DNA from: an archaeon GW2011_AR18 | Lineage (GTDB): Archaea; Nanobdellota; Nanobdellia; SCGC-AAA011-G17; GW2011-AR18 | Length of the DNA: 64,000 nucleotides | Reading direction: 5' to 3' | NCBI GenBank assembly: GCA_000806155.1 | Contig: JWKX01000007.1 | Span: 1-64,000, forward strand | Shown here: piece by piece, positions 1 through 64,000 of the stretch | Layout of the letters: the number at the start of each line of letters is the position of its first letter | How positions within the stretch are numbered: the first letter of the stretch is position 1 | Notes under the pieces: generated by a model | The model's input: the letters and a program-made list of their open reading frames with translations, nothing else | The model's database searches: none | Told to the model about the DNA's origin: nothing | Translations under genes and position numbers: made by a program

Positions 1-201
1 TTCCCCTTTTACATACATATCTACCTGATTATTTTCTTGCATTGTTGTACACTTGTATGAACTTCCAGAACTCATTATATCAGCTAATTTTCCTGAGAAC
101 TTATCAGAATTTCCAGTTGTAGATGTCTCTGTATTCTTTGAACATGCCCCTAACATCAATAATCCTAGGACCATTATAATTAAAATAGCATCTTTTTTCA
201 T
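1..201 (-). CDS. Putative lipoprotein (5' part only)
   Basis: N-terminal 67 codons of a gene that runs off the left edge. The protein starts with two lysines, then a hydrophobic stretch ending in the lipobox LGAC at residues 17-20, followed by a Ser/Thr/Asn-rich linker. This is the layout of a lipid-anchored exported protein. A GGAGG motif lies about 8 bases before the ATG and supports the start. The visible part contains no recognisable domain. The function is unknown; the lipoprotein call rests on the signal sequence alone. Confidence 0.7.
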   Translation of the reverse strand, partial: MKKDAILIIMVLGLLMLGACSKNTETSTTGNSDKFSGKLADIMSSGSSYKCTTMQENNQVDMYVKGE

Positions 202-271
202 TTTTTTTCCTCCATAATGTTTATAAGTTTCATAGTTTTATCTCTATTTAAATTTAATCAAAAATGGAATT

Positions 272-316
272 GTCGCAAATTAGGGACTTTGTTCAAGCTG
301 TCACATTAAGGGGCTT
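272..316 (+). repeat. Left inverted repeat of the 2.2-kb element
   Basis: GTCG at 272-275, AGGGACTTT at 282-290, and GTCACATTAAGGGGCTT at 300-316. The last motif contains a second, one-mismatch copy of AGGGACTT, so each end holds two direct copies of the octamer. It matches the opposite strand of 2414-2469 block by block, with one mismatch in the 17-mer. Confidence 0.65.
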
Positions 317-354
317 ATAAGTTGTAAACTGAGTGGATGTGAAGTAGAATGGTA

Positions 355-723
355 TTATAATACCTCTAAAATAAAATCTTTTATCACTTTGTCTTTAGAT
401 TTTAGATAATTTTGTTTCCATTCCTCAGTTTCAACGTATCTTATCATTTTATTTTCTTTACATTTTGGGCATATTGCTGGATTTCCAATACTTTTCTTGC
501 TAGTCCACTTATAACTACATTTAATACATAAATAGTCTTTAGATTCTCTTATTGTTAGATTCATATATTCCATAAATTTATCTTCTGCTTTTTTTATAAT
601 CTCTTTTTTACAAATTTCTGAACAAACATAAATATCTAAATGTGGATTTAGTTCACTTTTTTTAATAAGTATTTTTGAGTTAAAGAAGCTTAGACTTTTA
701 TTACAATTTTTACACTTTACCAT
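355..723 (-). CDS. Two-zinc-ribbon protein, unknown function
   Basis: A 122-residue protein with two CxxC-based metal sites. The first is CKNC at residues 4-7 with CSEIC near residue 34. The second is CIKC near residue 66 with CPKC near residue 85, followed by a basic, helical C-terminus. The second site has the classic zinc-ribbon spacing. Such proteins often bind nucleic acid or stabilise a complex, but nothing more specific can be supported. It is the last gene of the inverted-repeat-bounded block and follows the membrane-anchored nuclease gene on the same strand. Confidence 0.65.
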   Translation of the reverse strand: MVKCKNCNKSLSFFNSKILIKKSELNPHLDIYVCSEICKKEIIKKAEDKFMEYMNLTIRESKDYLCIKCSYKWTSKKSIGNPAICPKCKENKMIRYVETEEWKQNYLKSKDKVIKDFILEVL

Positions 724-816
724 TAGTCTTCCAGTATTATTTTTTCTCCTTTTAGTCTTATCATATAAGTAACTCAGGTTATAATAATTAATTCTTGAGA
801 TACTTTCTTGATAGAG

Positions 817-1758
817 TTATTCATAAATATCATCTTCTATTGCTTCAATAATGATATTTAATCCATCATCATCCAATTCATCACATATTTCAGGAAAATT
901 TTTCTTAATAAATCTTAATATTTGATTAGAACTAACATCCCCTTTTGGAAAATCTCTATGAAACATAACCTTTTCTTTATACTTTTCTATATCATCATCT
1001 GATAAATCTTCCCATTTATCCTCCTCATTATTTGTAGCTTCTTTATTATTTTCATCTGTATATTCATTCGTAATTTTACTACTTTCTTGTGCTTTTGTTT
1101 TTATTTCATTAAATCTTTCCTCTATTTTTTTATCAATGTCTTCATTAATTTTTATGTCTTTACTTGTAGAGGTTATCTCATCAGACCTAAATTCTTCCCA
1201 TTCAACTTTACCACTTTCTATAACTTTCTTTAATTGTTTTTCTTGAGGGTTTAAACCACTTTTACCAGTTTTTATTTCAAGAAATATAACCTTTTTAATG
1301 TTTTTTTCATTCATTCCATCAAAAATAATATAGTCTATAGGAGAACCCATAAATCTCATATCAGCAGGATGATAAAGAAATTTCGGCAGGTATGGAACCA
1401 TCTGCTCCCACAATTTTCCCATTAACCCACTTCTTGACCTCATTACAGAAAGTTTCATTGCTTCTTTTATTAATTCTTTATATTCTGACTCTAATGAGGC
1501 TATTCTATTTTCATGATTTACTTGGATTTCTTTTAAGGTTTTTTCGTGTGATGTTTGGAATTCACCTTTTATTTTTTCAAATTCTTTTTGGTTTTCAATT
1601 AATTGTTTTTCGGTATTAGAGATTCTTATTTCATATTCTTTTTCTAGTTCTGCTTTTTTTGTTCCCCACTTCTTCTGTTCAGCGATATATTTACCTAGAA
1701 AATAACCTATAATAATAAATATAACTATTACTAAAATCCAAATTACGATATTTGCCAT
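817..1758 (-). CDS. Membrane-anchored Holliday-junction-resolvase-like PD-(D/E)XK nuclease
   Basis: A 313-residue protein. Residues 4-22 form one transmembrane helix and about 28-105 a coiled coil. Residues 107-165 match the Endonuc_Holl family (nucleases related to archaeal Hjc): an SRSGLMGKLWEQ-type block, then PIDYIIFDG with Asp142, then EIKTGK with Glu161 and Lys163 as the PD-(D/E)XK signature. The last 120 residues are acidic and look partly disordered. The family is assumed to cleave or bind DNA, but its role is not settled. A nuclease held at the membrane by a coiled coil inside a repeat-bounded block suggests defence or DNA uptake; that is inference. Confidence 0.75.
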   Translation of the reverse strand: MANIVIWILVIVIFIIIGYFLGKYIAEQKKWGTKKAELEKEYEIRISNTEKQLIENQKEFEKIKGEFQTSHEKTLKEIQVNHENRIASLESEYKELIKEAMKLSVMRSRSGLMGKLWEQMVPYLPKFLYHPADMRFMGSPIDYIIFDGMNEKNIKKVIFLEIKTGKSGLNPQEKQLKKVIESGKVEWEEFRSDEITSTSKDIKINEDIDKKIEERFNEIKTKAQESSKITNEYTDENNKEATNNEEDKWEDLSDDDIEKYKEKVMFHRDFPKGDVSSNQILRFIKKNFPEICDELDDDGLNIIIEAIEDDIYE

Positions 1759-1895
1759 TTATATTTCTATTTAACTCCTATTTGTCTATAGCTTATTTAA
1801 TAATATTCTTATACTTTTTAAGTTAAACTCTTTTATAAATATCACCGAAAATGTACTATTTCGTGAATTATCACCCTATAAATAGAAAAAACAAA

Positions 1896-2156
1896 TTATT
1901 TTTGAGAAAAATAATAAGTTATAGCCGAACCAATAAGTCCAGAGAATACAGTAGATATTGCTAAAATAATATTAACTGCACTATCTACTTCTATTTTTTC
2001 AGAATAAAGCAGAAATATTACACCAATTAAAGTAACGTTCAATAATAAGAACATATAAAGTAATAAATTATCTGCTAATCTTACTCTTGCCCTTTCTCTT
2101 GTTTGTTCAGCAGTAACATTCTTAGACATTATAGTAAGAATATCATTATCTGACAT
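1896..2156 (-). CDS. Small two-helix membrane protein
   Basis: An 86-residue protein with a charged N-terminal helix (about residues 1-28) and two hydrophobic segments (about 31-50 and 62-82) joined by a short polar loop. It resembles generic two-TM small proteins and has no catalytic motif. The start codon overlaps the stop of the preceding 73-residue gene by one base, so the two are translationally coupled. It probably works with that protein or with the downstream membrane nuclease. Function unknown. Confidence 0.6.
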   Translation of the reverse strand: MSDNDILTIMSKNVTAEQTRERARVRLADNLLLYMFLLLNVTLIGVIFLLYSEKIEVDSAVNIILAISTVFSGLIGSAITYYFSQK

Positions 2157-2377
2157 TAGAATTCACCTTTTTTCTTAGCTGATTCTAATTTTAATTCCCC
2201 ACAATCAACCTTATTACATACATAAACAATTACAGGAACACCAAAACTAGGATTAAAATCTATTTGACTGCCTTTTCTTGATACTTGTGTAAGAGCATAA
2301 AAACCATCGACTCTAACCCATTCATGTTCATGTTTATTTTCTTTAATTTTAGATTTTTCTTGATTTTTCTCTTCCAT
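2156..2377 (-). CDS. Small putative metal-binding protein, first gene of the repeat-bounded block
   Basis: A 73-residue protein with a highly charged N-terminus, an HEHEW motif near residue 16 and CNKVDCG near residue 54; the two His and two Cys could form one metal site. A TATA-like TTTATATCC lies about 26 bases before the ATG on the minus strand, fitting a leaderless transcript, and the right inverted repeat sits just upstream of that TATA box. It overlaps the next gene by one base. Function unknown. Confidence 0.6.
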   Translation of the reverse strand: MEEKNQEKSKIKENKHEHEWVRVDGFYALTQVSRKGSQIDFNPSFGVPVIVYVCNKVDCGELKLESAKKKGEF

Positions 2378-2413
2378 TAAAATAGAGATTATTTTTTGGA
2401 TATAAAGATTTCT

Positions 2414-2469
2414 AAGTCCCTTAATGTGACAAAAAGCATAGCAAAGGTTAAAAGTCCCTAGAATACGAC
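2414..2469 (-). repeat. Right inverted repeat of the 2.2-kb element
   Basis: On the minus strand: GTCG (2466-2469), AGGGACTTT (2451-2459), and GTCACATTAAGGGACTT (2414-2430). It mirrors 272-316, with a longer central spacer (20 versus 9 bases). It lies just upstream of the TATA box of the 73-residue gene, so it could also act as an operator. Confidence 0.65.
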
Positions 2470-2482
2470 AGAGTCATCAAAA

Positions 2483-2608
2483 ATGAAAATATTTATTGAA
2501 AGGACTAACGAGCATAAGGAAGTTAAGGAAGCATCTACTGTTAAGGAATTATTGAAGATTCTTGATATTAATCCTAAATTTATTTATGCTTTAATAAAAT
2601 ATGGCTAA
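2483..2608 (+). pseudogene. Truncated ThiS/MoaD-like sulfur-carrier ORF
   Basis: A 41-residue ORF starting MKIFIERTNE and containing a V-K-E-L-L-K-x-L-x-I-N-P segment typical of the first half of ubiquitin-fold ThiS/MoaD/SAMP sulfur carriers. It stops at the point where the family would continue to its C-terminal Gly-Gly, so it cannot be a working carrier as read. Its ATG lies inside the right 10-bp direct repeat of the neighbouring element. The next conserved gene is a TtuA/Ncs6-type thiolase, the usual partner of such carriers, which supports the identity. Probably a remnant. Confidence 0.4.
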
Positions 2609-3047
2609 TGAAATACCTGATACACTGTCCTCAGTAGATTATGCAACATTAACCGAACAACTTAGGGATATTATATCTAGGCTTGATACAATATATTCTA
2701 GGCTTGATACAATATATAGATTGGGTGGTGATAATCCTGTAATGGATAGGATTGATGCTGGAGTAGATAGGATTGATGCTGGAGTAGATAGGATTGATGC
2801 AAGACTTTTTAATATTGACTCAAGACTTACTGCTATGAGAAACTCTTTAAGAAATAGTGATCGCATATATAGATTGGGTGGTGATAATCCTGTAATGAGT
2901 AGGATTGATGTCGGAGTGGATAGGATTGATGCAGGAGCATCAGGAATTGCTGCAAGACTTTTTAATATTGACTCAAGACTTACTGCTATGAGAAACTCTT
3001 TAAGAAATAGTGATCGCATAAATGGTTATGGTCATTATTGGGATTAG
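2601..3047 (+). CDS. Heptad-repeat coiled-coil protein with internal duplication
   Basis: A 148-residue protein built from seven-residue units such as IISRLDT, IYSRLDT and DRIDAGV (three in a row), predicting a long coiled coil. A 51-residue module occurs twice: the N-terminal part starts RLGGDNPVM and the C-terminal part ends MRNSLRNSDRI. The start overlaps the truncated sulfur-carrier ORF by eight bases. No enzyme domain. The DNA copies are nearly identical, so the duplication is young. It may be a structural or phase-variable-length protein; function unknown. Confidence 0.55.
   Translation: MANEIPDTLSSVDYATLTEQLRDIISRLDTIYSRLDTIYRLGGDNPVMDRIDAGVDRIDAGVDRIDARLFNIDSRLTAMRNSLRNSDRIYRLGGDNPVMSRIDVGVDRIDAGASGIAARLFNIDSRLTAMRNSLRNSDRINGYGHYWD
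2712..3020 (+). repeat. 153-bp tandem duplication inside the coiled-coil gene
   Basis: Copy 1 starts at 2712 and copy 2 at 2865, an offset of 153 bp (51 codons, in frame). The 70 bases at 2798-2867 recur without change at 2951-3020, and the 33 bases from 2712 also recur exactly. The middle of the unit differs because copy 1 has an extra pattern of DRIDAGV heptads. The identity implies recent slippage or unequal crossover. Confidence 0.8.
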
Positions 3048-3086
3048 GCATATAATTTATAAATTTTTCATTTGTTCTATTTAGTT

Positions 3087-3929
3087 ATGGTCTGCAAGAA
3101 ATGTATTGAATCTCCTGTAATCAAGCTATTAGCCAAGAATGATCATATTGGTGTTGCTGTTTCTGGTGGTAAAGACTCTACAACTCTTCTTTACTTATTG
3201 AATAAATTAGTAAAATCCCGTAAAGACATGAAACTTACTGCTATTGCTATTGATGAAGGTATCAAAGGTTATCGTGATGTTTCTTTGGATTTTCTTAAAA
3301 ATTTCTGCAATAAAAATAGTATAGAATTAAAAATATTTTCTTATGAGGCTAATTTTGGCAAACCTTTAGACAGTATTTTAGATGCTAATAAGAATATTAT
3401 CCCCTGTTCTATCTGTGGTGTTTTCAGAAGATACTTATTGAATAAGAACTCTAAAGAATTAGGTTTTACTAAACTTGCTACTGGTCATAATATGGATGAT
3501 GAATCTCAGACTATATTGATGAATTATTTTAGGAATAATATTAATATTTCAGCTCGTTTAGGTCCTATAACTGGTGTTATTAATAGTAAAAATTTTATCA
3601 AAAGAATCAAACCTTTATATTTCTTGACAGAAAAAGAAGTTACTACTTACTCTTACATTATGGGTTTCATGGATAATTATATGGAATGTCCTCATAATTC
3701 TCAATCCTATAGGGGGCATATTCGTGATATGATTAATGATTTTGAATCTAAATATCCTGGTACTAAACATGGTATTATAACATCTTTCCTAGAAATTCTC
3801 CCTTTATTGAAAGCTAATGTTGATTACAATAAAGATCTTAAGAGCTGTTCTGTTTGTGGAGAGCCTTCTTCTAAAGATGTTTGTCAGGCTTGTAATTATG
3901 CTGAGACTATTGTTAATAAAATGAAATGA
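3087..3929 (+). CDS. TtuA/Ncs6-family tRNA 2-thiolation enzyme
   Basis: An N-type PP-loop ATPase of 280 residues. It has an N-terminal CKKC at 3-6, the adenylate-binding SGGKDS at 26-31, a CSIC motif near residue 112 and a C-terminal CSVC/CQAC zinc site. This is the cysteine arrangement of the TtuA/Ncs6 group, which activates a tRNA uridine and inserts sulfur, often using an iron-sulfur cluster and a ubiquitin-like sulfur donor. I chose the ATG at 3087 because TTTATAAA lies about 27 bases upstream, giving a leaderless mRNA; an upstream TTG at 3072 is less likely. The nearby sulfur-carrier fragment fits the pathway. Whether it modifies position 34 or 54 cannot be told from sequence. Confidence 0.85.
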   Translation: MVCKKCIESPVIKLLAKNDHIGVAVSGGKDSTTLLYLLNKLVKSRKDMKLTAIAIDEGIKGYRDVSLDFLKNFCNKNSIELKIFSYEANFGKPLDSILDANKNIIPCSICGVFRRYLLNKNSKELGFTKLATGHNMDDESQTILMNYFRNNINISARLGPITGVINSKNFIKRIKPLYFLTEKEVTTYSYIMGFMDNYMECPHNSQSYRGHIRDMINDFESKYPGTKHGIITSFLEILPLLKANVDYNKDLKSCSVCGEPSSKDVCQACNYAETIVNKMK

Positions 3930-3930
3930 A

Positions 3931-3972
3931 TGTAGTCACCCATATGTAGAATTTGCTAAAACTGTAGTCACC
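3931..3972 (+). repeat. Pair of TGTAGTCACC direct repeats
   Basis: The decamer TGTAGTCACC occurs at 3931-3940 and 3963-3972, 32 bp apart, between the thiolase stop and the TATA box (4027-4034) of the next gene. The helical phasing fits an operator pair, but this is only suggestive. Confidence 0.3.
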
Positions 3973-4067
3973 TCATTATATTCTTCATTATATATGTTAA
4001 AAGTTATACATTTTACAGTGAATTAAATTTATATACTACCTGAATATGATGTTATAGAGGTATTAGT

Positions 4068-4397
4068 ATGGATTACGATCAAGAAGTGAATATTGCATGT
4101 ACTAGCTGTTCTAAAAAAGTTCCTATTTCACAGGCTACTTATGGTACTGGTAAGTCTTTAATTTGTTTTAGTTGTTATAATCTTATAGCTAGAGGTGCTA
4201 AGCCTGACCGTATTGTCCAGTCTGCTGAAGCTCCTGAAAAAGTTAATTATAAATGTAATAACTGTGGTTATAATTTTTCCAGATCTGTCAGTTTCCACTT
4301 TGGTGGTACCTGTTTTAACTGCGGTAAGTATGCTGTTGAAGTTTTGAAAAGTAATGAAGTTATGATGAAGGACAGGAAGTCATTACTTGATTATTGA
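4068..4397 (+). CDS. Double zinc-ribbon protein
   Basis: A 109-residue protein with two four-cysteine sites: CTSC/CFSC in the first 45 residues and CNNC/CFNC in the second half. The spacing is that of small archaeal zinc-ribbon proteins, which usually bind RNA, DNA or a protein partner. A GAGGT ribosome-binding site lies eight bases before the ATG, and TTTATATA lies about 35 bases upstream. The methyltransferase gene follows 15 bases downstream on the same strand. Function unknown. Confidence 0.7.
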   Translation: MDYDQEVNIACTSCSKKVPISQATYGTGKSLICFSCYNLIARGAKPDRIVQSAEAPEKVNYKCNNCGYNFSRSVSFHFGGTCFNCGKYAVEVLKSNEVMMKDRKSLLDY

Positions 4398-4412
4398 TTT
4401 TTTACTATAATT

Positions 4413-4886
4413 ATGGATTACGATATCATTTTCAATTCTTACAATTCATTGCATGAGGAAGAACAATTAAAGAAGCTTGATTTGATTTCTGCATTTCTTA
4501 AAGTTAATAAATCAGATAAGTTATTAGATATTGGTTCTGGTACTGGTATTTCTACTGATTTTTTTGATTGTTTCTCTGTTGGTATTGATCCGTCTTTTAA
4601 TATGCTTAGATTATCTAAAGGGTATAGGATTAATGCTTTTGCTGAATCTTTGCCTTTCAAGGATAATTCTTTTGATATTATCTTGGCTTTGACTTCTATT
4701 CATAACTTTAATAATGTTGATCTAGCTATTGAAGAAATTAAAAGAATTTCTAAGACTAATTCTAAAATAGTTATTACTTTATTAAAAAAATCTCCTAAGT
4801 TTAGTTCTATTAAAAAGAAACTATTAAGTAATTTTAAATTTAAGACTTTAGAAGAGGAAAGAGATGTTATTTTTTATAAGATTTAG
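4413..4886 (+). CDS. Class I SAM-dependent methyltransferase
   Basis: A 157-residue Methyltransf_11-type protein. Motif I is LLDIGSGTG at about residues 36-44, the acidic end of strand 2 is GIDPS near 55-59, and FKDNSFDIILALTSIHNF is the motif IV/post region. It is shorter than most family members (about 200) and lacks an obvious substrate-recognition insert, so the substrate cannot be named. It lies directly downstream of a zinc-ribbon gene and 102 bases before the c-di-AMP synthase gene. Confidence 0.8.
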   Translation: MDYDIIFNSYNSLHEEEQLKKLDLISAFLKVNKSDKLLDIGSGTGISTDFFDCFSVGIDPSFNMLRLSKGYRINAFAESLPFKDNSFDIILALTSIHNFNNVDLAIEEIKRISKTNSKIVITLLKKSPKFSSIKKKLLSNFKFKTLEEERDVIFYKI

Positions 4887-4988
4887 AGAAAGCATCTTTT
4901 GAATCTAGTTCAGCTTTATAATCCTACTACAAACCCTATATACTATAAAAAGAAACTATTTAAACTAAGTCTTTCATCTCTCACTCCT

Positions 4989-5834
4989 ATGACAACAAAA
5001 GAGGGGCAGGTTTCAAATCTTATTGGTATTGCAGCAACTAAATTAGCTAATGAGATCTCTGCTACTAGTATTCTCTCTTTTGAAAGGTCTGCTTCTGATC
5101 TGTATTCTGATTCTTTGTATCATGAGATTAAAGTCTCTCTTTTCAAGAAAGTTGGTTACTCTCAGTACATTAAAACTGAATATAAGACTAAGATTAAAAA
5201 ACCTTCTTTAGGTTCTATGATACCTATTAAGGAATTGATTGCAGAAGCTTATTATAATAAATATCTCTCAAAAGGCGAGACTATTGTATGTATTCAGGAT
5301 GATTCTTTTGATAATGGCTTTAAAGGTTATTTATCAATAATTAATATCGACGCTCTTTTTTCTGATAATAATACTAGTATCTTATATGAAAATGTCCATC
5401 CTGATATAATTGATTCAATTATAGAAATAGCTTTAGAGATATCAAAATATGGGAGAGAAGGAAAGAAAGTCGGCACTGCTTTTATTATTGGTCCTAAAGA
5501 AATTTTGAAATATTCTAAGCAGTTGATAATAAATCCTTTCCAGTATATAGAGCCTGAGAAGAAGAAGATTACTGATCTTGAATTACGTGAGACTATCAAA
5601 GAATTCTCTCAGTTGGATGGTGTTTTCATGATTGATAATGATGGCACTATCTTATCATCCGGGACTTACATTGATATTGATACAGAAGGTTTGAATCTCC
5701 CTCAGGGTCTTGGTACTAAACATCGTAATTGTGCAGCTATCACAGCTAAGACTTCTGCTATAGCTTTTGTTGTCTCATCTTCTGGTGGTAAGATTAAAGT
5801 TTTCAAGAATGGTAAGATTGTAATGACTATTTAA
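4989..5834 (+). CDS. dacZ: Diadenylate cyclase (DisA_N domain, DacZ type)
   Basis: Makes the second messenger c-di-AMP from two ATP. The C-terminal DisA_N domain shows LDGVFMIDNDG (the DGA-like loop) near residue 208 and GLGTKHRNCAAI (the RHR-like loop) near residue 240, followed by AFVVSSSGG. The N-terminal half resembles the pyruvate-kinase-like C-terminal fold found in archaeal DacZ. I chose the ATG at 4989 because TTTAAA lies 27 bases upstream, fitting a leaderless message; the frame is open back to a TTG at 4899. The usual DGA Ala is Val here and the RHR Arg is Lys. In archaea c-di-AMP is tied to osmotic and potassium balance. The gene ends with a 4-base convergent overlap. Confidence 0.85.
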   Translation: MTTKEGQVSNLIGIAATKLANEISATSILSFERSASDLYSDSLYHEIKVSLFKKVGYSQYIKTEYKTKIKKPSLGSMIPIKELIAEAYYNKYLSKGETIVCIQDDSFDNGFKGYLSIINIDALFSDNNTSILYENVHPDIIDSIIEIALEISKYGREGKKVGTAFIIGPKEILKYSKQLIINPFQYIEPEKKKITDLELRETIKEFSQLDGVFMIDNDGTILSSGTYIDIDTEGLNLPQGLGTKHRNCAAITAKTSAIAFVVSSSGGKIKVFKNGKIVMTI

Positions 5835-6199
5835 TTCATTATCCTGTCTTTTAAAGAATCTACTTGTTCTTCTATTGTCTCTACTTCATCCTCAATCTCG
5901 TCAAGGATTCTTACTAATTCTTCATTATCTTTATTTTTTCTTGCATATGGATTATCGTTTAATGTTATTAACAGTTCTAGGAGGATTTCATGCATTTTAT
6001 TTAAGTCTTTGAGGTTGAGATTATTTGCAATTGCTCTGGCTCTAAGGTCTTGGAAACTTCCTATATGAATTAATGCTTCGGCTATAATCTTCTTTGGTAA
6101 GTATTTTCTCAAAGCCTCTATTTTTCTTTCATCTAGACCATTTATTTTTGATATGTTTTTTCTTGGAGGAATATCAATGTTTAATATGGGTATATGCAT
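5831..6199 (-). CDS. Hypothetical protein with helix-hairpin-helix-like segment and coiled coil
   Basis: A 122-residue protein. Residues 16-35 (INGLDERKIEALRKYLPKKI) resemble a helix-hairpin-helix/SAM-like segment, and the last 30 residues are a strongly acidic coiled coil. No catalytic motif. It is convergent with the c-di-AMP synthase gene and overlaps it by four bases. Function unknown. Confidence 0.6.
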   Translation of the reverse strand: MHIPILNIDIPPRKNISKINGLDERKIEALRKYLPKKIIAEALIHIGSFQDLRARAIANNLNLKDLNKMHEILLELLITLNDNPYARKNKDNEELVRILDEIEDEVETIEEQVDSLKDRIMN

Positions 6200-6261
6200 A
6201 TTATAACAGATTTTTACTATTTTATAAAGATTTTTAAAGCTTTAACTTTCTCTATTTGTAT

Positions 6262-6382
6262 GCCCCTGTAGCGCAGCCTGGATTTTATTAAACTAGATAG
6301 CGCGTCAGGTTCCTAACCTGTAGGTCGTGGGAGGTTAAATCATGCGTGGTTTAATCAACGAATTCAAATCCCATCAGGGGCG
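6262..6382 (+). tRNA. tRNA-Arg(CCU) with a D-loop intron and a T-arm intron
   Basis: The acceptor stem is GCCCCTG/CAGGGGC, discriminator G at 6382, no encoded CCA. The anticodon loop TTCCTAA gives anticodon CCU at 6312-6314. Two insertions must be removed to fold it. Intron 1 (6284-6298, 15 nt) is in the D-loop and has a BHB-like 4-bp helix CTGG/CTAG with ATT and ATA bulges; splicing restores GCGCAGCCTGGATAGCGC. Intron 2 (6332-6362, 31 nt) lies between T-stem GTGGG and loop TTCAAAT (position 53/54), with a 9-bp internal hairpin GGTTAAATC/GGTTTAATC. The mature length is 75 nt. A TTTTTAAAG box is about 27 bp upstream. The 27-43 pair is a U-U mismatch. Confidence 0.85.
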
Positions 6383-6772
6383 TATTGTTGATGCGAATGT
6401 TGTTATTGTTGCACCTAAGAATAATCCGTACATTACACTATCATTTAATTTTAGTAATAATGCAGCTCCTATTGTTAACAGGCAGAATATTACTATTGAT
6501 AGATATTTCCACCCGTCATATGTTCTCTTCTGTTTTTCATAATCCTGCTGTATTTTATTTTGTTCTTGCTGGCATTTGTTTATCTGTTCCTGTGTTGTAT
6601 TATCATATCCATTTACTGGCATAGGCTTTGACATATAACATTCATTGTACATTGGATAATTTGTATAATCATATTTAGGGAAGAATATGTTAGCTCCCAT
6701 GAATACTAATGGTATATATAGAATAATTATTATTGCTGCGAATAATATTATTTTCCAGGTTGTTCCTTTCAT
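6374..6772 (-). CDS. Small membrane protein
   Basis: A 132-residue protein with a hydrophobic segment at about 8-30, a polar, Gln-rich extracytoplasmic region with two Cys (about 40-85), and two further hydrophobic segments (about 92-128). No family recognised. Its last codons overlap the 3' end of the tRNA-Arg gene on the other strand, so the C-terminus may have been trimmed by rearrangement. Function unknown. Confidence 0.6.
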   Translation of the reverse strand: MKGTTWKIILFAAIIIILYIPLVFMGANIFFPKYDYTNYPMYNECYMSKPMPVNGYDNTTQEQINKCQQEQNKIQQDYEKQKRTYDGWKYLSIVIFCLLTIGAALLLKLNDSVMYGLFLGATITTFASTIRP

Positions 6773-6816
6773 ATATTGCCTTTATTTTTATTCTTATTTA
6801 AATCTTTTTAATTCAT

Positions 6817-7248
6817 TTAATTTGTCTTTAGGTTTTCTAGAAGTCTCTCTAATAATCCTCTTGTAGTATTTGGCAATCCTATAACCCTTAAAAATTCTTT
6901 TTCATGAGGTAAAATATGTGAAGCTGAGGGATCAGAATATGATTCATGTTTAATTCCATGCGGTGTACCTATCCATCTGTTCTGTGTAACATAAACTTTA
7001 TTTGTATCTGAATCATAATATGTAGCCTGTGAAATAGTATATCCATCTTCTGTGAATATTGCACTAACACGGAGTCCATCTTTTATTTCAGGAATTGCTA
7101 CATTATCTAGGCTTGTAAAAACAATATTCTCGCTTTTTGTCAATGGAGGAAATGAATTCTCCTTAGCAACTGATAAAAAATCCAAACCTGAACTTAACTG
7201 ATAAAGTCTTGCAGTATAATTATAGTCCCAATGCATATAAATTTTCAT
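6817..7248 (-). CDS. Hypothetical protein
   Basis: A 143-residue soluble protein with alternating beta-like segments and no signal sequence, membrane helix or known motif. It includes a Trp/His-containing patch (NRWIGTPHGIKHE near residue 93). The start ATG lies 12 bases beyond the 7261-7476 gene, on the same strand. I do not recognise the family. Confidence 0.5.
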   Translation of the reverse strand: MKIYMHWDYNYTARLYQLSSGLDFLSVAKENSFPPLTKSENIVFTSLDNVAIPEIKDGLRVSAIFTEDGYTISQATYYDSDTNKVYVTQNRWIGTPHGIKHESYSDPSASHILPHEKEFLRVIGLPNTTRGLLERLLENLKTN

Positions 7249-7260
7249 TAAAATATCTAT

Positions 7261-7476
7261 TTAAGTTTTATTGTTGTTAATTATACTATTATCTTTCAAC
7301 TTAAGTGTTAATGTATAGATTAAAGAACAAATTAATGATAATAAAAAGTAAAGTGTATAAGAAGGATTATCTAGAAGATATGAAGTTGCCTGGATTATAT
7401 TATTAAATATAACAATCCCTAATGCTATAAAACTTAGAATAAATAATATTACAATATTGAATATTCCTTTGCTCAA
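7261..7476 (-). CDS. Small two-helix membrane protein
   Basis: A 71-residue protein with hydrophobic segments at about 7-26 and 40-60 and an Asn-rich tail. The proposed start is TTG, overlapping the TGA of the upstream 42-residue ORF (TTGA), which indicates translational coupling. Function unknown. Confidence 0.5.
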   Translation of the reverse strand: MSKGIFNIVILFILSFIALGIVIFNNIIQATSYLLDNPSYTLYFLLSLICSLIYTLTLKLKDNSIINNNKT

Positions 7477-7601
7477 TTTATTACACCTGCAGTTATTAAG
7501 ATAATGCCTATTATCCCTATTATAAATCCTATAATACTTAGTATCTGTAAAACATTTAATGCTATCTGAAATTTCTTGGTATGTAATATCTTATTTTCCA
7601 T
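7473..7601 (-). CDS. 42-residue membrane microprotein
   Basis: A short ORF starting MENKILHTKK with one long hydrophobic segment rich in Ile and Gly (about residues 13-40). It ends in a 4-base overlap with the next two-helix membrane protein gene, the main argument that it is translated. TATA-like sequence (TATTATAT) lies just upstream. Function unknown. Confidence 0.4.
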   Translation of the reverse strand: MENKILHTKKFQIALNVLQILSIIGFIIGIIGIILITAGVIN

Positions 7602-7625
7602 ATTATATTTAAGAATTTAAAGTTT

Positions 7626-8690
7626 TTATCTCTTTTGGTGTTTTTCTTGTAAATATGATTTTCTTAGATTTTTCATTAAGTTTTGTATAAAATATAGATT
7701 ATGTATGCTTCCATATCTCTCTTTTATTGGTTCATGTGTTCTGTACAAGTGATGTAAGAATGCTTTGCTGTAATTTTTACATACAGGACATTTACAGTTT
7801 TCATCTAGTGGTTCCTCTTCATCTCTGTACATTGCTTTTTCTATATTGATCTTTCCTTTACTAGTAAATATTCCTCCATGTCTTGCATTCATTGTTGGAA
7901 ATCTTGAATCAAATGCATCTACTCCTAATTCTACAGATGTTACTATATCTTCCGGGCTTCCAACTCCCATTAAATATCTTGGTTTTTCTTTATCTAAATG
8001 TTTTGTACTGAATTTTATTGTATTATACATTATTTCTCTTCCTTCTCCTATTCCTAATCCTCCTAATGCTATCCCATCGAAGTCTAGTTTATTTATGAAT
8101 TTGCAGCTTTTCTCTCTTAATTCTTTAAAAGTTCCACCCTGGCATATTCCAAATAATAATTGTTTCTTATCACTATGTGATTTTACACAACGTTCTGCCC
8201 ATAAATGTGTTATTCTTGTACATTCCGCAATATATTCCTCATTATTTCCGTAATGTGGTACATAATCTAGTGCCATTGCAACATCTGATCCTATGGCTTT
8301 CTCTATTTCCATTATATCTTCAGGAGTAAAGAATTTTATACTTCCATCATATGGGTTTTTGAAATGTACTCCTTTTTCATCTGCTTTATGTAAGAATGCT
8401 TTGCTTAATATCTGGAATCCTCCTGAATCTGTGAATATTGTCTTATCCCATTTCATGAACCTGTGTATCCCATTAAATTTTTGTAGAATATCTAATCCAG
8501 GTTTTAAGTGTAATACAAATGCATTTGCAATTATTGCCTCTGTTCCTATCTCTTCTAGATCTTTAGGGCTTACAGCTTTTGGAGTTCCTTTTGTTGCTAT
8601 TGGCATGAAGAAAGGAGTTTTTACTATTCCATGTCTTGTTTTTAGTGTTCCTGCTCTTGCCTCTTTATCTTGTGAACTTATCTTGAACAT
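7626..8690 (-). CDS. tgt: tRNA-guanine transglycosylase, bacterial-like (TGT)
   Basis: A 354-residue enzyme of the queuine/TGT family, which swaps a genetically encoded guanine in tRNA for a 7-deazaguanine base. Visible motifs are TDSGGFQ, FGICQGG, GGLGIGEG, FDSRFPTMNARHGG (nucleophile Asp region) and the zinc site CKCPVCKNYSKAFLHHLYRTHE near the C-terminus. The length and absence of a PUA domain match the bacterial position-34 enzyme rather than archaeal ArcTGT (position 15, about 500 residues or more). I chose the Met at 8690: TTTATAATT lies about 27 bases upstream, and the longer frame to 8762 lacks family similarity. Whether it uses queuine, preQ1 or preQ0 is open. Confidence 0.85.
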   Translation of the reverse strand: MFKISSQDKEARAGTLKTRHGIVKTPFFMPIATKGTPKAVSPKDLEEIGTEAIIANAFVLHLKPGLDILQKFNGIHRFMKWDKTIFTDSGGFQILSKAFLHKADEKGVHFKNPYDGSIKFFTPEDIMEIEKAIGSDVAMALDYVPHYGNNEEYIAECTRITHLWAERCVKSHSDKKQLLFGICQGGTFKELREKSCKFINKLDFDGIALGGLGIGEGREIMYNTIKFSTKHLDKEKPRYLMGVGSPEDIVTSVELGVDAFDSRFPTMNARHGGIFTSKGKINIEKAMYRDEEEPLDENCKCPVCKNYSKAFLHHLYRTHEPIKERYGSIHNLYFIQNLMKNLRKSYLQEKHQKR

Positions 8691-8756
8691 ATTATTGAGA
8701 AATATTGCTCTAATTATAAAAGTAATCTTTTTATAAGCATTAAACATAATTAAATT

Positions 8757-9521
8757 ATGCAAAAAGCTGTCGAATTCAAGAATAGTGATGGTTTAACTTT
8801 AAGAGGATTTGTTTACGAACCTAAAAAATATGATACAGCAATTGTTTTTCTTCATGGTTTTCCTGCAAATTGTAAATATATTGTAGCTTCTAATATGGGT
8901 AATTATCTGGAAAGATTAGGTTATTTATTTCTTTGTTTTGATTTTAATGGAACAGATACATCTGATGGTAAATTTGAAGATAAACTAATGAGTAAAGAAG
9001 TTAAAGATGTTAAGTATGCTATTGATTTTCTTTCTAAGAATTATAAATTCAATAAATTAATCATTATTGGTCATTCAACAGGTGCTATTGATGCTGCATT
9101 ATATTCTTACAAAGATAAAAGAGTTGATAAATTAATATTGTTAGGTGGTGTTGGAAATTTAAAACAGGCCGTAAGATATGATTTTTCTGATGAAGATGTT
9201 CATGATTTCAAGACTAAAGATTATATAATCTACAAGAATAAAAATCATTGGACTTATAATAAGAAATTAAAAAGATCATTTTATGATGAGTTTTTTACAT
9301 TAGATGTTCTAGGTTCATTGCATAAATTTAAAAAACCTGTTTTAATAATTCATGGAAGTAAGGATGAATCAGTTCCTGTGGAAAAAGATCCTCAAGAGTT
9401 ATACTCTGCAGCCAATGAACCTAAGAAATTAATAATAATTAATGGGGCTGATCATAAATTTTCAAAATTAAGACAAGGATTAAAAGTTTTATATTACATT
9501 AATAAATTTATTAAAAATTAA
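8757..9521 (+). CDS. Alpha/beta hydrolase
   Basis: A 254-residue serine hydrolase fold. The oxyanion HGFP lies near residue 34, the nucleophile elbow GHSTG near 103, GSKDESVP near 205 carries the acid, and GADHKFS near 232 the histidine. The family covers esterases and acylaminopeptidase-like enzymes; the lack of a lid and the DGLTLRGFVYEP start are typical of small cytoplasmic esterases. No signal peptide. It is divergent from the tgt gene. Substrate unknown. Confidence 0.85.
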   Translation: MQKAVEFKNSDGLTLRGFVYEPKKYDTAIVFLHGFPANCKYIVASNMGNYLERLGYLFLCFDFNGTDTSDGKFEDKLMSKEVKDVKYAIDFLSKNYKFNKLIIIGHSTGAIDAALYSYKDKRVDKLILLGGVGNLKQAVRYDFSDEDVHDFKTKDYIIYKNKNHWTYNKKLKRSFYDEFFTLDVLGSLHKFKKPVLIIHGSKDESVPVEKDPQELYSAANEPKKLIIINGADHKFSKLRQGLKVLYYINKFIKN

Positions 9522-9581
9522 TTATTAACAATAGTTTATTTTTTACAAACATTTATAACGTAGATTTAATATAAAATATTT

Positions 9582-10115
9582 ATGACTTTAGTAACTAACG
9601 TTTCATGGTTGTTGTCTTTTTTGACTTTAATAGGTAATATCTTAATTTTAATCTTTTTATTAGTCTTAATTTTCTCTAAAAATAAATTCTTAAAATTAAA
9701 GAACTTCATTGGTAAGAATGCTTTGTTCTTTGCTTTTATTGTATCATTTATTGCTACTGCAGGAAGTTTATTTTACTCAGAGATTGCTAAATATGATCCA
9801 TGTAAACTATGTTGGTATCAAAGAATTTTCATGTATCCTCAGGTTTTATTATTAGGTATTGCTATGTTCAAGAAAGATCATAAAATTTCAAATTATATTA
9901 TACCTATGTCTATTATTGGTGGTTTGATTGCTGCTTATCATTATCTTGTACAGATTGAGTTATTTGCTCCTCCTGCATGTTCTGCTGTTGGTTATTCTGT
10001 ATCTTGTGCAACTAAGTTTGTTATGTCTTATGGTTATATCACAATCCCTATGATGTCATTGACTGCTTTTATTCTAATTATATTGTGCATGTTATGTTTA
10101 AGATATAAGAAATGA
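9582..10115 (+). CDS. DsbB/BdbC-like disulfide oxidoreductase
   Basis: A 177-residue membrane protein with about five hydrophobic helices. The first redox pair is CKLC followed by Trp (about residues 71-75), the hallmark of DsbB; the second pair is CSAVGYSVSC (about 134-143) in the next outer loop. DsbB-type proteins reoxidise an exported DsbA-like partner and pass electrons to quinone. No DsbA lies next to it, though a DUF255 thioredoxin-fold protein is encoded at 50996-52783. Confidence 0.85.
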   Translation: MTLVTNVSWLLSFLTLIGNILILIFLLVLIFSKNKFLKLKNFIGKNALFFAFIVSFIATAGSLFYSEIAKYDPCKLCWYQRIFMYPQVLLLGIAMFKKDHKISNYIIPMSIIGGLIAAYHYLVQIELFAPPACSAVGYSVSCATKFVMSYGYITIPMMSLTAFILIILCMLCLRYKK

Positions 10116-10125
10116 ATTAATATAC

Positions 10126-10410
10126 AGAGAATTGAACTATCGACAAAATGTCGATGACTGAAATTATAATCTATTTGAAGTGTCCGGAAATATAGGACAG
10201 TTGAGAAATACTTAGGATTAATATTGAAAAACTAAGGATAGAGAGGGGTAAATTGCCACCAACCTAAGATTATATTATATAATATCAGTATTTTATTACA
10301 ATTAGATATGATAAAGAATTGAAGTAGTTACATTTTGTAACCAGTTGAAATTAATAGTCTAAATTTAATTATTTTAAAACTGAGGATAGGTACAAGTTGT
10401 ACATAACCAT
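10126..10410 (+). other. Non-coding region with repeated hairpin modules
   Basis: No ORF of note lies between 10116 and 10520. Hairpins occur at 10139-10155 (ATCGAC/GTCGAT), 10181-10199 (TGTCC/GGACA), 10247-10257, 10327-10341 (GTTAC/GTAAC) and 10390-10402 (GTAC/GTAC); four have five-base loops. The flanks of the first and fourth are alike (AATTGAA before; TGAAATTA then TCTA after), and those of the third and fifth share AAAACTNAGGATAG. The stems differ in sequence but keep pairing, which suggests a duplicated structured RNA or a set of dyad protein sites. Confidence 0.4.
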
Positions 10411-10459
10411 TATTTTGTATAACAATGTCAATCTCTAAAAATGCATTTTATTGATATTT

Positions 10460-10491
10460 GGCCACTGGACACGACACGGACGCCCGCCAGG
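10460..10491 (+). other. GC-rich block before the homing endonuclease gene
   Basis: A 32-base stretch that is 75% G+C, in otherwise AT-rich intergenic DNA, ending at a TATA-like GTTTATAACT. It can form a CTGG/CCAG stem. Its composition is unlike its surroundings; it could be the end of a stable RNA or a regulatory site. No known motif recognised. Confidence 0.3.
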
Positions 10492-10520
10492 TTTATAACT
10501 TATATTATATATTATAAATA

Positions 10521-11291
10521 ATGCTATCAAATGATGAAAGAGAGAATATTATACTGCTATTGAAATTAGGGTATAGTATAAATGAAATAAACAAGATTAC
10601 TCATAAGAGCAAAGGCACAATCTATACTTATTATAAAAAATTATTTGGTAAGAAAATTAAAGATGTATCAATAAATGAAGCAGATGACGAATTTATAGGG
10701 GAATTAGTGGGTTTATTTGTTGGTGATGGTAATGCATATCATAATAAAAAAGAAGGGAAATATATGATAAGATTCTTTTTTAACTGTAATGACTTATCGC
10801 ATAATTCTCAGCTTGTTGAGTTTTTCAGTAAAAATTTTGAAAAAAGTCCTAATATCTACAAAGAAGAGAATGTTTTAATTTTTACTTATATTTCTAAAAA
10901 ACTTTTTAAATTTCTATTAAACTTTGTAGTTTGGGATATTTCTGTTGATATATTGGGAAGAAATAGAAAAAGTAGAACAATATATCTTAAACCTAGAGAT
11001 TATTCTTTAAACTTTAAAATAGGGTTTCTTAGAGGTTTTATGGATAGTGATGGACATATCTCAAATAAAAAGATACAATTCTCATCTGCTTCACAAAGAA
11101 TTATGGACAAAACAATGAGTTTTTTATTGGAATGTGGATTTATAGATATGAATTACTATTTTTATGAAGAAAAGAGAAAAAATAGAGTTGGTATGTACCA
11201 TATTGCACTTAATAAATCAGAAAGAATGAACTTTTTTAGAAGGGTTCAGCCAAGAAATCTTAGAAAATTAAATGCACCAGCCGGGATTTGA
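10521..11291 (+). CDS. LAGLIDADG homing endonuclease, free-standing
   Basis: A 256-residue protein. Residues 1-45 form a resolvase-like helix-turn-helix (LLKLGYSINEINKITHKSKGTIYTYY). Two LAGLIDADG motifs follow: LVGLFVGDG near residue 67 and FLRGFMDSDG near residue 172, each with the catalytic acid. It is therefore a monomeric two-motif endonuclease. The ATG is about 25 bases after a TATA-like box. The last codons run through the T-loop of the tRNA-Gly gene on the other strand, so the gene abuts an intron-bearing tRNA. It may spread tRNA introns or the local segment; its target is unknown. Confidence 0.8.
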   Translation: MLSNDERENIILLLKLGYSINEINKITHKSKGTIYTYYKKLFGKKIKDVSINEADDEFIGELVGLFVGDGNAYHNKKEGKYMIRFFFNCNDLSHNSQLVEFFSKNFEKSPNIYKEENVLIFTYISKKLFKFLLNFVVWDISVDILGRNRKSRTIYLKPRDYSLNFKIGFLRGFMDSDGHISNKKIQFSSASQRIMDKTMSFLLECGFIDMNYYFYEEKRKNRVGMYHIALNKSERMNFFRRVQPRNLRKLNAPAGI

Positions 11292-11388
11292 ATATCCGAA
11301 CATTAAGTTTAAACTTAACATCTCCCGGATCAAGAGCTTACCTCTCTATAATGGAAGGCTCTAATGCTAACCATTACACCACTGGTGC
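11273..11388 (-). tRNA. tRNA-Gly(UCC) with an anticodon-loop intron and a T-arm intron
   Basis: Acceptor stem GCACCAG/CTGGTGC, discriminator A, no encoded CCA. The anticodon loop starts CTTCCA, giving UCC. Intron 1 (11339-11351, 13 nt) sits at the canonical 37/38 site with BHB helix CTTC/GAGG. Intron 2 (11293-11323, 31 nt) lies between T-stem CCGGG and loop TTCAAAT (53/54); its BHB has helix TCCG/CGGA, three-base bulges GGA and TAT, and a long inner hairpin containing AAGTTTAAACTT. Removing both leaves 72 nt with a perfect T-stem. The overlapping endonuclease ORF is on the other strand. Confidence 0.85.
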
Positions 11389-11425
11389 TTAATTTTGGTT
11401 ATTAAAGTTTAAATTATAAACCTTT

Positions 11426-11923
11426 CTATTGATATTTAACAATATAACTAACCTCAACAAGTCCGCTGTCATAATGTTTTGTTTGTACTAGTTCTAGTTT
11501 TATCTTGTTTTTTATATCTTTGAAAAGTTCTTTTCCTTTGCCTAGTATTAATGGGTGTATGAATATTCTCATCTCATCTATTAGATTATTATTTAGTAAT
11601 ATACTTACTATCTCGCTTCCTCCAACTAACCATATATCTTTTCCTTTTTGTTTTTTTATTTCTTTAACAAATTGTATTGGTGTTTGTATATATTCAACAT
11701 TTTTCTTTTTGCTGAATACAATTATTTTCTTTTCTTTGAATGGTTCTTTTTCTAATTTTAATGATATATCATATGTTTTTCTTCCCATGATTACTGTATC
11801 TATAGAATTATAGAATGCTTTATATCCGTAATCTTGATCATGGAATAACCAGTCTATTTCATCATTTTGTCCAGATATGAATCCATCAAGGCTTGTTGCT
11901 ATGAATAATATTATTTTTCTCAT
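11426..11923 (-). CDS. RibD/dihydrofolate-reductase-like protein
   Basis: A 165-residue protein of the RibD C-terminal/YwjB-type reductase family: an N-terminal strand then TSLDGFIS, VIMGRKTYD near residue 46, LVGGSEIV near residue 99 for the NADPH site, and a C-terminal beta-hairpin. Members reduce pteridine or riboflavin precursors, but many of this short single-domain type are uncharacterised. The ATG lies close to the divergent P-type ATPase gene (74 bases). It could supply dihydrofolate reductase activity; that is inference. Confidence 0.8.
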   Translation of the reverse strand: MRKIILFIATSLDGFISGQNDEIDWLFHDQDYGYKAFYNSIDTVIMGRKTYDISLKLEKEPFKEKKIIVFSKKKNVEYIQTPIQFVKEIKKQKGKDIWLVGGSEIVSILLNNNLIDEMRIFIHPLILGKGKELFKDIKNKIKLELVQTKHYDSGLVEVSYIVKYQ

Positions 11924-11996
11924 ATTTCTAATAAGTAGTTTATGTTTATATGATTTTTCACAAACCTTAATAAATCATTATATTATAGAATACTTT

Positions 11997-14582
11997 ATGT
12001 TCTATAAGTTATCTGTAAAAGAGGTTCTTAGTGAGTTGCACTCTTCTATTGATGGTCTCTCTGATTCTGAAGCTAAGAATAGACTATTAAAATTTGGAAG
12101 GAATGAAATTATTAATATTAAAAGATTCTCTATACTGAAATTATTTATCTCCCAGTTCCAGAATTTTATTGTATATATTCTTCTTGGTGCTGTTCTTTTA
12201 TCATTGGTTTTTTCTGAATATAATGATGCTGTTGTTATTGGTATTGTTGTAATAATAAACACTTTATTAGGTTTTTTTCAGGAATTTAAGGCTGAGAAAG
12301 CTATCGAATCTTTGAGAAAACTCTCCTCTCCTATGGCTCTTGTCATTCGTAATAATAAACAGATTAAAATTAGTTCTAGTGATATTGTTCCTGGTGATAT
12401 TATCATTATTAGTGAAGGCTCTTTGATCCCTGCTGATGCTAGGATTATTGAATCTGTCTCTATTCTTATGAATGAATCCTCTCTTACTGGTGAGTCTCTT
12501 CCTGTTTCTAAGGATATTCATTCAATCACTAAAGAATGTATCATATCTGACCGTAAGAATATGGTTTTTCTTGGCTCTTCATGTGTTAATGGTCATGGCA
12601 AGGCTATTGTAGTCTCTACTGGTTTTAACACTGAGTTAGGTAAGATTGCTAAAGATATTCAAAAACCTGGCGAGAAATATACTCCTTTGCAGAAGCAGAT
12701 ATCTAAATTAGGAGTTTCTATAACACTTGGTGTATTATTTATTATAATAATTATTTTCTTATTGGATATTCTATCTGGTGATTATTTATTGAATGCTTTT
12801 TTCACATCTCTTGCTTTGGCTGTTGCTGCTATTCCTGAGGGTCTGCCTGCTGTTATTACTATCACTCTAGCTCTCTCTACTCAGGTGATGCTTAAAAAAA
12901 ATGTTCTTATAAGGAAATTATCCTCTGTTGAGACTCTTGGTTCCACTAATGTTATATGTACAGATAAGACTGGCACTTTGACTAAGAATGAGATGACTGT
13001 TTCTAAAGTTTTCACTGATAATAAATTATTGGATGTTTCAGGTTCTGGTTACTCTATTTCTGGTAAGATTTTATTTAATAATAAGGATTATAATGTTAAA
13101 TATCTTGAAAATTTTTTGACTGTATGTTTTAATTGTAATAATTCCTCTCTTGAATTTGATTCTGATCCTACTGAGAAAGCTTTGATTGTATTATCTAAGA
13201 AAGCAGGTTTTGATAAGTCTTATTCTAGGATTAATGAAATTCCTTTTAGTTCAGAATCTAAGTTCATGCTTACTGTTAATGATATAAACAATCATGATAT
13301 CTCTTTGATAAAAGGTGCTCCTGAAGTTGTTTTATCTAAATGTAAGTTCATTGAAGTTGATAATAAAATTAAGAGTCTATCTTCTAATGATCTTAAAAAT
13401 TTAATGAAAGTCTATGATTCCATGGCTTCTGATGCTCTTCGTGTCTTGGCTTTAGCTTATTCTAAGAGCTCTAAAGATTTTATTTTTGTTGGTTTTGCTG
13501 GAATGATTGATCCCCCTCGTGATGAAGTTAAAGATTCTATTCTTGAGTGTAATACTGCTGGTATTCGTGTTGTCATGATTACTGGTGATTATGAACTTAC
13601 TGCTAAGGCTATAGGTTCTATGGTTGGGATTAAAGGTAATATTATTAATGGCAAAACTCTTGAGTCTATGACTATTAATGATTTAGAAAAAGTTGTTGAT
13701 AAAGTCTCTATTTATGCTCGTGTCAATCCTGAACATAAAGTTAAGATTTTGCAGGCTTTAAAGAATAAAGGTTATATTGTTGCAATGACTGGTGATGGTG
13801 TTAATGATGCTCTTGCTCTTAAGAGGGCTGATATTGGCATCTCTGTAGGTTCTGGCACTGATGTTGCTAAGCAGGCTTCTGATATGGTTTTATTGGATGA
13901 TAATTTTACTTCTATTGTTGCAGCTGTCAAGGAAGGTCGTGGTATTTATTCTAATCTTAAAAAGTTTATAAAGTTTTTATTCTCTACAAATCTTGCTGAA
14001 GTATTAATAATATTAGTATCTATTCTCTTAGGTATTCCTTTGCCTTTGATTGCTATTCAGATTCTTGTTGTTAATCTTTTGACAGATTCTCTTCCTGCTC
14101 TTGCTCTTGGTGTTGATCCTGTTAACCACTCAGTTATGAAATCACCTCCTAGGAAATTGGATGAGAAGATTATTTCTAAAAGAGATATTCCTAGTTTGTT
14201 ATTTGAAAGTTTTATTATTGCATTTAGTGTTCTTGCTATGTTCTTTATTTATTATAAATCTAATTCATTAATCTATGCTCAGACTATTGCTTTCTCTGTT
14301 CTAGTATTTGCTGAATTGTTTAATTCATTGAATTATAGGATAGGCGATTCCTCTGTATTTAGTCTTGATACATTTAGGAATAAATCTTTATTATTAGCTA
14401 TTTTTCTCTCTGTGATAATACAATTATCTATAATATATATGTTTAATTCATTATTCAGTACAGTTCCACTATTGTTATCAGATATACTATTGGTTGTTCT
14501 AGTATCTAGTATTGTATTGTTTATTAAAGAGCCTTTAAAGTTATTTTATAGAATTTATTTTAGATCAGATAAAACTTTTTAA
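11997..14582 (+). CDS. P-type cation-transporting ATPase (P2A, calcium-pump-like)
   Basis: An 861-residue ion pump. An N-terminal cation-ATPase domain (FYKLSVKEVLSEL) is followed by TGES near residue 163, the M4 ion site AIPEGLPA near 278, the phosphorylation motif DKTGTLT near 321, and GDGVNDA near 599, with about ten membrane helices in the 2+2+6 layout. PEGLPA and the M6 sequence NLLTDSLPALALGVDP match Ca2+/Mn2+-type P2A pumps. I chose the ATG at 11997; the frame opens further upstream, but that part lacks similarity and overlaps the divergent gene. No accessory subunit nearby. Confidence 0.9.
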   Translation: MFYKLSVKEVLSELHSSIDGLSDSEAKNRLLKFGRNEIINIKRFSILKLFISQFQNFIVYILLGAVLLSLVFSEYNDAVVIGIVVIINTLLGFFQEFKAEKAIESLRKLSSPMALVIRNNKQIKISSSDIVPGDIIIISEGSLIPADARIIESVSILMNESSLTGESLPVSKDIHSITKECIISDRKNMVFLGSSCVNGHGKAIVVSTGFNTELGKIAKDIQKPGEKYTPLQKQISKLGVSITLGVLFIIIIIFLLDILSGDYLLNAFFTSLALAVAAIPEGLPAVITITLALSTQVMLKKNVLIRKLSSVETLGSTNVICTDKTGTLTKNEMTVSKVFTDNKLLDVSGSGYSISGKILFNNKDYNVKYLENFLTVCFNCNNSSLEFDSDPTEKALIVLSKKAGFDKSYSRINEIPFSSESKFMLTVNDINNHDISLIKGAPEVVLSKCKFIEVDNKIKSLSSNDLKNLMKVYDSMASDALRVLALAYSKSSKDFIFVGFAGMIDPPRDEVKDSILECNTAGIRVVMITGDYELTAKAIGSMVGIKGNIINGKTLESMTINDLEKVVDKVSIYARVNPEHKVKILQALKNKGYIVAMTGDGVNDALALKRADIGISVGSGTDVAKQASDMVLLDDNFTSIVAAVKEGRGIYSNLKKFIKFLFSTNLAEVLIILVSILLGIPLPLIAIQILVVNLLTDSLPALALGVDPVNHSVMKSPPRKLDEKIISKRDIPSLLFESFIIAFSVLAMFFIYYKSNSLIYAQTIAFSVLVFAELFNSLNYRIGDSSVFSLDTFRNKSLLLAIFLSVIIQLSIIYMFNSLFSTVPLLLSDILLVVLVSSIVLFIKEPLKLFYRIYFRSDKTF

Positions 14583-14604
14583 ACTAGTATAAAGAAGTAT
14601 TTTT

Positions 14605-15381
14605 ATGGATTTTCAACCTATTGTTCTTCATGGTTTTGATGGCAGGGAAGAAGAGTTAGGCAGGATAAAAAGATATATCCATGAAAAAACTCCTGTAATG
14701 TATTATAGGACAACAGATATTATTCATTCTAGGAGAGTTCTCTGGCATCTTGAAGAAGCTCTTTCAGACATTGTATTAATTTATGAAAAAAAATTTGATG
14801 TTGACTTTGCAAGAACTTTGGCTTTGGTTCATGATGATGTTGAGATTATAACAGGAGATGTTCAACTTCGTGATAAAGAAAAAATGACTAAAAAAGAACT
14901 TGAGTCATTAGCAAAGAGAGAGCGTGAAGCTATTCCTAAAATTGTCGAGATGTATTCTGCAATAGCTAATGGTTATGATTATGAGGTTTTGCTTTATGCA
15001 GCTAAGGATAAGACTAGACTGGAAGCGCAGTTTGTCTCATTTTTCGATAAGTTTGATGGTGCTGGTGAAGCTTGGCACGAATTATGGGCTGGTAATAATT
15101 ATTTTTTAACTCCTGCAGGTGGATCTGATGGAGATAAGGGATATATTAGAAGATTGGGTGAATTTGTAGTGAAATATCCAGATATGGTTAAATTTTTTCA
15201 AACATTTCTAGATTATCTTCCTAAACCTTTTGATTTTAATAATGTAGCTGAACATGGAAAACTTCACACAGCAGAATCATTACAAGAAAATAGTGGATAT
15301 GCTCCTTATGAAAGGTGGAAAAGGACAATAATTAAAAGAGAAGGAATTGATAATCTTATAACACAATTAGAATTTGAATAG
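14605..15381 (+). CDS. HD-domain phosphohydrolase (YfbR-like)
   Basis: A 258-residue HD protein. His of HSRRVLWHLEEAL (about residue 47) and the His-Asp pair of ALVHDDVEIITGD (about residue 76) form the metal site, and a later Asp lies in the DKFDGAGE region. This resembles HD_3/YfbR-type enzymes that dephosphorylate deoxynucleoside monophosphates. It starts 22 bases after the ATPase gene on the same strand. The substrate is inferred from the family. Confidence 0.75.
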   Translation: MDFQPIVLHGFDGREEELGRIKRYIHEKTPVMYYRTTDIIHSRRVLWHLEEALSDIVLIYEKKFDVDFARTLALVHDDVEIITGDVQLRDKEKMTKKELESLAKREREAIPKIVEMYSAIANGYDYEVLLYAAKDKTRLEAQFVSFFDKFDGAGEAWHELWAGNNYFLTPAGGSDGDKGYIRRLGEFVVKYPDMVKFFQTFLDYLPKPFDFNNVAEHGKLHTAESLQENSGYAPYERWKRTIIKREGIDNLITQLEFE

Positions 15382-15383
15382 TT

Positions 15384-17999
15384 TTATTTCTTAATCTTCG
15401 TCTTTAATTTTTTCTCTTCTATCTTTACCTCTTTTAGTACTGCTTTTATCTGTTCATCTTTCCATTTCTTTATCTTTAATGAATTTAATATCCTATCATC
15501 TTTTATCCCTCTTTTCCTGCTCTCTCTTACAAAGTTTTTTACTGCTAGATAATCTTTTTCATTGTTGAACATTAATATTGCAGGCTTGTTTATTAAATAT
15601 TTATTTAGTAATCCTCCTTTGAAGAATAATCCGAAATATACTATCACTCCTATTAAGATTATTACTAATATTATTACCCAGTATGCTCTTTGTGGTTTGC
15701 AATCTTGTATACAATTATCACTGTTTTCACTGCTTGCATCGCAGATATTATCTCCACATATATTCTCTTTGCTTGTTTTTACATCTTCTAAATTTAAATC
15801 ATCTGGTACGTTTATTGTTTTAGTATTTAATGCATTGAATAATAATCCATCATCTAATGTATACTCTATTGTGTTTCCTGTAAATGTTATTATGTTTGGT
15901 GTTGTGAAATTATATTCTTTAGGGGTTATTACATCTTTTATCTTAGAATTATATGGCATTACTTCGTATTTTTGTCCTGTTCCTGTTATTGTCTTTTTTA
16001 CATATAAGAAATCTTCTATCCTATCATTATATATTAATTTTATTGATCTTGCCTCTCCATTTATTACTAATCCATCTTGTGATCTTAATATCTGTAAAGC
16101 TATATTACCATTTGCTGCTAATTCTGTTGGTATGTCATTAACACTTGTTGCTTTAGGATCAAATGTTGTTACATCTATGCTTATATCAATTGGTATGCTG
16201 TTTTTTATTTCTTGTAAATTAATTATTTTTTGCTGTTCTGTTAGATTTGTATTATTCAATGTTTTTATTGCTGTTGCATCTGTGTATGCTTTGTTTAATA
16301 TCTCATTTAGCCCTATTTGTTCTGCACTGTCTTTTAATTGTGATGATCCTGATTCTATTTTTGCTCTTAATTTATTTATTCTATTTATTATCTCATCTGC
16401 TTGACTGCTTATACTGTAATTTCCTTGGTTTGTAGTGATTGTTATTATCTCTCTTCCGCTTAATCCTTCTTCATCTGTTACTGTTAATAAAACATTATAG
16501 CTGCTTGAATTAGTATATACATGGCTTGCCTTTTCCCCTTCTGCTTTTGATCCGTCTCCGAATTCCCAGGAATATTCTGTTATCTCGGTTCTTATCTTTG
16601 TTGAAGAACTTGCATCGAATAATACTGTATCTCCTGTCTTAGGGTTCATTGGTCCGTATCTTATGAATGCTTTTGGCACATCTACTACTTTGAAATTTAT
16701 TCTTCTGCTCTTTAATATTCCACTTCCTGTATCTATCTCTGCATAGATCTCATTTGTATTGCTCTTTGTGTTTGGTGATATTAAATTTTTTATCTCTGCT
16801 AACTGTTTCTGTATTGTTGATATATTGTTTATTCTCTCTCCAAGATAATTTAATGTTGAAAAACTGTTTAGTTCTCTTGCTATGCCATCATATTCATATT
16901 GTATTGCAGGATTGCTTAGTATTACCCTTCCAGCTGTTTTTGAACTCACGCTTATAGGAACTAAAAGGCAGGTTTCGCATTGGCTGTTTTGTAAGTAATT
17001 ATTTATTACATCCTTATCTATTGTTACTCTTATACTATTATCTAATACATTATTATATCTTGCATAATCTGCATATATGAAATAATCTTCTGATAAATCC
17101 TGTCCGTTTGCATATCCTGAAATAATCTTATCATCTAGATCAGTAGCCAACTTGAAATAATTTTTTGTATATTCCTCTCCTGTTGTATATGCACATATTG
17201 AATAGATGCCATCTTCTGCTATCGCTTTTTCTATCTCACAGCTGGCTTCTTGTTGTGCTCCTGTGAAAGTTTTTATCTCGCAGCATTTTTCTGTACTGCA
17301 GTCTGGCTTATAATTTAATACATCTTTTGTTATTGATAGGTTTAATGTTGCATCATTTACTAATCTTTGCACATTTGCTTTTAACTTATATTTTTTTGAT
17401 GAATTTAATATTACATTCTCGCAGAATACATCTGATCCTCTTATGAATACTGACCCATCTGGTGTGTTATCTGATAGGTAGCTTCTGTTAGTTGGTTCAT
17501 ATCCTAATAATGTATTTCCTTGGTATTTGTAATCTTTTATATTATCATTTCCTATATCTATGCTTACATCACTTGGTTTGTTTCCGTTTAACTGTTCTCC
17601 TTTGATATCAAACTGTATGCTACTTATAGAAACTTTTCCTGCTGTTCTATCTCTTCCTGAGAAATCAAATCCAAGAATTACTTTTTTTTCCTGTTTAGAG
17701 AAATCAACATTGACAGTATTTAGGTTTTCTCCAGTTTTCTTATATTCAGCTTGTAATAGTTCATAATCATCATCTAATAATTCTAGTATTGGTGTTTCAT
17801 AACTTATTGAATTTACATGGAATATTAACTTTGAATCTTTTAATACTGGTTCAGTGAAATTGAATCTTACAATTCCATCAAAAGCCTGATTAAATCCTAC
17901 TTTGTCTTTTGTTAAATTTATATCAAGAAAGCTTGCAGAAGCAATATTTGCTAATAATAGCACTAATACTAATAATACACACCCCTTTACTACTTTCAT
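15384..17999 (-). CDS. Large surface protein with PKD domain and C-terminal membrane anchor
   Basis: An 871-residue exported protein. An N-terminal signal sequence (about 1-22, ending ANIASA) leads to beta-rich domains with many CxxC-like cysteine pairs. A PKD domain lies near 455-535 (FDASSSTKIRTEITEYSWEFGDGS), then a helical stretch, a Cys-rich CGDNICDASSENSDNCIQDC segment near 753, one transmembrane helix (about 776-797) and a basic cytoplasmic tail. This layout is common in archaeal cell-surface proteins, where PKD domains serve as adhesion or spacer modules. No catalytic domain seen. Confidence 0.75.
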   Translation of the reverse strand: MKVVKGCVLLVLVLLLANIASASFLDINLTKDKVGFNQAFDGIVRFNFTEPVLKDSKLIFHVNSISYETPILELLDDDYELLQAEYKKTGENLNTVNVDFSKQEKKVILGFDFSGRDRTAGKVSISSIQFDIKGEQLNGNKPSDVSIDIGNDNIKDYKYQGNTLLGYEPTNRSYLSDNTPDGSVFIRGSDVFCENVILNSSKKYKLKANVQRLVNDATLNLSITKDVLNYKPDCSTEKCCEIKTFTGAQQEASCEIEKAIAEDGIYSICAYTTGEEYTKNYFKLATDLDDKIISGYANGQDLSEDYFIYADYARYNNVLDNSIRVTIDKDVINNYLQNSQCETCLLVPISVSSKTAGRVILSNPAIQYEYDGIARELNSFSTLNYLGERINNISTIQKQLAEIKNLISPNTKSNTNEIYAEIDTGSGILKSRRINFKVVDVPKAFIRYGPMNPKTGDTVLFDASSSTKIRTEITEYSWEFGDGSKAEGEKASHVYTNSSSYNVLLTVTDEEGLSGREIITITTNQGNYSISSQADEIINRINKLRAKIESGSSQLKDSAEQIGLNEILNKAYTDATAIKTLNNTNLTEQQKIINLQEIKNSIPIDISIDVTTFDPKATSVNDIPTELAANGNIALQILRSQDGLVINGEARSIKLIYNDRIEDFLYVKKTITGTGQKYEVMPYNSKIKDVITPKEYNFTTPNIITFTGNTIEYTLDDGLLFNALNTKTINVPDDLNLEDVKTSKENICGDNICDASSENSDNCIQDCKPQRAYWVIILVIILIGVIVYFGLFFKGGLLNKYLINKPAILMFNNEKDYLAVKNFVRESRKRGIKDDRILNSLKIKKWKDEQIKAVLKEVKIEEKKLKTKIKK

Positions 18000-18012
18000 T
18001 ATATATAATTGT

Positions 18013-18528
18013 CTAGAACTCCTTTAAAAGTTTTCCCCTTTCCTGCTCTATCACCTTTATCTTCGCATCTTTAAAATCCTCTTTTATCCCATGTATATTA
18101 TATAAGAATATCCCTAATGCACTTACCTCTGATATTGGCTGGCTTGTCACACTTATATTATAATCAGCTAATTGGTAATATTCTGGTTCTACTTTCTCTC
18201 CCCCGACTATTATTAATTGTTTTTTCTCATTTTTTAATTTTTTAATATATTTTTCAAAACTTATTCCATACATTGTAAGATGGCTTATTATATATCCTTG
18301 TTTTTTCTTTTCTTTTATTAAAGATATTTCATTCTTCACATGCTCTATAATGAATGGTCCTCCAAATTTTTCTGTTATCTTATTAATGCTATTCTCCATC
18401 TCAGAGTCTTTATCTCCAGAATAATACATTGCACTAGCTCCTAAACTTCTAGATGTCAATCCTACATGTGTTGTTATTCTCTTATCTCTTGCTATTCTAT
18501 GGTTTAATCTTAATATCTCTATTATCAT
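18013..18528 (-). CDS. trm56: tRNA (cytidine-56 2'-O)-methyltransferase Trm56
   Basis: A 171-residue SPOUT methyltransferase. The start EILRLNHRIARDKRITTHVGLTSRSLGA is the archaeal Trm56 signature, and LIIVGGEKVEPEYYQLADYNISV is the knotted SAM-binding part. It methylates C56 in the T-loop of tRNAs, a modification specific to archaea, and acts in the cytoplasm. It lies 13 bases after the end of the surface-protein gene's upstream side, both on the minus strand. Notably, two tRNAs here carry introns directly before the T-loop that this enzyme modifies. Confidence 0.9.
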   Translation of the reverse strand: MIIEILRLNHRIARDKRITTHVGLTSRSLGASAMYYSGDKDSEMENSINKITEKFGGPFIIEHVKNEISLIKEKKKQGYIISHLTMYGISFEKYIKKLKNEKKQLIIVGGEKVEPEYYQLADYNISVTSQPISEVSALGIFLYNIHGIKEDFKDAKIKVIEQERGKLLKEF

Positions 18529-18582
18529 TTGATGTTTTAGCCAGTTGATAACTTTATAACTTTTTCTTTATTCATTTTTCTT

Positions 18583-19494
18583 ATGGCAAAGTCTAAAGTA
18601 AAGACAGAAAATTATGGTGTTGATCCTGATAGGGATTATACTTTTGATGAAATTAAGAGGATTAGCGCATTCAATAACTTTAATCTTTTTGCTAATTTTT
18701 TTTCTCAAAATAACGGAGTTTTTCTTTATATGGATGGTAAAGTTAAAGGTAAAGAGATATTGGATTTTTTTCATATTATGGAAAGAAGGGTGATACAGAA
18801 GAATATTGCAGAATCTTTAGGAATGTCCCCAAGCAGTTTTAGTTCTAATTTTGGAGATGTTTTTATGAGATATGTAGATGTTCATAATATTGGAAATTTT
18901 AGGGTTTTTATAATGAAAGATGGTGTAAAATATGATGATATGATTTCTAGTTTATCAGAGATATGCCATCCTTATTTAGCTGCAAAACAAGCTCCTAGAA
19001 AAAATTTATATCAAAGTAGACTTTGTACTCTATTATTAGAGAGTTTTAGAAGAAAAGTATCAAGACAACATATAGAACTAGGTGAGATTTCAGAAATAGT
19101 TGAATCTTTATCAAATTTATTATCAGATGAAGAATTGGTTGAATTAAGAAATAAAGCAGGGAAATCTTCTCATTATGATCCAGAATTAGAAGAAAACTTG
19201 GAAGAAGTTGTTGAAGCTGAAACTTTGTATAATAATGAAAAAAAAGATATAAGTGTTACAATAAAAGTTCATGGTGAGACTATTGAATATGCTCTTGATA
19301 ATACTTTTGTTGAGGCATATAAATCTGGATCTATGCAGGAGTTTATGGATACTGACCTGCCGCTTTTGACAGATCGTCTTTCAAAACATTTAAATTCTAG
19401 GCGTATAGGAGAACATATGAACTTCTATATTGATGGTTTTGGTGATGTAACTATTAATTCTGGGGTTATATCTATTGAAACTGAAGATGAGTGA
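18583..19494 (+). CDS. Hypothetical protein
   Basis: A 303-residue soluble protein. About residues 60-90 (RRVIQKNIAESLGMSPSSFSS) look like a helix-turn-helix, so it might bind DNA, but no family is recognised. A linker rich in Glu (about 205-225) leads to a C-terminal beta-rich domain. The 3' end overlaps the convergent adenylate kinase gene by 23 bases. Function unknown. Confidence 0.55.
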   Translation: MAKSKVKTENYGVDPDRDYTFDEIKRISAFNNFNLFANFFSQNNGVFLYMDGKVKGKEILDFFHIMERRVIQKNIAESLGMSPSSFSSNFGDVFMRYVDVHNIGNFRVFIMKDGVKYDDMISSLSEICHPYLAAKQAPRKNLYQSRLCTLLLESFRRKVSRQHIELGEISEIVESLSNLLSDEELVELRNKAGKSSHYDPELEENLEEVVEAETLYNNEKKDISVTIKVHGETIEYALDNTFVEAYKSGSMQEFMDTDLPLLTDRLSKHLNSRRIGEHMNFYIDGFGDVTINSGVISIETEDE

Positions 19495-20002
19495 TATTTT
19501 TTCTTATTTTCTTATTTACGTTTTCTGGTGTACCTTTTGCATCTATTTTTATCATCCTGTCTTTATAATATTTTAATAATGGTCTTGTCTCTTTATCATA
19601 TACTCTGAATCTATGTAATATTATTTTTTCATTATCATCTATTCTTTTTTCTATTGATTCTCTTTTCAATAATCTTTTTTTTAATATTGTTGATGGAGCA
19701 TCCAATACTAATACAATATCTGGTTTGTTTATCTTTTCTAATAATTTTGCCTGGCTTATTTTTCTCGGATATCCATCTATTATGAAATTATCTTTTGGTA
19801 TATGTTTTCTCATTATTGGTTCTATTATTTTCTCAGGAAGTAGATCTCCGCGCTCTATTATTTTTCTTATAGAATTATTCTTTCTTGTCTCTTTTCTTAT
19901 TATCTCACTTGCAACTATGTGCTTTAATCTGAGTTCTTTTGCTAATATCCCTGCCTGTGTTCCCTTTCCAGAACCAGGGGCTCCTATTATTACTATTTTC
20001 AA
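19472..20002 (-). CDS. adk: Adenylate kinase
   Basis: A 176-residue NMP kinase converting ATP + AMP to 2 ADP. P-loop GAPGSGKGTQ at residues 7-16, DGYPR near 75-79 (AMP site) and a C-terminal Arg-containing region (RFRVYDKETRP). The lid is short, as in compact archaeal/bacterial short-type kinases. The ATG overlaps the stop of the upstream 158-residue gene by four bases, so the two are co-transcribed. The 3' end overlaps the convergent gene. Confidence 0.9.
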   Translation of the reverse strand: MKIVIIGAPGSGKGTQAGILAKELRLKHIVASEIIRKETRKNNSIRKIIERGDLLPEKIIEPIMRKHIPKDNFIIDGYPRKISQAKLLEKINKPDIVLVLDAPSTILKKRLLKRESIEKRIDDNEKIILHRFRVYDKETRPLLKYYKDRMIKIDAKGTPENVNKKIRKNITHLQFQ

Positions 20003-20475
20003 CCGAAATATCTCTCCTCTTTTTCTTCTATATTAGTTTTCCAAGATTCTTGCATTGTCTCTGCAACTTCTTTCAGTTCATTTTTGAACTCTTCCCATCT
20101 AAGTAATAAATCTCTGATGTATTCTATGTCTTTTTCCTCTGCTGTCTCTATATCTAATAATAATGACCTTCTCTCGAATATCATCAGTTGTTTATGGACT
20201 TTTACTAATTCTAATTTTCTTTCTTCACTAAATACTGAATTTTCATATGCTATTATCTGGCTATGTGAATTAGGATAGATTACATTCTCTATTATTCTTG
20301 CAAAAAATAATAATTTGTCATTCATCCTTCTTCTTATTGCTCTTGTCAGGAATTCTTTTTTCTCTATGAAATCTATCTCGAAATCGTCATTTATTTTTTC
20401 AAATTCAGGTAATTTGTATTTCTTGCTTATTTTTTCATATTCTGTTTTTATATCAAAATTTTCTTCTTTCGCCAT
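19999..20475 (-). CDS. Helical hypothetical protein upstream of adk
   Basis: A 158-residue, highly charged, almost all-helical protein with no signal or catalytic motif. It overlaps adk by four bases, so it is translationally coupled to it. A TATA-like CTTATAAAAC lies about 25 bases upstream of the ATG. It may be a conserved archaeal helical protein, but I cannot name it. Function unknown. Confidence 0.65.
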   Translation of the reverse strand: MAKEENFDIKTEYEKISKKYKLPEFEKINDDFEIDFIEKKEFLTRAIRRRMNDKLLFFARIIENVIYPNSHSQIIAYENSVFSEERKLELVKVHKQLMIFERRSLLLDIETAEEKDIEYIRDLLLRWEEFKNELKEVAETMQESWKTNIEEKEERYFG

Positions 20476-20517
20476 TTTAATGATTCATAGATTAAGTTTT
20501 ATAAGCTTTATTATAGT

Positions 20518-20586
20518 TGCTTGAGCCTCAGCCGTTCTATAATCTGCTATTAAGCACAGGTTCTGTTGATATCATTGACCCAAGCA
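20518..20586. ncRNA. Possible small structured RNA
   Basis: A 69-base stretch closed by a 6-bp stem TGCTTG/CAAGCA with inner pairing. On the minus strand it has a C-box-like ATGATAT (5 of 7) and a D-box CTGA 35-45 bases apart, loosely like a C/D guide RNA. The C'/D' boxes are not clear. Weak call. Confidence 0.2.
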
Positions 20587-20645
20587 TTTACGTGTGCATA
20601 TTTATGTAGAAGAAAATGTTTATTAGGCTTTCTTTAATGAAAATT

Positions 20646-20731
20646 AGCCCTCGCCGAGATTTGAACCCGGAACCTTTGCCTCTTTAGTTATATAATACCA
20701 AGGCAATGCACCGCCGTTATGCTACGAGGGC
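20646..20731 (-). tRNA. tRNA-Thr(GGU) with a 14-nt intron
   Basis: Acceptor stem GCCCTCG/CGAGGGC, discriminator T, T-arm CCGGG-TTCAAAT-CTCGG. The anticodon stem is TTGCC/GGCAA and the loop TTGGTA...A gives anticodon GGU. The intron TTATATAACTAAAG (20682-20695) is at the canonical 37/38 site, with BHB helix TTGG/CTAA and three-base bulges. The spliced length is 72 nt. A CTTAAAAA box lies about 28 bases upstream. Confidence 0.9.
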
Positions 20732-20781
20732 TTCTAAAATTGGGCTTTCGTTAAGGTTTTTAAGTATTATGTTGTTTTTTA

Positions 20782-21663
20782 CTAATATTTTTCTCTAGGC
20801 TCGATAAAATCATCTTTACAATCGATTAATCTCCATCTTAATAATTCTGTATGTGACATTCCTTGTTTTTTTGCATATAATGAACTATGTCCATTCCATA
20901 TTGCTTCTTCTAATACTATTCTTGATTCTGAAAAATCTTTGTAAAAATCTTCTAAATGTTCTAATCCTTTTCTTGATAATAATTTCCATGCTTTCTGTTT
21001 TATTGCCTCTGCTGTTAGCATTAAGTCAGTATATCCATAAATAAACATTCCTCCATTGGCTGGTATTCTTCTGAATGTTTTCTCATCTAAATAATATAAA
21101 TCCCCTCTTTTTACCCATCTGAAATCTATGCTATTTTTTGCTCCACTAATCGTGAAGCTTCCAGAATCCTGACTAAAATCATACATATAATCTGGTGAAA
21201 ATTGTCGATATTCTTTTACTAATCCATCTAAATCTAAAAAATATCTTACATCTTCATAGTGTTCTTCTGTTAATTGTTTTAATTCACTAAACATCAGAAA
21301 ATCTCTTCCCTCATTTACTACATGTACTTGATTTTCCCATTTTCCATTTTCTTTTCTTGCATAAGTGTGATATCCTGGGTTTCTATTATTTCTTGCATAA
21401 TATTCATCTCCATAAAATAAATATTCTTCTCTATAATTTAATCCAAGTATATGTGCTAATCCATGTAATCCTGTATGAAAGTCTCTATCAACATATAATC
21501 CATCCGGTGTTTGTAAATCCCAAGGATATTTCTCTTCATCCTCTCTTACTTTGCCTTCATGATAGTCTGTCTTATTTAATAATCTTACAAATTCTTCTCT
21601 TGTTATTCCTGGATTTTCTAGTAATATTGCTGAAGGTATTAGTTCATGATACGGGTATCCCAT
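20782..21663 (-). CDS. Hypothetical protein with a histidine-rich HxxxHxxxH motif
   Basis: A 293-residue soluble protein without signal or membrane segment. Residues 62-70 read HTGLHGLAH, which could bind a metal, and acidic and aromatic residues are common elsewhere (YPWDLQTPDGLYVDRD). The start MGYPYHELIPSAILL is preceded by an AT-rich promoter-like region. No family recognised; the histidine cluster suggests, but does not show, a metal-dependent enzyme. Confidence 0.5.
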   Translation of the reverse strand: MGYPYHELIPSAILLENPGITREEFVRLLNKTDYHEGKVREDEEKYPWDLQTPDGLYVDRDFHTGLHGLAHILGLNYREEYLFYGDEYYARNNRNPGYHTYARKENGKWENQVHVVNEGRDFLMFSELKQLTEEHYEDVRYFLDLDGLVKEYRQFSPDYMYDFSQDSGSFTISGAKNSIDFRWVKRGDLYYLDEKTFRRIPANGGMFIYGYTDLMLTAEAIKQKAWKLLSRKGLEHLEDFYKDFSESRIVLEEAIWNGHSSLYAKKQGMSHTELLRWRLIDCKDDFIEPREKY

Positions 21664-21761
21664 ATCTTTATAAAAAATAATTAATTTAAAAGGTATATTG
21701 TAATTTAGTATATATTACTCCTTTCAGTTAACTTTTTAATTCTCATTAATATCTATAATCT

Positions 21762-24083
21762 ATGAAAGGTTTTCTTATTTACCCATCATATGAAGTTATT
21801 GATAATAAGTCTTATGTTATCTTATTTGGCAGATTAGAAAATAATCAGAGTTTCTTATCTATTAACGAATGCAAGCCTTTTTTTTATATTAAAAAAGCTG
21901 ATTTGAAGGATGCTCTTTCTTTGCAGGATTTTGATCATGAAAATAATCATTTTAAAAACTTTAGTTCTGAAGAGGTTATTAAGGTTATCTTGGATATTCC
22001 TGCTGAAGTTCCTAAATTAAGAAAAAAGTTTGAAGAGAATGGTATTGAATGTTATGAAGCAGATGTTAGGTTTGAATATAGGTTCTTGATTGATAATAAT
22101 ATTCAGGGTGGTTTGGATATTGATGGTGATTTCACTGCTTCTGAGAAAGTAGATCGTGTCTACAAGAATCCTGATATTAAGGGTGTTTATTATAATCCTT
22201 CGAATCTTAAGGTTTTGAGCATTGATATAGAATCTAGTAAAGAATCTTCTGAAATCTACTGTATTAGTCTTATATGTGATAATGAAAAACATACTCTTGT
22301 CAATTCTAATAAAAAATTGAAGAATGCTATATCATGTAAGGATGAAGAGGAAGTTCTTGAAAAGTTTGTTAATTTGATTAATACTATTGATCCTGATGTT
22401 ATTACTGGCTGGAATGTTATTGATTTTGATATTAATTTGTTATATAAAAGATGTAAAAAGTATAAAGTTGACTTTTCTATTGGCAGGAATAATTCTAAAC
22501 CTAAGTTAAGGATCCAGGATAATTTTTTCATGGAGAGCAAGGCAGATATTCCAGGAAGGCAGGTTCTAGATGCTTTGCATTTGATGAAAGTTTCTTTTAT
22601 TAAAGTCAATGATTACAAATTGGAGACAGTTGCCTCTCAGGTTCTTGGTGAGGGTAAATTCTTGAAATTCGCATCTCTTAAGGATAAATATAAATTATTG
22701 GATGATCTTTTTATCAATGATCCTCAGACTCTTATTGATTATAATCTTAAAGATGCTGAATTGGTTTTGAAGATTTTGGATAAGACTAAAGTTCTCGAAT
22801 TAACTGTTCATCGTTCTCTTCTTACTGGTATGCCCTTGGATCGTGTTAATGCTTCTATTGCCTCTTTGGACTCTATTTATCTTAAGGAGTGTCTTAAAAG
22901 AAAGATTGTTGCTCCTACTGGTAAATTCTCTACTAAAGAATCTCCGATTAAGGGCGGTTATGTTAAAGAGAGTAATCCTGGGATTTATGATTATATCTTG
23001 ATTTTAGATTTTAAATCTCTGTATCCTAGTATTATGAGGTCTTTCAATATTGATCCTTACTCTTATGTTCCTGATTGTTCTGGTAAGAATTTGATTAGAG
23101 CTCCTAATAATGCCTGTTTCAGGAATGAGGATGGTATTCTTCCTGAGATTTTATCTAAACTTTTTGTTGTCAGGGAAAAAGCTCGTAAAGAAAAAGATGA
23201 GCTTACAAGATATGCTATCAAGATTCTGATGAACTCTTTTTTTGGTGTTCTTGGCAATCCTAGCTGCAGGTTTTTTGATATGAAGATGGTTAATGCTATT
23301 ACTTATTTCGGTCAGTTCATTATTAAATTGACAGGTGAGGAAATAGAAAAATTAGGTTACAAAGTTATCTATCAGGATACAGATTCTAATTTTGTTGTCT
23401 CTAATGCTAAGTCTTTGGAAGAGGCTAATGTTATTGGTAAAAAAATTGAGAAGCATATTAATGAGTTTTATAAGAATTTTATTAATAAAGAATATAAGAG
23501 AGAAAGTTTTTTAGAATTGAATTTTGAGAAATGTTTCATTAAATGTGTTATGCCTAAGTTAAGAAAATCTGAAGCTGGAGCTAAAAAAAGATATGCTGGT
23601 TTGGTTGTTAAAGATGGTAAAGAAGAAATTCAATTTGTAGGATTAGAAGCAGTTCGTGGTGACTGGACAGATCTTGCTAAAAAATTCCAGAATGAAATTT
23701 ACAATAAGATTTTCCATAATGAGGAAGTTGTTGATTATGTTAAACAGTTCTTGAAAGATCTGAAGAAAGGTAAATATGATGATTTGCTTGTATATAAAAA
23801 AACAATGAGAAAAGAGATGAAAGACTATGCTATGGATACCCCTGCTAAGAAAGTTGTAAATAAGTTAATTGCACAGGGAGTAGAGATAGAGTCTAATATA
23901 ATAAGTTATATAATGACAGAAGATGGACCAGAGCATGTTGGATATTTAAAACATAAAATAGACTATCAACATTATATTGACAAACAAATAGAACCTATTG
24001 CTGATGCTATTTTAATATTCTTTAATACTGATTTAGATAATTTGTTAAAAGGAAATAAACAGAATTCTTTATCTGATTACTAA
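21762..24083 (+). CDS. polB: Family B DNA polymerase
   Basis: A 773-residue replicative-type polymerase with proofreading. The exonuclease motif I DIES lies near residue 155 and further exo motifs (GWNVIDFDINLLYKR) near 225. Polymerase motif A DFKSLYPSIMR lies near 414, motif B KILMNSFFGVLGNP near 490, and motif C YQDTDS near 535. The length and motif order are those of archaeal PolB1/PolB3 enzymes. No intein interrupts the active-site motifs, although archaeal PolB genes often carry one. A TATA box sits upstream in the AT-rich gap. Confidence 0.92.
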   Translation: MKGFLIYPSYEVIDNKSYVILFGRLENNQSFLSINECKPFFYIKKADLKDALSLQDFDHENNHFKNFSSEEVIKVILDIPAEVPKLRKKFEENGIECYEADVRFEYRFLIDNNIQGGLDIDGDFTASEKVDRVYKNPDIKGVYYNPSNLKVLSIDIESSKESSEIYCISLICDNEKHTLVNSNKKLKNAISCKDEEEVLEKFVNLINTIDPDVITGWNVIDFDINLLYKRCKKYKVDFSIGRNNSKPKLRIQDNFFMESKADIPGRQVLDALHLMKVSFIKVNDYKLETVASQVLGEGKFLKFASLKDKYKLLDDLFINDPQTLIDYNLKDAELVLKILDKTKVLELTVHRSLLTGMPLDRVNASIASLDSIYLKECLKRKIVAPTGKFSTKESPIKGGYVKESNPGIYDYILILDFKSLYPSIMRSFNIDPYSYVPDCSGKNLIRAPNNACFRNEDGILPEILSKLFVVREKARKEKDELTRYAIKILMNSFFGVLGNPSCRFFDMKMVNAITYFGQFIIKLTGEEIEKLGYKVIYQDTDSNFVVSNAKSLEEANVIGKKIEKHINEFYKNFINKEYKRESFLELNFEKCFIKCVMPKLRKSEAGAKKRYAGLVVKDGKEEIQFVGLEAVRGDWTDLAKKFQNEIYNKIFHNEEVVDYVKQFLKDLKKGKYDDLLVYKKTMRKEMKDYAMDTPAKKVVNKLIAQGVEIESNIISYIMTEDGPEHVGYLKHKIDYQHYIDKQIEPIADAILIFFNTDLDNLLKGNKQNSLSDY

Positions 24084-24122
24084 AGTAGAAACATATAAAA
24101 AATCATCTATTTTCTATTATAT

Positions 24123-25109
24123 ATGAAAATTTCAGAAAAATCTAAGTTGGAAATAGCTAAGAAGAATATTCTTCGTGATTCTTTTAAGCCTAAGGATTTT
24201 GTTGCTATTAATGGTTATAATTTTAATGATGGTGTTAATTATAATAATCTTTTAGATAGTTTCTTGTCTACTGGTTTTCAGGCTACTAATCTTGGTAAGT
24301 CTTTTAATATTGTTAATAGTATGCGTAAGGACAAATGCACTATTTTTTTAGGTTATACTTCTAATATGGTTACTTCTGGTTTACGTGATGTTTTTAGGTA
24401 TTTAGCAGAACATAAATTGGTTGATGTTATAGTGACTACTGCTGGTGGTATTGAGGAAGATTTGATAAAATGTATGGATCCTTTTATTTTAGGTTCTTTC
24501 GATGCTGATAACTCTCAATTAAGAGAGAAAGGTATTAACAGGACTGGTAATATTTTTGTTCCTAATGACCGTTATGTTAAGTTTGAAAAATTCTTTATTC
24601 CTTTATTAGAAGAATTAAATAGACAAAATAAAGTTTTTTCAGTTTCTGAAATTATTAAAATCATGGGAGAAAAAATTAATCATAAGGATAGTATTTATTA
24701 TTGGTGTGCTAAGAATAATATTCCAGTTTTCTGTCCATCTTTTACTGATGGTTCTATGGGTGATATGGTTTATTTCTTCAAATACAAGCATCCTGAATTC
24801 AAGATTGATATTGCTGATGATATTAAGATACTAAATGATATTGCTATAACTTCTAATAAATCTGGTATTATTGTTTTAGGTTCTGGTCCTATTAAACATC
24901 ATATTTGTAATGCTAACATGTTCAGGAATGGTGCTGATTATGCTATATATATTAACAATGCTCAGGAATTTGACGGTTCTGATTCTGGTGCTAGGCCTGA
25001 AGAAGCTATCTCTTGGGGTAAAATATTGCCAGAAGCTAAGCACGTTAAAGTATTTGGTGATGCTACTATCTTATTCCCTTTGATTGTTGCTAAATGTTTT
25101 TCTAAGTAA
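24123..25109 (+). CDS. dys: Deoxyhypusine synthase
   Basis: A 328-residue enzyme that transfers the aminobutyl group of spermidine to a lysine of aIF5A, making deoxyhypusine. Motifs: TAGGIEEDLIK near residue 115, PIKHHICNANMFRNGADYAIYI near 255-275, DGSDSGARPEEA near 285, and SWGKI near 297-301, which holds the catalytic lysine. The length is normal. It is specific to archaea and eukaryotes in this form. It starts 39 bases after polB on the same strand; its partner aIF5A is not in the window. Confidence 0.93.
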   Translation: MKISEKSKLEIAKKNILRDSFKPKDFVAINGYNFNDGVNYNNLLDSFLSTGFQATNLGKSFNIVNSMRKDKCTIFLGYTSNMVTSGLRDVFRYLAEHKLVDVIVTTAGGIEEDLIKCMDPFILGSFDADNSQLREKGINRTGNIFVPNDRYVKFEKFFIPLLEELNRQNKVFSVSEIIKIMGEKINHKDSIYYWCAKNNIPVFCPSFTDGSMGDMVYFFKYKHPEFKIDIADDIKILNDIAITSNKSGIIVLGSGPIKHHICNANMFRNGADYAIYINNAQEFDGSDSGARPEEAISWGKILPEAKHVKVFGDATILFPLIVAKCFSK

Positions 25110-25152
25110 TTGTTTAGAAAGGTTTATATATTTTATATTTTGTTTTGAATTT

Positions 25153-25839
25153 ATGAATAAAGTTTATAAGACTATTTCTATTATTATTCCAGCATACAAT
25201 GAAGTCAAGACTATAGAATCTGTTATATCTAAAGTTAAAAATCTAAAATTCAAAAATTTGAAAAAACAAATCATAGTAGTTGATGATGGTTCAAATGATG
25301 GTACAAGGGATTTAATCAGCAAAATGTTTGGTGTTGATGTCATACTGCATGAAAAGAATAAAGGTAAGGGTGGAGCACTTAAGACAGGTATTTCTAGTGC
25401 TTCTGGGGATATTATTACATTTCAGGATGCAGATCTAGAGTATGATCCTGAAGATTTAAAAAAACTTATTGTCCCAATAATCTCAAATAAAGCATTGGTA
25501 ACATATGGTTCTAGATTTTTGTCTAATAAAAAGTATTCTTCAATATTTTTTCTTGGTAATAAGTTCTTGTCTTTTACAACTACATTATTTTATGGGCAAA
25601 AAATAACTGACATGGAGACTTGTTATAAGGTCTTTGATGCTGAGTTATTGAAATCTATTAAATTTGAATCATTGTCATTTGATTTTGAGCCTGAGATAAC
25701 TGCAAAAGTTTTAAAAAGAAAAATAAGAATTATTGAGTTGCCTATTGAATATTATCCGCGAAATGCTAAGGAGGGTAAAAAAATTAAGGTTAGTGATGGT
25801 TTTAAGGCGTTGTATGTTTTATTAAAAAATAGGTTTTGA
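25153..25839 (+). CDS. Family 2 glycosyltransferase (dolichol-phosphate mannosyltransferase-like)
   Basis: A 228-residue GT-A enzyme: SIIIPAYNE near residue 8, VVDDGSNDGT near 43, DADLEYDPED near 100 and a C-terminal LPIEYYPRNAKEGKKI segment. This matches polyprenyl-phosphate mannose/glucose synthases, which load a lipid carrier on the cytoplasmic face. I chose the ATG at 25153 because TTTATATA lies 26 bases upstream. The membrane glycosyltransferase gene follows two bases after the stop, so the pair probably charges and then uses the lipid-linked sugar. Confidence 0.88.
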   Translation: MNKVYKTISIIIPAYNEVKTIESVISKVKNLKFKNLKKQIIVVDDGSNDGTRDLISKMFGVDVILHEKNKGKGGALKTGISSASGDIITFQDADLEYDPEDLKKLIVPIISNKALVTYGSRFLSNKKYSSIFFLGNKFLSFTTTLFYGQKITDMETCYKVFDAELLKSIKFESLSFDFEPEITAKVLKRKIRIIELPIEYYPRNAKEGKKIKVSDGFKALYVLLKNRF

Positions 25840-25841
25840 AG

Positions 25842-27404
25842 ATGAATATAGATAAGAGCTTTTATTGTATAATGTCTGTTGTTTTTGGACTATTCTTTTT
25901 AATTATTTCTGGATTGCTTAGTCTGTTCAATCAGTTATATAGTTTATGTGGTTATTGTTCTATTGTATCATTGAATGAATTAAAAATCCTATTTTTTTGT
26001 TTGGGTATTATAATAATCTTGTTTTCATTATTTATATTGAAGTCAAATAAAGACATATACTCTTTAATGAAGATTGTTATTCCAATAATATTAATATTTT
26101 TGTTTTTTATTGCTTTTAATAAGGTATTTAATCAGGATGAGATAGAGCACCTTCATGTTTCTTGGCTGATAGCAAATGGTGGTAATGTATATCAAGAGTT
26201 TATAGAATTCCATACCCCATTATTGTTATTTATAATATCCTTGTTTTTCAAAGTCTTTGGAAATTCTTTGTCTGCTTTGTATGCTGCTCGTATGTTTTCA
26301 TTTATGATATTCTTGCTTTTGGTATATATGACATTTATTTTGGCTAAAAGGTTATACAATAAAAATATTGCTTATATATCTGTTATTTTGTTAGTATTTA
26401 ATTCAGTATTTTTTTCAGCATCTACTGAAATACTTCTGGATGGTTTTAGTGCTTTATTAAATATTATTGCCATTTATCTTATTATTTTAGATAAAAAGAA
26501 ATTTGCTTTTATATCTGGATTATTGTTTGCTCTTGCATTTTTTACAACCCAGAAATCTGCTGTTATAATAATCTTTGTTGTATTATGGCTTTTTTTCCAA
26601 AAAAAATATGTTGTTATGCGTAATGTAATAACTGGGGGTATTATAACAGGTGTGCTGGGGTTTTTTATGATATTTATTGGTGGGTTATGGAATGATTTTT
26701 TTTATCAAACTTTTTTTGTGATGTTTGCATGGCATACTGATGTTCCTGTTATTGCAATGGTTAAAGGAATTATGGTTGAATATTCTCTTTTTATTTTATT
26801 GCTTTTGATGTCTTTGAATAAATTAAGATTTAAGCATGATATTATAAGTTTTTTATTCCTTGGGCAGGTTTTAATTTTTATTTCTTTAATATTCTCAATT
26901 TCATGGATTGGTAGGCAGGATTTTATTTTTCTTAGTATAATAATTAGTATTATTATAGCTCGTGGAATTTATGATTCTTCAGATAATATTAAACGTTTTT
27001 TTATTATTGTAATGATTATTTATTTAGTGGCAAGCAGTCTTTTTATTGGAAGGTATATCTTTTCTACAAATGATATTCAATTGAGGACAACTGATTTTGT
27101 TTTATCAAACTCTAATAATTCTGATTTAATAATTGATGTTAAGCCTACAGCAGCTATATTTAGGAAAGACACGTCTTTTTTATGGTATAATAGGATTGAG
27201 GCTATTCCAGCGATGCAAAAAATTGGATATAATATTAGTTATAACTTTTCTGATGAATTGTTAAAAAAACCCAAAATATTATTGAGGTACGGTCTTTTGA
27301 AAGATGAAATTGCTATATTGTATTGTTATGATGAGATTGTTAAAGATTCTTATGGCGCACCTATTAAGCCTTTATTTTTATATAATTCTACTCGGTGTAC
27401 TTGA
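25842..27404 (+). CDS. Membrane glycosyltransferase, PMT/ArnT-like
   Basis: A 520-residue protein with about eleven to twelve hydrophobic helices. The first large outer loop has FNQDEIEHLHVSWLI near residue 97, the acidic motif used by GT-C enzymes to bind metal and lipid-linked sugar, and HTPLLLFIISLFF after it, as in PMT/ArnT-type glycosyltransferases. It should transfer a sugar from a polyprenyl phosphate to a surface target. I chose the ATG at 25842; a TTG six bases earlier is possible. It lies directly downstream of a lipid-sugar synthase. Confidence 0.8.
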   Translation: MNIDKSFYCIMSVVFGLFFLIISGLLSLFNQLYSLCGYCSIVSLNELKILFFCLGIIIILFSLFILKSNKDIYSLMKIVIPIILIFLFFIAFNKVFNQDEIEHLHVSWLIANGGNVYQEFIEFHTPLLLFIISLFFKVFGNSLSALYAARMFSFMIFLLLVYMTFILAKRLYNKNIAYISVILLVFNSVFFSASTEILLDGFSALLNIIAIYLIILDKKKFAFISGLLFALAFFTTQKSAVIIIFVVLWLFFQKKYVVMRNVITGGIITGVLGFFMIFIGGLWNDFFYQTFFVMFAWHTDVPVIAMVKGIMVEYSLFILLLLMSLNKLRFKHDIISFLFLGQVLIFISLIFSISWIGRQDFIFLSIIISIIIARGIYDSSDNIKRFFIIVMIIYLVASSLFIGRYIFSTNDIQLRTTDFVLSNSNNSDLIIDVKPTAAIFRKDTSFLWYNRIEAIPAMQKIGYNISYNFSDELLKKPKILLRYGLLKDEIAILYCYDEIVKDSYGAPIKPLFLYNSTRCT

Positions 27405-27445
27405 TTTACAGATAACTTTATTAAGGTCATTTAGTAATCACTATT

Positions 27446-28882
27446 ATGACTGAAGTTTTATGTATTGTACCTCCATTTAATTACGGTAAACTCGATTCTG
27501 TAGGTCCTAAATGTCCTAATCTGGGAATTGGTATAATAGCCGCTCTTATTGAGACTATGAAGTATGATGTTAAGATACTTGATTGTTTTGGATTGGAACT
27601 TTCTGAGGAAGATACTCTTAAAGAAATAAAAAAGCATAATCCTAAGTTTATTCTTATTGGTGCTGTTACTGCAAATTTTTCAATTTCATTAAATCTTCTT
27701 AAAAAAGCTAAATCATATAACCCTCATGTAATAAATATTGTTGGCGGCCCTCATGTTACAGTTAATCCTGAATCAGCATTTGATAATAAAGGAGTTGTAG
27801 ACTTTGTTGTTATTGGAGAGGCAGAAGAGACTATTGTAGATTTGCTCAATTATCTTGATAAAAAAGATTATATGAAGCTTGATGATATTAAGGGTTTGAT
27901 GTATGTTAATTCATCAGGTAAAATAACAAAAACTGTTGATCGTGGTGTTGTGAAAATTCTTGATAATCTTCCAATGCCTGCTTATCATTTGTTTCCTATG
28001 GAAAAATATCATTCTTATGGTTGGCTTAATCTTGGAAGAAAGTTTACAACTATGATTACATCTCGTGGCTGCCCATTTAAGTGTAATTTCTGTCAAAGTT
28101 CACAGCAGGCTAAATATTGGCGTCAAAGATCTTCTGATAAGGTTTTCGATGAAATAAAATTATTGTATGATCAGTATGCAATAAGGCATATCTATTTTCA
28201 GGATGATGAATTTTGTGTTAATCATCAGAGGATTATTGAGATGTGTAATAAGATTAAAGAATCTAAGATGGATCTTGTCTGGGAATGTTTAACAAGGGTC
28301 AATCATATGGATGATGAACTTCTTGGTGCTATGGCAAGTGCTGGTTGTAAGAGTATACTTTTTGGTATTGAAACAGGTTATGATGAAGGTTTTAAACTGA
28401 TTAATAAGCCTATAAACTGTGATATGGTTATTAATGCTGTTCAGATGGCTCAAAAGCATGGTATTCTTGTAAAAGTTACTTTCATTATGGGTTTCCCTTG
28501 GGAAGGCGAAGAGGAAATGAAAAAGACAATAGCTTTTGCAAAGAAGGTAGATGCGGATCTTACATTTTTTAATATATTGAATCCTTATCCTGGAACTCCT
28601 GTATATAATGAAGTTATTGCCAATAATCTTTTCGAGCAGCCTGAAAATTATGATGGTCATATTATTCATGGTACAGATCCTTTGATAATGACTAAGAAAT
28701 TATCTGCAAAGCAGTTAAGATATTGGAGTGGCAGAGCTGTTTTGGAGTTTTATCTTAGACCTTCATTTATTTTTAAGAGGGTTTTCAAGATTAGGAATTG
28801 GACAGAGTTTAAAAATAATTTCTTTGGAGGTAATGATCTTTTAGGTCTTGCTTTTAAGAAAGTTTGGGCTGGTAGGAATTAA
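27446..28882 (+). CDS. Radical SAM protein with B12-binding-like N-domain
   Basis: A 478-residue protein. Residues 1-140 form a cobalamin-binding-like Rossmann domain (PNLGIGIIAALIE, IVGGPHVTVNPE), but the DxHxxG cobalamin motif is not seen. The radical SAM domain follows, with SRGCPFKCNFC near residue 206 supplying the CxxxCxxC cluster, then HIYFQDDEFCVN and GCKSILFGIETG. The C-terminal region is helical. Such enzymes methylate or rearrange lipids and small molecules. It lies after the two glycosyltransferase genes on the same strand, so a surface-lipid role is possible. Substrate unknown. Confidence 0.82.
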   Translation: MTEVLCIVPPFNYGKLDSVGPKCPNLGIGIIAALIETMKYDVKILDCFGLELSEEDTLKEIKKHNPKFILIGAVTANFSISLNLLKKAKSYNPHVINIVGGPHVTVNPESAFDNKGVVDFVVIGEAEETIVDLLNYLDKKDYMKLDDIKGLMYVNSSGKITKTVDRGVVKILDNLPMPAYHLFPMEKYHSYGWLNLGRKFTTMITSRGCPFKCNFCQSSQQAKYWRQRSSDKVFDEIKLLYDQYAIRHIYFQDDEFCVNHQRIIEMCNKIKESKMDLVWECLTRVNHMDDELLGAMASAGCKSILFGIETGYDEGFKLINKPINCDMVINAVQMAQKHGILVKVTFIMGFPWEGEEEMKKTIAFAKKVDADLTFFNILNPYPGTPVYNEVIANNLFEQPENYDGHIIHGTDPLIMTKKLSAKQLRYWSGRAVLEFYLRPSFIFKRVFKIRNWTEFKNNFFGGNDLLGLAFKKVWAGRN

Positions 28883-28937
28883 TTCGATTATAAACTATAT
28901 ACTAAATTTATAATAACCTAATAATATATTCTAATAT

Positions 28938-29177
28938 ATGGATGATTTAAACAAGCATACTATTGCAATTCTTCATGCTATTGCTCATCTTGGTAGGACT
29001 TCTATTTTTGAGATGAACTCTATTGAGGAACAGGGTCTTAATGCTGGACAGAGTCATGCTAAATTGGCCATAGATAATTGGACTAAGAAACTTTATGATG
29101 ATCTAGTGGTTATTATGGGAGAAAACCATCCTGTTGTTTCTAAATTTAGGGAAGAATGGAATATAGAAATTTCCTAA
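28938..29177 (+). CDS. Small hypothetical protein
   Basis: A 79-residue soluble, helical protein starting MDDLNKHTIAILHAIAHLG. Two Trp near residues 52 and 74; no motif or signal. It lies 55 bases after the radical SAM gene with a TATA-like TATACTAAATTTATAA stretch upstream, so it has its own promoter. Function unknown. Confidence 0.5.
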   Translation: MDDLNKHTIAILHAIAHLGRTSIFEMNSIEEQGLNAGQSHAKLAIDNWTKKLYDDLVVIMGENHPVVSKFREEWNIEIS

Positions 29178-29229
29178 CCTTGAAATGGGAACAAAAGTAT
29201 TAAATATTCTTTAATTATTATCTTGTATT

Positions 29230-29667
29230 ATGAAAACAATGAAATTAACAGTTTTGATTGTTGCAATTATGATATTTTCAGTATTTAGTGTTATAGCTGC
29301 TGAGAATTCTGATTGTGATGTAGACATAGCTAAATATGCTTCTCAAGCTAAGGATTTTATTAATAATAATCCTGATAATAAAGGTGTTAAATATGGCAGA
29401 AGTTTTATTGGTAAGAATGCAGTAGTAGAAGCTCATATTGACGACCAGGTCTGGCATGCTAAGATGATGAATGGCATGATGACTGATATATCTCAGGGAG
29501 CTGTTGATGGTAAAACTTTCACTGTAACAACATCCATGTGTACTATTAAAGATCTTCAAGATGGTAAGATTACTGCTAAACAAGCATTAAAAGATGGCAA
29601 GATAACTTATCAGGCTCATGGTATGATGAACAGGATGAAAGCAAGGATTGCTCGTATGTTCTTTTAA
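29230..29667 (+). CDS. Exported small protein, SCP2-like
   Basis: A 145-residue protein with a signal peptide (about residues 1-23, cleavage after SVIAA). The mature part has a beta-helix pattern with VEAHIDDQVWHAKMMNGM and a repeated DGKITAKQALKDGKITY segment, resembling a sterol-carrier-protein-like fold. Two Cys (residues 29 and about 98) may form a disulfide outside the cell. The SCP2 resemblance is weak. Function unknown. Confidence 0.55.
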   Translation: MKTMKLTVLIVAIMIFSVFSVIAAENSDCDVDIAKYASQAKDFINNNPDNKGVKYGRSFIGKNAVVEAHIDDQVWHAKMMNGMMTDISQGAVDGKTFTVTTSMCTIKDLQDGKITAKQALKDGKITYQAHGMMNRMKARIARMFF

Positions 29668-29729
29668 TTTTTTTAATTATTATTTTCTATTATCTAAATC
29701 TTTTTAAACAACATTTTATTAATTATCAT

Positions 29730-30014
29730 ATGAATGATGATAATGATGAATATGGATTGTTTGCTGTAGATGTTATTAGAAAAACTAGAAACAGATTTTT
29801 AGACAGTCTTGTTCATAATGAAGATGGTTCAATTACTATAATTAGAGTTGGAGTTTATCATAGTGAAGGTTTATTAGTAAATAAAAGTCCTGGAATTCCA
29901 GAAGATACTGATAATCATATATCTAGAGTTGCTGACGAATTAGGTTATAGGACTGGAGAAACAGTAAGATATGAAATTAGAATTCTTCCTCCTGAAAGAA
30001 AGCCTTCTCAATAA
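29730..30014 (+). CDS. Small hypothetical protein
   Basis: A 94-residue soluble protein. The start MNDDNDEYGLFAVDVIRKTR is supported by TTTTTAAAC about 26 bases upstream, as for a leaderless message. The central part is beta-rich with TIIRVGVYHSEG. No family recognised. It lies between the SCP2-like gene and IMP dehydrogenase, with its own promoter. Confidence 0.5.
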   Translation: MNDDNDEYGLFAVDVIRKTRNRFLDSLVHNEDGSITIIRVGVYHSEGLLVNKSPGIPEDTDNHISRVADELGYRTGETVRYEIRILPPERKPSQ

Positions 30015-30076
30015 TTATATCGTTTCATTATCTAAATCTTTAAAAATAATAATCTAAATTTCTTGATAGATACAAA

Positions 30077-31519
30077 GTGGCTGATCATTCTAATATCCAG
30101 GAAGCGTTGACATATGATGATGTTCTTATAATCCCTAAATATTCTACTATCTCTTCTAGGAAAATTGTTGATATCTCTACTCAATTGACTCCTAAGATTA
30201 AATTAAACATTCCTATGGTCTCTGGTAATATGGATACTGTCACTGAATCTAGGATGGCTGTTGCCATGGCTCGTATGGGTGGCATTGGTATTGTTCATCG
30301 TTATCTCCCTGTTAAAGATCAAGTTCATGAAATTATTAAAGTTAAGAGAGCTGAAGCTATTGTTATTGACAAGCCTTTTACTCTGACTCCTGAACATACA
30401 TTAAAAGATGCTAAAGTATTGATGGAAGAGAATAATATTAACGGTATTCTAATTACTGATAATGCTTCTAGGTTCGAAGGTATTATTACAAGAAGGGATA
30501 TGATGTTCGAAGATAATCTTTTAAAACCTCTTTCAGATATTATGACTAAACGTTCTGATGCTGTTACTGCTGATTTTGGTATTGATATTGAGAAAGCTAA
30601 ATTGATTATGAAAAATAATAAAGTTGAAAAACTTCCATTGTTGGATAAGTCAGGAATTTTAAAAGGTTTGATTACAGCTAAAGATCTCTCAAGAAAAGAT
30701 AGTTATCCTTTGACTGTTAAAGATAGAAAAGGAAGATTATTAGTTGGTGCTGCTATTGGTGTTAAAGGTGATTATTTAGAAAGAGCTGAAGCTTTGATTA
30801 ATGCTGGTTGTGATGTTTTATGTATTGATATTGCTCATGGCCATTCAGAATTAGCAATTAATGCTTTAAAGAATGTTAAAGATAAATTTTCAGATATTGA
30901 AGTTATTGCTGGTAATATTGTTACTGAGATGGCTGCTTTTGATCTGATTAAAGCTGGTGCTGATTGTATAAAAGTTGGTGTTGGATCAGGATCGATCTGT
31001 ATTACTCGTTTAGTTGCTGGTGCTGGTTATCCTCAGTTTTCTGCTTTACTGAACTGCGTTAAAGTCGGTAATGATTTTAATATTCCTGTCATGGCTGATG
31101 GTGGTATTGGCGGTTTGGCTGGTAATTTTTCTAAAGCTATTGCTGCTGGTGCTTCTACTGTGATGCGTTCTCGTTCTTTAGCTGGCACTGATGAGAGTCC
31201 TGGTTTGTCTATTATGAAGAATGGTAAGAAATTCAAGATCTATCGTGGCAGTGCATCTTTTGGTGCTAACATGGCTCGTAATGAAAAGAATAATGAGAAA
31301 GTTGATGAAGAATATAATCCTGAGGGTGTTGAAGCTCTGATTCCTTATTCTGGAAGTGTTGAAGAAGTTATTAAACCATTTTTATCTGGATTGCGTTCTG
31401 GTATGTCTTATGTTGGCGCTCATGATATCAAAGAATTTTGGGATAAAGTTGAGTTTGTTCGTATGACTCAGTCAGGTATTAAAGAAAGTCACCCTCATGA
31501 TGTGGAGCTTGTTAAATGA
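30077..31519 (+). CDS. guaB: IMP dehydrogenase
   Basis: A 480-residue enzyme oxidising IMP to XMP in guanine nucleotide synthesis. It has the TIM-barrel start LTYDDVLIIPKYS, two CBS domains at about 90-205, GVGSGSICITR with the catalytic Cys near 306, MADGGIG near 338, and the flap region near 400. The start codon is GTG; no in-frame ATG precedes the conserved start. Its stop overlaps the ATG of the next gene (ATGA), so it is translationally coupled to the ITPase-type enzyme and the two belong to purine nucleotide metabolism. Confidence 0.93.
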   Translation: MADHSNIQEALTYDDVLIIPKYSTISSRKIVDISTQLTPKIKLNIPMVSGNMDTVTESRMAVAMARMGGIGIVHRYLPVKDQVHEIIKVKRAEAIVIDKPFTLTPEHTLKDAKVLMEENNINGILITDNASRFEGIITRRDMMFEDNLLKPLSDIMTKRSDAVTADFGIDIEKAKLIMKNNKVEKLPLLDKSGILKGLITAKDLSRKDSYPLTVKDRKGRLLVGAAIGVKGDYLERAEALINAGCDVLCIDIAHGHSELAINALKNVKDKFSDIEVIAGNIVTEMAAFDLIKAGADCIKVGVGSGSICITRLVAGAGYPQFSALLNCVKVGNDFNIPVMADGGIGGLAGNFSKAIAAGASTVMRSRSLAGTDESPGLSIMKNGKKFKIYRGSASFGANMARNEKNNEKVDEEYNPEGVEALIPYSGSVEEVIKPFLSGLRSGMSYVGAHDIKEFWDKVEFVRMTQSGIKESHPHDVELVK

Positions 31520-32049
31520 ATGAGTTATTTTTTATTACAGGCAATGAAAATAAATTAAGGGAAGCTAGAAGTATTTTTCCAGATATTAAAGGATTAAATA
31601 TTGATTTAATTGAAATTCAGAGTATTGATTCTAGAAAGATTATTGAACATAAACTAAATGAGGCTAAGAAACATCATTCAGGAAGTTTTATTGTTGAGGA
31701 TACTTCTTTAGAATTAATATCAATGAAAGGTCTTCCAGGTCCTTTGATTAAATTTTTTGAAAAATCTATTGGTCTTGATGGTGTTTATAAATTAGGGGAA
31801 GTTTTCGGTAATAAAGCAGTTGCTAAATGTGTTATTGGTTATTTTAATGATAATGATATTAAATTCTTTGAAGGAATGATTGATGGTATAATCGTTAGCC
31901 CAAGAGGTGAGAATGGTTTTGGTTGGGATAAGATTTTTGTTCCTGACGGTTATGATAAAACTTTTGCTGAAATATCAAGTGAAGAAAAAGATAGTATTAG
32001 TATGAGAAAATTAGCTTTTGAAAAATTAAAGGAACATTTAAAAAATTAG
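31516..32049 (+). CDS. XTP/dITP pyrophosphatase (HAM1/RdgB)
   Basis: A 177-residue house-cleaning enzyme that hydrolyses XTP and (d)ITP to keep them out of nucleic acids. FITGNENKLREA opens the protein (the substrate-binding loop), VEDTSLE near 53 and GLPGPLIKFFE near 67 follow, and ENGFGWDKIFVPDG near 131 is the base-recognition motif. Length typical for archaeal members. It overlaps guaB by four bases; coupling to an XMP-producing enzyme is sensible because xanthosine nucleotides would otherwise accumulate. Confidence 0.92.
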   Translation: MNELFFITGNENKLREARSIFPDIKGLNIDLIEIQSIDSRKIIEHKLNEAKKHHSGSFIVEDTSLELISMKGLPGPLIKFFEKSIGLDGVYKLGEVFGNKAVAKCVIGYFNDNDIKFFEGMIDGIIVSPRGENGFGWDKIFVPDGYDKTFAEISSEEKDSISMRKLAFEKLKEHLKN

Positions 32050-32142
32050 GATATTGTCATTCAAAAATTACTTTAGAAGAAAGAAAAGCTATTTTAGAAC
32101 AACAAAAACCTTTATAAAATATGATTTAGTTCTTGAATTGAT

Positions 32143-32167
32143 GCGGGGATAGCAAAGCCTGGTCAAA
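32143..32167 (+). other. Orphan tRNA 5' half (tRNA-Leu-like), possible split tRNA
   Basis: GCGGGGA plus a D-arm ending CCTGGTCAAA looks like the 5' 25 nt of an archaeal tRNA-Leu. TTTATAAAAT at 32111-32120 is centred 28 bases before it, where a tRNA promoter should be. No anticodon arm, T-loop (TTCAAAT-like) or complementary TCCCCGC follows within several hundred bases, and I did not find a 3' half elsewhere in the window. It is either the 5' part of a trans-spliced tRNA or a remnant. Confidence 0.4.
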
Positions 32168-32257
32168 ATTAATATGAAATCAAATTATCTTTGAATATTT
32201 TTAACTTAGTGATGTTATCATCAGAATATTCTTGGTTTTAATGTAATGGTATTAAAT

Positions 32258-32479
32258 CTATTTAGTTATTTTTATTATTCTTGTCGGACAGTCTCTTTCT
32301 GCCATCTTGTTTGTTTCTATCTCTGATTCATCTATTTCTAATATATCTGTCTCTCCTTTTCTTTCTGAATTTTTCAATATTGCTTTTCCATCAGCTGATA
32401 ATTCCCACTGGTTTGGTGCATATTCAACACAGATAGCACATCCTATGCATTTTTCTCTATAATGTAATATCTTTGTCAT
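32258..32479 (-). CDS. Single-cluster ferredoxin
   Basis: A 73-residue 4Fe-4S ferredoxin: CIGCAIC at residues 11-17 and the distal Cys in DCP near residue 64. The N-terminal residues are typical of the small bacterial/archaeal 1x[4Fe-4S] type. It overlaps the U32 family gene by four bases and is translated after it. Ferredoxins next to U32-family proteins suggest an electron donor to that iron-sulfur enzyme. Confidence 0.85.
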   Translation of the reverse strand: MTKILHYREKCIGCAICVEYAPNQWELSADGKAILKNSERKGETDILEIDESEIETNKMAERDCPTRIIKITK

Positions 32480-33714
32480 TTTTCTTTTATTAGATATAAT
32501 TTATCATTTTTCCTTATTTTTTCTTTTATCTCTATTGTGATTATATCATCTTTTTTTGCATGTTCTAATTGTTCATTGTTTTTTATTATTTTCTCTGCTT
32601 TTGCATGCACTATCCCTGTTGTTGGCCCTGTTATTATTATTTCATCTCCTTTATTTAATATTCCTGATTTTATCCTGAACTCCCCTACAAAGTTTTTATT
32701 ATAATAATTTATTGCATCTCCTATGTATATTTTTTCTCTTGTTGCTTTTGATCCATATGTTCCTGACCATTCACCTAATTTTTTCCCTAGATAATATCCT
32801 CCATGCCAGAATCCTCTGTTATAGACTTTTTCTAATTCTTTTATCCATGTATCTATTTTTTCTTTTGTATATGTATTGTTCTTTACACTTTCAACTCCTT
32901 CTTTGTATGCTTTTGTTGTTGTGTATACATAATCTGCTGGTTTTCCTCTTCCCTCTATTTTTAGTATACTTATTCCTGAATTGATTATCTTATCTAAGAA
33001 TGTTATTGTGCATAGGTCTTTTGGTGACATTATATATTTGTTGTCTATGACTAGTTCATCTCCTGTCTCTTCATCTATGACTTTGTATGATCTTCTGCAG
33101 TTCTGTAAGCATGATCCTCTGTTTGCTGATGCATTGTATACAGCCAGGCTCATATAACATTTTCCTGATATTGCTACGCATAATGCTCCATGTGCGAATA
33201 TTTCTATCTTGATTAATTCTTTGTTTGGTGATCTTATGTCTTGTTTTTTTATCTCATCACATATCTTCTTTATCTGTCCTAATGTTAATTCTCTTGCTAA
33301 GACTATTACATCTGCATATTGTGCATAGAATTTCACTGTTTCTATGTTTGAGATATTCATCTGTGTTGAGCAGTGAACATTTAGCCCTATTGATCTTGCA
33401 TAGATTATTGCTGACATGTCGCTTGCTATTACTGCATCTATTCCCTGTTTTTTTGCCTCATCACATATTTTTTTCATTAATATCATGTCATGGTCATACA
33501 TTATTGTATTTAATGCTAGGAACGTTTTTACATTATTTTCTTTGCAGAGCTTTACTATTTTTGTCAGGTCTTTTATTGTGAAATTATTTATTGACCTTGC
33601 TCTCATGTTTAACTGTTCTATCCCAAAATATACAGAATCAGCTCCTGCCTTTATTGAGGCATTTAATGATTCAAATGATCCTGCTGGTGATGTTATCTCT
33701 ACTCTATTTTCCAT
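32476..33714 (-). CDS. U32 family protein (TrhP/RlhA-like)
   Basis: A 412-residue TIM-barrel protein of peptidase family U32. The start EITSPAGSFESLNASIKAGADSVYFG, then EIFAHGALCVAISGKCYMS, NRGSCLQNCRR and a C-terminal beta-barrel are the family signatures; the spaced cysteines fit a 4Fe-4S cluster. In bacteria several members (TrhP, RlhA, UbiU/V) perform hydroxylations of RNA or quinones rather than peptide cleavage, so RNA modification is the better guess. The downstream ferredoxin overlaps it and probably feeds electrons. Confidence 0.85.
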   Translation of the reverse strand: MENRVEITSPAGSFESLNASIKAGADSVYFGIEQLNMRARSINNFTIKDLTKIVKLCKENNVKTFLALNTIMYDHDMILMKKICDEAKKQGIDAVIASDMSAIIYARSIGLNVHCSTQMNISNIETVKFYAQYADVIVLARELTLGQIKKICDEIKKQDIRSPNKELIKIEIFAHGALCVAISGKCYMSLAVYNASANRGSCLQNCRRSYKVIDEETGDELVIDNKYIMSPKDLCTITFLDKIINSGISILKIEGRGKPADYVYTTTKAYKEGVESVKNNTYTKEKIDTWIKELEKVYNRGFWHGGYYLGKKLGEWSGTYGSKATREKIYIGDAINYYNKNFVGEFRIKSGILNKGDEIIITGPTTGIVHAKAEKIIKNNEQLEHAKKDDIITIEIKEKIRKNDKLYLIKEK

Positions 33715-33757
33715 GTATTTGTTGTATTTAGAAATATTATTAATGTTTGTTATTTTA

Positions 33758-34678
33758 CTATTTCTTAAATTTATTATATGCTTTTGATACTTTTATATTC
33801 CAGAAGCTTGGTAATGGGTTAGATACAAATCCTTTGTAATTATGTGAATATATGTAAGTTAGTCCTTTGTCTTCTTTGTATTTCTCGAATTCTTTTTCTA
33901 CTTCTTCGTATATCTCTTTTATTTTCTTTCTCTCAAAATCTTTCTGTAATAGTGATGATGGTTTTAGTGCTATATAATCTGCCTGTCTTATTGTATTTAT
34001 TTCTATATTGCTGCTATTCTGAGAAATAAAAATAATTGAAAGATCTTTATGCCTTGCTATAAATAATATTTGTGATAATAACTTGTTTGAATTGCTCATT
34101 GATTCTCTTGAACTGAATTGTATTCCTGATTCATCTACTAGTAATATTGAGTTGTTTTCTGCATCATCTATACTATCTACTATGTTTATCCAGTTTGGCA
34201 TGTCTTTTGAGTTAAATCCCATTGCATATACTTCCTTTCCTGTCTCTGCTTTTAAATTCTCTAATAGTTTCATTCCTAATGCTGATTTTCCTGTCCCTCT
34301 TGCTCCTAGTATTATCCCTATTGTTGAACTGCTATCTAATATTTTATTCTCAAATTCTTGATAATCTCCTTTTATTGTTTTTATTTCTTTGAAGTTTTCA
34401 TGCATTGGTTTGGAGCTTATTGATCCATGTTTAACATCTGTTTTTTTAATAGGTTTTGTCTCATCTTTCAGTATTGGTTTCTCATCAACTATTATCTTGT
34501 CTTCTATTATTGTTTTATTTTTATCTCTGTCAAATATTTTTGTGAATATCCATCCTATTCCTGTTACTATTCCTTTTAATAAATAATAAACTGCTTTTAC
34601 AATATATTCTATTAATCTATATAATAATACAAATATCTGTCCTATGTAGTAGAATATTGATTTCTTTCTTTTTCCCAT
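33758..34678 (-). CDS. P-loop NTPase with amphipathic N-terminus, Zot-like
   Basis: A 306-residue ATPase. Residues 1-48 are basic then hydrophobic (YYIGQIFVLLYRLIEYIVK), suggesting membrane association. Walker A GARGTGKS lies near 124-131 and Walker B ILLVDES near 174-180; the ARHKDLSIIFISQNSSNI segment resembles sensor sequences of zonular-occludens-toxin-like/packaging NTPases. Zot-like proteins occur in filamentous phage assembly and in archaeal genomes. The start ATG lies inside the end of the upstream pirin gene. Function unknown. Confidence 0.6.
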   Translation of the reverse strand: MGKRKKSIFYYIGQIFVLLYRLIEYIVKAVYYLLKGIVTGIGWIFTKIFDRDKNKTIIEDKIIVDEKPILKDETKPIKKTDVKHGSISSKPMHENFKEIKTIKGDYQEFENKILDSSSTIGIILGARGTGKSALGMKLLENLKAETGKEVYAMGFNSKDMPNWINIVDSIDDAENNSILLVDESGIQFSSRESMSNSNKLLSQILFIARHKDLSIIFISQNSSNIEINTIRQADYIALKPSSLLQKDFERKKIKEIYEEVEKEFEKYKEDKGLTYIYSHNYKGFVSNPLPSFWNIKVSKAYNKFKK

Positions 34679-35282
34679 TCTCTATTGAATCTCTCTCATT
34701 TAATGTTTCTTTCTCAACTTCTATTTTTCCTTTTATCACAAAAATAAATATCCCTTTATTATTATCTGTTTTATAATTGAATTCTTTCTCTTCTGTATAT
34801 TCTCCTATGTATAATTTTGCATCTTGGTTTATCTCTTTATTTACTATTAGATTTAATTCATTTTCTTTTAATTCTATCTTCTTCTGTTCATATTTTGGTT
34901 CTATATCTTCTTCTGATGGTTCTATCCATATCTGTAATAACCTTGTCTCTTTTGTTTTTGATGGATTATATTCTGAATGTGTTATTCCTGTTCCTGCTGA
35001 CATAGTCTGTATTTCATTCTCCTCTATTCTTCCTATATTTTTAATATTGTCTTTGTGTTCTAATGTTCCTTCTAGTATTATTGTTATTATCTCCATATCA
35101 TTGTGATGATGCATTGGAAATCCTTGTAATGGTTGTATTATATCATCATTCAATACTAATAATTTTCCAAATCCTAATCTTTTTGGGTTGTAATAATTTG
35201 AAAAGCTGAAACTATATTTTGTATCTAACCATTCATTCTTAAATTTTCCTCTCTCAGAATTTCTTTGTATTTCTTTTTTCAT
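34617..35282 (-). CDS. Pirin-family protein, apparently truncated at the C-terminus
   Basis: A 221-residue cupin protein. The N-terminal domain has GFPMHHHNDMEIITIILEG (His/Glu metal ligands near 57-63) and MSAGTGITHSEYN near 95, the pirin signature. Pirins act as quercetinases or redox sensors. The last residues (NGKKKEINILLHRTDICIII) do not resemble a pirin end and are read in another frame of the downstream NTPase gene, overlapping it by 62 bases. This suggests loss of the proper 3' end by rearrangement. It lies 18 bases after the FMN reductase gene. Confidence 0.75.
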   Translation of the reverse strand: MKKEIQRNSERGKFKNEWLDTKYSFSFSNYYNPKRLGFGKLLVLNDDIIQPLQGFPMHHHNDMEIITIILEGTLEHKDNIKNIGRIEENEIQTMSAGTGITHSEYNPSKTKETRLLQIWIEPSEEDIEPKYEQKKIELKENELNLIVNKEINQDAKLYIGEYTEEKEFNYKTDNNKGIFIFVIKGKIEVEKETLNERDSIENGKKKEINILLHRTDICIII

Positions 35283-35300
35283 AAATAAAAAATAAAGGAT

Positions 35301-35858
35301 TTATTTCCTCATGTTTTTCATTGTTTCTGCAAATGTATTTAGTTGTTTCAGCATTCCTTCTGCTTTTTCATTTAGATGTTTATTTAATATTTCTCCTTTT
35401 TCATCAAATGCCTGCCACACAAATGGTATGTTTACTTCCTCTCTTATTGGTGTCATTTGTAATTCTACTGATACCTGTCTTAGTTGTTCTACTGCTCTTG
35501 ATCCTCCAACATATCCTCCATAGCTTACGAATGCTACTGGTTTATTGTTCCACTCTTTGTATAAATAATCTATTGCATTTTTTAGTACTGCTGGATATCC
35601 GTGGTTGTATTCTGGTGTTACTATTATATATCCATCTGCTTCACTTATTTTCTCTGACCATTTTTTTGAATGTTCATATGAGTATTCTCCCATGAATGGT
35701 GGTTTTGAATCATTGAACATTGGCAAGTTCCACTCTTTTAGATCTATGATTTCATATTCTGTTTCTTTGTTTTTCTTTGCTATATTTGTTATCCACTTAC
35801 AGACTTTTTCCCCGTTTCTTCCCTCTCTTATGCTTCCTAGTATTATTTGTATTTTCAT
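35301..35858 (-). CDS. NADPH-dependent FMN reductase-like flavoprotein
   Basis: A 185-residue flavodoxin-fold enzyme: LGSIREGRNGEKV at residues 7-19 (phosphate loop), TPEYNHGYPAVLKNAIDYL near 80 (flavin ring contact) and FVSYGGYVGG near 110. The family reduces FMN, quinones, chromate or azo compounds. It is divergent from a PadR repressor gene and is followed closely by the pirin gene, a usual stress/redox pairing. Confidence 0.88.
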   Translation of the reverse strand: MKIQIILGSIREGRNGEKVCKWITNIAKKNKETEYEIIDLKEWNLPMFNDSKPPFMGEYSYEHSKKWSEKISEADGYIIVTPEYNHGYPAVLKNAIDYLYKEWNNKPVAFVSYGGYVGGSRAVEQLRQVSVELQMTPIREEVNIPFVWQAFDEKGEILNKHLNEKAEGMLKQLNTFAETMKNMRK

Positions 35859-35915
35859 AATATTTACCTCATATTTTGTTATTTAAGTTTATAATGCAAA
35901 TATAATATATAAATG

Positions 35916-35953
35916 TATCGGTTATACGATATTAACTTTTAATCATAATGATT
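35916..35953. promoter_or_regulatory. Two dyads between the FMN reductase and padR-like genes
   Basis: TATCG-GTTATA-CGATA at 35916-35931 and AATCAT-A-ATGATT at 35941-35953, both perfect inverted repeats, in the 121-bp divergent promoter region. Their place suggests binding sites for the PadR-like regulator acting on both directions. Function inferred. Confidence 0.45.
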
Positions 35954-35979
35954 ATAAACTTCATCTTCTCTAGTAATAT

Positions 35980-36297
35980 ATGAAAAATAGTTCTTGTGAT
36001 ATGAGAGGTTATCTTAGTTTCATTGTTTTAAGATTATTACATAAGAAAGAGATGTCAGGTGAAGAGATTAGAAAGGAATTAGAAAAAAGAAAAGGCTGCA
36101 AGCCAAGTCCTGGGACTATCTATCCTGTTCTTAAAGATTTGAATAAGAAAGGTTTGATTGTTGAAGTTGATGATAATGGAAAGACTAAAAAATATAAACT
36201 GACAGATAAAGGAAAGAAAGAGATGGATATTGCGACTAAGAAATTTATCTCATTATTCTATGACCTTAAAGAAGATTTTGAAAGATATTTTAAATAA
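35980..36297 (+). CDS. PadR-family transcriptional regulator
   Basis: A 105-residue winged-helix protein: GYLSFIVLRLLHKKEMSGEEIRKEL then PSPGTIYPVLKDLNKKGLIVE (recognition helix and wing) and a short C-terminal helix for dimerisation. PadR proteins repress stress and efflux genes in response to small ligands. It is divergent from the FMN reductase/pirin genes, with two dyads between them. The stop touches the tRNA-Thr(CGU) gene on the other strand. Confidence 0.88.
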   Translation: MKNSSCDMRGYLSFIVLRLLHKKEMSGEEIRKELEKRKGCKPSPGTIYPVLKDLNKKGLIVEVDDNGKTKKYKLTDKGKKEMDIATKKFISLFYDLKEDFERYFK

Positions 36298-36368
36298 GCC
36301 TTTGAAGGGATTTGAACCCTCAACCCTCACTTTACGAAAGTGATGCTATACCATTAAGCTACAAAGGC
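36297..36368 (-). tRNA. tRNA-Thr(CGU)
   Basis: A 72-nt intronless tRNA. Acceptor stem GCCTTTG/CAAAGGC, anticodon stem TCACT/AGTGA with loop TTCGTAA giving CGU, T-arm GAGGG-TTCAAAT-CCCTT. No encoded CCA. It is the only complete tRNA in the window without an intron. Confidence 0.92.
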
Positions 36369-36372
36369 ATTA

Positions 36373-36519
36373 TTATTTATCAGAATTATTTTTTAGTTTC
36401 TTCTGGCAGTTGCTGCATATAGCTTCTAATTTTTTTCCTTTTCTTATGTATGTTCCTCTTATCTTTTCTAGGAATGTGGTCTCTATTTTTTCATTGCATA
36501 CTGTGCATTTTTCTGCCAT
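36373..36519 (-). CDS. 48-residue zinc-ribbon microprotein
   Basis: A short ORF starting MAEKCTVCNEKIE, with a second pair CSNC near residue 35. The CxxC...CxxC spacing is a complete treble-clef/zinc-ribbon. Between them lies a basic RGTYIRKGKKLEA stretch, suggesting nucleic acid binding. It lies just upstream of the tRNA-Thr(CGU) gene on the same strand, and an AT-rich promoter-like region precedes the ATG. Function unknown, but the cysteine pattern makes translation likely. Confidence 0.65.
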   Translation of the reverse strand: MAEKCTVCNEKIETTFLEKIRGTYIRKGKKLEAICSNCQKKLKNNSDK

Positions 36520-36568
36520 ATATTTTAAAATTAGTATTTTTATATAAATTATACCAAAAAGTTTATTA

Positions 36569-36592
36569 ATAGTAAAACACTATGATATTACT
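36569..36592. promoter_or_regulatory. Operator-like dyads before the vapBC-like pair
   Basis: ATAGT-AAAAC-ACTAT (36569-36583) and AGTAA...TTACT (36571-36592) overlap and end at the antitoxin ATG. This is where an autorepressing toxin-antitoxin complex would bind. Inferred from position and symmetry. Confidence 0.45.
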
Positions 36593-36793
36593 ATGACAAC
36601 AACATTGACACTAGAATTTAAAGGAGTAACAGAAGAGATACTCGATACTCTAATTAAAGAAGGATACAGCAAAACAAAATCTGAAGCTGTTAGATATGCT
36701 TTATTACATCTAGCTGAAGAATTAAGTTTGATTAAACCAAGACTGCATACTAAAGCTGAGGAATATGCTTATCACGAAATAAGGAAAAAATAA
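36593..36793 (+). CDS. Ribbon-helix-helix antitoxin (VapB-like)
   Basis: A 66-residue protein whose first 45 residues (TLTLEFKGVTEEILDTLIKEGYSKTKSEAVRYAL) match the ribbon-helix-helix DNA-binding fold; the C-terminal 20 residues are basic and would wrap the toxin. The PIN toxin gene starts two bases after its stop. It should neutralise that toxin and repress the operon through the dyads just upstream. Confidence 0.82.
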   Translation: MTTTLTLEFKGVTEEILDTLIKEGYSKTKSEAVRYALLHLAEELSLIKPRLHTKAEEYAYHEIRKK

Positions 36794-36794
36794 A

Positions 36795-37187
36795 ATGTAT
36801 CTTGACGTAGATATTTTATTAGCTCTAATTAAAGAAAAAGATTTTCATAGAGAATATGCTAAAAAAATAATTTCTTTAAAAGAAGATAAATATACCTCTG
36901 TAATTAGTTTAATAGAACTCGAGATAGTTATTAAGAGAGAAGTTAGTGATATATTGAGTATGGAATTGGATAAGGTATTAATTAAAATATTGCCAGAACT
37001 AAGAATTGTTGATTGTGATAATGAAATATTTAATAAAAGTCTAGACTTAAGAAAAAAATTTAATCTTGGAATATTTGATTCTATTCACGCAGCAACTTCA
37101 TTGAAATTTGATAAGCGTATAGCATCAACAGATCATATGTTTGAAAAAGTTAAAGGCTTGGTTGTTGTTAAAACTATTATAAATTAA
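36795..37187 (+). CDS. PIN-domain toxin (VapC-like)
   Basis: A 130-residue PIN-domain ribonuclease. The acidic set is Asp4/Asp6 (YLDVD), Glu in SLIELE near residue 42, Asp in GIFDSIHAA near 95, and Asp in ASTDHMF near 114. PIN toxins cleave tRNA or rRNA and are blocked by the paired antitoxin. It follows the ribbon-helix-helix gene by two bases. Complete active site; probably functional. Confidence 0.85.
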   Translation: MYLDVDILLALIKEKDFHREYAKKIISLKEDKYTSVISLIELEIVIKREVSDILSMELDKVLIKILPELRIVDCDNEIFNKSLDLRKKFNLGIFDSIHAATSLKFDKRIASTDHMFEKVKGLVVVKTIIN

Positions 37188-37255
37188 GTTGGTAAACTTT
37201 ACCATAAAATTTTAGATTCAATTAACTTTATAAACATTTTATTAATAGTAATTAT

Positions 37256-39037
37256 ATGAGAAAAGTAGCAGTTATTGTTGAAAGGCAGAAATGTTATCCT
37301 AATAAATGCCAGCACGAATGCATGAAGTATGATCCTGTTAACAAAGCTGGCGGTCAAGGTTTCCATCTTAGTCCTATTCATGGTAAATCTGAAATTGATG
37401 AGGAAGTTGCTTCTGAGATGCATAAGATTTGTGCTAAGAAATGTCCTTTCCAGGCTATTCATATTGTTAATCTTCCTGAAAAACTTAAAGAAGATCCTAT
37501 TAATCGTTTTGGTCAAAACCAATTTGAATTATATTCTTTGCCTATTATAAAACCTAATCTTACTGTTGGTGTTATTGGTAAGAACGGTATTGGTAAATCA
37601 ACTGCTTTAGAAATTTTATCAGGTAATGTTGTCCCTAATCTTGGAGAATTTAATTCTAAACCCGAATACTCAAAAATTATCTCTAAATATTCTACTAGGT
37701 CTTTTGGTGATTATTTCAAAAAATTATCTAATAAGGAATTAAGAATAAGTTACAAGCCTCAGAGAGTTGAGATGTTAGCAACTATATACAAAGGTCATAA
37801 AGTTTTTGATCTATTAAAAAAAGTTGATGAAAAAAATCAATTAGATCTAGTTATGAAAGAATTAGAGTTAGAAGATCTTAAGGATCATATGATTGAAGAA
37901 TTATCTGGTGGTGAATTACAAAGAACTGCTATTGCTGCTTGTCTTTTAAAAAAAGCTGATGTTTATTATTTTGATGAGCCAACTTCATTTTTAGATATCA
38001 CTCACAGGATTAAAGCAGCTAGAATTATTAGACATTTAGCAGAAAATCATTCTGTTGTTGTAGTTGAGCATGATCTAGCAACTCTTGATTATATCTCTGA
38101 TGAGATTCAGATTGTTTATGGTGAACCTGCTTGTTATGGTATTTTTTCACAATCAAAAGCTGTGCGTAGAGGTATTAATGAGTACATGGATGGTTACTTG
38201 CCTGATGAGAATATTAGGTTTAGGAATTATCCTATTAAATTTTTTGAAAGGCCTCAGGATACTGTATTATCTAAAACTATTTTAGCTGAATTCCCTTTTT
38301 TAGAAAAGAAGTTTGAAACTTTTAAATTAAAAGTTAATGAAGTTAAATTACATCGTGGTGAAGTATTGACTATCATGGGTTCTAATGGTCTTGGCAAGTC
38401 TACTTTTTTAAAAATGATTTCTGGTGTTTTAAAACCTGATAATATTGATATTCAGAATTTAAAGATAAGTTACAAGCCACAGTATTTAGAATTTAATATT
38501 GATGGTAATGTTGAATCTTATTTGCGTAGTATTGCAGATTCTGAGTTTGATTCTGGCTGGTACAAAACTAACATTTTAGAAAAACTTAATGTTCAGAATA
38601 TTTTGAATAATGAAATTAAGAAATTATCTGGTGGAGAATTACAAAAGATGCATATTGTTGCTTGTCTGACTAACCCCACTGCTGAATTGATTGCTATGGA
38701 TGAACCCTCTGCTTTTATTGATGTTGAGGATCGTCTGAAAGTTGCTGAAATTATTAGAGATTATGTTATGATGAAGGATATTGCAGCAATTGTTGTTGAT
38801 CATGATATTCAGTTTATTGATTACTTAGCAGATTCTATGATTATATTTGAAGGAATTCCAACTAAGGAAGGTCATGTTTCTAGTACATTATCTAAAAGAG
38901 ATGGTATGAACAGAATATTAACAAATTTGGATATTACTTATAGACGAGATAAAGAAACAGGAAGACCTAGAATAAATAAACCTGGTTCTCAACTAGATCA
39001 GGAGCAGAGACGTAAGGGAGAATATTATTATACTTAA
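37256..39037 (+). CDS. Ribosome recycling factor ABCE1 (RNase L inhibitor homologue)
   Basis: A 593-residue twin ATPase that splits ribosomes after termination. The N-terminal iron-sulfur domain has CYPNKCQHECMKYDP near residues 13-27 and CAKKCPFQAI near 61-70. The first nucleotide domain has GKNGIGKS near 107 and LSGGELQRTAIA near 218; the second has GSNGLGKS near 374 and LSGGELQKMHIVA near 467, with the hinge between them. Universal in archaea. The 3' end overlaps the convergent thymidylate kinase gene by four bases. Confidence 0.95.
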   Translation: MRKVAVIVERQKCYPNKCQHECMKYDPVNKAGGQGFHLSPIHGKSEIDEEVASEMHKICAKKCPFQAIHIVNLPEKLKEDPINRFGQNQFELYSLPIIKPNLTVGVIGKNGIGKSTALEILSGNVVPNLGEFNSKPEYSKIISKYSTRSFGDYFKKLSNKELRISYKPQRVEMLATIYKGHKVFDLLKKVDEKNQLDLVMKELELEDLKDHMIEELSGGELQRTAIAACLLKKADVYYFDEPTSFLDITHRIKAARIIRHLAENHSVVVVEHDLATLDYISDEIQIVYGEPACYGIFSQSKAVRRGINEYMDGYLPDENIRFRNYPIKFFERPQDTVLSKTILAEFPFLEKKFETFKLKVNEVKLHRGEVLTIMGSNGLGKSTFLKMISGVLKPDNIDIQNLKISYKPQYLEFNIDGNVESYLRSIADSEFDSGWYKTNILEKLNVQNILNNEIKKLSGGELQKMHIVACLTNPTAELIAMDEPSAFIDVEDRLKVAEIIRDYVMMKDIAAIVVDHDIQFIDYLADSMIIFEGIPTKEGHVSSTLSKRDGMNRILTNLDITYRRDKETGRPRINKPGSQLDQEQRRKGEYYYT

Positions 39038-39696
39038 TTTAAAAATTTTTTTGTTAAATTATATACTTCTTCATGTATATCATCAATACTTCTAATGCCT
39101 GAATCTTTTGATGCACAATTTACTAGATTCCAATGTTTATATTTTCCTGCTAAACTTATATATGCTTCAACTACTCTTTGTTGAAAATCCCTATCACTTT
39201 CATGACCATCTTGTTTTTCTCCTCTTCCTTCTAATAATTTTTTTGATTCTTCTAAGGGCATATATAAATAAATAACTAAATCTGATCTTGGAATTCCTAA
39301 TTGTCCATGTTCAGTATAAAGTAACCATTCTAAAAATTCTCCTCTTTCTTTTTCATTTTTTATTTTTGCACTTTGAAATCCCATATTAGATTCTATATAT
39401 CTATTACATAGAACATTTGTCCCAGATTCTAAGGATTGTCTAATGCTTGGTGCTGCTTGTTGTCTGTCTAATGCATATAATAATGAAGCCATTTTTGGAT
39501 TTATATTAACTGGATTTCCAAATTCTCCATTTAAATATTGTTTAACCATTTTACCAAAATGTGTTTCATATTGAGGAAAAGAATATGTCATAAGTGGAAA
39601 ATTTTCAGAAATTAAACGAGCTGTTAATTTATCTGATTGTGTTTTTTTACCTACAGCATCTCCACCATCAAATACGATTAATTTACCTTTTTTCAT
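39034..39696 (-). CDS. tmk: Thymidylate kinase
   Basis: A 220-residue P-loop kinase turning dTMP into dTDP. The loop reads GGDAVGKKTQ at residues 11-20, with Lys in place of the usual Ser/Thr, seen in other variants of this family. ALDRQQAAP near 75 and CNRYIESNMGFQ near 96 give the DRx and nucleoside-binding motifs, and EGRGEKQDGHESD is the lid. It opens a cluster of deoxynucleotide genes that continues on the other strand. Confidence 0.88.
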   Translation of the reverse strand: MKKGKLIVFDGGDAVGKKTQSDKLTARLISENFPLMTYSFPQYETHFGKMVKQYLNGEFGNPVNINPKMASLLYALDRQQAAPSIRQSLESGTNVLCNRYIESNMGFQSAKIKNEKERGEFLEWLLYTEHGQLGIPRSDLVIYLYMPLEESKKLLEGRGEKQDGHESDRDFQQRVVEAYISLAGKYKHWNLVNCASKDSGIRSIDDIHEEVYNLTKKFLN

Positions 39697-39815
39697 TTTA
39701 ATTTATTTATCTCTCTTTAATTTATAAATATTTATGTATATTTGAAGCTATTTTTAATTGAAAACTATATTTATATTATCTAAATGTTTTTATAGGAGTT
39801 ATATTAAAAATTTTT

Positions 39816-41483
39816 ATGGTAAAAAAGTTTCTTTCTATTAATGAAGTGCCAGTAGAAATAAAAGAAAAATTATCAAGATATGTTACAAATGTTGGTGGTA
39901 ATACTTTTGTTATTCATGGATTACCTTCAGAACTTACTGGTGGGCTTTTAGCAAGATATTCTAGAGCTCAAACAGGGTTACAACTTACTTTATTAAATGA
40001 GTTCTTAGACGATAACGGTGAACCGTCTGCACAACGTGGTTCTGCTCTTATGGATCGTGTTCTAAATGCATTTGGTGATGATTCTGTTGGTGAATTGGAG
40101 GGAACGCATGTTGGTATTGAAGATATATCTCAGTTAGCAACTAAATGGATTGAAGATAGAAGGATTGGCGGCTCTCCTATTGAACAGTCTACACGTTATG
40201 TAAAATATGATGTAAAAGACGAAAATGGAAGATGGAGATATTTAAGACCTACAGAAATTATGCAATCAGGTCTCGGTGACAAATTTGAAAGTGTTAATAA
40301 TCGTGCTTTTGATGTTTATCAAAAAGGTGTAAAGGGTTTAGTTGATCATTTTAAACAGGAATTTCCAAGAAGTAAACAGACTCTAGAAGTTGATAGGTAT
40401 GAAACAAGGGTAAAAGTTGGAGAAGCTGATTTAATAAATGATGAAGAAAGAAAAGCTTTTGATTTAGCTTATAATTTTACTATTAGATGTGCAGCTTTGG
40501 ATGTTGGAAGATGTGTCTTACCTTCATCAACTTTAACACACATAGGTCTTTTCGGGAATGGCAGATTTTATACAAGTTTGTTAAATTTTTTGAAAAGTAA
40601 TGAATTAGAAGAGGCACAGTCTAGAGCTAGTGATTTAGAATTAGAATTAAATAAAGTTATCCCAACATTTATAAAAAGAAATAAGGCTAATCCGCAATCT
40701 GCACAAATAAATACTGCAATGAAAGAAGTAGCTTCAGAGTTATTTAGGGATATAGTACCTACTGGGGATAAGGTTACACTATTGTCTAGAAGTAATGAAT
40801 ATATAAATGAAGTTCTCGCTTCTGCTTTATTTTCATATACAAATGTCTCTATGCCGCAAATTATGAATAGGTTAGGAGAAATTTCTGAAGAAAGGAAATT
40901 AGAGTTATTAAATTTATATAAAGGTAAAAGAGAATCAAGACGCGATAGAACTGGAAGGGGTATTGAAGCTGGTTATCCTTTGACGTTTGATTTAGTTGGA
41001 GGATTTGCAGAATATCGTGATCTTGAGAGACATAGAATGTTAACTCAACAGAGACAGGATCTAACTACAGAATTAGGTTTTATTCTTCCTCCAGAAATGA
41101 GTGTGATTGGTTTAGAAGGTGAAGTTAATGAAGTTGTAGGTATGATGGATGATCTTAATAGTGATATTAGACATGCTGGATTAATTCAAGCAGGGCAATA
41201 TGCTACGTTATTTAATCATCGTATGAGATTTATGTTAGGTATGAACTTAAGAGCATTCCAACATTTAAGTGAATTAAGAACACAACCAGCAGGACACTTT
41301 AGTTATCGTAGTATGGTTATGGAAATGGCAAATGCTGTTACTGAACTATATCCATGGGCTAAAACTTTTTATAATTTCGTAGATTATTCTGATCCTGGAA
41401 ATAAAATATCTAGAGCAACTGAACAATCAAAAATCTCAGGAAGAAATTTGGCAAGTGGAGTAGACGCAAGTTTAGATATCTAG
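39816..41483 (+). CDS. Double ThyX-like flavin-dependent thymidylate synthase
   Basis: A 555-residue protein that reads as two ThyX-type halves. The N-terminal half has GDDSVGELEGTHVGIEDIS and GGSPIEQSTRYV, but the RHR motif is EDRR. The C-terminal half has EYRDLERHRMLTQQRQDL, with the RHR motif, and MNLRAFQHLSELRTQP, the ThyX C-terminal signature. ThyX makes dTMP from dUMP with FAD and methylene-THF. A normal ThyX is about 230 residues and acts as a tetramer, so this is a fused pair with one half diverged. It lies between thymidylate kinase and dCTP deaminase genes. Activity inferred. Confidence 0.72.
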   Translation: MVKKFLSINEVPVEIKEKLSRYVTNVGGNTFVIHGLPSELTGGLLARYSRAQTGLQLTLLNEFLDDNGEPSAQRGSALMDRVLNAFGDDSVGELEGTHVGIEDISQLATKWIEDRRIGGSPIEQSTRYVKYDVKDENGRWRYLRPTEIMQSGLGDKFESVNNRAFDVYQKGVKGLVDHFKQEFPRSKQTLEVDRYETRVKVGEADLINDEERKAFDLAYNFTIRCAALDVGRCVLPSSTLTHIGLFGNGRFYTSLLNFLKSNELEEAQSRASDLELELNKVIPTFIKRNKANPQSAQINTAMKEVASELFRDIVPTGDKVTLLSRSNEYINEVLASALFSYTNVSMPQIMNRLGEISEERKLELLNLYKGKRESRRDRTGRGIEAGYPLTFDLVGGFAEYRDLERHRMLTQQRQDLTTELGFILPPEMSVIGLEGEVNEVVGMMDDLNSDIRHAGLIQAGQYATLFNHRMRFMLGMNLRAFQHLSELRTQPAGHFSYRSMVMEMANAVTELYPWAKTFYNFVDYSDPGNKISRATEQSKISGRNLASGVDASLDI

Positions 41484-41548
41484 ATCTTTTAAAAAGTATA
41501 TTAAGAATAATAGAAGTTTTTATAAATGTATTATTGAAAGTTTTTATT

Positions 41549-42649
41549 ATGTTATTTTCAGATACTAGCAAAGGAGCACTTCCATACCAGTATATTAAAT
41601 CTTTAATAAGTTCCAGAGCAATAAAGTTTAACACGCCTGTTGATGATGCTAAATTAGAAGATCAATTGCAATCTGCTACTTTAGATAGTAGAATTGGTGA
41701 TACTATATATAGGGTAGATGGTTTTCATCCTCCTTCGAGTAACGAAACTGTTGAGCAAGTTTTAAGAAACTCTACTTTATATAGTTGGGATATAAGTTCG
41801 TCAAATCCTAATCCTGTTGAAAGAACTCCGGTAAAATATGTAGTCAAATTAAATGAACATCCTGATTTGCCATCTGTAATATATGGTGGTGCTGATACTA
41901 AAAGTACTGGTGGAAGAAATTTTTTCAGATGCAAACTTGTTGTTGATAATCATGATAGATATAATGAAATCCCTGCAGGTTATTCTGGTCCGTTATTTAT
42001 GGAGTTCTCTTCTATGGCTTTTTTAGAAGTTTTAAGAAGTGGAGATCCGTTATTGCAGATAAGATTTTATAATGGTGATGCGCGTGTTCCAGATAAGGAA
42101 TTAAGGGAACTACAAACATTAAAACCTTTAGTCTTTGATAAGAGTGATAATCCAATGCCTGCTAATAGGCGCTTAATTAATAATGGTTTAGTATTGACTC
42201 TGGATGTAGAAAGTGATGTTGTTGGATATAATGCTAGGCCTAACCACAAGCCTATTTTATATGGTGTTAAAGGTAATGCTAAAAAATGGGATTATTGGAG
42301 TGAATTAAGGAGTACAAGTGATGGGCTTTTATACACTCAGCTTAGTGATAAATTAATCTTGGCTACTAAGGAAAGTGTTTCAATACCAGATCATCTTGCT
42401 GCAAGAATGAGACAATATGATCAATCAATTACGGGAGATGATAAAACAAATGAAGCAGGGTATTTCGACTCCAATTTTAGTGGTTATGGTGTGTTAGAAT
42501 ATGTTCCTTCTTTTGATGGTAGGGTTTTAAGAGATGGTATGCCTATAGCAGTTTTAGAAGTTGAAAGGCTTATAGAACCCACAAAAAAACCTTATAATGG
42601 TAATTATCAAAAGCAGAAAGGTCCGAAATTGGCAAAACAATTCTATTAG
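41549..42649 (+). CDS. dcd: Long (two-domain) dCTP deaminase-like protein
   Basis: A 366-residue protein in the double-length Dcd family: LDSRIGDTIYRV near residue 46 opens the first dUTPase-like fold, and RMRQYDQSITGDDKTNEAGYFDSNFSGYGVLEYV near 290 plus DGMPIAVLEVERL near 335 form the second. The family turns dCTP into dUTP or dUMP for dTMP synthesis. I chose the ATG at 41549 because TTTATAAA lies about 27 bases upstream; a TTG 15 bases earlier is in frame. It follows the ThyX-like gene, so dUMP supply and dTMP synthesis are adjacent. Confidence 0.82.
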   Translation: MLFSDTSKGALPYQYIKSLISSRAIKFNTPVDDAKLEDQLQSATLDSRIGDTIYRVDGFHPPSSNETVEQVLRNSTLYSWDISSSNPNPVERTPVKYVVKLNEHPDLPSVIYGGADTKSTGGRNFFRCKLVVDNHDRYNEIPAGYSGPLFMEFSSMAFLEVLRSGDPLLQIRFYNGDARVPDKELRELQTLKPLVFDKSDNPMPANRRLINNGLVLTLDVESDVVGYNARPNHKPILYGVKGNAKKWDYWSELRSTSDGLLYTQLSDKLILATKESVSIPDHLAARMRQYDQSITGDDKTNEAGYFDSNFSGYGVLEYVPSFDGRVLRDGMPIAVLEVERLIEPTKKPYNGNYQKQKGPKLAKQFY

Positions 42650-42711
42650 TTCTGTCTAAAATAATCATAACCTTTTTTTCTGATAAATCTTTATAAATAC
42701 TAATCTTAATT

Positions 42712-42759
42712 TTACTATATCTTGTGTTTGAACCAATATGAAATCACAATATATGGTAT
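42712..42759. promoter_or_regulatory. Two NrdR-box-like sites upstream of nrdR-nrdJ
   Basis: Box 1 at 42712-42727 contains CTATATCTTGTGT, and box 2 at 42744-42759 contains CACAATATATGGT. Each matches the bacterial NrdR consensus ACACWATATNTTGTGT at 13 of 16 positions. They start 32 bp apart, about three helical turns, the spacing NrdR needs for paired binding. A TATA box near 42691-42697 puts the transcription start at or beside box 1, so binding would block the operon. The NrdR gene itself starts 14 bases downstream. Confidence 0.7.
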
Positions 42760-42773
42760 TATAAAGGTATAAC

Positions 42774-43223
42774 ATGAAATGTACATTTTGCAATAATTCA
42801 GAGACTAAAGTGCTTGATTCTAGAGAGTCAGATGATCTTACTAGAAGAAGGCGTGAGTGTTTGAAATGCGAAAAACGTTTTACTACATATGAAAGAGTTG
42901 AATCAGTTCCTGTTTATATCATCAAGAAGGATGGTTCAAGAGAACTTTTTGATAGAGAGAAATTAAGGAAGGGTTTAATCAAATCTTGTGAAAAACGTCC
43001 AGTATCAATTGATGAAATAGAAAATGTAATAAACAGGATTGAATCGAAAATGAGATTGTCTGATAGTACAGAGATTTCAAGCAAACAAGTAGGTGAAGAA
43101 GTAATGAATCAATTAAAATCTTTGGATAAAATCGCATATATCCGTTTCGCTTCTGTCTATCGTGATTTTGCTGATATTGAAGATTTTAAGAAAGAAATAA
43201 AAATATTGAATAGGGTGGTGTGA
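42774..43223 (+). CDS. nrdR: Transcriptional repressor NrdR
   Basis: A 149-residue regulator of ribonucleotide reductase genes. The zinc ribbon is CTFC/CLKC in the first 32 residues with RRRRECLKCEKRFTTYERV, and the ATP-cone domain follows (IIKKDGSRELFDREKLRKGL). It senses ATP/dATP and represses nrd promoters when dATP is high. Mainly bacterial, so probably acquired. It is three bases upstream of the reductase gene and has two NrdR-box-like sites ahead of it, so autoregulation is likely. Confidence 0.93.
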   Translation: MKCTFCNNSETKVLDSRESDDLTRRRRECLKCEKRFTTYERVESVPVYIIKKDGSRELFDREKLRKGLIKSCEKRPVSIDEIENVINRIESKMRLSDSTEISSKQVGEEVMNQLKSLDKIAYIRFASVYRDFADIEDFKKEIKILNRVV

Positions 43224-43226
43224 ATA

Positions 43227-46200
43227 ATGAGTGAGAAAAAAAATGAGGGAATTATTATAGCTGAACAGCTAAGACCTATTGAGAAGCTTGCAGTCGAAGG
43301 ACCTAAAGTTAAAGTTACTGAAAATCAGCTTAAGGTTATGGCTAATAAATATTTGAGGGGAGATTCTGTTGAACTCTGGTTGAGACGTATTGCAAGGAAT
43401 ATTGCTTTGGCAGAGTTATTATATGATAATGGTATTACTAAAGACGAAATTTTGAAAGGTGTTTCTCATAAAATAATAAATTTAGAAAATGATGAAAAAA
43501 ACAAAATAATTTTACTACAAGATCAATTAATGAATAATGATGAAAGGTGGAAAAATTTTTATATTTTTGAAGAAAATTTATCAAGAATTGCATCTCAGAA
43601 TATTATTGCAACAAAATTATTAAAAGATAAGGAAGAAGAATTCTATTCTATACTATCTAATTTTGATTTCTTGCCTAACTCTCCTTGTCTGATGAATGCT
43701 GGTAGAGAATTGCAGATGCTTCATGCTTGTTTTGTTATTCCAGTTCCAGATTCTATTGAAGGAATTTACAAGGCTGTTATGGCACAAGCTCTTATCCAGA
43801 AATCTGGTGGCGGTACTGGTTTTGCATTTTCTAGAATAAGACCTGAAAATGATGTTGTTAAATCTACTAAAGGTATTGCTTCTGGTCCTATGTCTTTTAT
43901 AAAACTTTTTGATGTCTCTACAGATGTTGTTAAACAGGGTTCAACTCGTCGTGGTGCTAATATGGGTATATTATATTATAAACATCCTGATATTAGAAAA
44001 TTTATTACTTCAAAATCTAAGGATAGAGGTTTTTTGCAGAATTTCAATATTTCTGTTGCTATAGATAAAGAGTTTATGGATGCTGTTGAAAATGATGGTG
44101 AATTTGATCTTATTAATCCTAAAACTAATAAGCCTGTGGCAAGAGAAAAAGCCAGGGAGATTTGGGATTTGATAGGTAAATGTGCTTGGGAGACTGGAGA
44201 TCCTGGTTTTGTTGTTATTGATAAAATTAATGAAACTAATTCAAATCCTACTCCAAATTTAGGACAGATAGAAAGTACTAATCCTTGTGTTACTGGTGAT
44301 ACATTAGTTTCTACTGAATTTGGTTTAATTAGGATGGAAGATTTAGTAAATAATTATCCTGAAGGAGGATTAAATATATTAACTGATAATAGAGTTCCTT
44401 TAGAAATTAAAAATTCTAATGGTTCTGTTATGTATATGAAACAAGTAAAAATAAATGGTATTTCTTTTGATAAAATTTCTAGAGCTTTTACTACAGGTGT
44501 TAAAGAAGTTTTCAGAATAGAGACATATTGTGGATTAGAACTTGAAGCAACTGCTGATCATAAACTATTGACTCCAAAAGGTTGGGTTGCTGTTAAAGAT
44601 TTAAATCCAGAAAAACATGAATTATTTATTCAACAAGATGAAGGAACTTTTAACAGGGATATTAAATTGCCTTTCAATGTCGAAAACGATTTTAAAGGAA
44701 AAAATGGTAGATGGTATAATTTAAATCTTCCTGAACAATGGTCTAAAGAACTAGGACAAATTTTAGGATGGTTAATAGGTGATGGTTGGTTAAGAATTGG
44801 TGATAAAGATTGTCGTGTAGGTTTTACTTTCGGTAAATCAGATGAAGAAGTATTAAATTATTTAAAGCCTTTAATAAATAAATTTTATGGTAAAGAAATT
44901 AAGGAAGTTAAGAGAAAACGTAATACTAAACATCTTTCTTATCACTCTAAATATTTTGTTGATTTCTTTCATAAGTTAGGTGTTAAGCATGTTGATGCAC
45001 AATATAAAACAGTGCCAAAATCTATTTTCACTGCGAATAAGGAAGCAGTAATTGGATTTTTACAAGGATTATTCACATCTGATGGTACTGTTAATTTTAA
45101 TAAAGAAAATTCAACTTCATATATTAGATTAACTTCAAAATCTGAAAGATTATTGAAAGAAGTACAATTATTGCTTTTGAATTTAGGCATAACCTCTAAC
45201 ATATTTGATAGATCAAGAGAATATAGAGAAGGTTTATTTGAATATGTAAATAGACATGGCGAAATTGTTACTTATAGTTCTGATGGTATTCTATTTGAAT
45301 TGAACATGACTAGAGATAGTATAAAATTTATTGAGAATATTGGATTCTTGTGTGAAAAGAACAAAGAGAAATTAGATAAATTTTACACTAAAGATTTTTA
45401 TTCTCCAGAATTTTCAACACTTATAAAGTCAATAACTCCTATAGGTGAAAAGAAAGTTTACGACTTAACTGAGCCTAGAACATTAAGTTTTGTTACAAAT
45501 GGTTTGTTGTCACTAGATTGTGGTGAACAGCCACTCTTACCTTGGGAACCATGTACTCTAGGAAGCATTAATTTATCTAATCATCTTAAAACAGTAGATG
45601 GAAAAACTGTTGTTGATTATGAAAAATTAAAAAGAACAGCAAGAACAGCTACTAATTTTTTAGACAATGTTGTAGATATAAGCAACTATGCATTACCAGA
45701 AATAGAATACATTTCAAAAAGCAACAGGCGTATTGGTCTTGGTGTTATGGGTTGGGCTGAGATGCTTATTAAATTAGGTATTCCTTATGATAGTGTTGAA
45801 GCTATTACTCTAGGTGAGGAGCTTATGGCTTTCATTAATGCAACTTCTTTAGAGATGTCTGAACAGTTGGCTGAGAAGCGTGGAGTGTTCTTCAATTGGA
45901 AAGATAGTATCTATGATGAATCTGGTAAATTTTTCAGAGGTGTTTCAGGTCATCCTAGAAATTGTGCAAGAACAACTATTGCTCCTACTGGAACTATTGC
46001 AATTACAGCTGGATTACAAGGCAGTGGTATTGAACCGTTCTTTGCTATTGTTTACAAGAGATATCAGGCTGAAGCTGTTGATGCTTTGAAGAAGGGTGAA
46101 GAGCCAGATGAGAAATATGTTTATTACGAAACTATTCCTTTATTCGAGGAAGTCGCTAAAGCTAATAATTGGTTTGGTCTTGATAAGATCAGTTTGTTTA

Positions 46201-46982
46201 AAAAAATTGTTGACAACCATGGTTCTCTTAAGGGCTTGAAAGAAATTCCTATGAATTTACAAAAAGTATTTACTTGTGCTCAGGATACTCACTGGAAGAC
46301 TCATATTGACCATCAGGCTGCTTTCCAGAAATCTGTTGATAATGCAGTTTCTAAGACTATTAACATGTCTAACTCTGTTACTGTTCAGGATATTCAGGAA
46401 GCTTACAAGTATGCATATACTGCTGGTTGTAAAGGAGTTACAGTTTACAGAGATGGTTGTAAAGAAGTTCAGGTATTGAATGCTGGTAATTCATCTAAGC
46501 AGAAAGAGACTGACTTCTCTCAGGGTGTCTCTTCTGATTATTATGAAGTACAGACTGGTTATGGAACATTGCATGTAAATATTGTTCATGACAATAAAGG
46601 TCCATCAAGGATTTTTGCATCAATACCTCCAATAGGAACTGAACTTAGTAGTTTGACTTCTGTTTTAGGTATTTTCATGTCTAAAGCTATTCAGTCTGGA
46701 TATGATCCTAAGAAAGCTATAAAACACTTGAATTCAGCTAAGGGTGACAAGCCTATTGGTTTCGGTCCTAACCGTGTTGATTCAATTCCTCATGCATTAG
46801 CTATTGCATTGAAGAGGCATCTAGAAAAAACTGGTAAATTAGCTAAAGGTGATACTAAATTAACTGAAGTCAAGGAAGTCAAGAAAGAACACTGTCCTCA
46901 ATGTTATAGTTCAAATGTTCAGTACATCAGTGGTTGTTCAGAACCTACATGTAATGACTGCGGCTATAGCAAGTGCAGTTAA
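43227..46982 (+). CDS. nrdJ: Class II (B12-dependent) ribonucleotide reductase with an intein
   Basis: A 1251-residue precursor; removing the 411-residue intein leaves 840. The extein shows LPNSPCLMNAG (a redox Cys), SGGGTGFAFSRIRP, the active-site motif NPCGEQPLLP (split), APTGTIAITAGLQGSGIEPFF, and a C-terminal TSCPD-like domain with zinc/redox cysteines (CPQC...CNDCGYSKC). It reduces ribonucleotides to deoxyribonucleotides using adenosylcobalamin. No class I small subunit is needed. It lies between nrdR and thioredoxin. The intein interrupts the Cys of NPCGEQ, the thiyl-radical residue in this family. Confidence 0.93.
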   Translation: MSEKKNEGIIIAEQLRPIEKLAVEGPKVKVTENQLKVMANKYLRGDSVELWLRRIARNIALAELLYDNGITKDEILKGVSHKIINLENDEKNKIILLQDQLMNNDERWKNFYIFEENLSRIASQNIIATKLLKDKEEEFYSILSNFDFLPNSPCLMNAGRELQMLHACFVIPVPDSIEGIYKAVMAQALIQKSGGGTGFAFSRIRPENDVVKSTKGIASGPMSFIKLFDVSTDVVKQGSTRRGANMGILYYKHPDIRKFITSKSKDRGFLQNFNISVAIDKEFMDAVENDGEFDLINPKTNKPVAREKAREIWDLIGKCAWETGDPGFVVIDKINETNSNPTPNLGQIESTNPCVTGDTLVSTEFGLIRMEDLVNNYPEGGLNILTDNRVPLEIKNSNGSVMYMKQVKINGISFDKISRAFTTGVKEVFRIETYCGLELEATADHKLLTPKGWVAVKDLNPEKHELFIQQDEGTFNRDIKLPFNVENDFKGKNGRWYNLNLPEQWSKELGQILGWLIGDGWLRIGDKDCRVGFTFGKSDEEVLNYLKPLINKFYGKEIKEVKRKRNTKHLSYHSKYFVDFFHKLGVKHVDAQYKTVPKSIFTANKEAVIGFLQGLFTSDGTVNFNKENSTSYIRLTSKSERLLKEVQLLLLNLGITSNIFDRSREYREGLFEYVNRHGEIVTYSSDGILFELNMTRDSIKFIENIGFLCEKNKEKLDKFYTKDFYSPEFSTLIKSITPIGEKKVYDLTEPRTLSFVTNGLLSLDCGEQPLLPWEPCTLGSINLSNHLKTVDGKTVVDYEKLKRTARTATNFLDNVVDISNYALPEIEYISKSNRRIGLGVMGWAEMLIKLGIPYDSVEAITLGEELMAFINATSLEMSEQLAEKRGVFFNWKDSIYDESGKFFRGVSGHPRNCARTTIAPTGTIAITAGLQGSGIEPFFAIVYKRYQAEAVDALKKGEEPDEKYVYYETIPLFEEVAKANNWFGLDKISLFKKIVDNHGSLKGLKEIPMNLQKVFTCAQDTHWKTHIDHQAAFQKSVDNAVSKTINMSNSVTVQDIQEAYKYAYTAGCKGVTVYRDGCKEVQVLNAGNSSKQKETDFSQGVSSDYYEVQTGYGTLHVNIVHDNKGPSRIFASIPPIGTELSSLTSVLGIFMSKAIQSGYDPKKAIKHLNSAKGDKPIGFGPNRVDSIPHALAIALKRHLEKTGKLAKGDTKLTEVKEVKKEHCPQCYSSNVQYISGCSEPTCNDCGYSKCS
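44286..45518 (+). mobile_element. Intein in ribonucleotide reductase, with LAGLIDADG endonuclease
   Basis: Residues 354-764 (411 aa). It starts with Cys1 (CVTGDTLVSTEFG, block A); block B is TADHKLLTPKGW. The endonuclease motifs are LGWLIGDGW and LQGLFTSDG, so it is a two-motif LAGLIDADG homing intein. The end VYDLTEPRTLSFVTNGLLSLD is followed by Cys+1 of CGEQ. The last residue is Asp instead of Asn, the penultimate is Leu instead of His, and the block F His is absent. Splicing may therefore be slow or use a variant route. Confidence 0.92.
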
Positions 46983-47043
46983 TTTTTTTATTATTTAGTT
47001 CTAATTGCAAAATCTTTAAATATAATAAAATAATCTTATTTTT

Positions 47044-47781
47044 ATGCTAGAATTAAATGACGATAATTTTGATAAGGAAGTTTTGAAATCTGATAAACCT
47101 GTTGTTGTAGATTTCTGGGCTGAATGGTGTGTAGATATAGATACTGAAATACTTAGAGCTGACAATTTAATATCTAAAGCAAAGGATATAAAAAACAATG
47201 ATGTATTATTGACATTTGATGGAAAGAATATTGTGCCTGATTATGTTAAAAAATCTTTTACATCTAATATTTTAGGGCATTGTAAAGAGATAACTACAAT
47301 ATCTAATAAAAAAATCAAAGTTACTGATGAGCATGAATTCTTCACCAAAGATGGTTGGAAAGCTGCTTCATATTTAAATGTAAATGATAAAGTTGCTGTA
47401 TTTTCAGATGGTAAAGAATCTTGTAATGAATTGCCTAATGCATTAATATGGGATAATATTTTAGAAGTCAAAGAAATTTATCTAGAATCTGTTCAGAAGA
47501 TTTCTATGCAGAATAATCATAATTTTATTGCTAATGGGTTTTTAGCTCATAATTGTGGCCCTTGTAAAGCTATGGCTCCTGTTTTTGAAGAATTATCTAA
47601 AGAGATGAAAGATGTTAAGTTCGCTAAGATTAATGTTGATGATCATCCTGAATTAGCTTCTACTTATGGTGTTATGGGCATTCCTAACTTTGTTGTTTTT
47701 AAGGATGGTGATGTTTTAGGTAATATTGTTGGTTCTATGCCTAAATCTAGTTTTAAGGATGAAATTAAGAAATTAATTTAA
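47044..47781 (+). CDS. trxA: Thioredoxin interrupted by a mini-intein
   Basis: A 245-residue precursor. Residues 1-28 (ending PVVVDFWAEW) and 171-245 (starting CGPCKAMAPVFEEL) join to a normal 103-residue thioredoxin with the WCGPC site and the cis-proline loop GIPNFV. The insert of 142 residues lies between W28 and the catalytic Cys. The enzyme reduces disulfides in the cytoplasm and is the expected reductant of the class II ribonucleotide reductase encoded 61 bases upstream. The unspliced precursor lacks an intact active site. Confidence 0.95.
   Translation: MLELNDDNFDKEVLKSDKPVVVDFWAEWCVDIDTEILRADNLISKAKDIKNNDVLLTFDGKNIVPDYVKKSFTSNILGHCKEITTISNKKIKVTDEHEFFTKDGWKAASYLNVNDKVAVFSDGKESCNELPNALIWDNILEVKEIYLESVQKISMQNNHNFIANGFLAHNCGPCKAMAPVFEELSKEMKDVKFAKINVDDHPELASTYGVMGIPNFVVFKDGDVLGNIVGSMPKSSFKDEIKKLI
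47128..47553 (+). mobile_element. Mini-intein in thioredoxin, at the catalytic cysteine
   Basis: Residues 29-170 (142 aa). Starts with Cys1 (CVDIDTEILRADN), has a block B TDEHEFFTKDGW (TxxH), and ends NNHNFIANGFLAHN followed by Cys+1, so the block F His, penultimate His and terminal Asn are all present. There is no endonuclease domain. The +1 residue is the nucleophilic Cys of WCGPC. Two extra cysteines inside (GHCKE, ESCNE) could form disulfides with the splice-site cysteines. Splicing looks competent. Confidence 0.95.
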
Positions 47782-47979
47782 CAAGTCATTTAATGTTCCA
47801 ATTCTTGGTTTTTTTGGTAATACTATATTTGTTTTCCTTCTTGTTATTATCTCAGGTACAATATTTATCCAGTATTCTATTCTCTCAATATATTCATCTT
47901 TTTCTATTTCTTCTGATGGGGGATTATATTGCCTTGATGAATCTTCTCTATATATTCTTTTGTTATTGCATTCATACAT
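47773..47979 (-). CDS. Small hypothetical protein
   Basis: A 68-residue, charged, helical protein. The middle reads SEEIEKDEYIERIEYWINIVPEI and the end is PRIGTLNDLLN. No signal or motif. It overlaps the 3' end of the thioredoxin gene on the opposite strand by nine bases and is one base from the next small ORF. Function unknown. Confidence 0.45.
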   Translation of the reverse strand: MYECNNKRIYREDSSRQYNPPSEEIEKDEYIERIEYWINIVPEIITRRKTNIVLPKKPRIGTLNDLLN

Positions 47980-47980
47980 T

Positions 47981-48181
47981 TTAGTTTGGTATGTCTGGGG
48001 TTCTTTTGATTATCTCTTCTAATTCTTCTTCATCTATTTCAGATGGTATCCATGTAAATTGATCTGTCGGTTCTCTTATTTTTTCTGGGTTTATTTCTTT
48101 CTCCCAATCTCTTACTCTTGGTTTTTTTGCTGGTGTATAAAATGTTTCAGGCATATGATATTGTGTATAACTATTTTCCAT
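47981..48181 (-). CDS. Small hypothetical protein
   Basis: A 66-residue protein with a charged, acidic C-terminal half (PSEIDEEELEEIIKRTPDIPN) and an N-terminal Tyr/His-rich stretch. One base separates it from the 68-residue ORF, so the two are probably one transcript. The start is in an AT-rich region upstream of the divergent AAT-like gene. Function unknown. Confidence 0.45.
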   Translation of the reverse strand: MENSYTQYHMPETFYTPAKKPRVRDWEKEINPEKIREPTDQFTWIPSEIDEEELEEIIKRTPDIPN

Positions 48182-48231
48182 GATTTTGTTAAATACTAAA
48201 ACTTTAAAAAGCTGTTTCTTAGGTTATTTTT

Positions 48232-49248
48232 ATGTCTGGTTTTCCATTTATTGAGGTTTCTGGTGATTATTATGATATTGGCTTTCAGATTGGTTCTAGG
48301 TTTAAAAAACAATTCAAAAAAGCTCTCTCATTTAACTTTAAGGCTCTTAAGAACAGTTCTAAAGACATTGATTATTTCATTGATTTATCATCTAAAGATC
48401 TTGTTTTCACTAAAAAATATTTTCCTCATCTTATTAATGAGATTAAAGGCATGGCTGATGGTTCTGGTGTTGATTCTGATTTATTATGGCTTCTTAATGA
48501 TGAAGATATCCTTCTTGATTCAGTTACAAAATGCACTACTATAGTCTCTAGAAGGAATGATAATATTTTTTTATATCATAATGAAGATTTTTATTCTGAT
48601 TTTATTGATAATATGTATGTCTTTAAAGTTAATTTAAATAATAAAATAAAAATACTAGGTTTGAATTATGCTGGCCTAATTCTTGGTTCTTCTACATCTT
48701 TGAACTCTTTTGGTCTGATTCAGTGTATTAATTCTGTATATCATAATAGTTTCAAAAGAGGGATTCCTAAGAATATTATTTCTCGTGCTGTTATGGAATC
48801 GAAATCATTGAATGAGGCAGTTAGAATTATAAGTAATAAAAATTCCGGTTCTGGTTACAATCATGTTCTTGTTAAGGATAATAAGATTTTTGATGTTGAA
48901 TCTATTGGTAGTGATTCTAAAGTTTTTGATATAAGATCAAGTTCATATCTTCATACTAATCATTATTTATATAGTAAGTTTGATAAGGATGCAGAGAATA
49001 TTCCATCATCTGTTTCACGTTATGATAATGCTTTATCACTGCTGAAATATTCTATGCCATTGGATCATGGTAAGATAATATCTGTTCTTAGTTCTCATGA
49101 TGGTTCAGGTACTATATGCAGGCATAGGTCTCGTAAGCTTCCAGAATCTACTATTGCATCTATTATTGTTGACTCTAATAATCTTAAATTATATCTCTCT
49201 AAAGGTTATAGGTGTAGGAGTAGGATTTATGATGGGTATTCAATGTAG
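48232..49248 (+). CDS. Peptidase C45/acyltransferase (AAT family)
   Basis: A 338-residue Ntn-hydrolase of the acyl-CoA:6-aminopenicillanate acyltransferase type. The start FIEVSGDYYDIGFQIGSRF is the family signature; Cys in KCTT near residue 101 is the catalytic, self-processing residue, followed by YHNEDFYSDF near 121 and SLNSFGLIQCIN near 155. Members cleave amide bonds in acylated amines, but archaeal substrates are unknown. No signal peptide. It is followed after 35 bases by a THUMP-domain gene. Confidence 0.82.
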   Translation: MSGFPFIEVSGDYYDIGFQIGSRFKKQFKKALSFNFKALKNSSKDIDYFIDLSSKDLVFTKKYFPHLINEIKGMADGSGVDSDLLWLLNDEDILLDSVTKCTTIVSRRNDNIFLYHNEDFYSDFIDNMYVFKVNLNNKIKILGLNYAGLILGSSTSLNSFGLIQCINSVYHNSFKRGIPKNIISRAVMESKSLNEAVRIISNKNSGSGYNHVLVKDNKIFDVESIGSDSKVFDIRSSSYLHTNHYLYSKFDKDAENIPSSVSRYDNALSLLKYSMPLDHGKIISVLSSHDGSGTICRHRSRKLPESTIASIIVDSNNLKLYLSKGYRCRSRIYDGYSM

Positions 49249-49283
49249 TTAATCTTATTAAACTTCTATTTATTCTTATTTTT

Positions 49284-50042
49284 ATGTACTTGATAACTAT
49301 TGGGGAAATTTTCCTTAAAGGTAAGAATCGTAATGTTTTTCAGAAACGTTTATTGAAGAATATTAAATCTGCTTTGAATATTGATAACTCTAAGATTAAA
49401 GACTTGAGGAATAGGATTATGGTGCTTAGTGATGATTGTTCTAATCTTAAATATGTTTTTGGTATTAATTCTTTTTTCAAAGTTAATGAGTGTTCTTTTG
49501 ATAATATTAACTTGACAGCATTGTCTTTTATTTCTGACGAAAAAACTTTTCGTATATCTGCTAGAAGATTGACTAAAGTTTACAAGCCTTCTCAGGAGAT
49601 TCAGGAGGATGTTGGAGAATTTATTTTAAATAATAAAAATATAAAAGTTGATCTGCATAATCCAGATATTAATATTTTTATAGAGATTATTGGAGACAAG
49701 GCTTATCTATATCATGGATCTGTTAAAGGTCTTGGTGGTCTTCCCGTTGGTATTTCCCCTCATGTTTATATTGATGTTAATGATGAAATAAAGTCTACTG
49801 TTTCAGGTTTTTTGATGATGAAGCGTGGCTGTCCTTTAGTTTTGTCTAAAGATATTTCTTTATTGAAAAAATTTGAGAATGGTTTTTATTTTAAGATTCG
49901 TGATAAGAAAGATGATGATACTATAATCAAGGATGAACTATTAAATGAAATTAAATCTTCTAATGGTTTCACTTTAAGACCTTTGGTAGGTTATTCAGAA
50001 GATGAAGTGATAAAATTATATAATAAGATTAAAGATTTATGA
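49284..50042 (+). CDS. ThiI-like THUMP protein lacking the PP-loop motif
   Basis: A 252-residue protein. The N-terminal ferredoxin-like and THUMP domains (IGEIFLKGKNRNVF, then GLGGLPVG near residue 154) match ThiI, which makes 4-thiouridine in tRNA. Where ThiI has the SGGIDSPVA pyrophosphatase loop, this reads DVNDEIKST, followed by the conserved LMMKRGC. The adenylation motif is therefore gone, and it may now only bind tRNA or regulate. The C-terminal rhodanese is absent. Whether it still acts with a partner is unknown. Confidence 0.65.
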   Translation: MYLITIGEIFLKGKNRNVFQKRLLKNIKSALNIDNSKIKDLRNRIMVLSDDCSNLKYVFGINSFFKVNECSFDNINLTALSFISDEKTFRISARRLTKVYKPSQEIQEDVGEFILNNKNIKVDLHNPDINIFIEIIGDKAYLYHGSVKGLGGLPVGISPHVYIDVNDEIKSTVSGFLMMKRGCPLVLSKDISLLKKFENGFYFKIRDKKDDDTIIKDELLNEIKSSNGFTLRPLVGYSEDEVIKLYNKIKDL

Positions 50043-50432
50043 TTATTTTACAAATTCTACATTAGGCATATTTTTGAATTCTTTATCACCAGTAAGGAAT
50101 TTGAATCCTTCAATTTCTGCGATTTTATAGCCTAATGCATCAATGTAAGAAATATCATTTTTTGTATTGACAAATCTGAATTCTGCTGCTGCAAATATGT
50201 GCTCATCTTTTATATCTATGATATTTGTAATAAAATTATTATATTGATTAATAGCCTCATTTTCTCCATACATTTTTAATAAAAAATAATATACTTCGAA
50301 TAGATTCCATTTTGTAGATGCTAATATATAGTCAAGGAATATTGCATAGTTTTTATTTCCTTTGATTATCTCTATTATCGCATAACTATCTAAAAAATAA
50401 CTTTTCTTTTCTTCTATCATTTTTTTCATCAT
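50043..50432 (-). CDS. PIN-domain toxin (VapC-like)
   Basis: A 129-residue PIN ribonuclease. Asp15 (FLDSYA), Glu in NLFEVYY near 45, Asp in SYIDALGY near 98 and Asp in LTGDKEF near 115 give the four-acid active site. The start may be one of several Met near the N-terminus; as chosen it overlaps the antitoxin by 47 bases. It lies immediately downstream of the AbrB antitoxin on the minus strand. Confidence 0.78.
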   Translation of the reverse strand: MMKKMIEEKKSYFLDSYAIIEIIKGNKNYAIFLDYILASTKWNLFEVYYFLLKMYGENEAINQYNNFITNIIDIKDEHIFAAAEFRFVNTKNDISYIDALGYKIAEIEGFKFLTGDKEFKNMPNVEFVK

Positions 50433-50637
50433 CTTTTCTTAGATCATCCTTAAATTTTTGTGTGTCTATTTTCAAATTTTTTAAGCTGCCAAATGCCTTT
50501 TTGATATTATTTTTCTTCAATACAATTATTTCTATGCTATCTCCTGCTTTTATATTTTCATTTTTTGCTATATCATTTGGTATTATTACACCTAATGAAT
50601 TTCCCCATTCCTTTACTATTGATTCCATTTTTTTCAT
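50386..50637 (-). CDS. AbrB/SpoVT-type antitoxin (VapB-like)
   Basis: An 83-residue protein whose first half (VKEWGNSLGVIIPNDIAKNENIKAGDSIEIIV) is the swapped-hairpin AbrB DNA-binding fold; the Lys/Asp-rich tail should bind the toxin. A TATA-like TTTATATTAG lies about 28 bases upstream and a 14-bp perfect palindrome five bases before the ATG. The PIN toxin gene overlaps its 3' end. This is a complete toxin-antitoxin pair with autorepression likely. Confidence 0.82.
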   Translation of the reverse strand: MKKMESIVKEWGNSLGVIIPNDIAKNENIKAGDSIEIIVLKKNNIKKAFGSLKNLKIDTQKFKDDLRKDDEKNDRRKEKLFFR

Positions 50638-50641
50638 ATAA

Positions 50642-50655
50642 TTATACTAGTATAA
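50642..50655. promoter_or_regulatory. Perfect palindrome before the AbrB-type antitoxin gene
   Basis: TTATACTAGTATAA, a 14-bp perfect palindrome, lies five bases upstream of the antitoxin ATG (50637), between TATA box and start codon. Position fits an autorepressor site. Confidence 0.6.
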
Positions 50656-50672
50656 CTAATATAAATAATCTC

Positions 50673-50888
50673 CTAAAACTCTATAACAACAACAGGATAC
50701 AAACATTCCTCTCTGTATTCATTCCATTCTCTGCATTCAGATTTTAATCCTCCAATTCCATGTTTAACATAGCTTGTTATTGGGCTCTCTACTCTTGTTG
50801 TTGCACAGTTATAGTTCCCTAATGCCAATGTTGCTGCTGTTATTCCTATTGCTAAATTTGTTACTATTTTTTCTAGTTGTTGATTCAT
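50673..50888 (-). CDS. Small protein with one hydrophobic segment
   Basis: A 71-residue protein: a hydrophobic segment at about 7-23, four cysteines (near 28, 52, 62), and a beta-like end VVVIEF. The Cys after GNY could be a lipid-attachment site, but the lipobox is poor. A TATA-like box precedes it. Function unknown. Confidence 0.4.
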   Translation of the reverse strand: MNQQLEKIVTNLAIGITAATLALGNYNCATTRVESPITSYVKHGIGGLKSECREWNEYREECLYPVVVIEF

Positions 50889-50995
50889 AATAAATCACCT
50901 CAGAATATAACTAAGAATTGCTTTTAAAAAGCCTTTAGTAGAATTTTCCGCAAATCTTCCAATAAACTTAAAAATCTTTCATTAATCCTTATTAC

Positions 50996-52783
50996 ATGAT
51001 AGACTTTAATAGAAATAACCTTGATAAATCACACTCTCATTATCTTCAACAGCATAAGGATAATCCTATTCACTGGCAGGAATATTCTGATGAAGTAATA
51101 CAATATGCTAAATCTACTAATAAGCCTATTTTCATATCTGTTGGTTATTCTGCCTGTCATTGGTGTCATGTCATGGCTTCTGAGGCTTTCTCAGATGATA
51201 TTATTGCAGATTTTCTTAACAAGAATTTTATATGTATTAAAGTTGATAAGGAATTAAGACCTGATATTGATAATTATCTTATGTCTTATATCTCTAAAAC
51301 TCAGGGTCATGGTGGTTGGCCTCTGAATGTAATTCTTACTCCGGATATTAATCCATTTATTGCTTTTACTTATCTTCCTATTAATGAAAAAAATGGTCTT
51401 CCCCCTCTGATTGATGTCCTTAACTTCTCTCTTGATATTTTTACTAATAATAAAAGTTCTATAAAAGATTATAATATTGATAATATGGTTTCAGAATCTG
51501 TTGAAGAATCTAAAGTTATTGATATGATTTCATCATCTTTTGATGAGTTTGCTGGAGGTTTTGGAATTGAACCTAAGTTCCCACCTCATAATACTCTTTT
51601 ATTCTTATTGAGTTATTATGAAAAATCTAAGGATGATAAGATTAAGGCTATGATAGAAAAAACTTTGGATATGATAATATTAAGGGGTTTGCACGATCAC
51701 CTTCAGGGTGGTTTTTTCAGGTATTGTGTTGATCCATCATGGTCTATTCCACATTTTGAGAAGATGCTGTATGATCAGGCTATGTTGTTATGGGTTTTCA
51801 GTTCATCTTATAGGTTATTCAACAAAGATGAATACAAGATTGTTGCAGATAATATTGTTAAGTGTCTTGATGGATCATTTTTAGATGATGGAATGTACTA
51901 TTCTGCTATTGATGCTGATACTGATAATCATGAAGGTCTTACTTATTTATGGTCTGTTGATGAATTAAAAAAAGTTTTATCTGTTGATGAATTTATTAAA
52001 TTTTCAGAAGTTTATGAATTAAACAATAATTTTGATGATAAGATTCATTTGATTAAAAAAGAAAACAAGTTTTTGCCTGATATTGAAAATAAATTATTAA
52101 AATATCGTAATTCTAGATCTCAGCCTTTCACAGATAAGAAGTTTATTACATCATGGAACTCTCTTGTTGGTATAGGGTTGTTGATGCATTATAGGTTTAC
52201 AGGCAATAATGATTCTAAGGATAAGGCTTTTAGTTTATTCAATGCTTTGTTAAGTAAACATTATGTTAATGGTAAATTATCTCACAGTTCTTTGAATGAT
52301 GAAGAATTTTTAGAGGATTATTCTGCGTTATTATTATTCTCTACTTTTATCTATGAAGACTCTAATAATTATAAAGAATTGATTTCTGAACTTCTCTCTA
52401 AAGTTAATTCTTTCAATAAAGATAATATATGGTACGAGAATTTAAATTCTGATTTTATTTCTGTTAATGCAAATAATTTTGATCATCCTTATCCATCATC
52501 AGTTTCTTTGGCTGAACTTGCTGTTTTAAGGTCTAAAATAATATTAAATATTGAATATCTTCCTAATGAGTATTCTCTTCCTATTAATCATGACTTCTTG
52601 AACTTATTTGCTTTTATGAGTAATGGTAATTATCATTTAATTCATACAAAAACCTCTATTTCATGGAGTGATCTTCCTCTTAATTCTATGATTATATATT
52701 CAGATAAGTTCAAGGATTGTTTCAATAATTCATGCAGAGAATTTATCAATATTGAAGAGTTAATAAAAAATATAAAAGATTAG
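50996..52783 (+). CDS. DUF255 thioredoxin-fold/glycosidase-like protein (YyaL type)
   Basis: A 595-residue protein. The N-terminal DsbH-like domain has NPIHWQEYSDEVI near residue 23, SACHWCHVMASEAFSD near 47-62, where CHWC is the redox pair, and GGWPLNVILTPD near 98. The rest is an alpha/alpha-barrel resembling N-acylglucosamine epimerases. Members are widespread but of unknown role. No signal sequence, so it acts in the cytoplasm. The 3' end overlaps the convergent lipoprotein gene by four bases. Confidence 0.85.
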   Translation: MIDFNRNNLDKSHSHYLQQHKDNPIHWQEYSDEVIQYAKSTNKPIFISVGYSACHWCHVMASEAFSDDIIADFLNKNFICIKVDKELRPDIDNYLMSYISKTQGHGGWPLNVILTPDINPFIAFTYLPINEKNGLPPLIDVLNFSLDIFTNNKSSIKDYNIDNMVSESVEESKVIDMISSSFDEFAGGFGIEPKFPPHNTLLFLLSYYEKSKDDKIKAMIEKTLDMIILRGLHDHLQGGFFRYCVDPSWSIPHFEKMLYDQAMLLWVFSSSYRLFNKDEYKIVADNIVKCLDGSFLDDGMYYSAIDADTDNHEGLTYLWSVDELKKVLSVDEFIKFSEVYELNNNFDDKIHLIKKENKFLPDIENKLLKYRNSRSQPFTDKKFITSWNSLVGIGLLMHYRFTGNNDSKDKAFSLFNALLSKHYVNGKLSHSSLNDEEFLEDYSALLLFSTFIYEDSNNYKELISELLSKVNSFNKDNIWYENLNSDFISVNANNFDHPYPSSVSLAELAVLRSKIILNIEYLPNEYSLPINHDFLNLFAFMSNGNYHLIHTKTSISWSDLPLNSMIIYSDKFKDCFNNSCREFINIEELIKNIKD

Positions 52784-53250
52784 TCTCCAGCAATTATTTT
52801 CCAGTTTCCACTCTCTTTTCTGTATACTCCTACAAACCCGTCGCTTACTACTGCTCCAGCTTTATTAGGGTAGTATGCAAATATATCTCCTTGTTTTAAT
52901 TCAAAGCTTCCCTTTCCAAAATCTTTATGCTTTGTATTCATTAGTTCATTATATGTATATATCTCTTTTTTACTTAAGTCAAATAAATCTTCTGCTTTTT
53001 TTCCATTTAATGCTGCTTGGTATACATCTGAATTAAACAGATTTGTGAAATATTCTTCATTCATTGATTTTTTAGCTCCATCACCTATATCTATATAATT
53101 TTCTGAAAATGCTGATGCTGCTTTTTTTGAATCTCCTTCAAGTATTGCTTTTATTGTCTCTGCATGTAATGTTTCTATCTGTTTTTTCTCTGAAACACAT
53201 GCTGTTAATAGTATTGTTAATACTAACATTAGAACTAATATTTTTTTCAT
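52780..53250 (-). CDS. Lipoprotein with NTF2-like domain
   Basis: A 156-residue protein. The signal MKKILVLMLVLTILLTAC ends in a lipobox with Cys18, so it is lipid-anchored. The mature part has helices then a curved sheet as in NTF2-like/SnoaL domains (ETIKAILEGDSKKAASAFSENY, then VGVYRKESGNWKIIAGD at the end). Such domains bind small ligands or peptides. It overlaps the convergent DUF255 gene by four bases. Confidence 0.72.
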   Translation of the reverse strand: MKKILVLMLVLTILLTACVSEKKQIETLHAETIKAILEGDSKKAASAFSENYIDIGDGAKKSMNEEYFTNLFNSDVYQAALNGKKAEDLFDLSKKEIYTYNELMNTKHKDFGKGSFELKQGDIFAYYPNKAGAVVSDGFVGVYRKESGNWKIIAGD

Positions 53251-53274
53251 CTCTTTTCACCTCTCTCTTAATTT

Positions 53275-53613
53275 TTAATAACTATTATAATCGCAAATAT
53301 CAATACTTCTACCTTTTGGAGTAACATATTCTATTTCAGGAGCATTTTGTTCTCTAAATTCACGTCTTAATTCAAAGTAAATTTTTGTTTCTGCACTATT
53401 ATGGTCTAGACTCAATGGAAAACCATTTATTCTTTCTGGCGTGACTAATCCATCATAAGGGTGTATTGTATACGTTGCACTATACCCGTGTTGGTCTTCT
53501 AGTATTAAATCACCAAGATCATTTATTCTAGCTTTCCAACCAGAATCTAAATTTCTAGACTCTCCTAATTTTGATCTTCTTATAATCATTGTATTCACTT
53601 TTAAGTTGTCCAT
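53275..53613 (-). CDS. Hypothetical protein
   Basis: A 112-residue soluble protein, beta-rich in the middle (NDLGDLILEDQHGYSATYTIHPYDG), with no known motif. The ATG lies in a 60-base AT-rich gap after the htpX remnant, and a TATA-like box precedes it. Function unknown. Confidence 0.5.
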   Translation of the reverse strand: MDNLKVNTMIIRRSKLGESRNLDSGWKARINDLGDLILEDQHGYSATYTIHPYDGLVTPERINGFPLSLDHNSAETKIYFELRREFREQNAPEIEYVTPKGRSIDICDYNSY

Positions 53614-53676
53614 GTAAACTTTTTTAAACCTTACTATATTGATTTATACCTTTCTTATATATTTTACTGAGAATTA

Positions 53677-54466
53677 TCACATATTTTCTAGTCTTTTGAT
53701 ACGTTCCTCTATTGGAGGGTGTGTTTGGAATAACCCTTTTAACCATGCTTTCCTGTTCCTTAGAGGGTTTTCTATCCATAACGATGCTGTTGCCTTATTT
53801 GCTGCCTCTACTAATGGTTCTTTGTCATCTCTTATTTTCTTTAAAGCGCTTGCTAATCCTTCTGGATACCTTGTTAATAATGCCCCGTTTGCATCTGCTA
53901 GATACTCTCTTTTTCTTGATATTGCTAATTTCATCAGTTCTCCGATTATTGGTGTTAGTATTGCAAGTGCTAAAGCAACTATAATTAACGCTGGATGCAC
54001 CCTATTTTCTCTGTCCTTATTTCCAAATATAAATGATCTTAGCATGAAATCGCTTAATAATACTAATACTCCTACTAATATTGTTGTCAGCATCATTACT
54101 CTTACATCATAATTTTTTATATGGCTTAATTCATGTCCTATTACACCTTCTAGTTCTTGACGATTTAATTTTTCTAATGCTCCTGTTGTTACTGTTACTG
54201 ATGCATGTTTGTAATCTCTTCCTGTTGCGAATGCATTTATTGCTGTATCATTTATTACATATACTTTTGGCATTGATATCCCTGCTGCTATGCTTAGTCC
54301 TTCTACTGTATGCCATAGATGTGCATGGTCCAGATACTGCTCCTATTGTGAAGATTCCTATTAAATAACCGAAGAATATTATCATTCCTATTACTAAGAA
54401 TATTATAAGATTGGATTTCCATTTGTTCGCTGTTATGTGATCATGGAAACTTATTCTTTCTGCCAT
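53677..54466 (-). pseudogene. htpX: Broken htpX (M48 membrane protease)
   Basis: Two reading frames make up one gene. From 54466 the first encodes MAERISFHDHITANKWKSNL and one membrane helix (about 35 residues), then runs out of frame. The second resumes near 54325 with HLWHTVEGLSIAAGISMPKVYV and continues with HELSHIKNYD (zinc site) and KREYLADANGALL (third ligand) to 53677. About 50 residues, including the second membrane helix, are missing between them, so there is both an internal deletion and a frame change. The protease active site itself is intact. Unless this is an assembly artefact or ribosomal frameshift, the protein is non-functional. It lies one gene away from lemA, its usual partner. 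Confidence 0.7.
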
Positions 54467-54556
54467 GTATTTATATTAGTTTTTTGGTTTAAAAAGATTA
54501 TGTATTAGTATTTTTTGTAGAATAAATTTAAATATAAACAAATTACTAATATTAAT

Positions 54557-55066
54557 ATGTCTATAACTATAAGAAAAGCAAAAAAAGGTGATGAAATAGG
54601 AATGTCTAAAGTTTGGAGAGATGGATTTAAAAGAAAAACATTCATTTATACAGGCTCAACTAGGTTTTCAAATAATAGAATGAAGAAATTAGGAAAAACA
54701 TTATCCTCTAAAAATCCCGATAGTATATACTTTGTAGCTGTTGATAAATTAAAACAAAAAATTGTAGCTCATATTGGCTATCATTTTAAAAAATCTGGAA
54801 GAGATAGGCACGTAATTGATTTAGGATGGATAGTTCACCCAGATTATGAGGGTCAAGGAATTGGTTCTAAAATGCTTAAATCTATATTAGAGGATGCTAA
54901 GAAAAGAGGGTTCAAAAGAGCAGAAGCTGAGATGGCAATAAAAAATATTGGTTCATGGAAAATTGCATTAAAGAATGGTTTTAAAATTGAAGGTATTAAG
55001 AAAAAAGCATTATTAACTGATGACGGGGAATATATTGATACTTATATTGTTGGTAAAATCCTTTAG
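54557..55066 (+). CDS. GNAT-family acetyltransferase
   Basis: A 169-residue N-acetyltransferase: SITIRKAKKGDEIGMSKVWR opens it, LGWIVHPDYEGQGIGSKML near residues 92-110 is the acetyl-CoA-binding motif A (Q/R-x-x-G-x-G/A), and IALKNGFKIEGIKKKAL ends it. It is inserted between htpX and lemA on the other strand, which suggests insertion into an ancestral lemA-htpX neighbourhood. Substrate unknown. Confidence 0.85.
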   Translation: MSITIRKAKKGDEIGMSKVWRDGFKRKTFIYTGSTRFSNNRMKKLGKTLSSKNPDSIYFVAVDKLKQKIVAHIGYHFKKSGRDRHVIDLGWIVHPDYEGQGIGSKMLKSILEDAKKRGFKRAEAEMAIKNIGSWKIALKNGFKIEGIKKKALLTDDGEYIDTYIVGKIL

Positions 55067-55623
55067 AATTTAACTTTTACAGGTGCTCTCTCTGATTCTG
55101 CTGTCTCGAAGAATTCTTTTGCTATGAATCCTAGCATCTTTCCTATTAGGTTTGTTGGGAATGCCTGTAATTTTGTATTGAATGTCTCAACTGTATCATT
55201 GTAGTATTGTCTTGAATATGCTATTTTATTCTCTGTTCCTGTCAGTTCTTCCTGTAACTGCATAAAGTTTGTATTAGCCTCTAGTTTTGGATAACTCTCT
55301 GCTACTGCGAATATTGTTTTTAATGCGTCAGTCAGCATATTGTCTGCTTTTGCTTTTCCTACTGGTCCTTGTGCTTTTAAAAATTCTGTTCTTGCTGCTG
55401 TTACCTCTTTTAATGTATCCTTCTCATGCTTCATATATCCTTTTACTGTCTCTATTAAATTTGGTATTAAATCAAATCTTCTTTTTAATTGTATATCTAT
55501 CTGTGACCATGCATTTTCTGCTCTATTCCTTAAACTTACTAATCTATTGAATGAGAATATTAGCCATAACGCTATGACTGACGGTATAATTATCAATGCC
55601 CATAATCCTGCGCCTAATGCCAT
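55063..55623 (-). CDS. lemA: LemA-family membrane protein
   Basis: A 186-residue protein with an N-terminal membrane helix (about 6-24) and the LemA motif NRLVSLRNRAENAWSQIDIQLKRRFDLIPNLIETVKGY near 27-64, then a coiled helical body and GKMLGFIAKEFFE. LemA proteins usually sit next to HtpX, as the broken htpX does here. The 3' end overlaps the convergent acetyltransferase gene by four bases. The role is structural or regulatory at the membrane. Confidence 0.9.
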   Translation of the reverse strand: MALGAGLWALIIIPSVIALWLIFSFNRLVSLRNRAENAWSQIDIQLKRRFDLIPNLIETVKGYMKHEKDTLKEVTAARTEFLKAQGPVGKAKADNMLTDALKTIFAVAESYPKLEANTNFMQLQEELTGTENKIAYSRQYYNDTVETFNTKLQAFPTNLIGKMLGFIAKEFFETAESERAPVKVKF

Positions 55624-55795
55624 AATTAATCTGTATTTTGTTTATTTATAAAACTTATGATACTCTAATTTAATGAATGAGCATGAAATAGTAAACTTTA
55701 CATTTATCATTTAGGATATAATTTAAAAACAATACCATTTCTAATATATACTCTTTAGACGTTATTCTTTAATAATTTGAGATTAATTTAATTGT

Positions 55796-56047
55796 ATGGA
55801 AAAAGAAACTAAAATAATTCAAAAAACAGATCATGGGGACTCAAAAGCTTGGCTTCCTTGGTTAATACTTGGTATTATTGTTGTATTGATTATAGGAGTT
55901 GTGCTAGGTATTGCAGCTAGGGATAAGGATAGTGGTCCTGCTGAAGAACTTGGCGAGAAAATCGATGATAAGATAGATGATATATCTAGTAGTAGTCCTG
56001 AAAAAAGTATAGATAGTTTTAGCCAGGCTTATTTTTCTATTTTTTGA
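55796..56047 (+). CDS. Small single-pass membrane protein
   Basis: An 83-residue protein: charged N-terminus (about 1-19), one hydrophobic helix (about 20-44, WLILGIIVVLIIGVVLG) and an acidic, Ser-rich C-terminus. Topology suggests a tail facing one side. It overlaps the convergent NUDIX gene by eleven bases. Function unknown. Confidence 0.55.
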   Translation: MEKETKIIQKTDHGDSKAWLPWLILGIIVVLIIGVVLGIAARDKDSGPAEELGEKIDDKIDDISSSSPEKSIDSFSQAYFSIF

Positions 56048-56456
56048 AAGCTAGATTTACTTCCTCTTCCATTCCTTCTATATAATCATATTCTTTGAAT
56101 TCTTCTGGCGTTACCCATTTGTATTCATCAAACTCTTTTGTTGGTATTGTTACATTCTCATGTTTTGATTTTACCTCAAAGCACATTCCTACAACGTTTT
56201 TTCCGTCTGGTCTTATGAATGTGAAATCTTTCAGGAATACTTTATGGTTTTCTTCTATATCTAATCCTGCTTCCTCTTTGACTTCTCTTTTTAATGTCTC
56301 CATTATATTCTCTCCGCGTTCTAGTTTTCCTCCTGGGAATGACCATTTTCCTGGAAATGCTATCTCGTTAGGACTTCTTTTTATTATTAAGAATTTATTT
56401 CCTTCATTATTTTTTATAAAAGCAGTTATTGCAACAATATGGTGTTTATTGTCCAT
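56037..56456 (-). CDS. NUDIX hydrolase
   Basis: A 139-residue NUDIX enzyme. The box reads GGKLERGENIMETLKREVKEEAGLD near residues 41-65, matching GX5EX7REUXEEXGU. Its small size and dNTP-type start (HHIVAITAFIKNNEGNKFLIIKR) resemble MutT/ADP-ribose-type pyrophosphatases. Substrate cannot be assigned. It follows the 114-residue gene after a single base, so they are one transcript. Confidence 0.88.
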   Translation of the reverse strand: MDNKHHIVAITAFIKNNEGNKFLIIKRSPNEIAFPGKWSFPGGKLERGENIMETLKREVKEEAGLDIEENHKVFLKDFTFIRPDGKNVVGMCFEVKSKHENVTIPTKEFDEYKWVTPEEFKEYDYIEGMEEEVNLAFKK

Positions 56457-56457
56457 C

Positions 56458-56802
56458 TTATTTATTGTATGTTCTGGTATTTTTTGATAATATATCCCTA
56501 GCTTGCAATTTTCTATTTAGGGCGAGAATCCTTACTGCATATGGTCTTTTATCCATGCTTCTTAATTCTTCGACTTCTGATCGTGCAGTATTTAAAGAAG
56601 ATTGACATTTTTTTAAATTTCCATCGTTGTAATGCTTATTGGCTAAAGCTAAGGAAGCTTCAATTCTACGAACTATATCCCTTTCATCATATGAAGTGTT
56701 TTCCTGTCTAGAACTATATTTTTTATTATTTACTTCTGATGTTGAAAGTCTAAAAGATAGAATTAAACCATTAATCCAATTTCTAAATCCACTTTTTGCC
56801 AC
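56458..56802 (-). CDS. Helical hypothetical protein
   Basis: A 114-residue helical protein with a central ASLALANKHYNDGNLKKCQSSLNTARSEV segment resembling one tetratricopeptide-like helix pair. N-terminal 20 residues are moderately hydrophobic. It precedes the NUDIX gene by one base on the minus strand. Function unknown. Confidence 0.5.
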   Translation of the reverse strand: MAKSGFRNWINGLILSFRLSTSEVNNKKYSSRQENTSYDERDIVRRIEASLALANKHYNDGNLKKCQSSLNTARSEVEELRSMDKRPYAVRILALNRKLQARDILSKNTRTYNK

Positions 56803-56881
56803 TTATTTTTTTAAGAAATATACATATATAAGTTTTTCTATACTAAAAAAGAATATAAACTTCTCATTATCTTAATTCTTT

Positions 56882-58669
56882 ATGAAAAAATTTAATATTT
56901 TAATGTTTTGTTTATTTTTTTCATTATTCGCATTTAGTGTTTCAGCTAAAGATTATTATTGGGAGAATATCTCTACTCACCTATACATTAACGAAGATGG
57001 TTCTGTTAATGTTATTGAATCTCAGTCTTTTGTTTTTAATGATAAATTCACTTTTGCTTACAGATATTTTCACTTTGATAAGATAAGTTCTTTGTCAGAT
57101 ATAAGAGTTTACGAGAATAATAATGAGATTATGAATAAAGAAATATCTGATAAGAATAATATGCGTTATGTTAAATGGTTTTTTAATGCTGATAATGAAA
57201 AAAGAACTTTTGTTCTTAACTATAATGTTAACGGTTTAGTTGAACATGGATTATTAAAAGATAGGATATTCTGGACTGCTGTTTTTAAAGATCATGAGAA
57301 ATCTGTTAATTCAGCTCAGTTATTTGTTCATTTTCCTAAAGATATTGATATTAATGATTTAAGTTATAGGACTTTTCCTAGTTCTGATTTTAAGGTTATA
57401 GGTTCAAGGACTATTCTATTTTCATTAAATAATAATCTTAAACCTTACTCTCCTTATGATGTTGAATTTAAATTTCCTAGAGGAATTGTTCCTTTCTCAA
57501 ATATTGATCTTTTAGTTATTTTCATGCAATGTTTGATAATTATTCTAATTATAATTATGCCTCTTTCTATTTTTTTTAAATACAGGAAAGAACATGAATT
57601 ATATGGTAAAGATCCTGACGTCTCTTCTAAAAATGTAAATTCTTACAGATTAACAAATCTTAAACCTGCTATTGCTGGTGTTGTTATTGATGATTCTGTT
57701 TCTATTCGTGAGATTATTGCAACTATAATCGATCTTGCTCAGAGAGGTTATATTCATATTATTGAAGAAAAGAAAGGTTTTGTTTTCAAATCTAAAGAAT
57801 TCAGGTTATTAAAAACTAGAAATAATTATTCATTATTATTAGATTATGAGAAAAAATTAATGGAATCTATTTTTGAATCTAAAGATAAAATACTTTTATC
57901 AGATCTTAAATATAAATTTTACAAGAAAGTTCCAGAAATTCAGGATATGATATATGATGAAGCTATGAAACAGAAACTTTTTGAAGAAAATCCTAAAGCA
58001 GCTAAAAATAAGACAATGCTTAAAGGTGTTATTTTCTTGATTCTAGGTTTTGTTTTTTTATCAACTACTATAATTAGTAATATATTTTTTGTAATATTTG
58101 GTTTAATTCATTCTGTTATTTATCTATTAATTTTATTTTCTAAGATTAAGCATAAATCTTTTAAATTTAGTTCTGCATTTACTAAAGAGAATTTATTTAT
58201 CTTATTTTTAGTTATTTTGTTAGTTATATCTTCTTTCTTCTCTAATATTAAGACTCTTGCTATACTGAGTTTTATTTCATCTATTATCTCAGGTGTTATT
58301 ATAATAATCTTCAGTCAGTTAATGGCTAAGACTACTCTTGTTGGTTCTTTGAATAAAAAGAAATATTCTGAATTAAGTAATTGGCTTAAGACTTATCAAT
58401 TAAAAGAAGAACGTATTTTTAATGAATTCCTGCCGTATACTGTTGTTTTTGGTATTCAATCTTACTGGATTAAAAAATTCAATTCTTTGAACATTTCTAA
58501 AAATGATGGTTCTTCATCTTGGTATTCTGGTGGAACTTTTAATGCTTCAGCTTTTAACTCTCTTTATACATCAATGAGCACTTCAATGTCATCTCCTTCT
58601 AATTCAGGTTCTGGTGGTGGATTTGGTGGTGGCGGCGGAGGTGGAGGAGGAGGCGGTGGTGCTGGTTAG
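56882..58669 (+). CDS. DUF2207-family membrane protein with Gly-rich tail
   Basis: A 595-residue protein. A signal peptide (about 1-22, FSVSA) is followed by the DUF2207 N-terminal beta domain (STHLYINEDGSVNVIESQSFVF), a membrane helix near 210-235, a cytoplasmic region with LAQRGYIHIIEEKKG (winged-helix-like) and further helices near 380-470. The end is a run of glycines after FGGG (about 585-595), typical of the family. Function unknown; bacterial members are linked to cell envelope maintenance. Confidence 0.85.
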   Translation: MKKFNILMFCLFFSLFAFSVSAKDYYWENISTHLYINEDGSVNVIESQSFVFNDKFTFAYRYFHFDKISSLSDIRVYENNNEIMNKEISDKNNMRYVKWFFNADNEKRTFVLNYNVNGLVEHGLLKDRIFWTAVFKDHEKSVNSAQLFVHFPKDIDINDLSYRTFPSSDFKVIGSRTILFSLNNNLKPYSPYDVEFKFPRGIVPFSNIDLLVIFMQCLIIILIIIMPLSIFFKYRKEHELYGKDPDVSSKNVNSYRLTNLKPAIAGVVIDDSVSIREIIATIIDLAQRGYIHIIEEKKGFVFKSKEFRLLKTRNNYSLLLDYEKKLMESIFESKDKILLSDLKYKFYKKVPEIQDMIYDEAMKQKLFEENPKAAKNKTMLKGVIFLILGFVFLSTTIISNIFFVIFGLIHSVIYLLILFSKIKHKSFKFSSAFTKENLFILFLVILLVISSFFSNIKTLAILSFISSIISGVIIIIFSQLMAKTTLVGSLNKKKYSELSNWLKTYQLKEERIFNEFLPYTVVFGIQSYWIKKFNSLNISKNDGSSSWYSGGTFNASAFNSLYTSMSTSMSSPSNSGSGGGFGGGGGGGGGGGGAG

Positions 58670-59163
58670 TCCTTTCCGTCGTCTATTTTTCCCCAGCTTA
58701 GCATAGAAATTATGTTTTGATTTACTAACTCTCCTGTTTCAGCATCTATTTTTATATTTATTAAATTAAATTTTTGTGTGACATAACTTATGTTCCATTT
58801 TATTCCTTTATCATTCTGTAATATTATTATGACCTGTGTCTCTTTTTCTTCATGCTGTTTTAATATTATCTCGCATTTTCTTAATGCATCTTTTATATCA
58901 ACTTTTAATTTTTCTAATTTTAATTCTTCTATTGTCTTTCCTTCCTCTTTGAATATTTTTGAATTCTCACTTACCTCTATTTTTTCTCCTACTACATAGC
59001 TTGTTATTGTGTCTTTCTTCTCATCATAGAAGTCTATCTGCCAATCCGTATTCTCTAGTTTATCTACCTCGCTCATTAAAAAAAATCCGCATAAGTATCC
59101 TTCTTTGTTGAATTCTCCTGATTTTATAAGTTTTTCATAATCTTCTCTTATTTTTGTATGCAT
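58666..59163 (-). CDS. Hypothetical protein
   Basis: A 165-residue soluble protein, helical in the middle (EEGKTIEELKLEKLKVDIKDALRKCEIILKQHEEK) and beta-rich at the end (IKWNISYVTQKFNLINIKIDAETGE), a pattern like PepSY-type domains. It overlaps the convergent DUF2207 gene by four bases. Function unknown. Confidence 0.55.
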   Translation of the reverse strand: MHTKIREDYEKLIKSGEFNKEGYLCGFFLMSEVDKLENTDWQIDFYDEKKDTITSYVVGEKIEVSENSKIFKEEGKTIEELKLEKLKVDIKDALRKCEIILKQHEEKETQVIIILQNDKGIKWNISYVTQKFNLINIKIDAETGELVNQNIISMLSWGKIDDGKD

Positions 59164-59241
59164 ATCTTTATTTTTTATTTATAGTATTTAAGTTTTATTG
59201 TAATCAGTTAGTTTTATATCTGAATTATATTTTATTGTTTT

Positions 59242-59997
59242 ATGAAAATATATTTTTTTGAGGAATTCCCTAATGATTCATCTTTATCTAAATTATCTCT
59301 AGTAAAGTTTCCTACTAAGTTGATTATTGCTGATTATTCTATTGAGGGTTTTAATCTTTATGATAAAGAAATAAGATCTAAATATAAGAATGTTAAAGAA
59401 TTGATTTGGTGGCCTTTGTTGAATATGGATGAAGGTTATTGGTTCTCTCCTTTCTCTAGACGTAGGGCTTTATTACGTACTTTTCATCATTTATTGAATA
59501 AAAATATTCCCATTATGTGGGATGCTGAGTTTCCTAAAAAAAGATTTTTGATGTTTTCGCAATTATTCAAGGTTATGAAAAATATTCAATTAATTAGGTC
59601 TTTTTTCAAGAAATATAAAGGTAAGATTTATACTGCTGAATATTTTATTGATGTCTCTGTTATGAAATTTTTATTCAAATTATTTGCTTTGCAGTTTAAT
59701 CCTAAAGAGTTTAATAATAAGATAATTAAGATGATGTATACTTCTACTCTTGATTATCCTGAGTCTTTGTTAAGGTCTGAACTCAAAACTTTGAAATATC
59801 ATTATAAAGATAATGTCATGGTTGGTTTAGGATGTCTTGCTGTTGGTATTAATGGTAATGAGTCATTAATCTCTTCTAAACAGTTAGAACGCGATCTTAA
59901 TCTTTGTAAAGAAATTGGAATTAAAGAAGTGGTTTTATTCAGGCTTGGTGGATTAAATAAGGATTACATTAAGGTCTTGAATAAATTTGTTAAATAA
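59242..59997 (+). CDS. Hypothetical protein, possibly TIM-barrel-like
   Basis: A 251-residue protein. Alternating hydrophobic strands and helices (KLIIADYSIEGF, LIWWPLLNMDEGYWFSPFS, VMVGLGCLAVGINGNES, EIGIKEVVLFRLGGL) suggest a barrel fold, with a Trp/Tyr-rich patch. No catalytic motif recognised. It overlaps the convergent kinase-like gene by eight bases. Function unknown. Confidence 0.5.
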   Translation: MKIYFFEEFPNDSSLSKLSLVKFPTKLIIADYSIEGFNLYDKEIRSKYKNVKELIWWPLLNMDEGYWFSPFSRRRALLRTFHHLLNKNIPIMWDAEFPKKRFLMFSQLFKVMKNIQLIRSFFKKYKGKIYTAEYFIDVSVMKFLFKLFALQFNPKEFNNKIIKMMYTSTLDYPESLLRSELKTLKYHYKDNVMVGLGCLAVGINGNESLISSKQLERDLNLCKEIGIKEVVLFRLGGLNKDYIKVLNKFVK

Positions 59998-60637
59998 ATA
60001 ATCTTACGAAGTCCATTACTTTTTTATTTTTATATAACTCAGATATGCTATCTACTGCATGTTGTTTTAATGTTTCATCTATTGTTAGTTGATATGTTGT
60101 GTTAATGAATTTGATTATATCTCTTGCTTTTGCTTCGTTTATATTCTCTTCGTCAAATACTCCATCAAAGTCTATCCATAAAGCTTTATTTTTATCTTTT
60201 GTTAATATTACATTTTTTATTGTTGCATCTCCTAATATTATATCTCTTGAATGTATCTCTCTTATTCCTAGGGCTGCAAGTTCTATTGCTGATTTTTTGT
60301 CATTATATCTTTTTAATTTTCTAAAATCTTCTCCATCAATGTACTCTCTGCATTCTACTGCTGTATTTGGATCATAATCTATTAGTTTTGGTGCGTATTT
60401 TCCGTTTAATATTTTAAGTTTTCTTGCTTCTTCATTCATTCCCTCTTTGCTGCTTGATAATATTCTGTTTCCGTTATCATCTCTTAAATAATAATATAAG
60501 TAGGTTAAGTCTCCGCTTATTCTTGGCCTTTTTATAATAAACCTCTCTCCTTTGTACATTACTGGAAATACAATATTAGAAGCTCTGTAGTTTGGCCCTA
60601 TTCTGTAATTTTCAGGGTTTCTTAATACTTCATTCAT
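59990..60637 (-). CDS. Bud32/RIO-like small protein kinase
   Basis: A 215-residue kinase-fold protein. The lysine is in ERFIIKRPR near residue 36, the catalytic loop reads HSRDIILGDATIKNVIL near 134-150, and the metal loop WIDFDGVFDEE near 159. These resemble Bud32 (HGDxTxxN and DFG), part of the KEOPS complex that makes t6A, but the P-loop-like start is weak. It may be a diverged paralogue. Substrate unknown. It lies 31 bases upstream of... the dnaJ end on the same strand. Confidence 0.65.
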   Translation of the reverse strand: MNEVLRNPENYRIGPNYRASNIVFPVMYKGERFIIKRPRISGDLTYLYYYLRDDNGNRILSSSKEGMNEEARKLKILNGKYAPKLIDYDPNTAVECREYIDGEDFRKLKRYNDKKSAIELAALGIREIHSRDIILGDATIKNVILTKDKNKALWIDFDGVFDEENINEAKARDIIKFINTTYQLTIDETLKQHAVDSISELYKNKKVMDFVRLFI

Positions 60638-60668
60638 ATAACATTCATAGAAATAACTTCTTTATAAA

Positions 60669-61778
60669 TCATAGTCTCTCTTTTGCAAATTCTTTTATTC
60701 TTTCTAATAAGCTTTTTTTCTCTTCTGTTTTTTTTAATTCTTCAAATAATTTTTTATGTTCTTTGCTTAGTTTTTTTGGTATTATTACATCTGCTATCAC
60801 AAATATATCCCCTCTTCCATATCCATCTAAGTATGGCACCCCTTTTCCTTTTAACCTGAAATTAGTTCCTGATTGTGTTCCTTCTGGTATTTTGATACTT
60901 ACTTCTTTGTCTAATGTAGGAATTTTTATCTCATCTCCTAATACTGCTTGGCTTATTGTTATTGGAACTTCTAATATTAGATCATATTCTTTTCTTTTGA
61001 ATATCTCGCTTGGTTTTACTCTCATTACTACATACAGATCTCCAGGTGTACTTGAACGAACTCCTGCCTCTCCCTCTCTGCTTACCCTTAATTGTGATCC
61101 ATTATCTACCCCTGCTGGTATATTGATCTTTATTGTTCTCTGTTGTTTTGTTCTTCCTGTTCCTTTGCATTGCTTGCATGGATCACTCACTGTTTTTCCC
61201 TCTCCATGACATGTTGTGCATGCTGTTACTTGTGCAAATGTTCCAAATGGTGTTCTTTTTGCTATTCTTACCTGTCCTGCTCCTTTGCAAGTATCACAAG
61301 TTTCATAATCTCCGCTTTCACTTCCTGTTCCTTCGCAGTTTTCACACTCTGTTAATTTTTCTACATGTATCTCTTTCTGTGTTCCTAATACTGCCTCTTC
61401 AAAATTTAGATACATATCATAGCGTAAATCATTTCCTTTTTTTTGTCTTCTTCCACTTCTTCCTCCGAAGAACATCTCAAATGGATCTCCTCCAAATACA
61501 TCTCCAAATATATCATTTACATCAAATCCTCTGAATATATCATCTTGTGAATATCTCTGTTGGAATCCTCCCTCTCCGTATTGGTCATATTGTGTTTTCT
61601 TTGTATCATCTGATAATACTGCGTATGCTTCAGAAATCTTCTTGAATTTTTCAGATGCTCCCTCTTCCTTGCTTACATCTGGGTGATACTTTTTAGCTAA
61701 TGTTTTGTAAGCTTTTTTTATTTCCTCTTTTGAAGAACTCTTGCTTACTCCTAGTAAACTATAGTAATCTTCTGCCAT
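60669..61778 (-). CDS. dnaJ: Chaperone DnaJ
   Basis: A 369-residue class I J-protein. J domain with [21 protein letters not shown] and the HPD motif at 37-39; a Gly/Phe-rich stretch; four zinc repeats ([32 protein letters not shown]); then the C-terminal substrate domains. It stimulates DnaK. It follows dnaK by 34 bases on the same strand and is the last gene of the operon. Confidence 0.95.
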
Positions 61779-61812
61779 GATTATTAAAAAAATAAAAATT
61801 TATAATGAGGTT

Positions 61813-63642
61813 TTACTTTTCCTCATCATTTATTACTTCTGCATCTACAACTTTGTCTTTTTTCTTTCCGCTTACTTCGTGGTCTTTTGCTTTCTCTTCT
61901 TGCTTCATTGCTTCTTGATAAAGTTTTGCAGACATTTCATGTAATTTCTTATTTACATCTTCCATCTTTCTTTTCAACATTCCTGTCTCATTATTTTTTA
62001 TCAAGTCTTTCAGTTCATTCTTGTCTCTTTCAATATCAGCAAGTTGTGTCTTATCGACTTTTGATCCAGCATCTTTTACTGCTTTCTCTATTGTGTAGAC
62101 TAGTGCTTCTGCTTCGTTTTTGGTCTCTGCTGCCTCTTTTTTCTTTTTATCTTCTTCAGCATAGTTCTCAGCATCTTTCTGCATCTTCTCTATTTCTCCT
62201 TTGTCTAATTTCTGGTTTGCAGTTATCTTGATGCTTTGTTCTTTTCCTGTTCCCATATCTTTTGCATGTACACTTACTATTCCGTTTGCATCTATATCAA
62301 ATGTTACCTCAATCTGTGGTACTCCTCTCTGTGATGGTGGTATTCCTACTAAATCAAATTTACCTAGTGCTTTGTTATCAGCAGCCATCTCTCTCTCTCC
62401 TTGTAGTACATTTATTGTTACAGCTGATTGGTTATCCTCTGCTGTACTGAAGGATTGAGATTTCTTTGTTGGTATTGTTGTGTTTCTTGGTATTAATGGA
62501 GTTCTTATCCCGCCTAGTGTTTCTATTCCTAGTGTTAATGGTGTTACATCTAATAATAAGATGTCTTTTACCTCTCCTCCTAATACTCCTGCCTGTACTG
62601 CTGCTCCTAGAGCTACACATTCCATTGGGTCTATTCCCCTTTCTGCTTTTCTGTTTAATGTGTCTTCTACAAACTTTCTTACCATTGGCATTCTTGTTGG
62701 TCCACCGACTAAGATTATTTTATCAATAGCATTTATCTCAACTTTTGCATCTTTTATTGCTTGCATTAATGGTTTCTTGCATCTTGATACTATCGGCTCC
62801 ATTAGTTCTTCTAATTTTGCTCTTGTCATTTTCATCTGCAAGTTATTTGAACCGTTGATGAATGGTAAATTTATTTCAGTTTCCATCATTGTGCTTAGTT
62901 CTATCTTTGATCTCTCAGCTGCCTCTCTTACTCTCTGTACAGCTGTCTTGTCTTCATTTAGATCTATTCCGCTCTCTTTCTGGAATTCTTTTAATATGAA
63001 ATTCATTAATACTAAATCCATATCAGTTCCACCTAATTGTGTGTCTCCTGATGTTGATTTTACTTCGAAGATTCCATCTCCTAATTCCATTATTGTTACA
63101 TCTAGTGTTCCTCCACCTAGATCAAATACTAAAATTTTAGATTCTTTGTCTTGCTTGTCTATTCCGTAAGCTAGTGATGCTGCTGTTGGTTCATTTACAA
63201 TTCTTATTACTTCCAATCCAGCTATCTGTCCTGCATCTTTTGTTGCTTGTCTTTGATTGTCATCGAAGTATGCTGGTACTGTGATTACTGCTTTCTCTAC
63301 TTTTTCTCCTAAGAATTCTTCTGCATCTTTCTTTATCTTTTGTAATATGAAAGCTGAGATCTGTTGTGGTGTGAATCTTTTTCCTCTAATATCATAAGTG
63401 TATCCAGTTCCCATCTTTCTTTTTGCAGCCATTATTGTCCCTTCTGGGTTTGATACTGCTTGACGTCTTGCTGGCTCTCCAACTAACATCTGTCCGTCTT
63501 TTGTTAATCCTACTACACTTGGGAATGCTTTTCCGTATAATGATGTTCCCTCTGCACTTGGTACTATTACTGGTCTTCCAGCCTGCATTACTGCTGCTGC
63601 TGAATTGCTGGTCCCCAAATCTATCCCTATTATTTTACTCAT
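61813..63642 (-). CDS. dnaK: Chaperone DnaK (Hsp70)
   Basis: A 609-residue Hsp70. The ATPase starts [19 protein letters not shown] and includes [47 protein letters not shown] and [14 protein letters not shown]; the substrate domain and helical lid ([16 protein letters not shown]) follow, ending in a charged tail. It folds proteins with DnaJ and GrpE. A GGGGGT ribosome-binding site lies about nine bases before the ATG, inside the preceding microORF. Hsp70 in archaea came from bacteria. Confidence 0.96.
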
Positions 63643-63643
63643 T

Positions 63644-63796
63644 TTAAATACCCCCGTATCCTATTGTTGATTTAACATAACTTACTTTATTTGCTGATCT
63701 TAATGAATCATATCCACCTTTCATCTTTGCATACATTTCACCTGTATTTGCTGAGTATGCTGAATGGTTGCTGTTACATTGGTCTGCACTGCACAT
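63644..63796 (-). CDS. 50-residue microprotein between grpE and dnaK
   Basis: A short ORF starting [19 protein letters not shown] and ending TIGYGGI. A strong GGAGG site lies eight bases before its ATG, and its stop is one base from the dnaK start, so it sits exactly in the grpE-dnaK slot and is probably translated in this operon. It has two Cys (2 and 7) and is Ser/Tyr/Gly-rich with no known domain. Function unknown; a role with DnaK is only a guess from location. Confidence 0.6.
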
Positions 63797-63797
63797 T

Positions 63798-64000
63798 TTA
63801 CTTTTCCTCCTTCTTGCTGACTATTACTTTACTTGTTCTTAGTACCTTGTCATGCATTGTGTATCCTTTTTGTAATTCTTCTATTACCATGTCATCTTTT
63901 TCTCCATTTCTTAAGTCTATAATCTCATGTTTGAATGGATCGAATTTGTTTCCTTTTGCGTTTATTTGTTTTATTCCTTCCTCTTCTAATATTTTGAATA
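63798..64000 (-). CDS. grpE: Nucleotide exchange factor GrpE (3' part only)
   Basis: The last 67 codons of grpE; the gene runs off the right edge. The sequence FKILEEEGIKQIN, FDPFKHE and the conserved end LQKGYTMHDKVLRTSKVIVSKK are typical of the GrpE beta-domain that binds DnaK. It is the first visible gene of the grpE-microORF-dnaK-dnaJ operon. One base separates its stop from the ATG of the microORF. Confidence 0.9.
   Translation of the reverse strand, partial: FKILEEEGIKQINAKGNKFDPFKHEIIDLRNGEKDDMVIEELQKGYTMHDKVLRTSKVIVSKKEEK

Follow-up and report, generated by a model that had tools for sequence, protein, structure and literature searches.

Non-canonical introns of archaeal tRNA genes are known in the D-, V- and T-arms (PMC3293823, PMC12397907), and for tRNA-Thr of Caldiarchaeum intron gain via a mobile element has been proposed (PMC3293823). 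How introns came to be gained at such scattered sites of archaeal tRNAs is unsettled; the published models invoke transposition or integration, with the enzyme not identified. Collaborative homing is described for phage group I introns (PMC3984707, citing Zeng et al. 2009).

Here we present an analysis of a tRNA-Gly(UCC) gene of the archaeon GW2011_AR18, interrupted in its T-arm at position 53/54 and overlapped at its 3' end by a homing endonuclease gene (HEG). The window, by which we mean the whole stretch of DNA analysed, comprises 64,000 nucleotides of contig JWKX01000007.1, and its features are collected in Table 1. The organism is probably a woesearchaeote: with its tRNA-guanine transglycosylase as query, Woesearchaeota were obtained, and a Woesearchaeota MAG, 79% identical over one protein, is the closest relative with a name; the HEG as query gave no named relative. 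In our reading, to which we give a probability of roughly 0.6, the T-arm insert is a BHB intron that the tRNA-splicing endonuclease of the host excises and that HEG-driven co-homing (collaborative homing) propagates, with both splicing and cleavage predicted from the sequence.

The tRNA-Gly(UCC) gene scored 34.2 bits against RF00005 (Rfam cut-off 29 bits), and intron-tolerant annotation placed two inserts in it, of 13 nt at 37/38 and of 31 nt at 53/54. The earlier note, made from the letters of this DNA, had already described the longer one as an intron with a clean BHB; annotation returned identical coordinates, and the motif proved to be a strict BHB, in which a 4-bp central helix, TCCG/CGGA, lies between two 3-nt bulges, GGA and TAT, flanked by an outer TTGA/TCAA helix and an inner helix paired at 5/5. 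When the 53/54 intron is taken out, an intact T-arm, CCGGG-TTCAAAT-CCCGG, and the canonical cloverleaf are restored, and the fold of the precursor has z = -4.8. Over 15 T-arm introns of the same order 58/60 central-helix pairs are formed, whereas shuffled introns form 21 on average and at most 35, and permuting the introns among the tRNAs never reached 58 pairs in 20,000 trials. As this pairing is far above that of shuffled or permuted introns, the T-arm introns are taken to be real features of the tRNA genes.

Table 1. Coordinates of features in the 64,000-nt window
Feature	Position	Strand	Details
tRNA-Arg(CCU), two inserts, no adjoining HEG	6262-6381	+	
15-nt D-loop insert of tRNA-Arg	6283-6297	+	boundaries approximate
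31-nt 53/54 intron of tRNA-Arg	6332-6362	+	weaker BHB, 3/4 central pairs
tRNA-guanine transglycosylase gene	7626-8762	-	among the relatives found are bacteria (40-42% identity) and no more than a few archaea; perhaps a gene of bacterial type within an archaeal genome
27-nt motif, CTGGACACGAC-N9-CGCCAGG	10465-10491	+	29 nt before HEG start, just 5' of TATA-like box GTTTATAA
Free-standing two-motif LAGLIDADG HEG, 256 aa, N-terminal HTH	10521-11291	+	ORF, Pfam, AF2, Foldseek
tRNA-Gly(UCC), two introns	11273-11388	-	72 nt once spliced, plus N73; Rfam RF00005
31-nt T-arm intron of tRNA-Gly, position 53/54, AGATGTTAAGTTTAAACTTAATGTTCGGATA	11293-11323	-	strict BHB
tRNA-Gly BHB central helix, 3' strand, CGGA	11295-11298	-	intron positions -6 to -3
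tRNA-Gly BHB central helix, 5' strand, TCCG	11326-11329	-	tRNA positions 48-51
13-nt tRNA-Gly intron, canonical 37/38 site, TTATAGAGAGGTA	11339-11351	-	boundaries inferred from anticodon arm
1251-aa ORF with internal LAGLIDADG match	43227-46982	+	probably an intein

The HEG running into the 3' end of tRNA-Gly had escaped the earlier note. Its final 18-19 bases, including the stop codon TGA, fall antisense in the acceptor and T-loop of the tRNA gene, and a single base separates the stop codon, ending at 11291, from the intron, which starts at 11293. The protein matched Pfam LAGLIDADG_3 (E 1.7e-10), with both motifs (GELVGLFVGDG and FLRGFMDSDG) and the invariant acids D69 and D177 intact. Its AF2 model (pLDDT 86) had as best Foldseek match I-DmoI (E 2.5e-9, TM 0.74 by target length); I-DmoI is the LAGLIDADG enzyme belonging to a 23S rRNA intron of archaeal origin. 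A PDB sequence search gave nothing useful. Motifs and modelled fold thus point to a LAGLIDADG homing endonuclease, predicted to cut a specific long DNA site. No att-like direct repeats were found flanking the gene. An intron devoid of an ORF adjoined by a free-standing HEG is the arrangement of collaborative homing, and it is present at tRNA-Gly.

The 27-nt motif ahead of the HEG, together with a TATA-like box, was located at nine sites in the genome, and at least five of these precede LAGLIDADG-like ORFs; the reversed-pattern control gave 0. The other copies are at G000:C1:1208, C4:28240, C7:69125, C9:10458, C10:26543, C12:23527, C15:5959, C15:15568. Since the motif is also found ahead of an ORF for an Lhr-like helicase, of a BRO-like one and of further sites, it was ruled out as a HEG-only promoter; possibly it is a shared operator.

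We propose that the 53/54 intron and the HEG overlapping the tRNA-Gly(UCC) 3' end form a two-part selfish module. In tRNA-Gly(UCC) genes that lack the intron, the endonuclease would cut the continuous T-arm/acceptor region; the resident gene, whose recognition site is divided by the intron, would be spared. With the HEG-bearing allele as repair template, HEG and intron would then be copied together into the cut allele by co-conversion, and splicing in vivo would keep the tRNA functional.

A different origin of the intron was considered within the window itself. The earlier note had pointed to an intron of equal length and site, but different sequence, in tRNA-Arg, which the analysis likewise found (31 nt at 53/54), and had taken the coincidence for a sign of spread or common origin. 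Intron transposition between the two genes, as proposed for Thermoproteales, would agree with the identical site and identical 31-nt length, but the Gly and Arg introns resemble each other no more closely than shuffled sequences do (P 0.53), and the central helix is not the same in the two (TCCG/CGGA in Gly, CGTG/AACG in Arg). Moreover, 53/54 introns in these archaea span 21-33 nt and recur in tRNAs Gly, Pro, Tyr, Trp, Met, Ile and Arg, so that equal length is weak evidence and the common site is a recurrent one. Transposition from Gly to Arg or the reverse was therefore rejected as highly improbable. Spread as such is plausible on other grounds, since mobility of the Gly intron is supported by the adjoining HEG, the pairing in other families, an empty site and the likeness of the intron to that of genome G056, all described below.

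The earlier note had also advised looking for other 53/54 introns in the genome, and further ones came to light. On contig C15, tRNA-Pro(UGG) has three introns, of which one interrupts the acceptor stem (~4/5), the second lies at 37/38 and the third, of 32 nt, at 53/54, and a candidate 32-nt 53/54 intron was noticed in the initiator tRNA-Met on contig C4. This tRNA-Pro(UGG) gene (L061, minus strand) lies downstream of the genome's second core HEG, at 5171-5929. The initiator tRNA-Met (G000:C4 ~27219-27509; L301:1301-1591), adjoined by a convergent, frameshifted LAGLIDADG-like gene, apparently contains at least five introns with approximate boundaries, on the acceptor 5' and 3' sides, in the D-loop, in the anticodon arm and at 53/54; up to three introns per tRNA are cited in a review. 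Inserts in the T-loop were observed as well, of 23 nt (~59/60) in a tRNA-Ala (G000:C12:66564) and a long one in a Leu/Ser-type tRNA (G000:C7:75105), with similar inserts in G036 and G081. Despite the many tRNA introns, no match to EndA (PF01974) was obtained in this 90%-complete assembly; EndA is present in 57/61 genomes of the relatives search, and its absence here is probably an assembly gap.

A profile built from eight homologues of the HEG found matches in 91/103 genomes of the order. Among 77 free-standing relatives in the order, the distance from the 3' end to a tRNA is about 60 bp or less in at least 54 (44 counted by script at 60 bp, ~10 more from Rfam or by eye), and the best matches outside the order adjoin a tRNA in 21/21 cases (19 by script, L316 by Rfam and L323 once its second frame fragment was counted). 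In 1.6 Mb of sampled stretches, some of them on contigs already known to hold HEGs, a tRNA was located at the 3' end of 5/10 HEGs vs 13/1609 other ORFs (p 2e-8), the share of ordinary ORFs adjoining a tRNA being about 1%. Two layouts occur: the HEG is either convergent with the tRNA, its stop codon often in the T-loop, or upstream on the same strand, its stop codon sometimes in the D-arm region.

The HEG clades follow the tRNA isotype and not the host. The Gly(UCC) clade (support 100/99) covers families f1 and f10, the Pro(UGG) clade (support 100/99) families f1, f5 and f10, and the wider HEG tree requires 29 isotype changes vs at least 34 when shuffled. We tentatively extend the proposal, at somewhat less than even odds, to a large tRNA-targeting LAGLIDADG family that would cause non-canonical BHB introns to be gained, and to spread, in the tRNAs of Woesearchaeota and related archaea, with lineages tied to an isotype, lodged against the tRNA and often borrowing their stop codon from it.

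The pairing of HEG and intron was followed at Gly(UCC). Within the order, an intact convergent HEG adjoins this tRNA in three genomes (G000, which is the present one, G028 and G056), all three with the 53/54 intron, vs 5/56 Gly(UCC) genes without such a HEG (p about 0.002). An independent draw outside the order (G106, G146, G263, G266) gave the 53/54 intron in 4/4 Gly(UCC) genes, with perfect BHBs, which brings the count for all intact convergent HEGs at Gly(UCC) to 7/7. G061, a congener of G056, has no 53/54 intron, and its HEG, located at the same junction, is frameshifted and falls in two frames. Convergent HEGs together with 53/54 introns were also noticed at tRNAs Pro (G046), Tyr (G047, G032), Trp (G066), Met (G063) and Ile (L327), and in the sampled stretches T-arm introns were found in 3/6 HEG-adjacent tRNAs vs 1/34 others (p 0.008).

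Homing endonuclease genes prefer harmless insertion sites, and the tRNA flank might be such a site beside an ordinary, vertically inherited non-canonical BHB intron, with the association at Gly(UCC) coming from shared ancestry. Although other archaea, too, are known to have T-arm introns of the non-canonical kind (PMC3293823, PMC12397907), we regard this explanation as improbable, given that 51/56 Gly(UCC) genes without a convergent HEG are intron-free at 53/54 and that the pairing was replicated outside the order in 4/4 cases. The distribution within families is patchy too, as G062 and G063 (f10) have neither the intron nor the convergent HEG that G056 has at Gly(UCC).

Occupied and empty alleles of the site both exist, in G056 and G063, that is, between species of one family. 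In G063 the intronless tRNA-Gly is directly followed by what we take, from its sequence rather than a profile search, to be a PIG-L-type deacetylase gene, while in G056 the intron and the HEG lie between the same tRNA-Gly and the same PIG-L-type gene; in G061 the HEG is likewise between the two. The flank CATTCAAAAACCTTAAATAA resumes past the HEG in G056 and G061; in G063 this flank has one base more. Between the present genome and G056, which is of another family, HEG identity is 53% vs 25-40% for four other protein pairs, and the Gly introns are similar (P below 0.0005). Joint transfer of HEG and intron would be the simplest reading for this pair of genomes, the four comparison proteins being a small sample.

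Introns at 53/54 with no HEG beside them, namely those of the five Gly(UCC) genes (G005, G019, G024, G049, G084) and of the genome's own tRNA-Arg, bring in a further explanation, in which a BHB intron at the T-arm cut site gives immunity to homing endonucleases or integrases and lets the host tolerate a neighbouring HEG, intron and HEG having arrived independently. Randau and Soll, cited in PMC3293823, have proposed that disruption of tRNA genes is protective. This explanation also agrees with the fact that likeness among the introns is for the most part unrelated to the HEG: for seven Gly(UCC) pairs, intron similarity and HEG similarity were not correlated (Mantel p 0.61), so co-divergence of the two is not supported, and among the seven HEG-linked Gly(UCC) introns the bodies are clearly similar in two pairs only. 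HEG-free introns are, however, also expected after HEG loss, and the 53/54 intron at 7/7 intact convergent Gly(UCC) HEGs, together with the HEG and similar intron common to the present genome and G056 across families, makes such a defensive origin unlikely in our opinion, if less so than mere inheritance.

Several convergent HEGs adjoin intact T-arms, most of them at Gly(GCC), where the tRNAs have no T-arm introns, and some at Pro and others, so the family includes HEGs that do without a T-arm intron. T-arm introns were linked to HEG orientation in the raw counts (8/22 vs 2/29, p 0.013), a link that lost significance when phylogenetically independent pairs were compared. Read directly from the DNA are the BHB intron, a HEG with both motifs intact, its convergent overlap with the tRNA, the recurrent pairing, the empty site and the isotype-tracking HEG lineages, and the recurrence of the pairing across related archaea suggests that the endonuclease helps tRNA introns to spread.

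The openly accessible literature that was searched yielded no account of LAGLIDADG genes lodged against tRNAs in DPANN archaea. A HEG adjoining the tRNA, its repeated pairing with T-arm introns and the empty site name a candidate enzyme for intron gain and make the question testable. If the wider proposal of a tRNA-targeting endonuclease family is true, that family would represent an active mechanism by which archaeal tRNAs gain introns.

The locus resembles the BHB tRNA introns of Thermoproteales and others (PMC4033280, PMC4390854) in that its introns are short, occupy a non-canonical site within a BHB and occur several per gene; for the introns in those two papers no endonuclease gene is described beside the tRNA, whereas here a LAGLIDADG gene adjoins it and recurs with the intron. 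With phage collaborative homing (PMC3984707) it has in common an ORF-less intron, a neighbouring free-standing HEG and, by prediction, the convergence of both on one conserved target site; in the present case, however, a BHB tRNA intron predicted to be spliced by protein takes the place of the group I intron, the host is an archaeon, the enzyme is of the LAGLIDADG type and the target site is a predicted one. The likeness to I-DmoI lies in the modelled structure and in the link to an archaeal BHB intron; I-DmoI, however, is encoded inside its rRNA intron, while the present HEG is outside the 31-nt intron, next to the tRNA, and has an extra N-terminal HTH. Finally, as in tRNA-Thr of Caldiarchaeum (PMC3293823), an ORF-containing insertion next to an archaeal tRNA is linked to the gain of its intron; for Caldiarchaeum an integrase/att model was proposed, while here a HEG alone is inserted at the end of the tRNA, and this is so for many genomes and isotypes.
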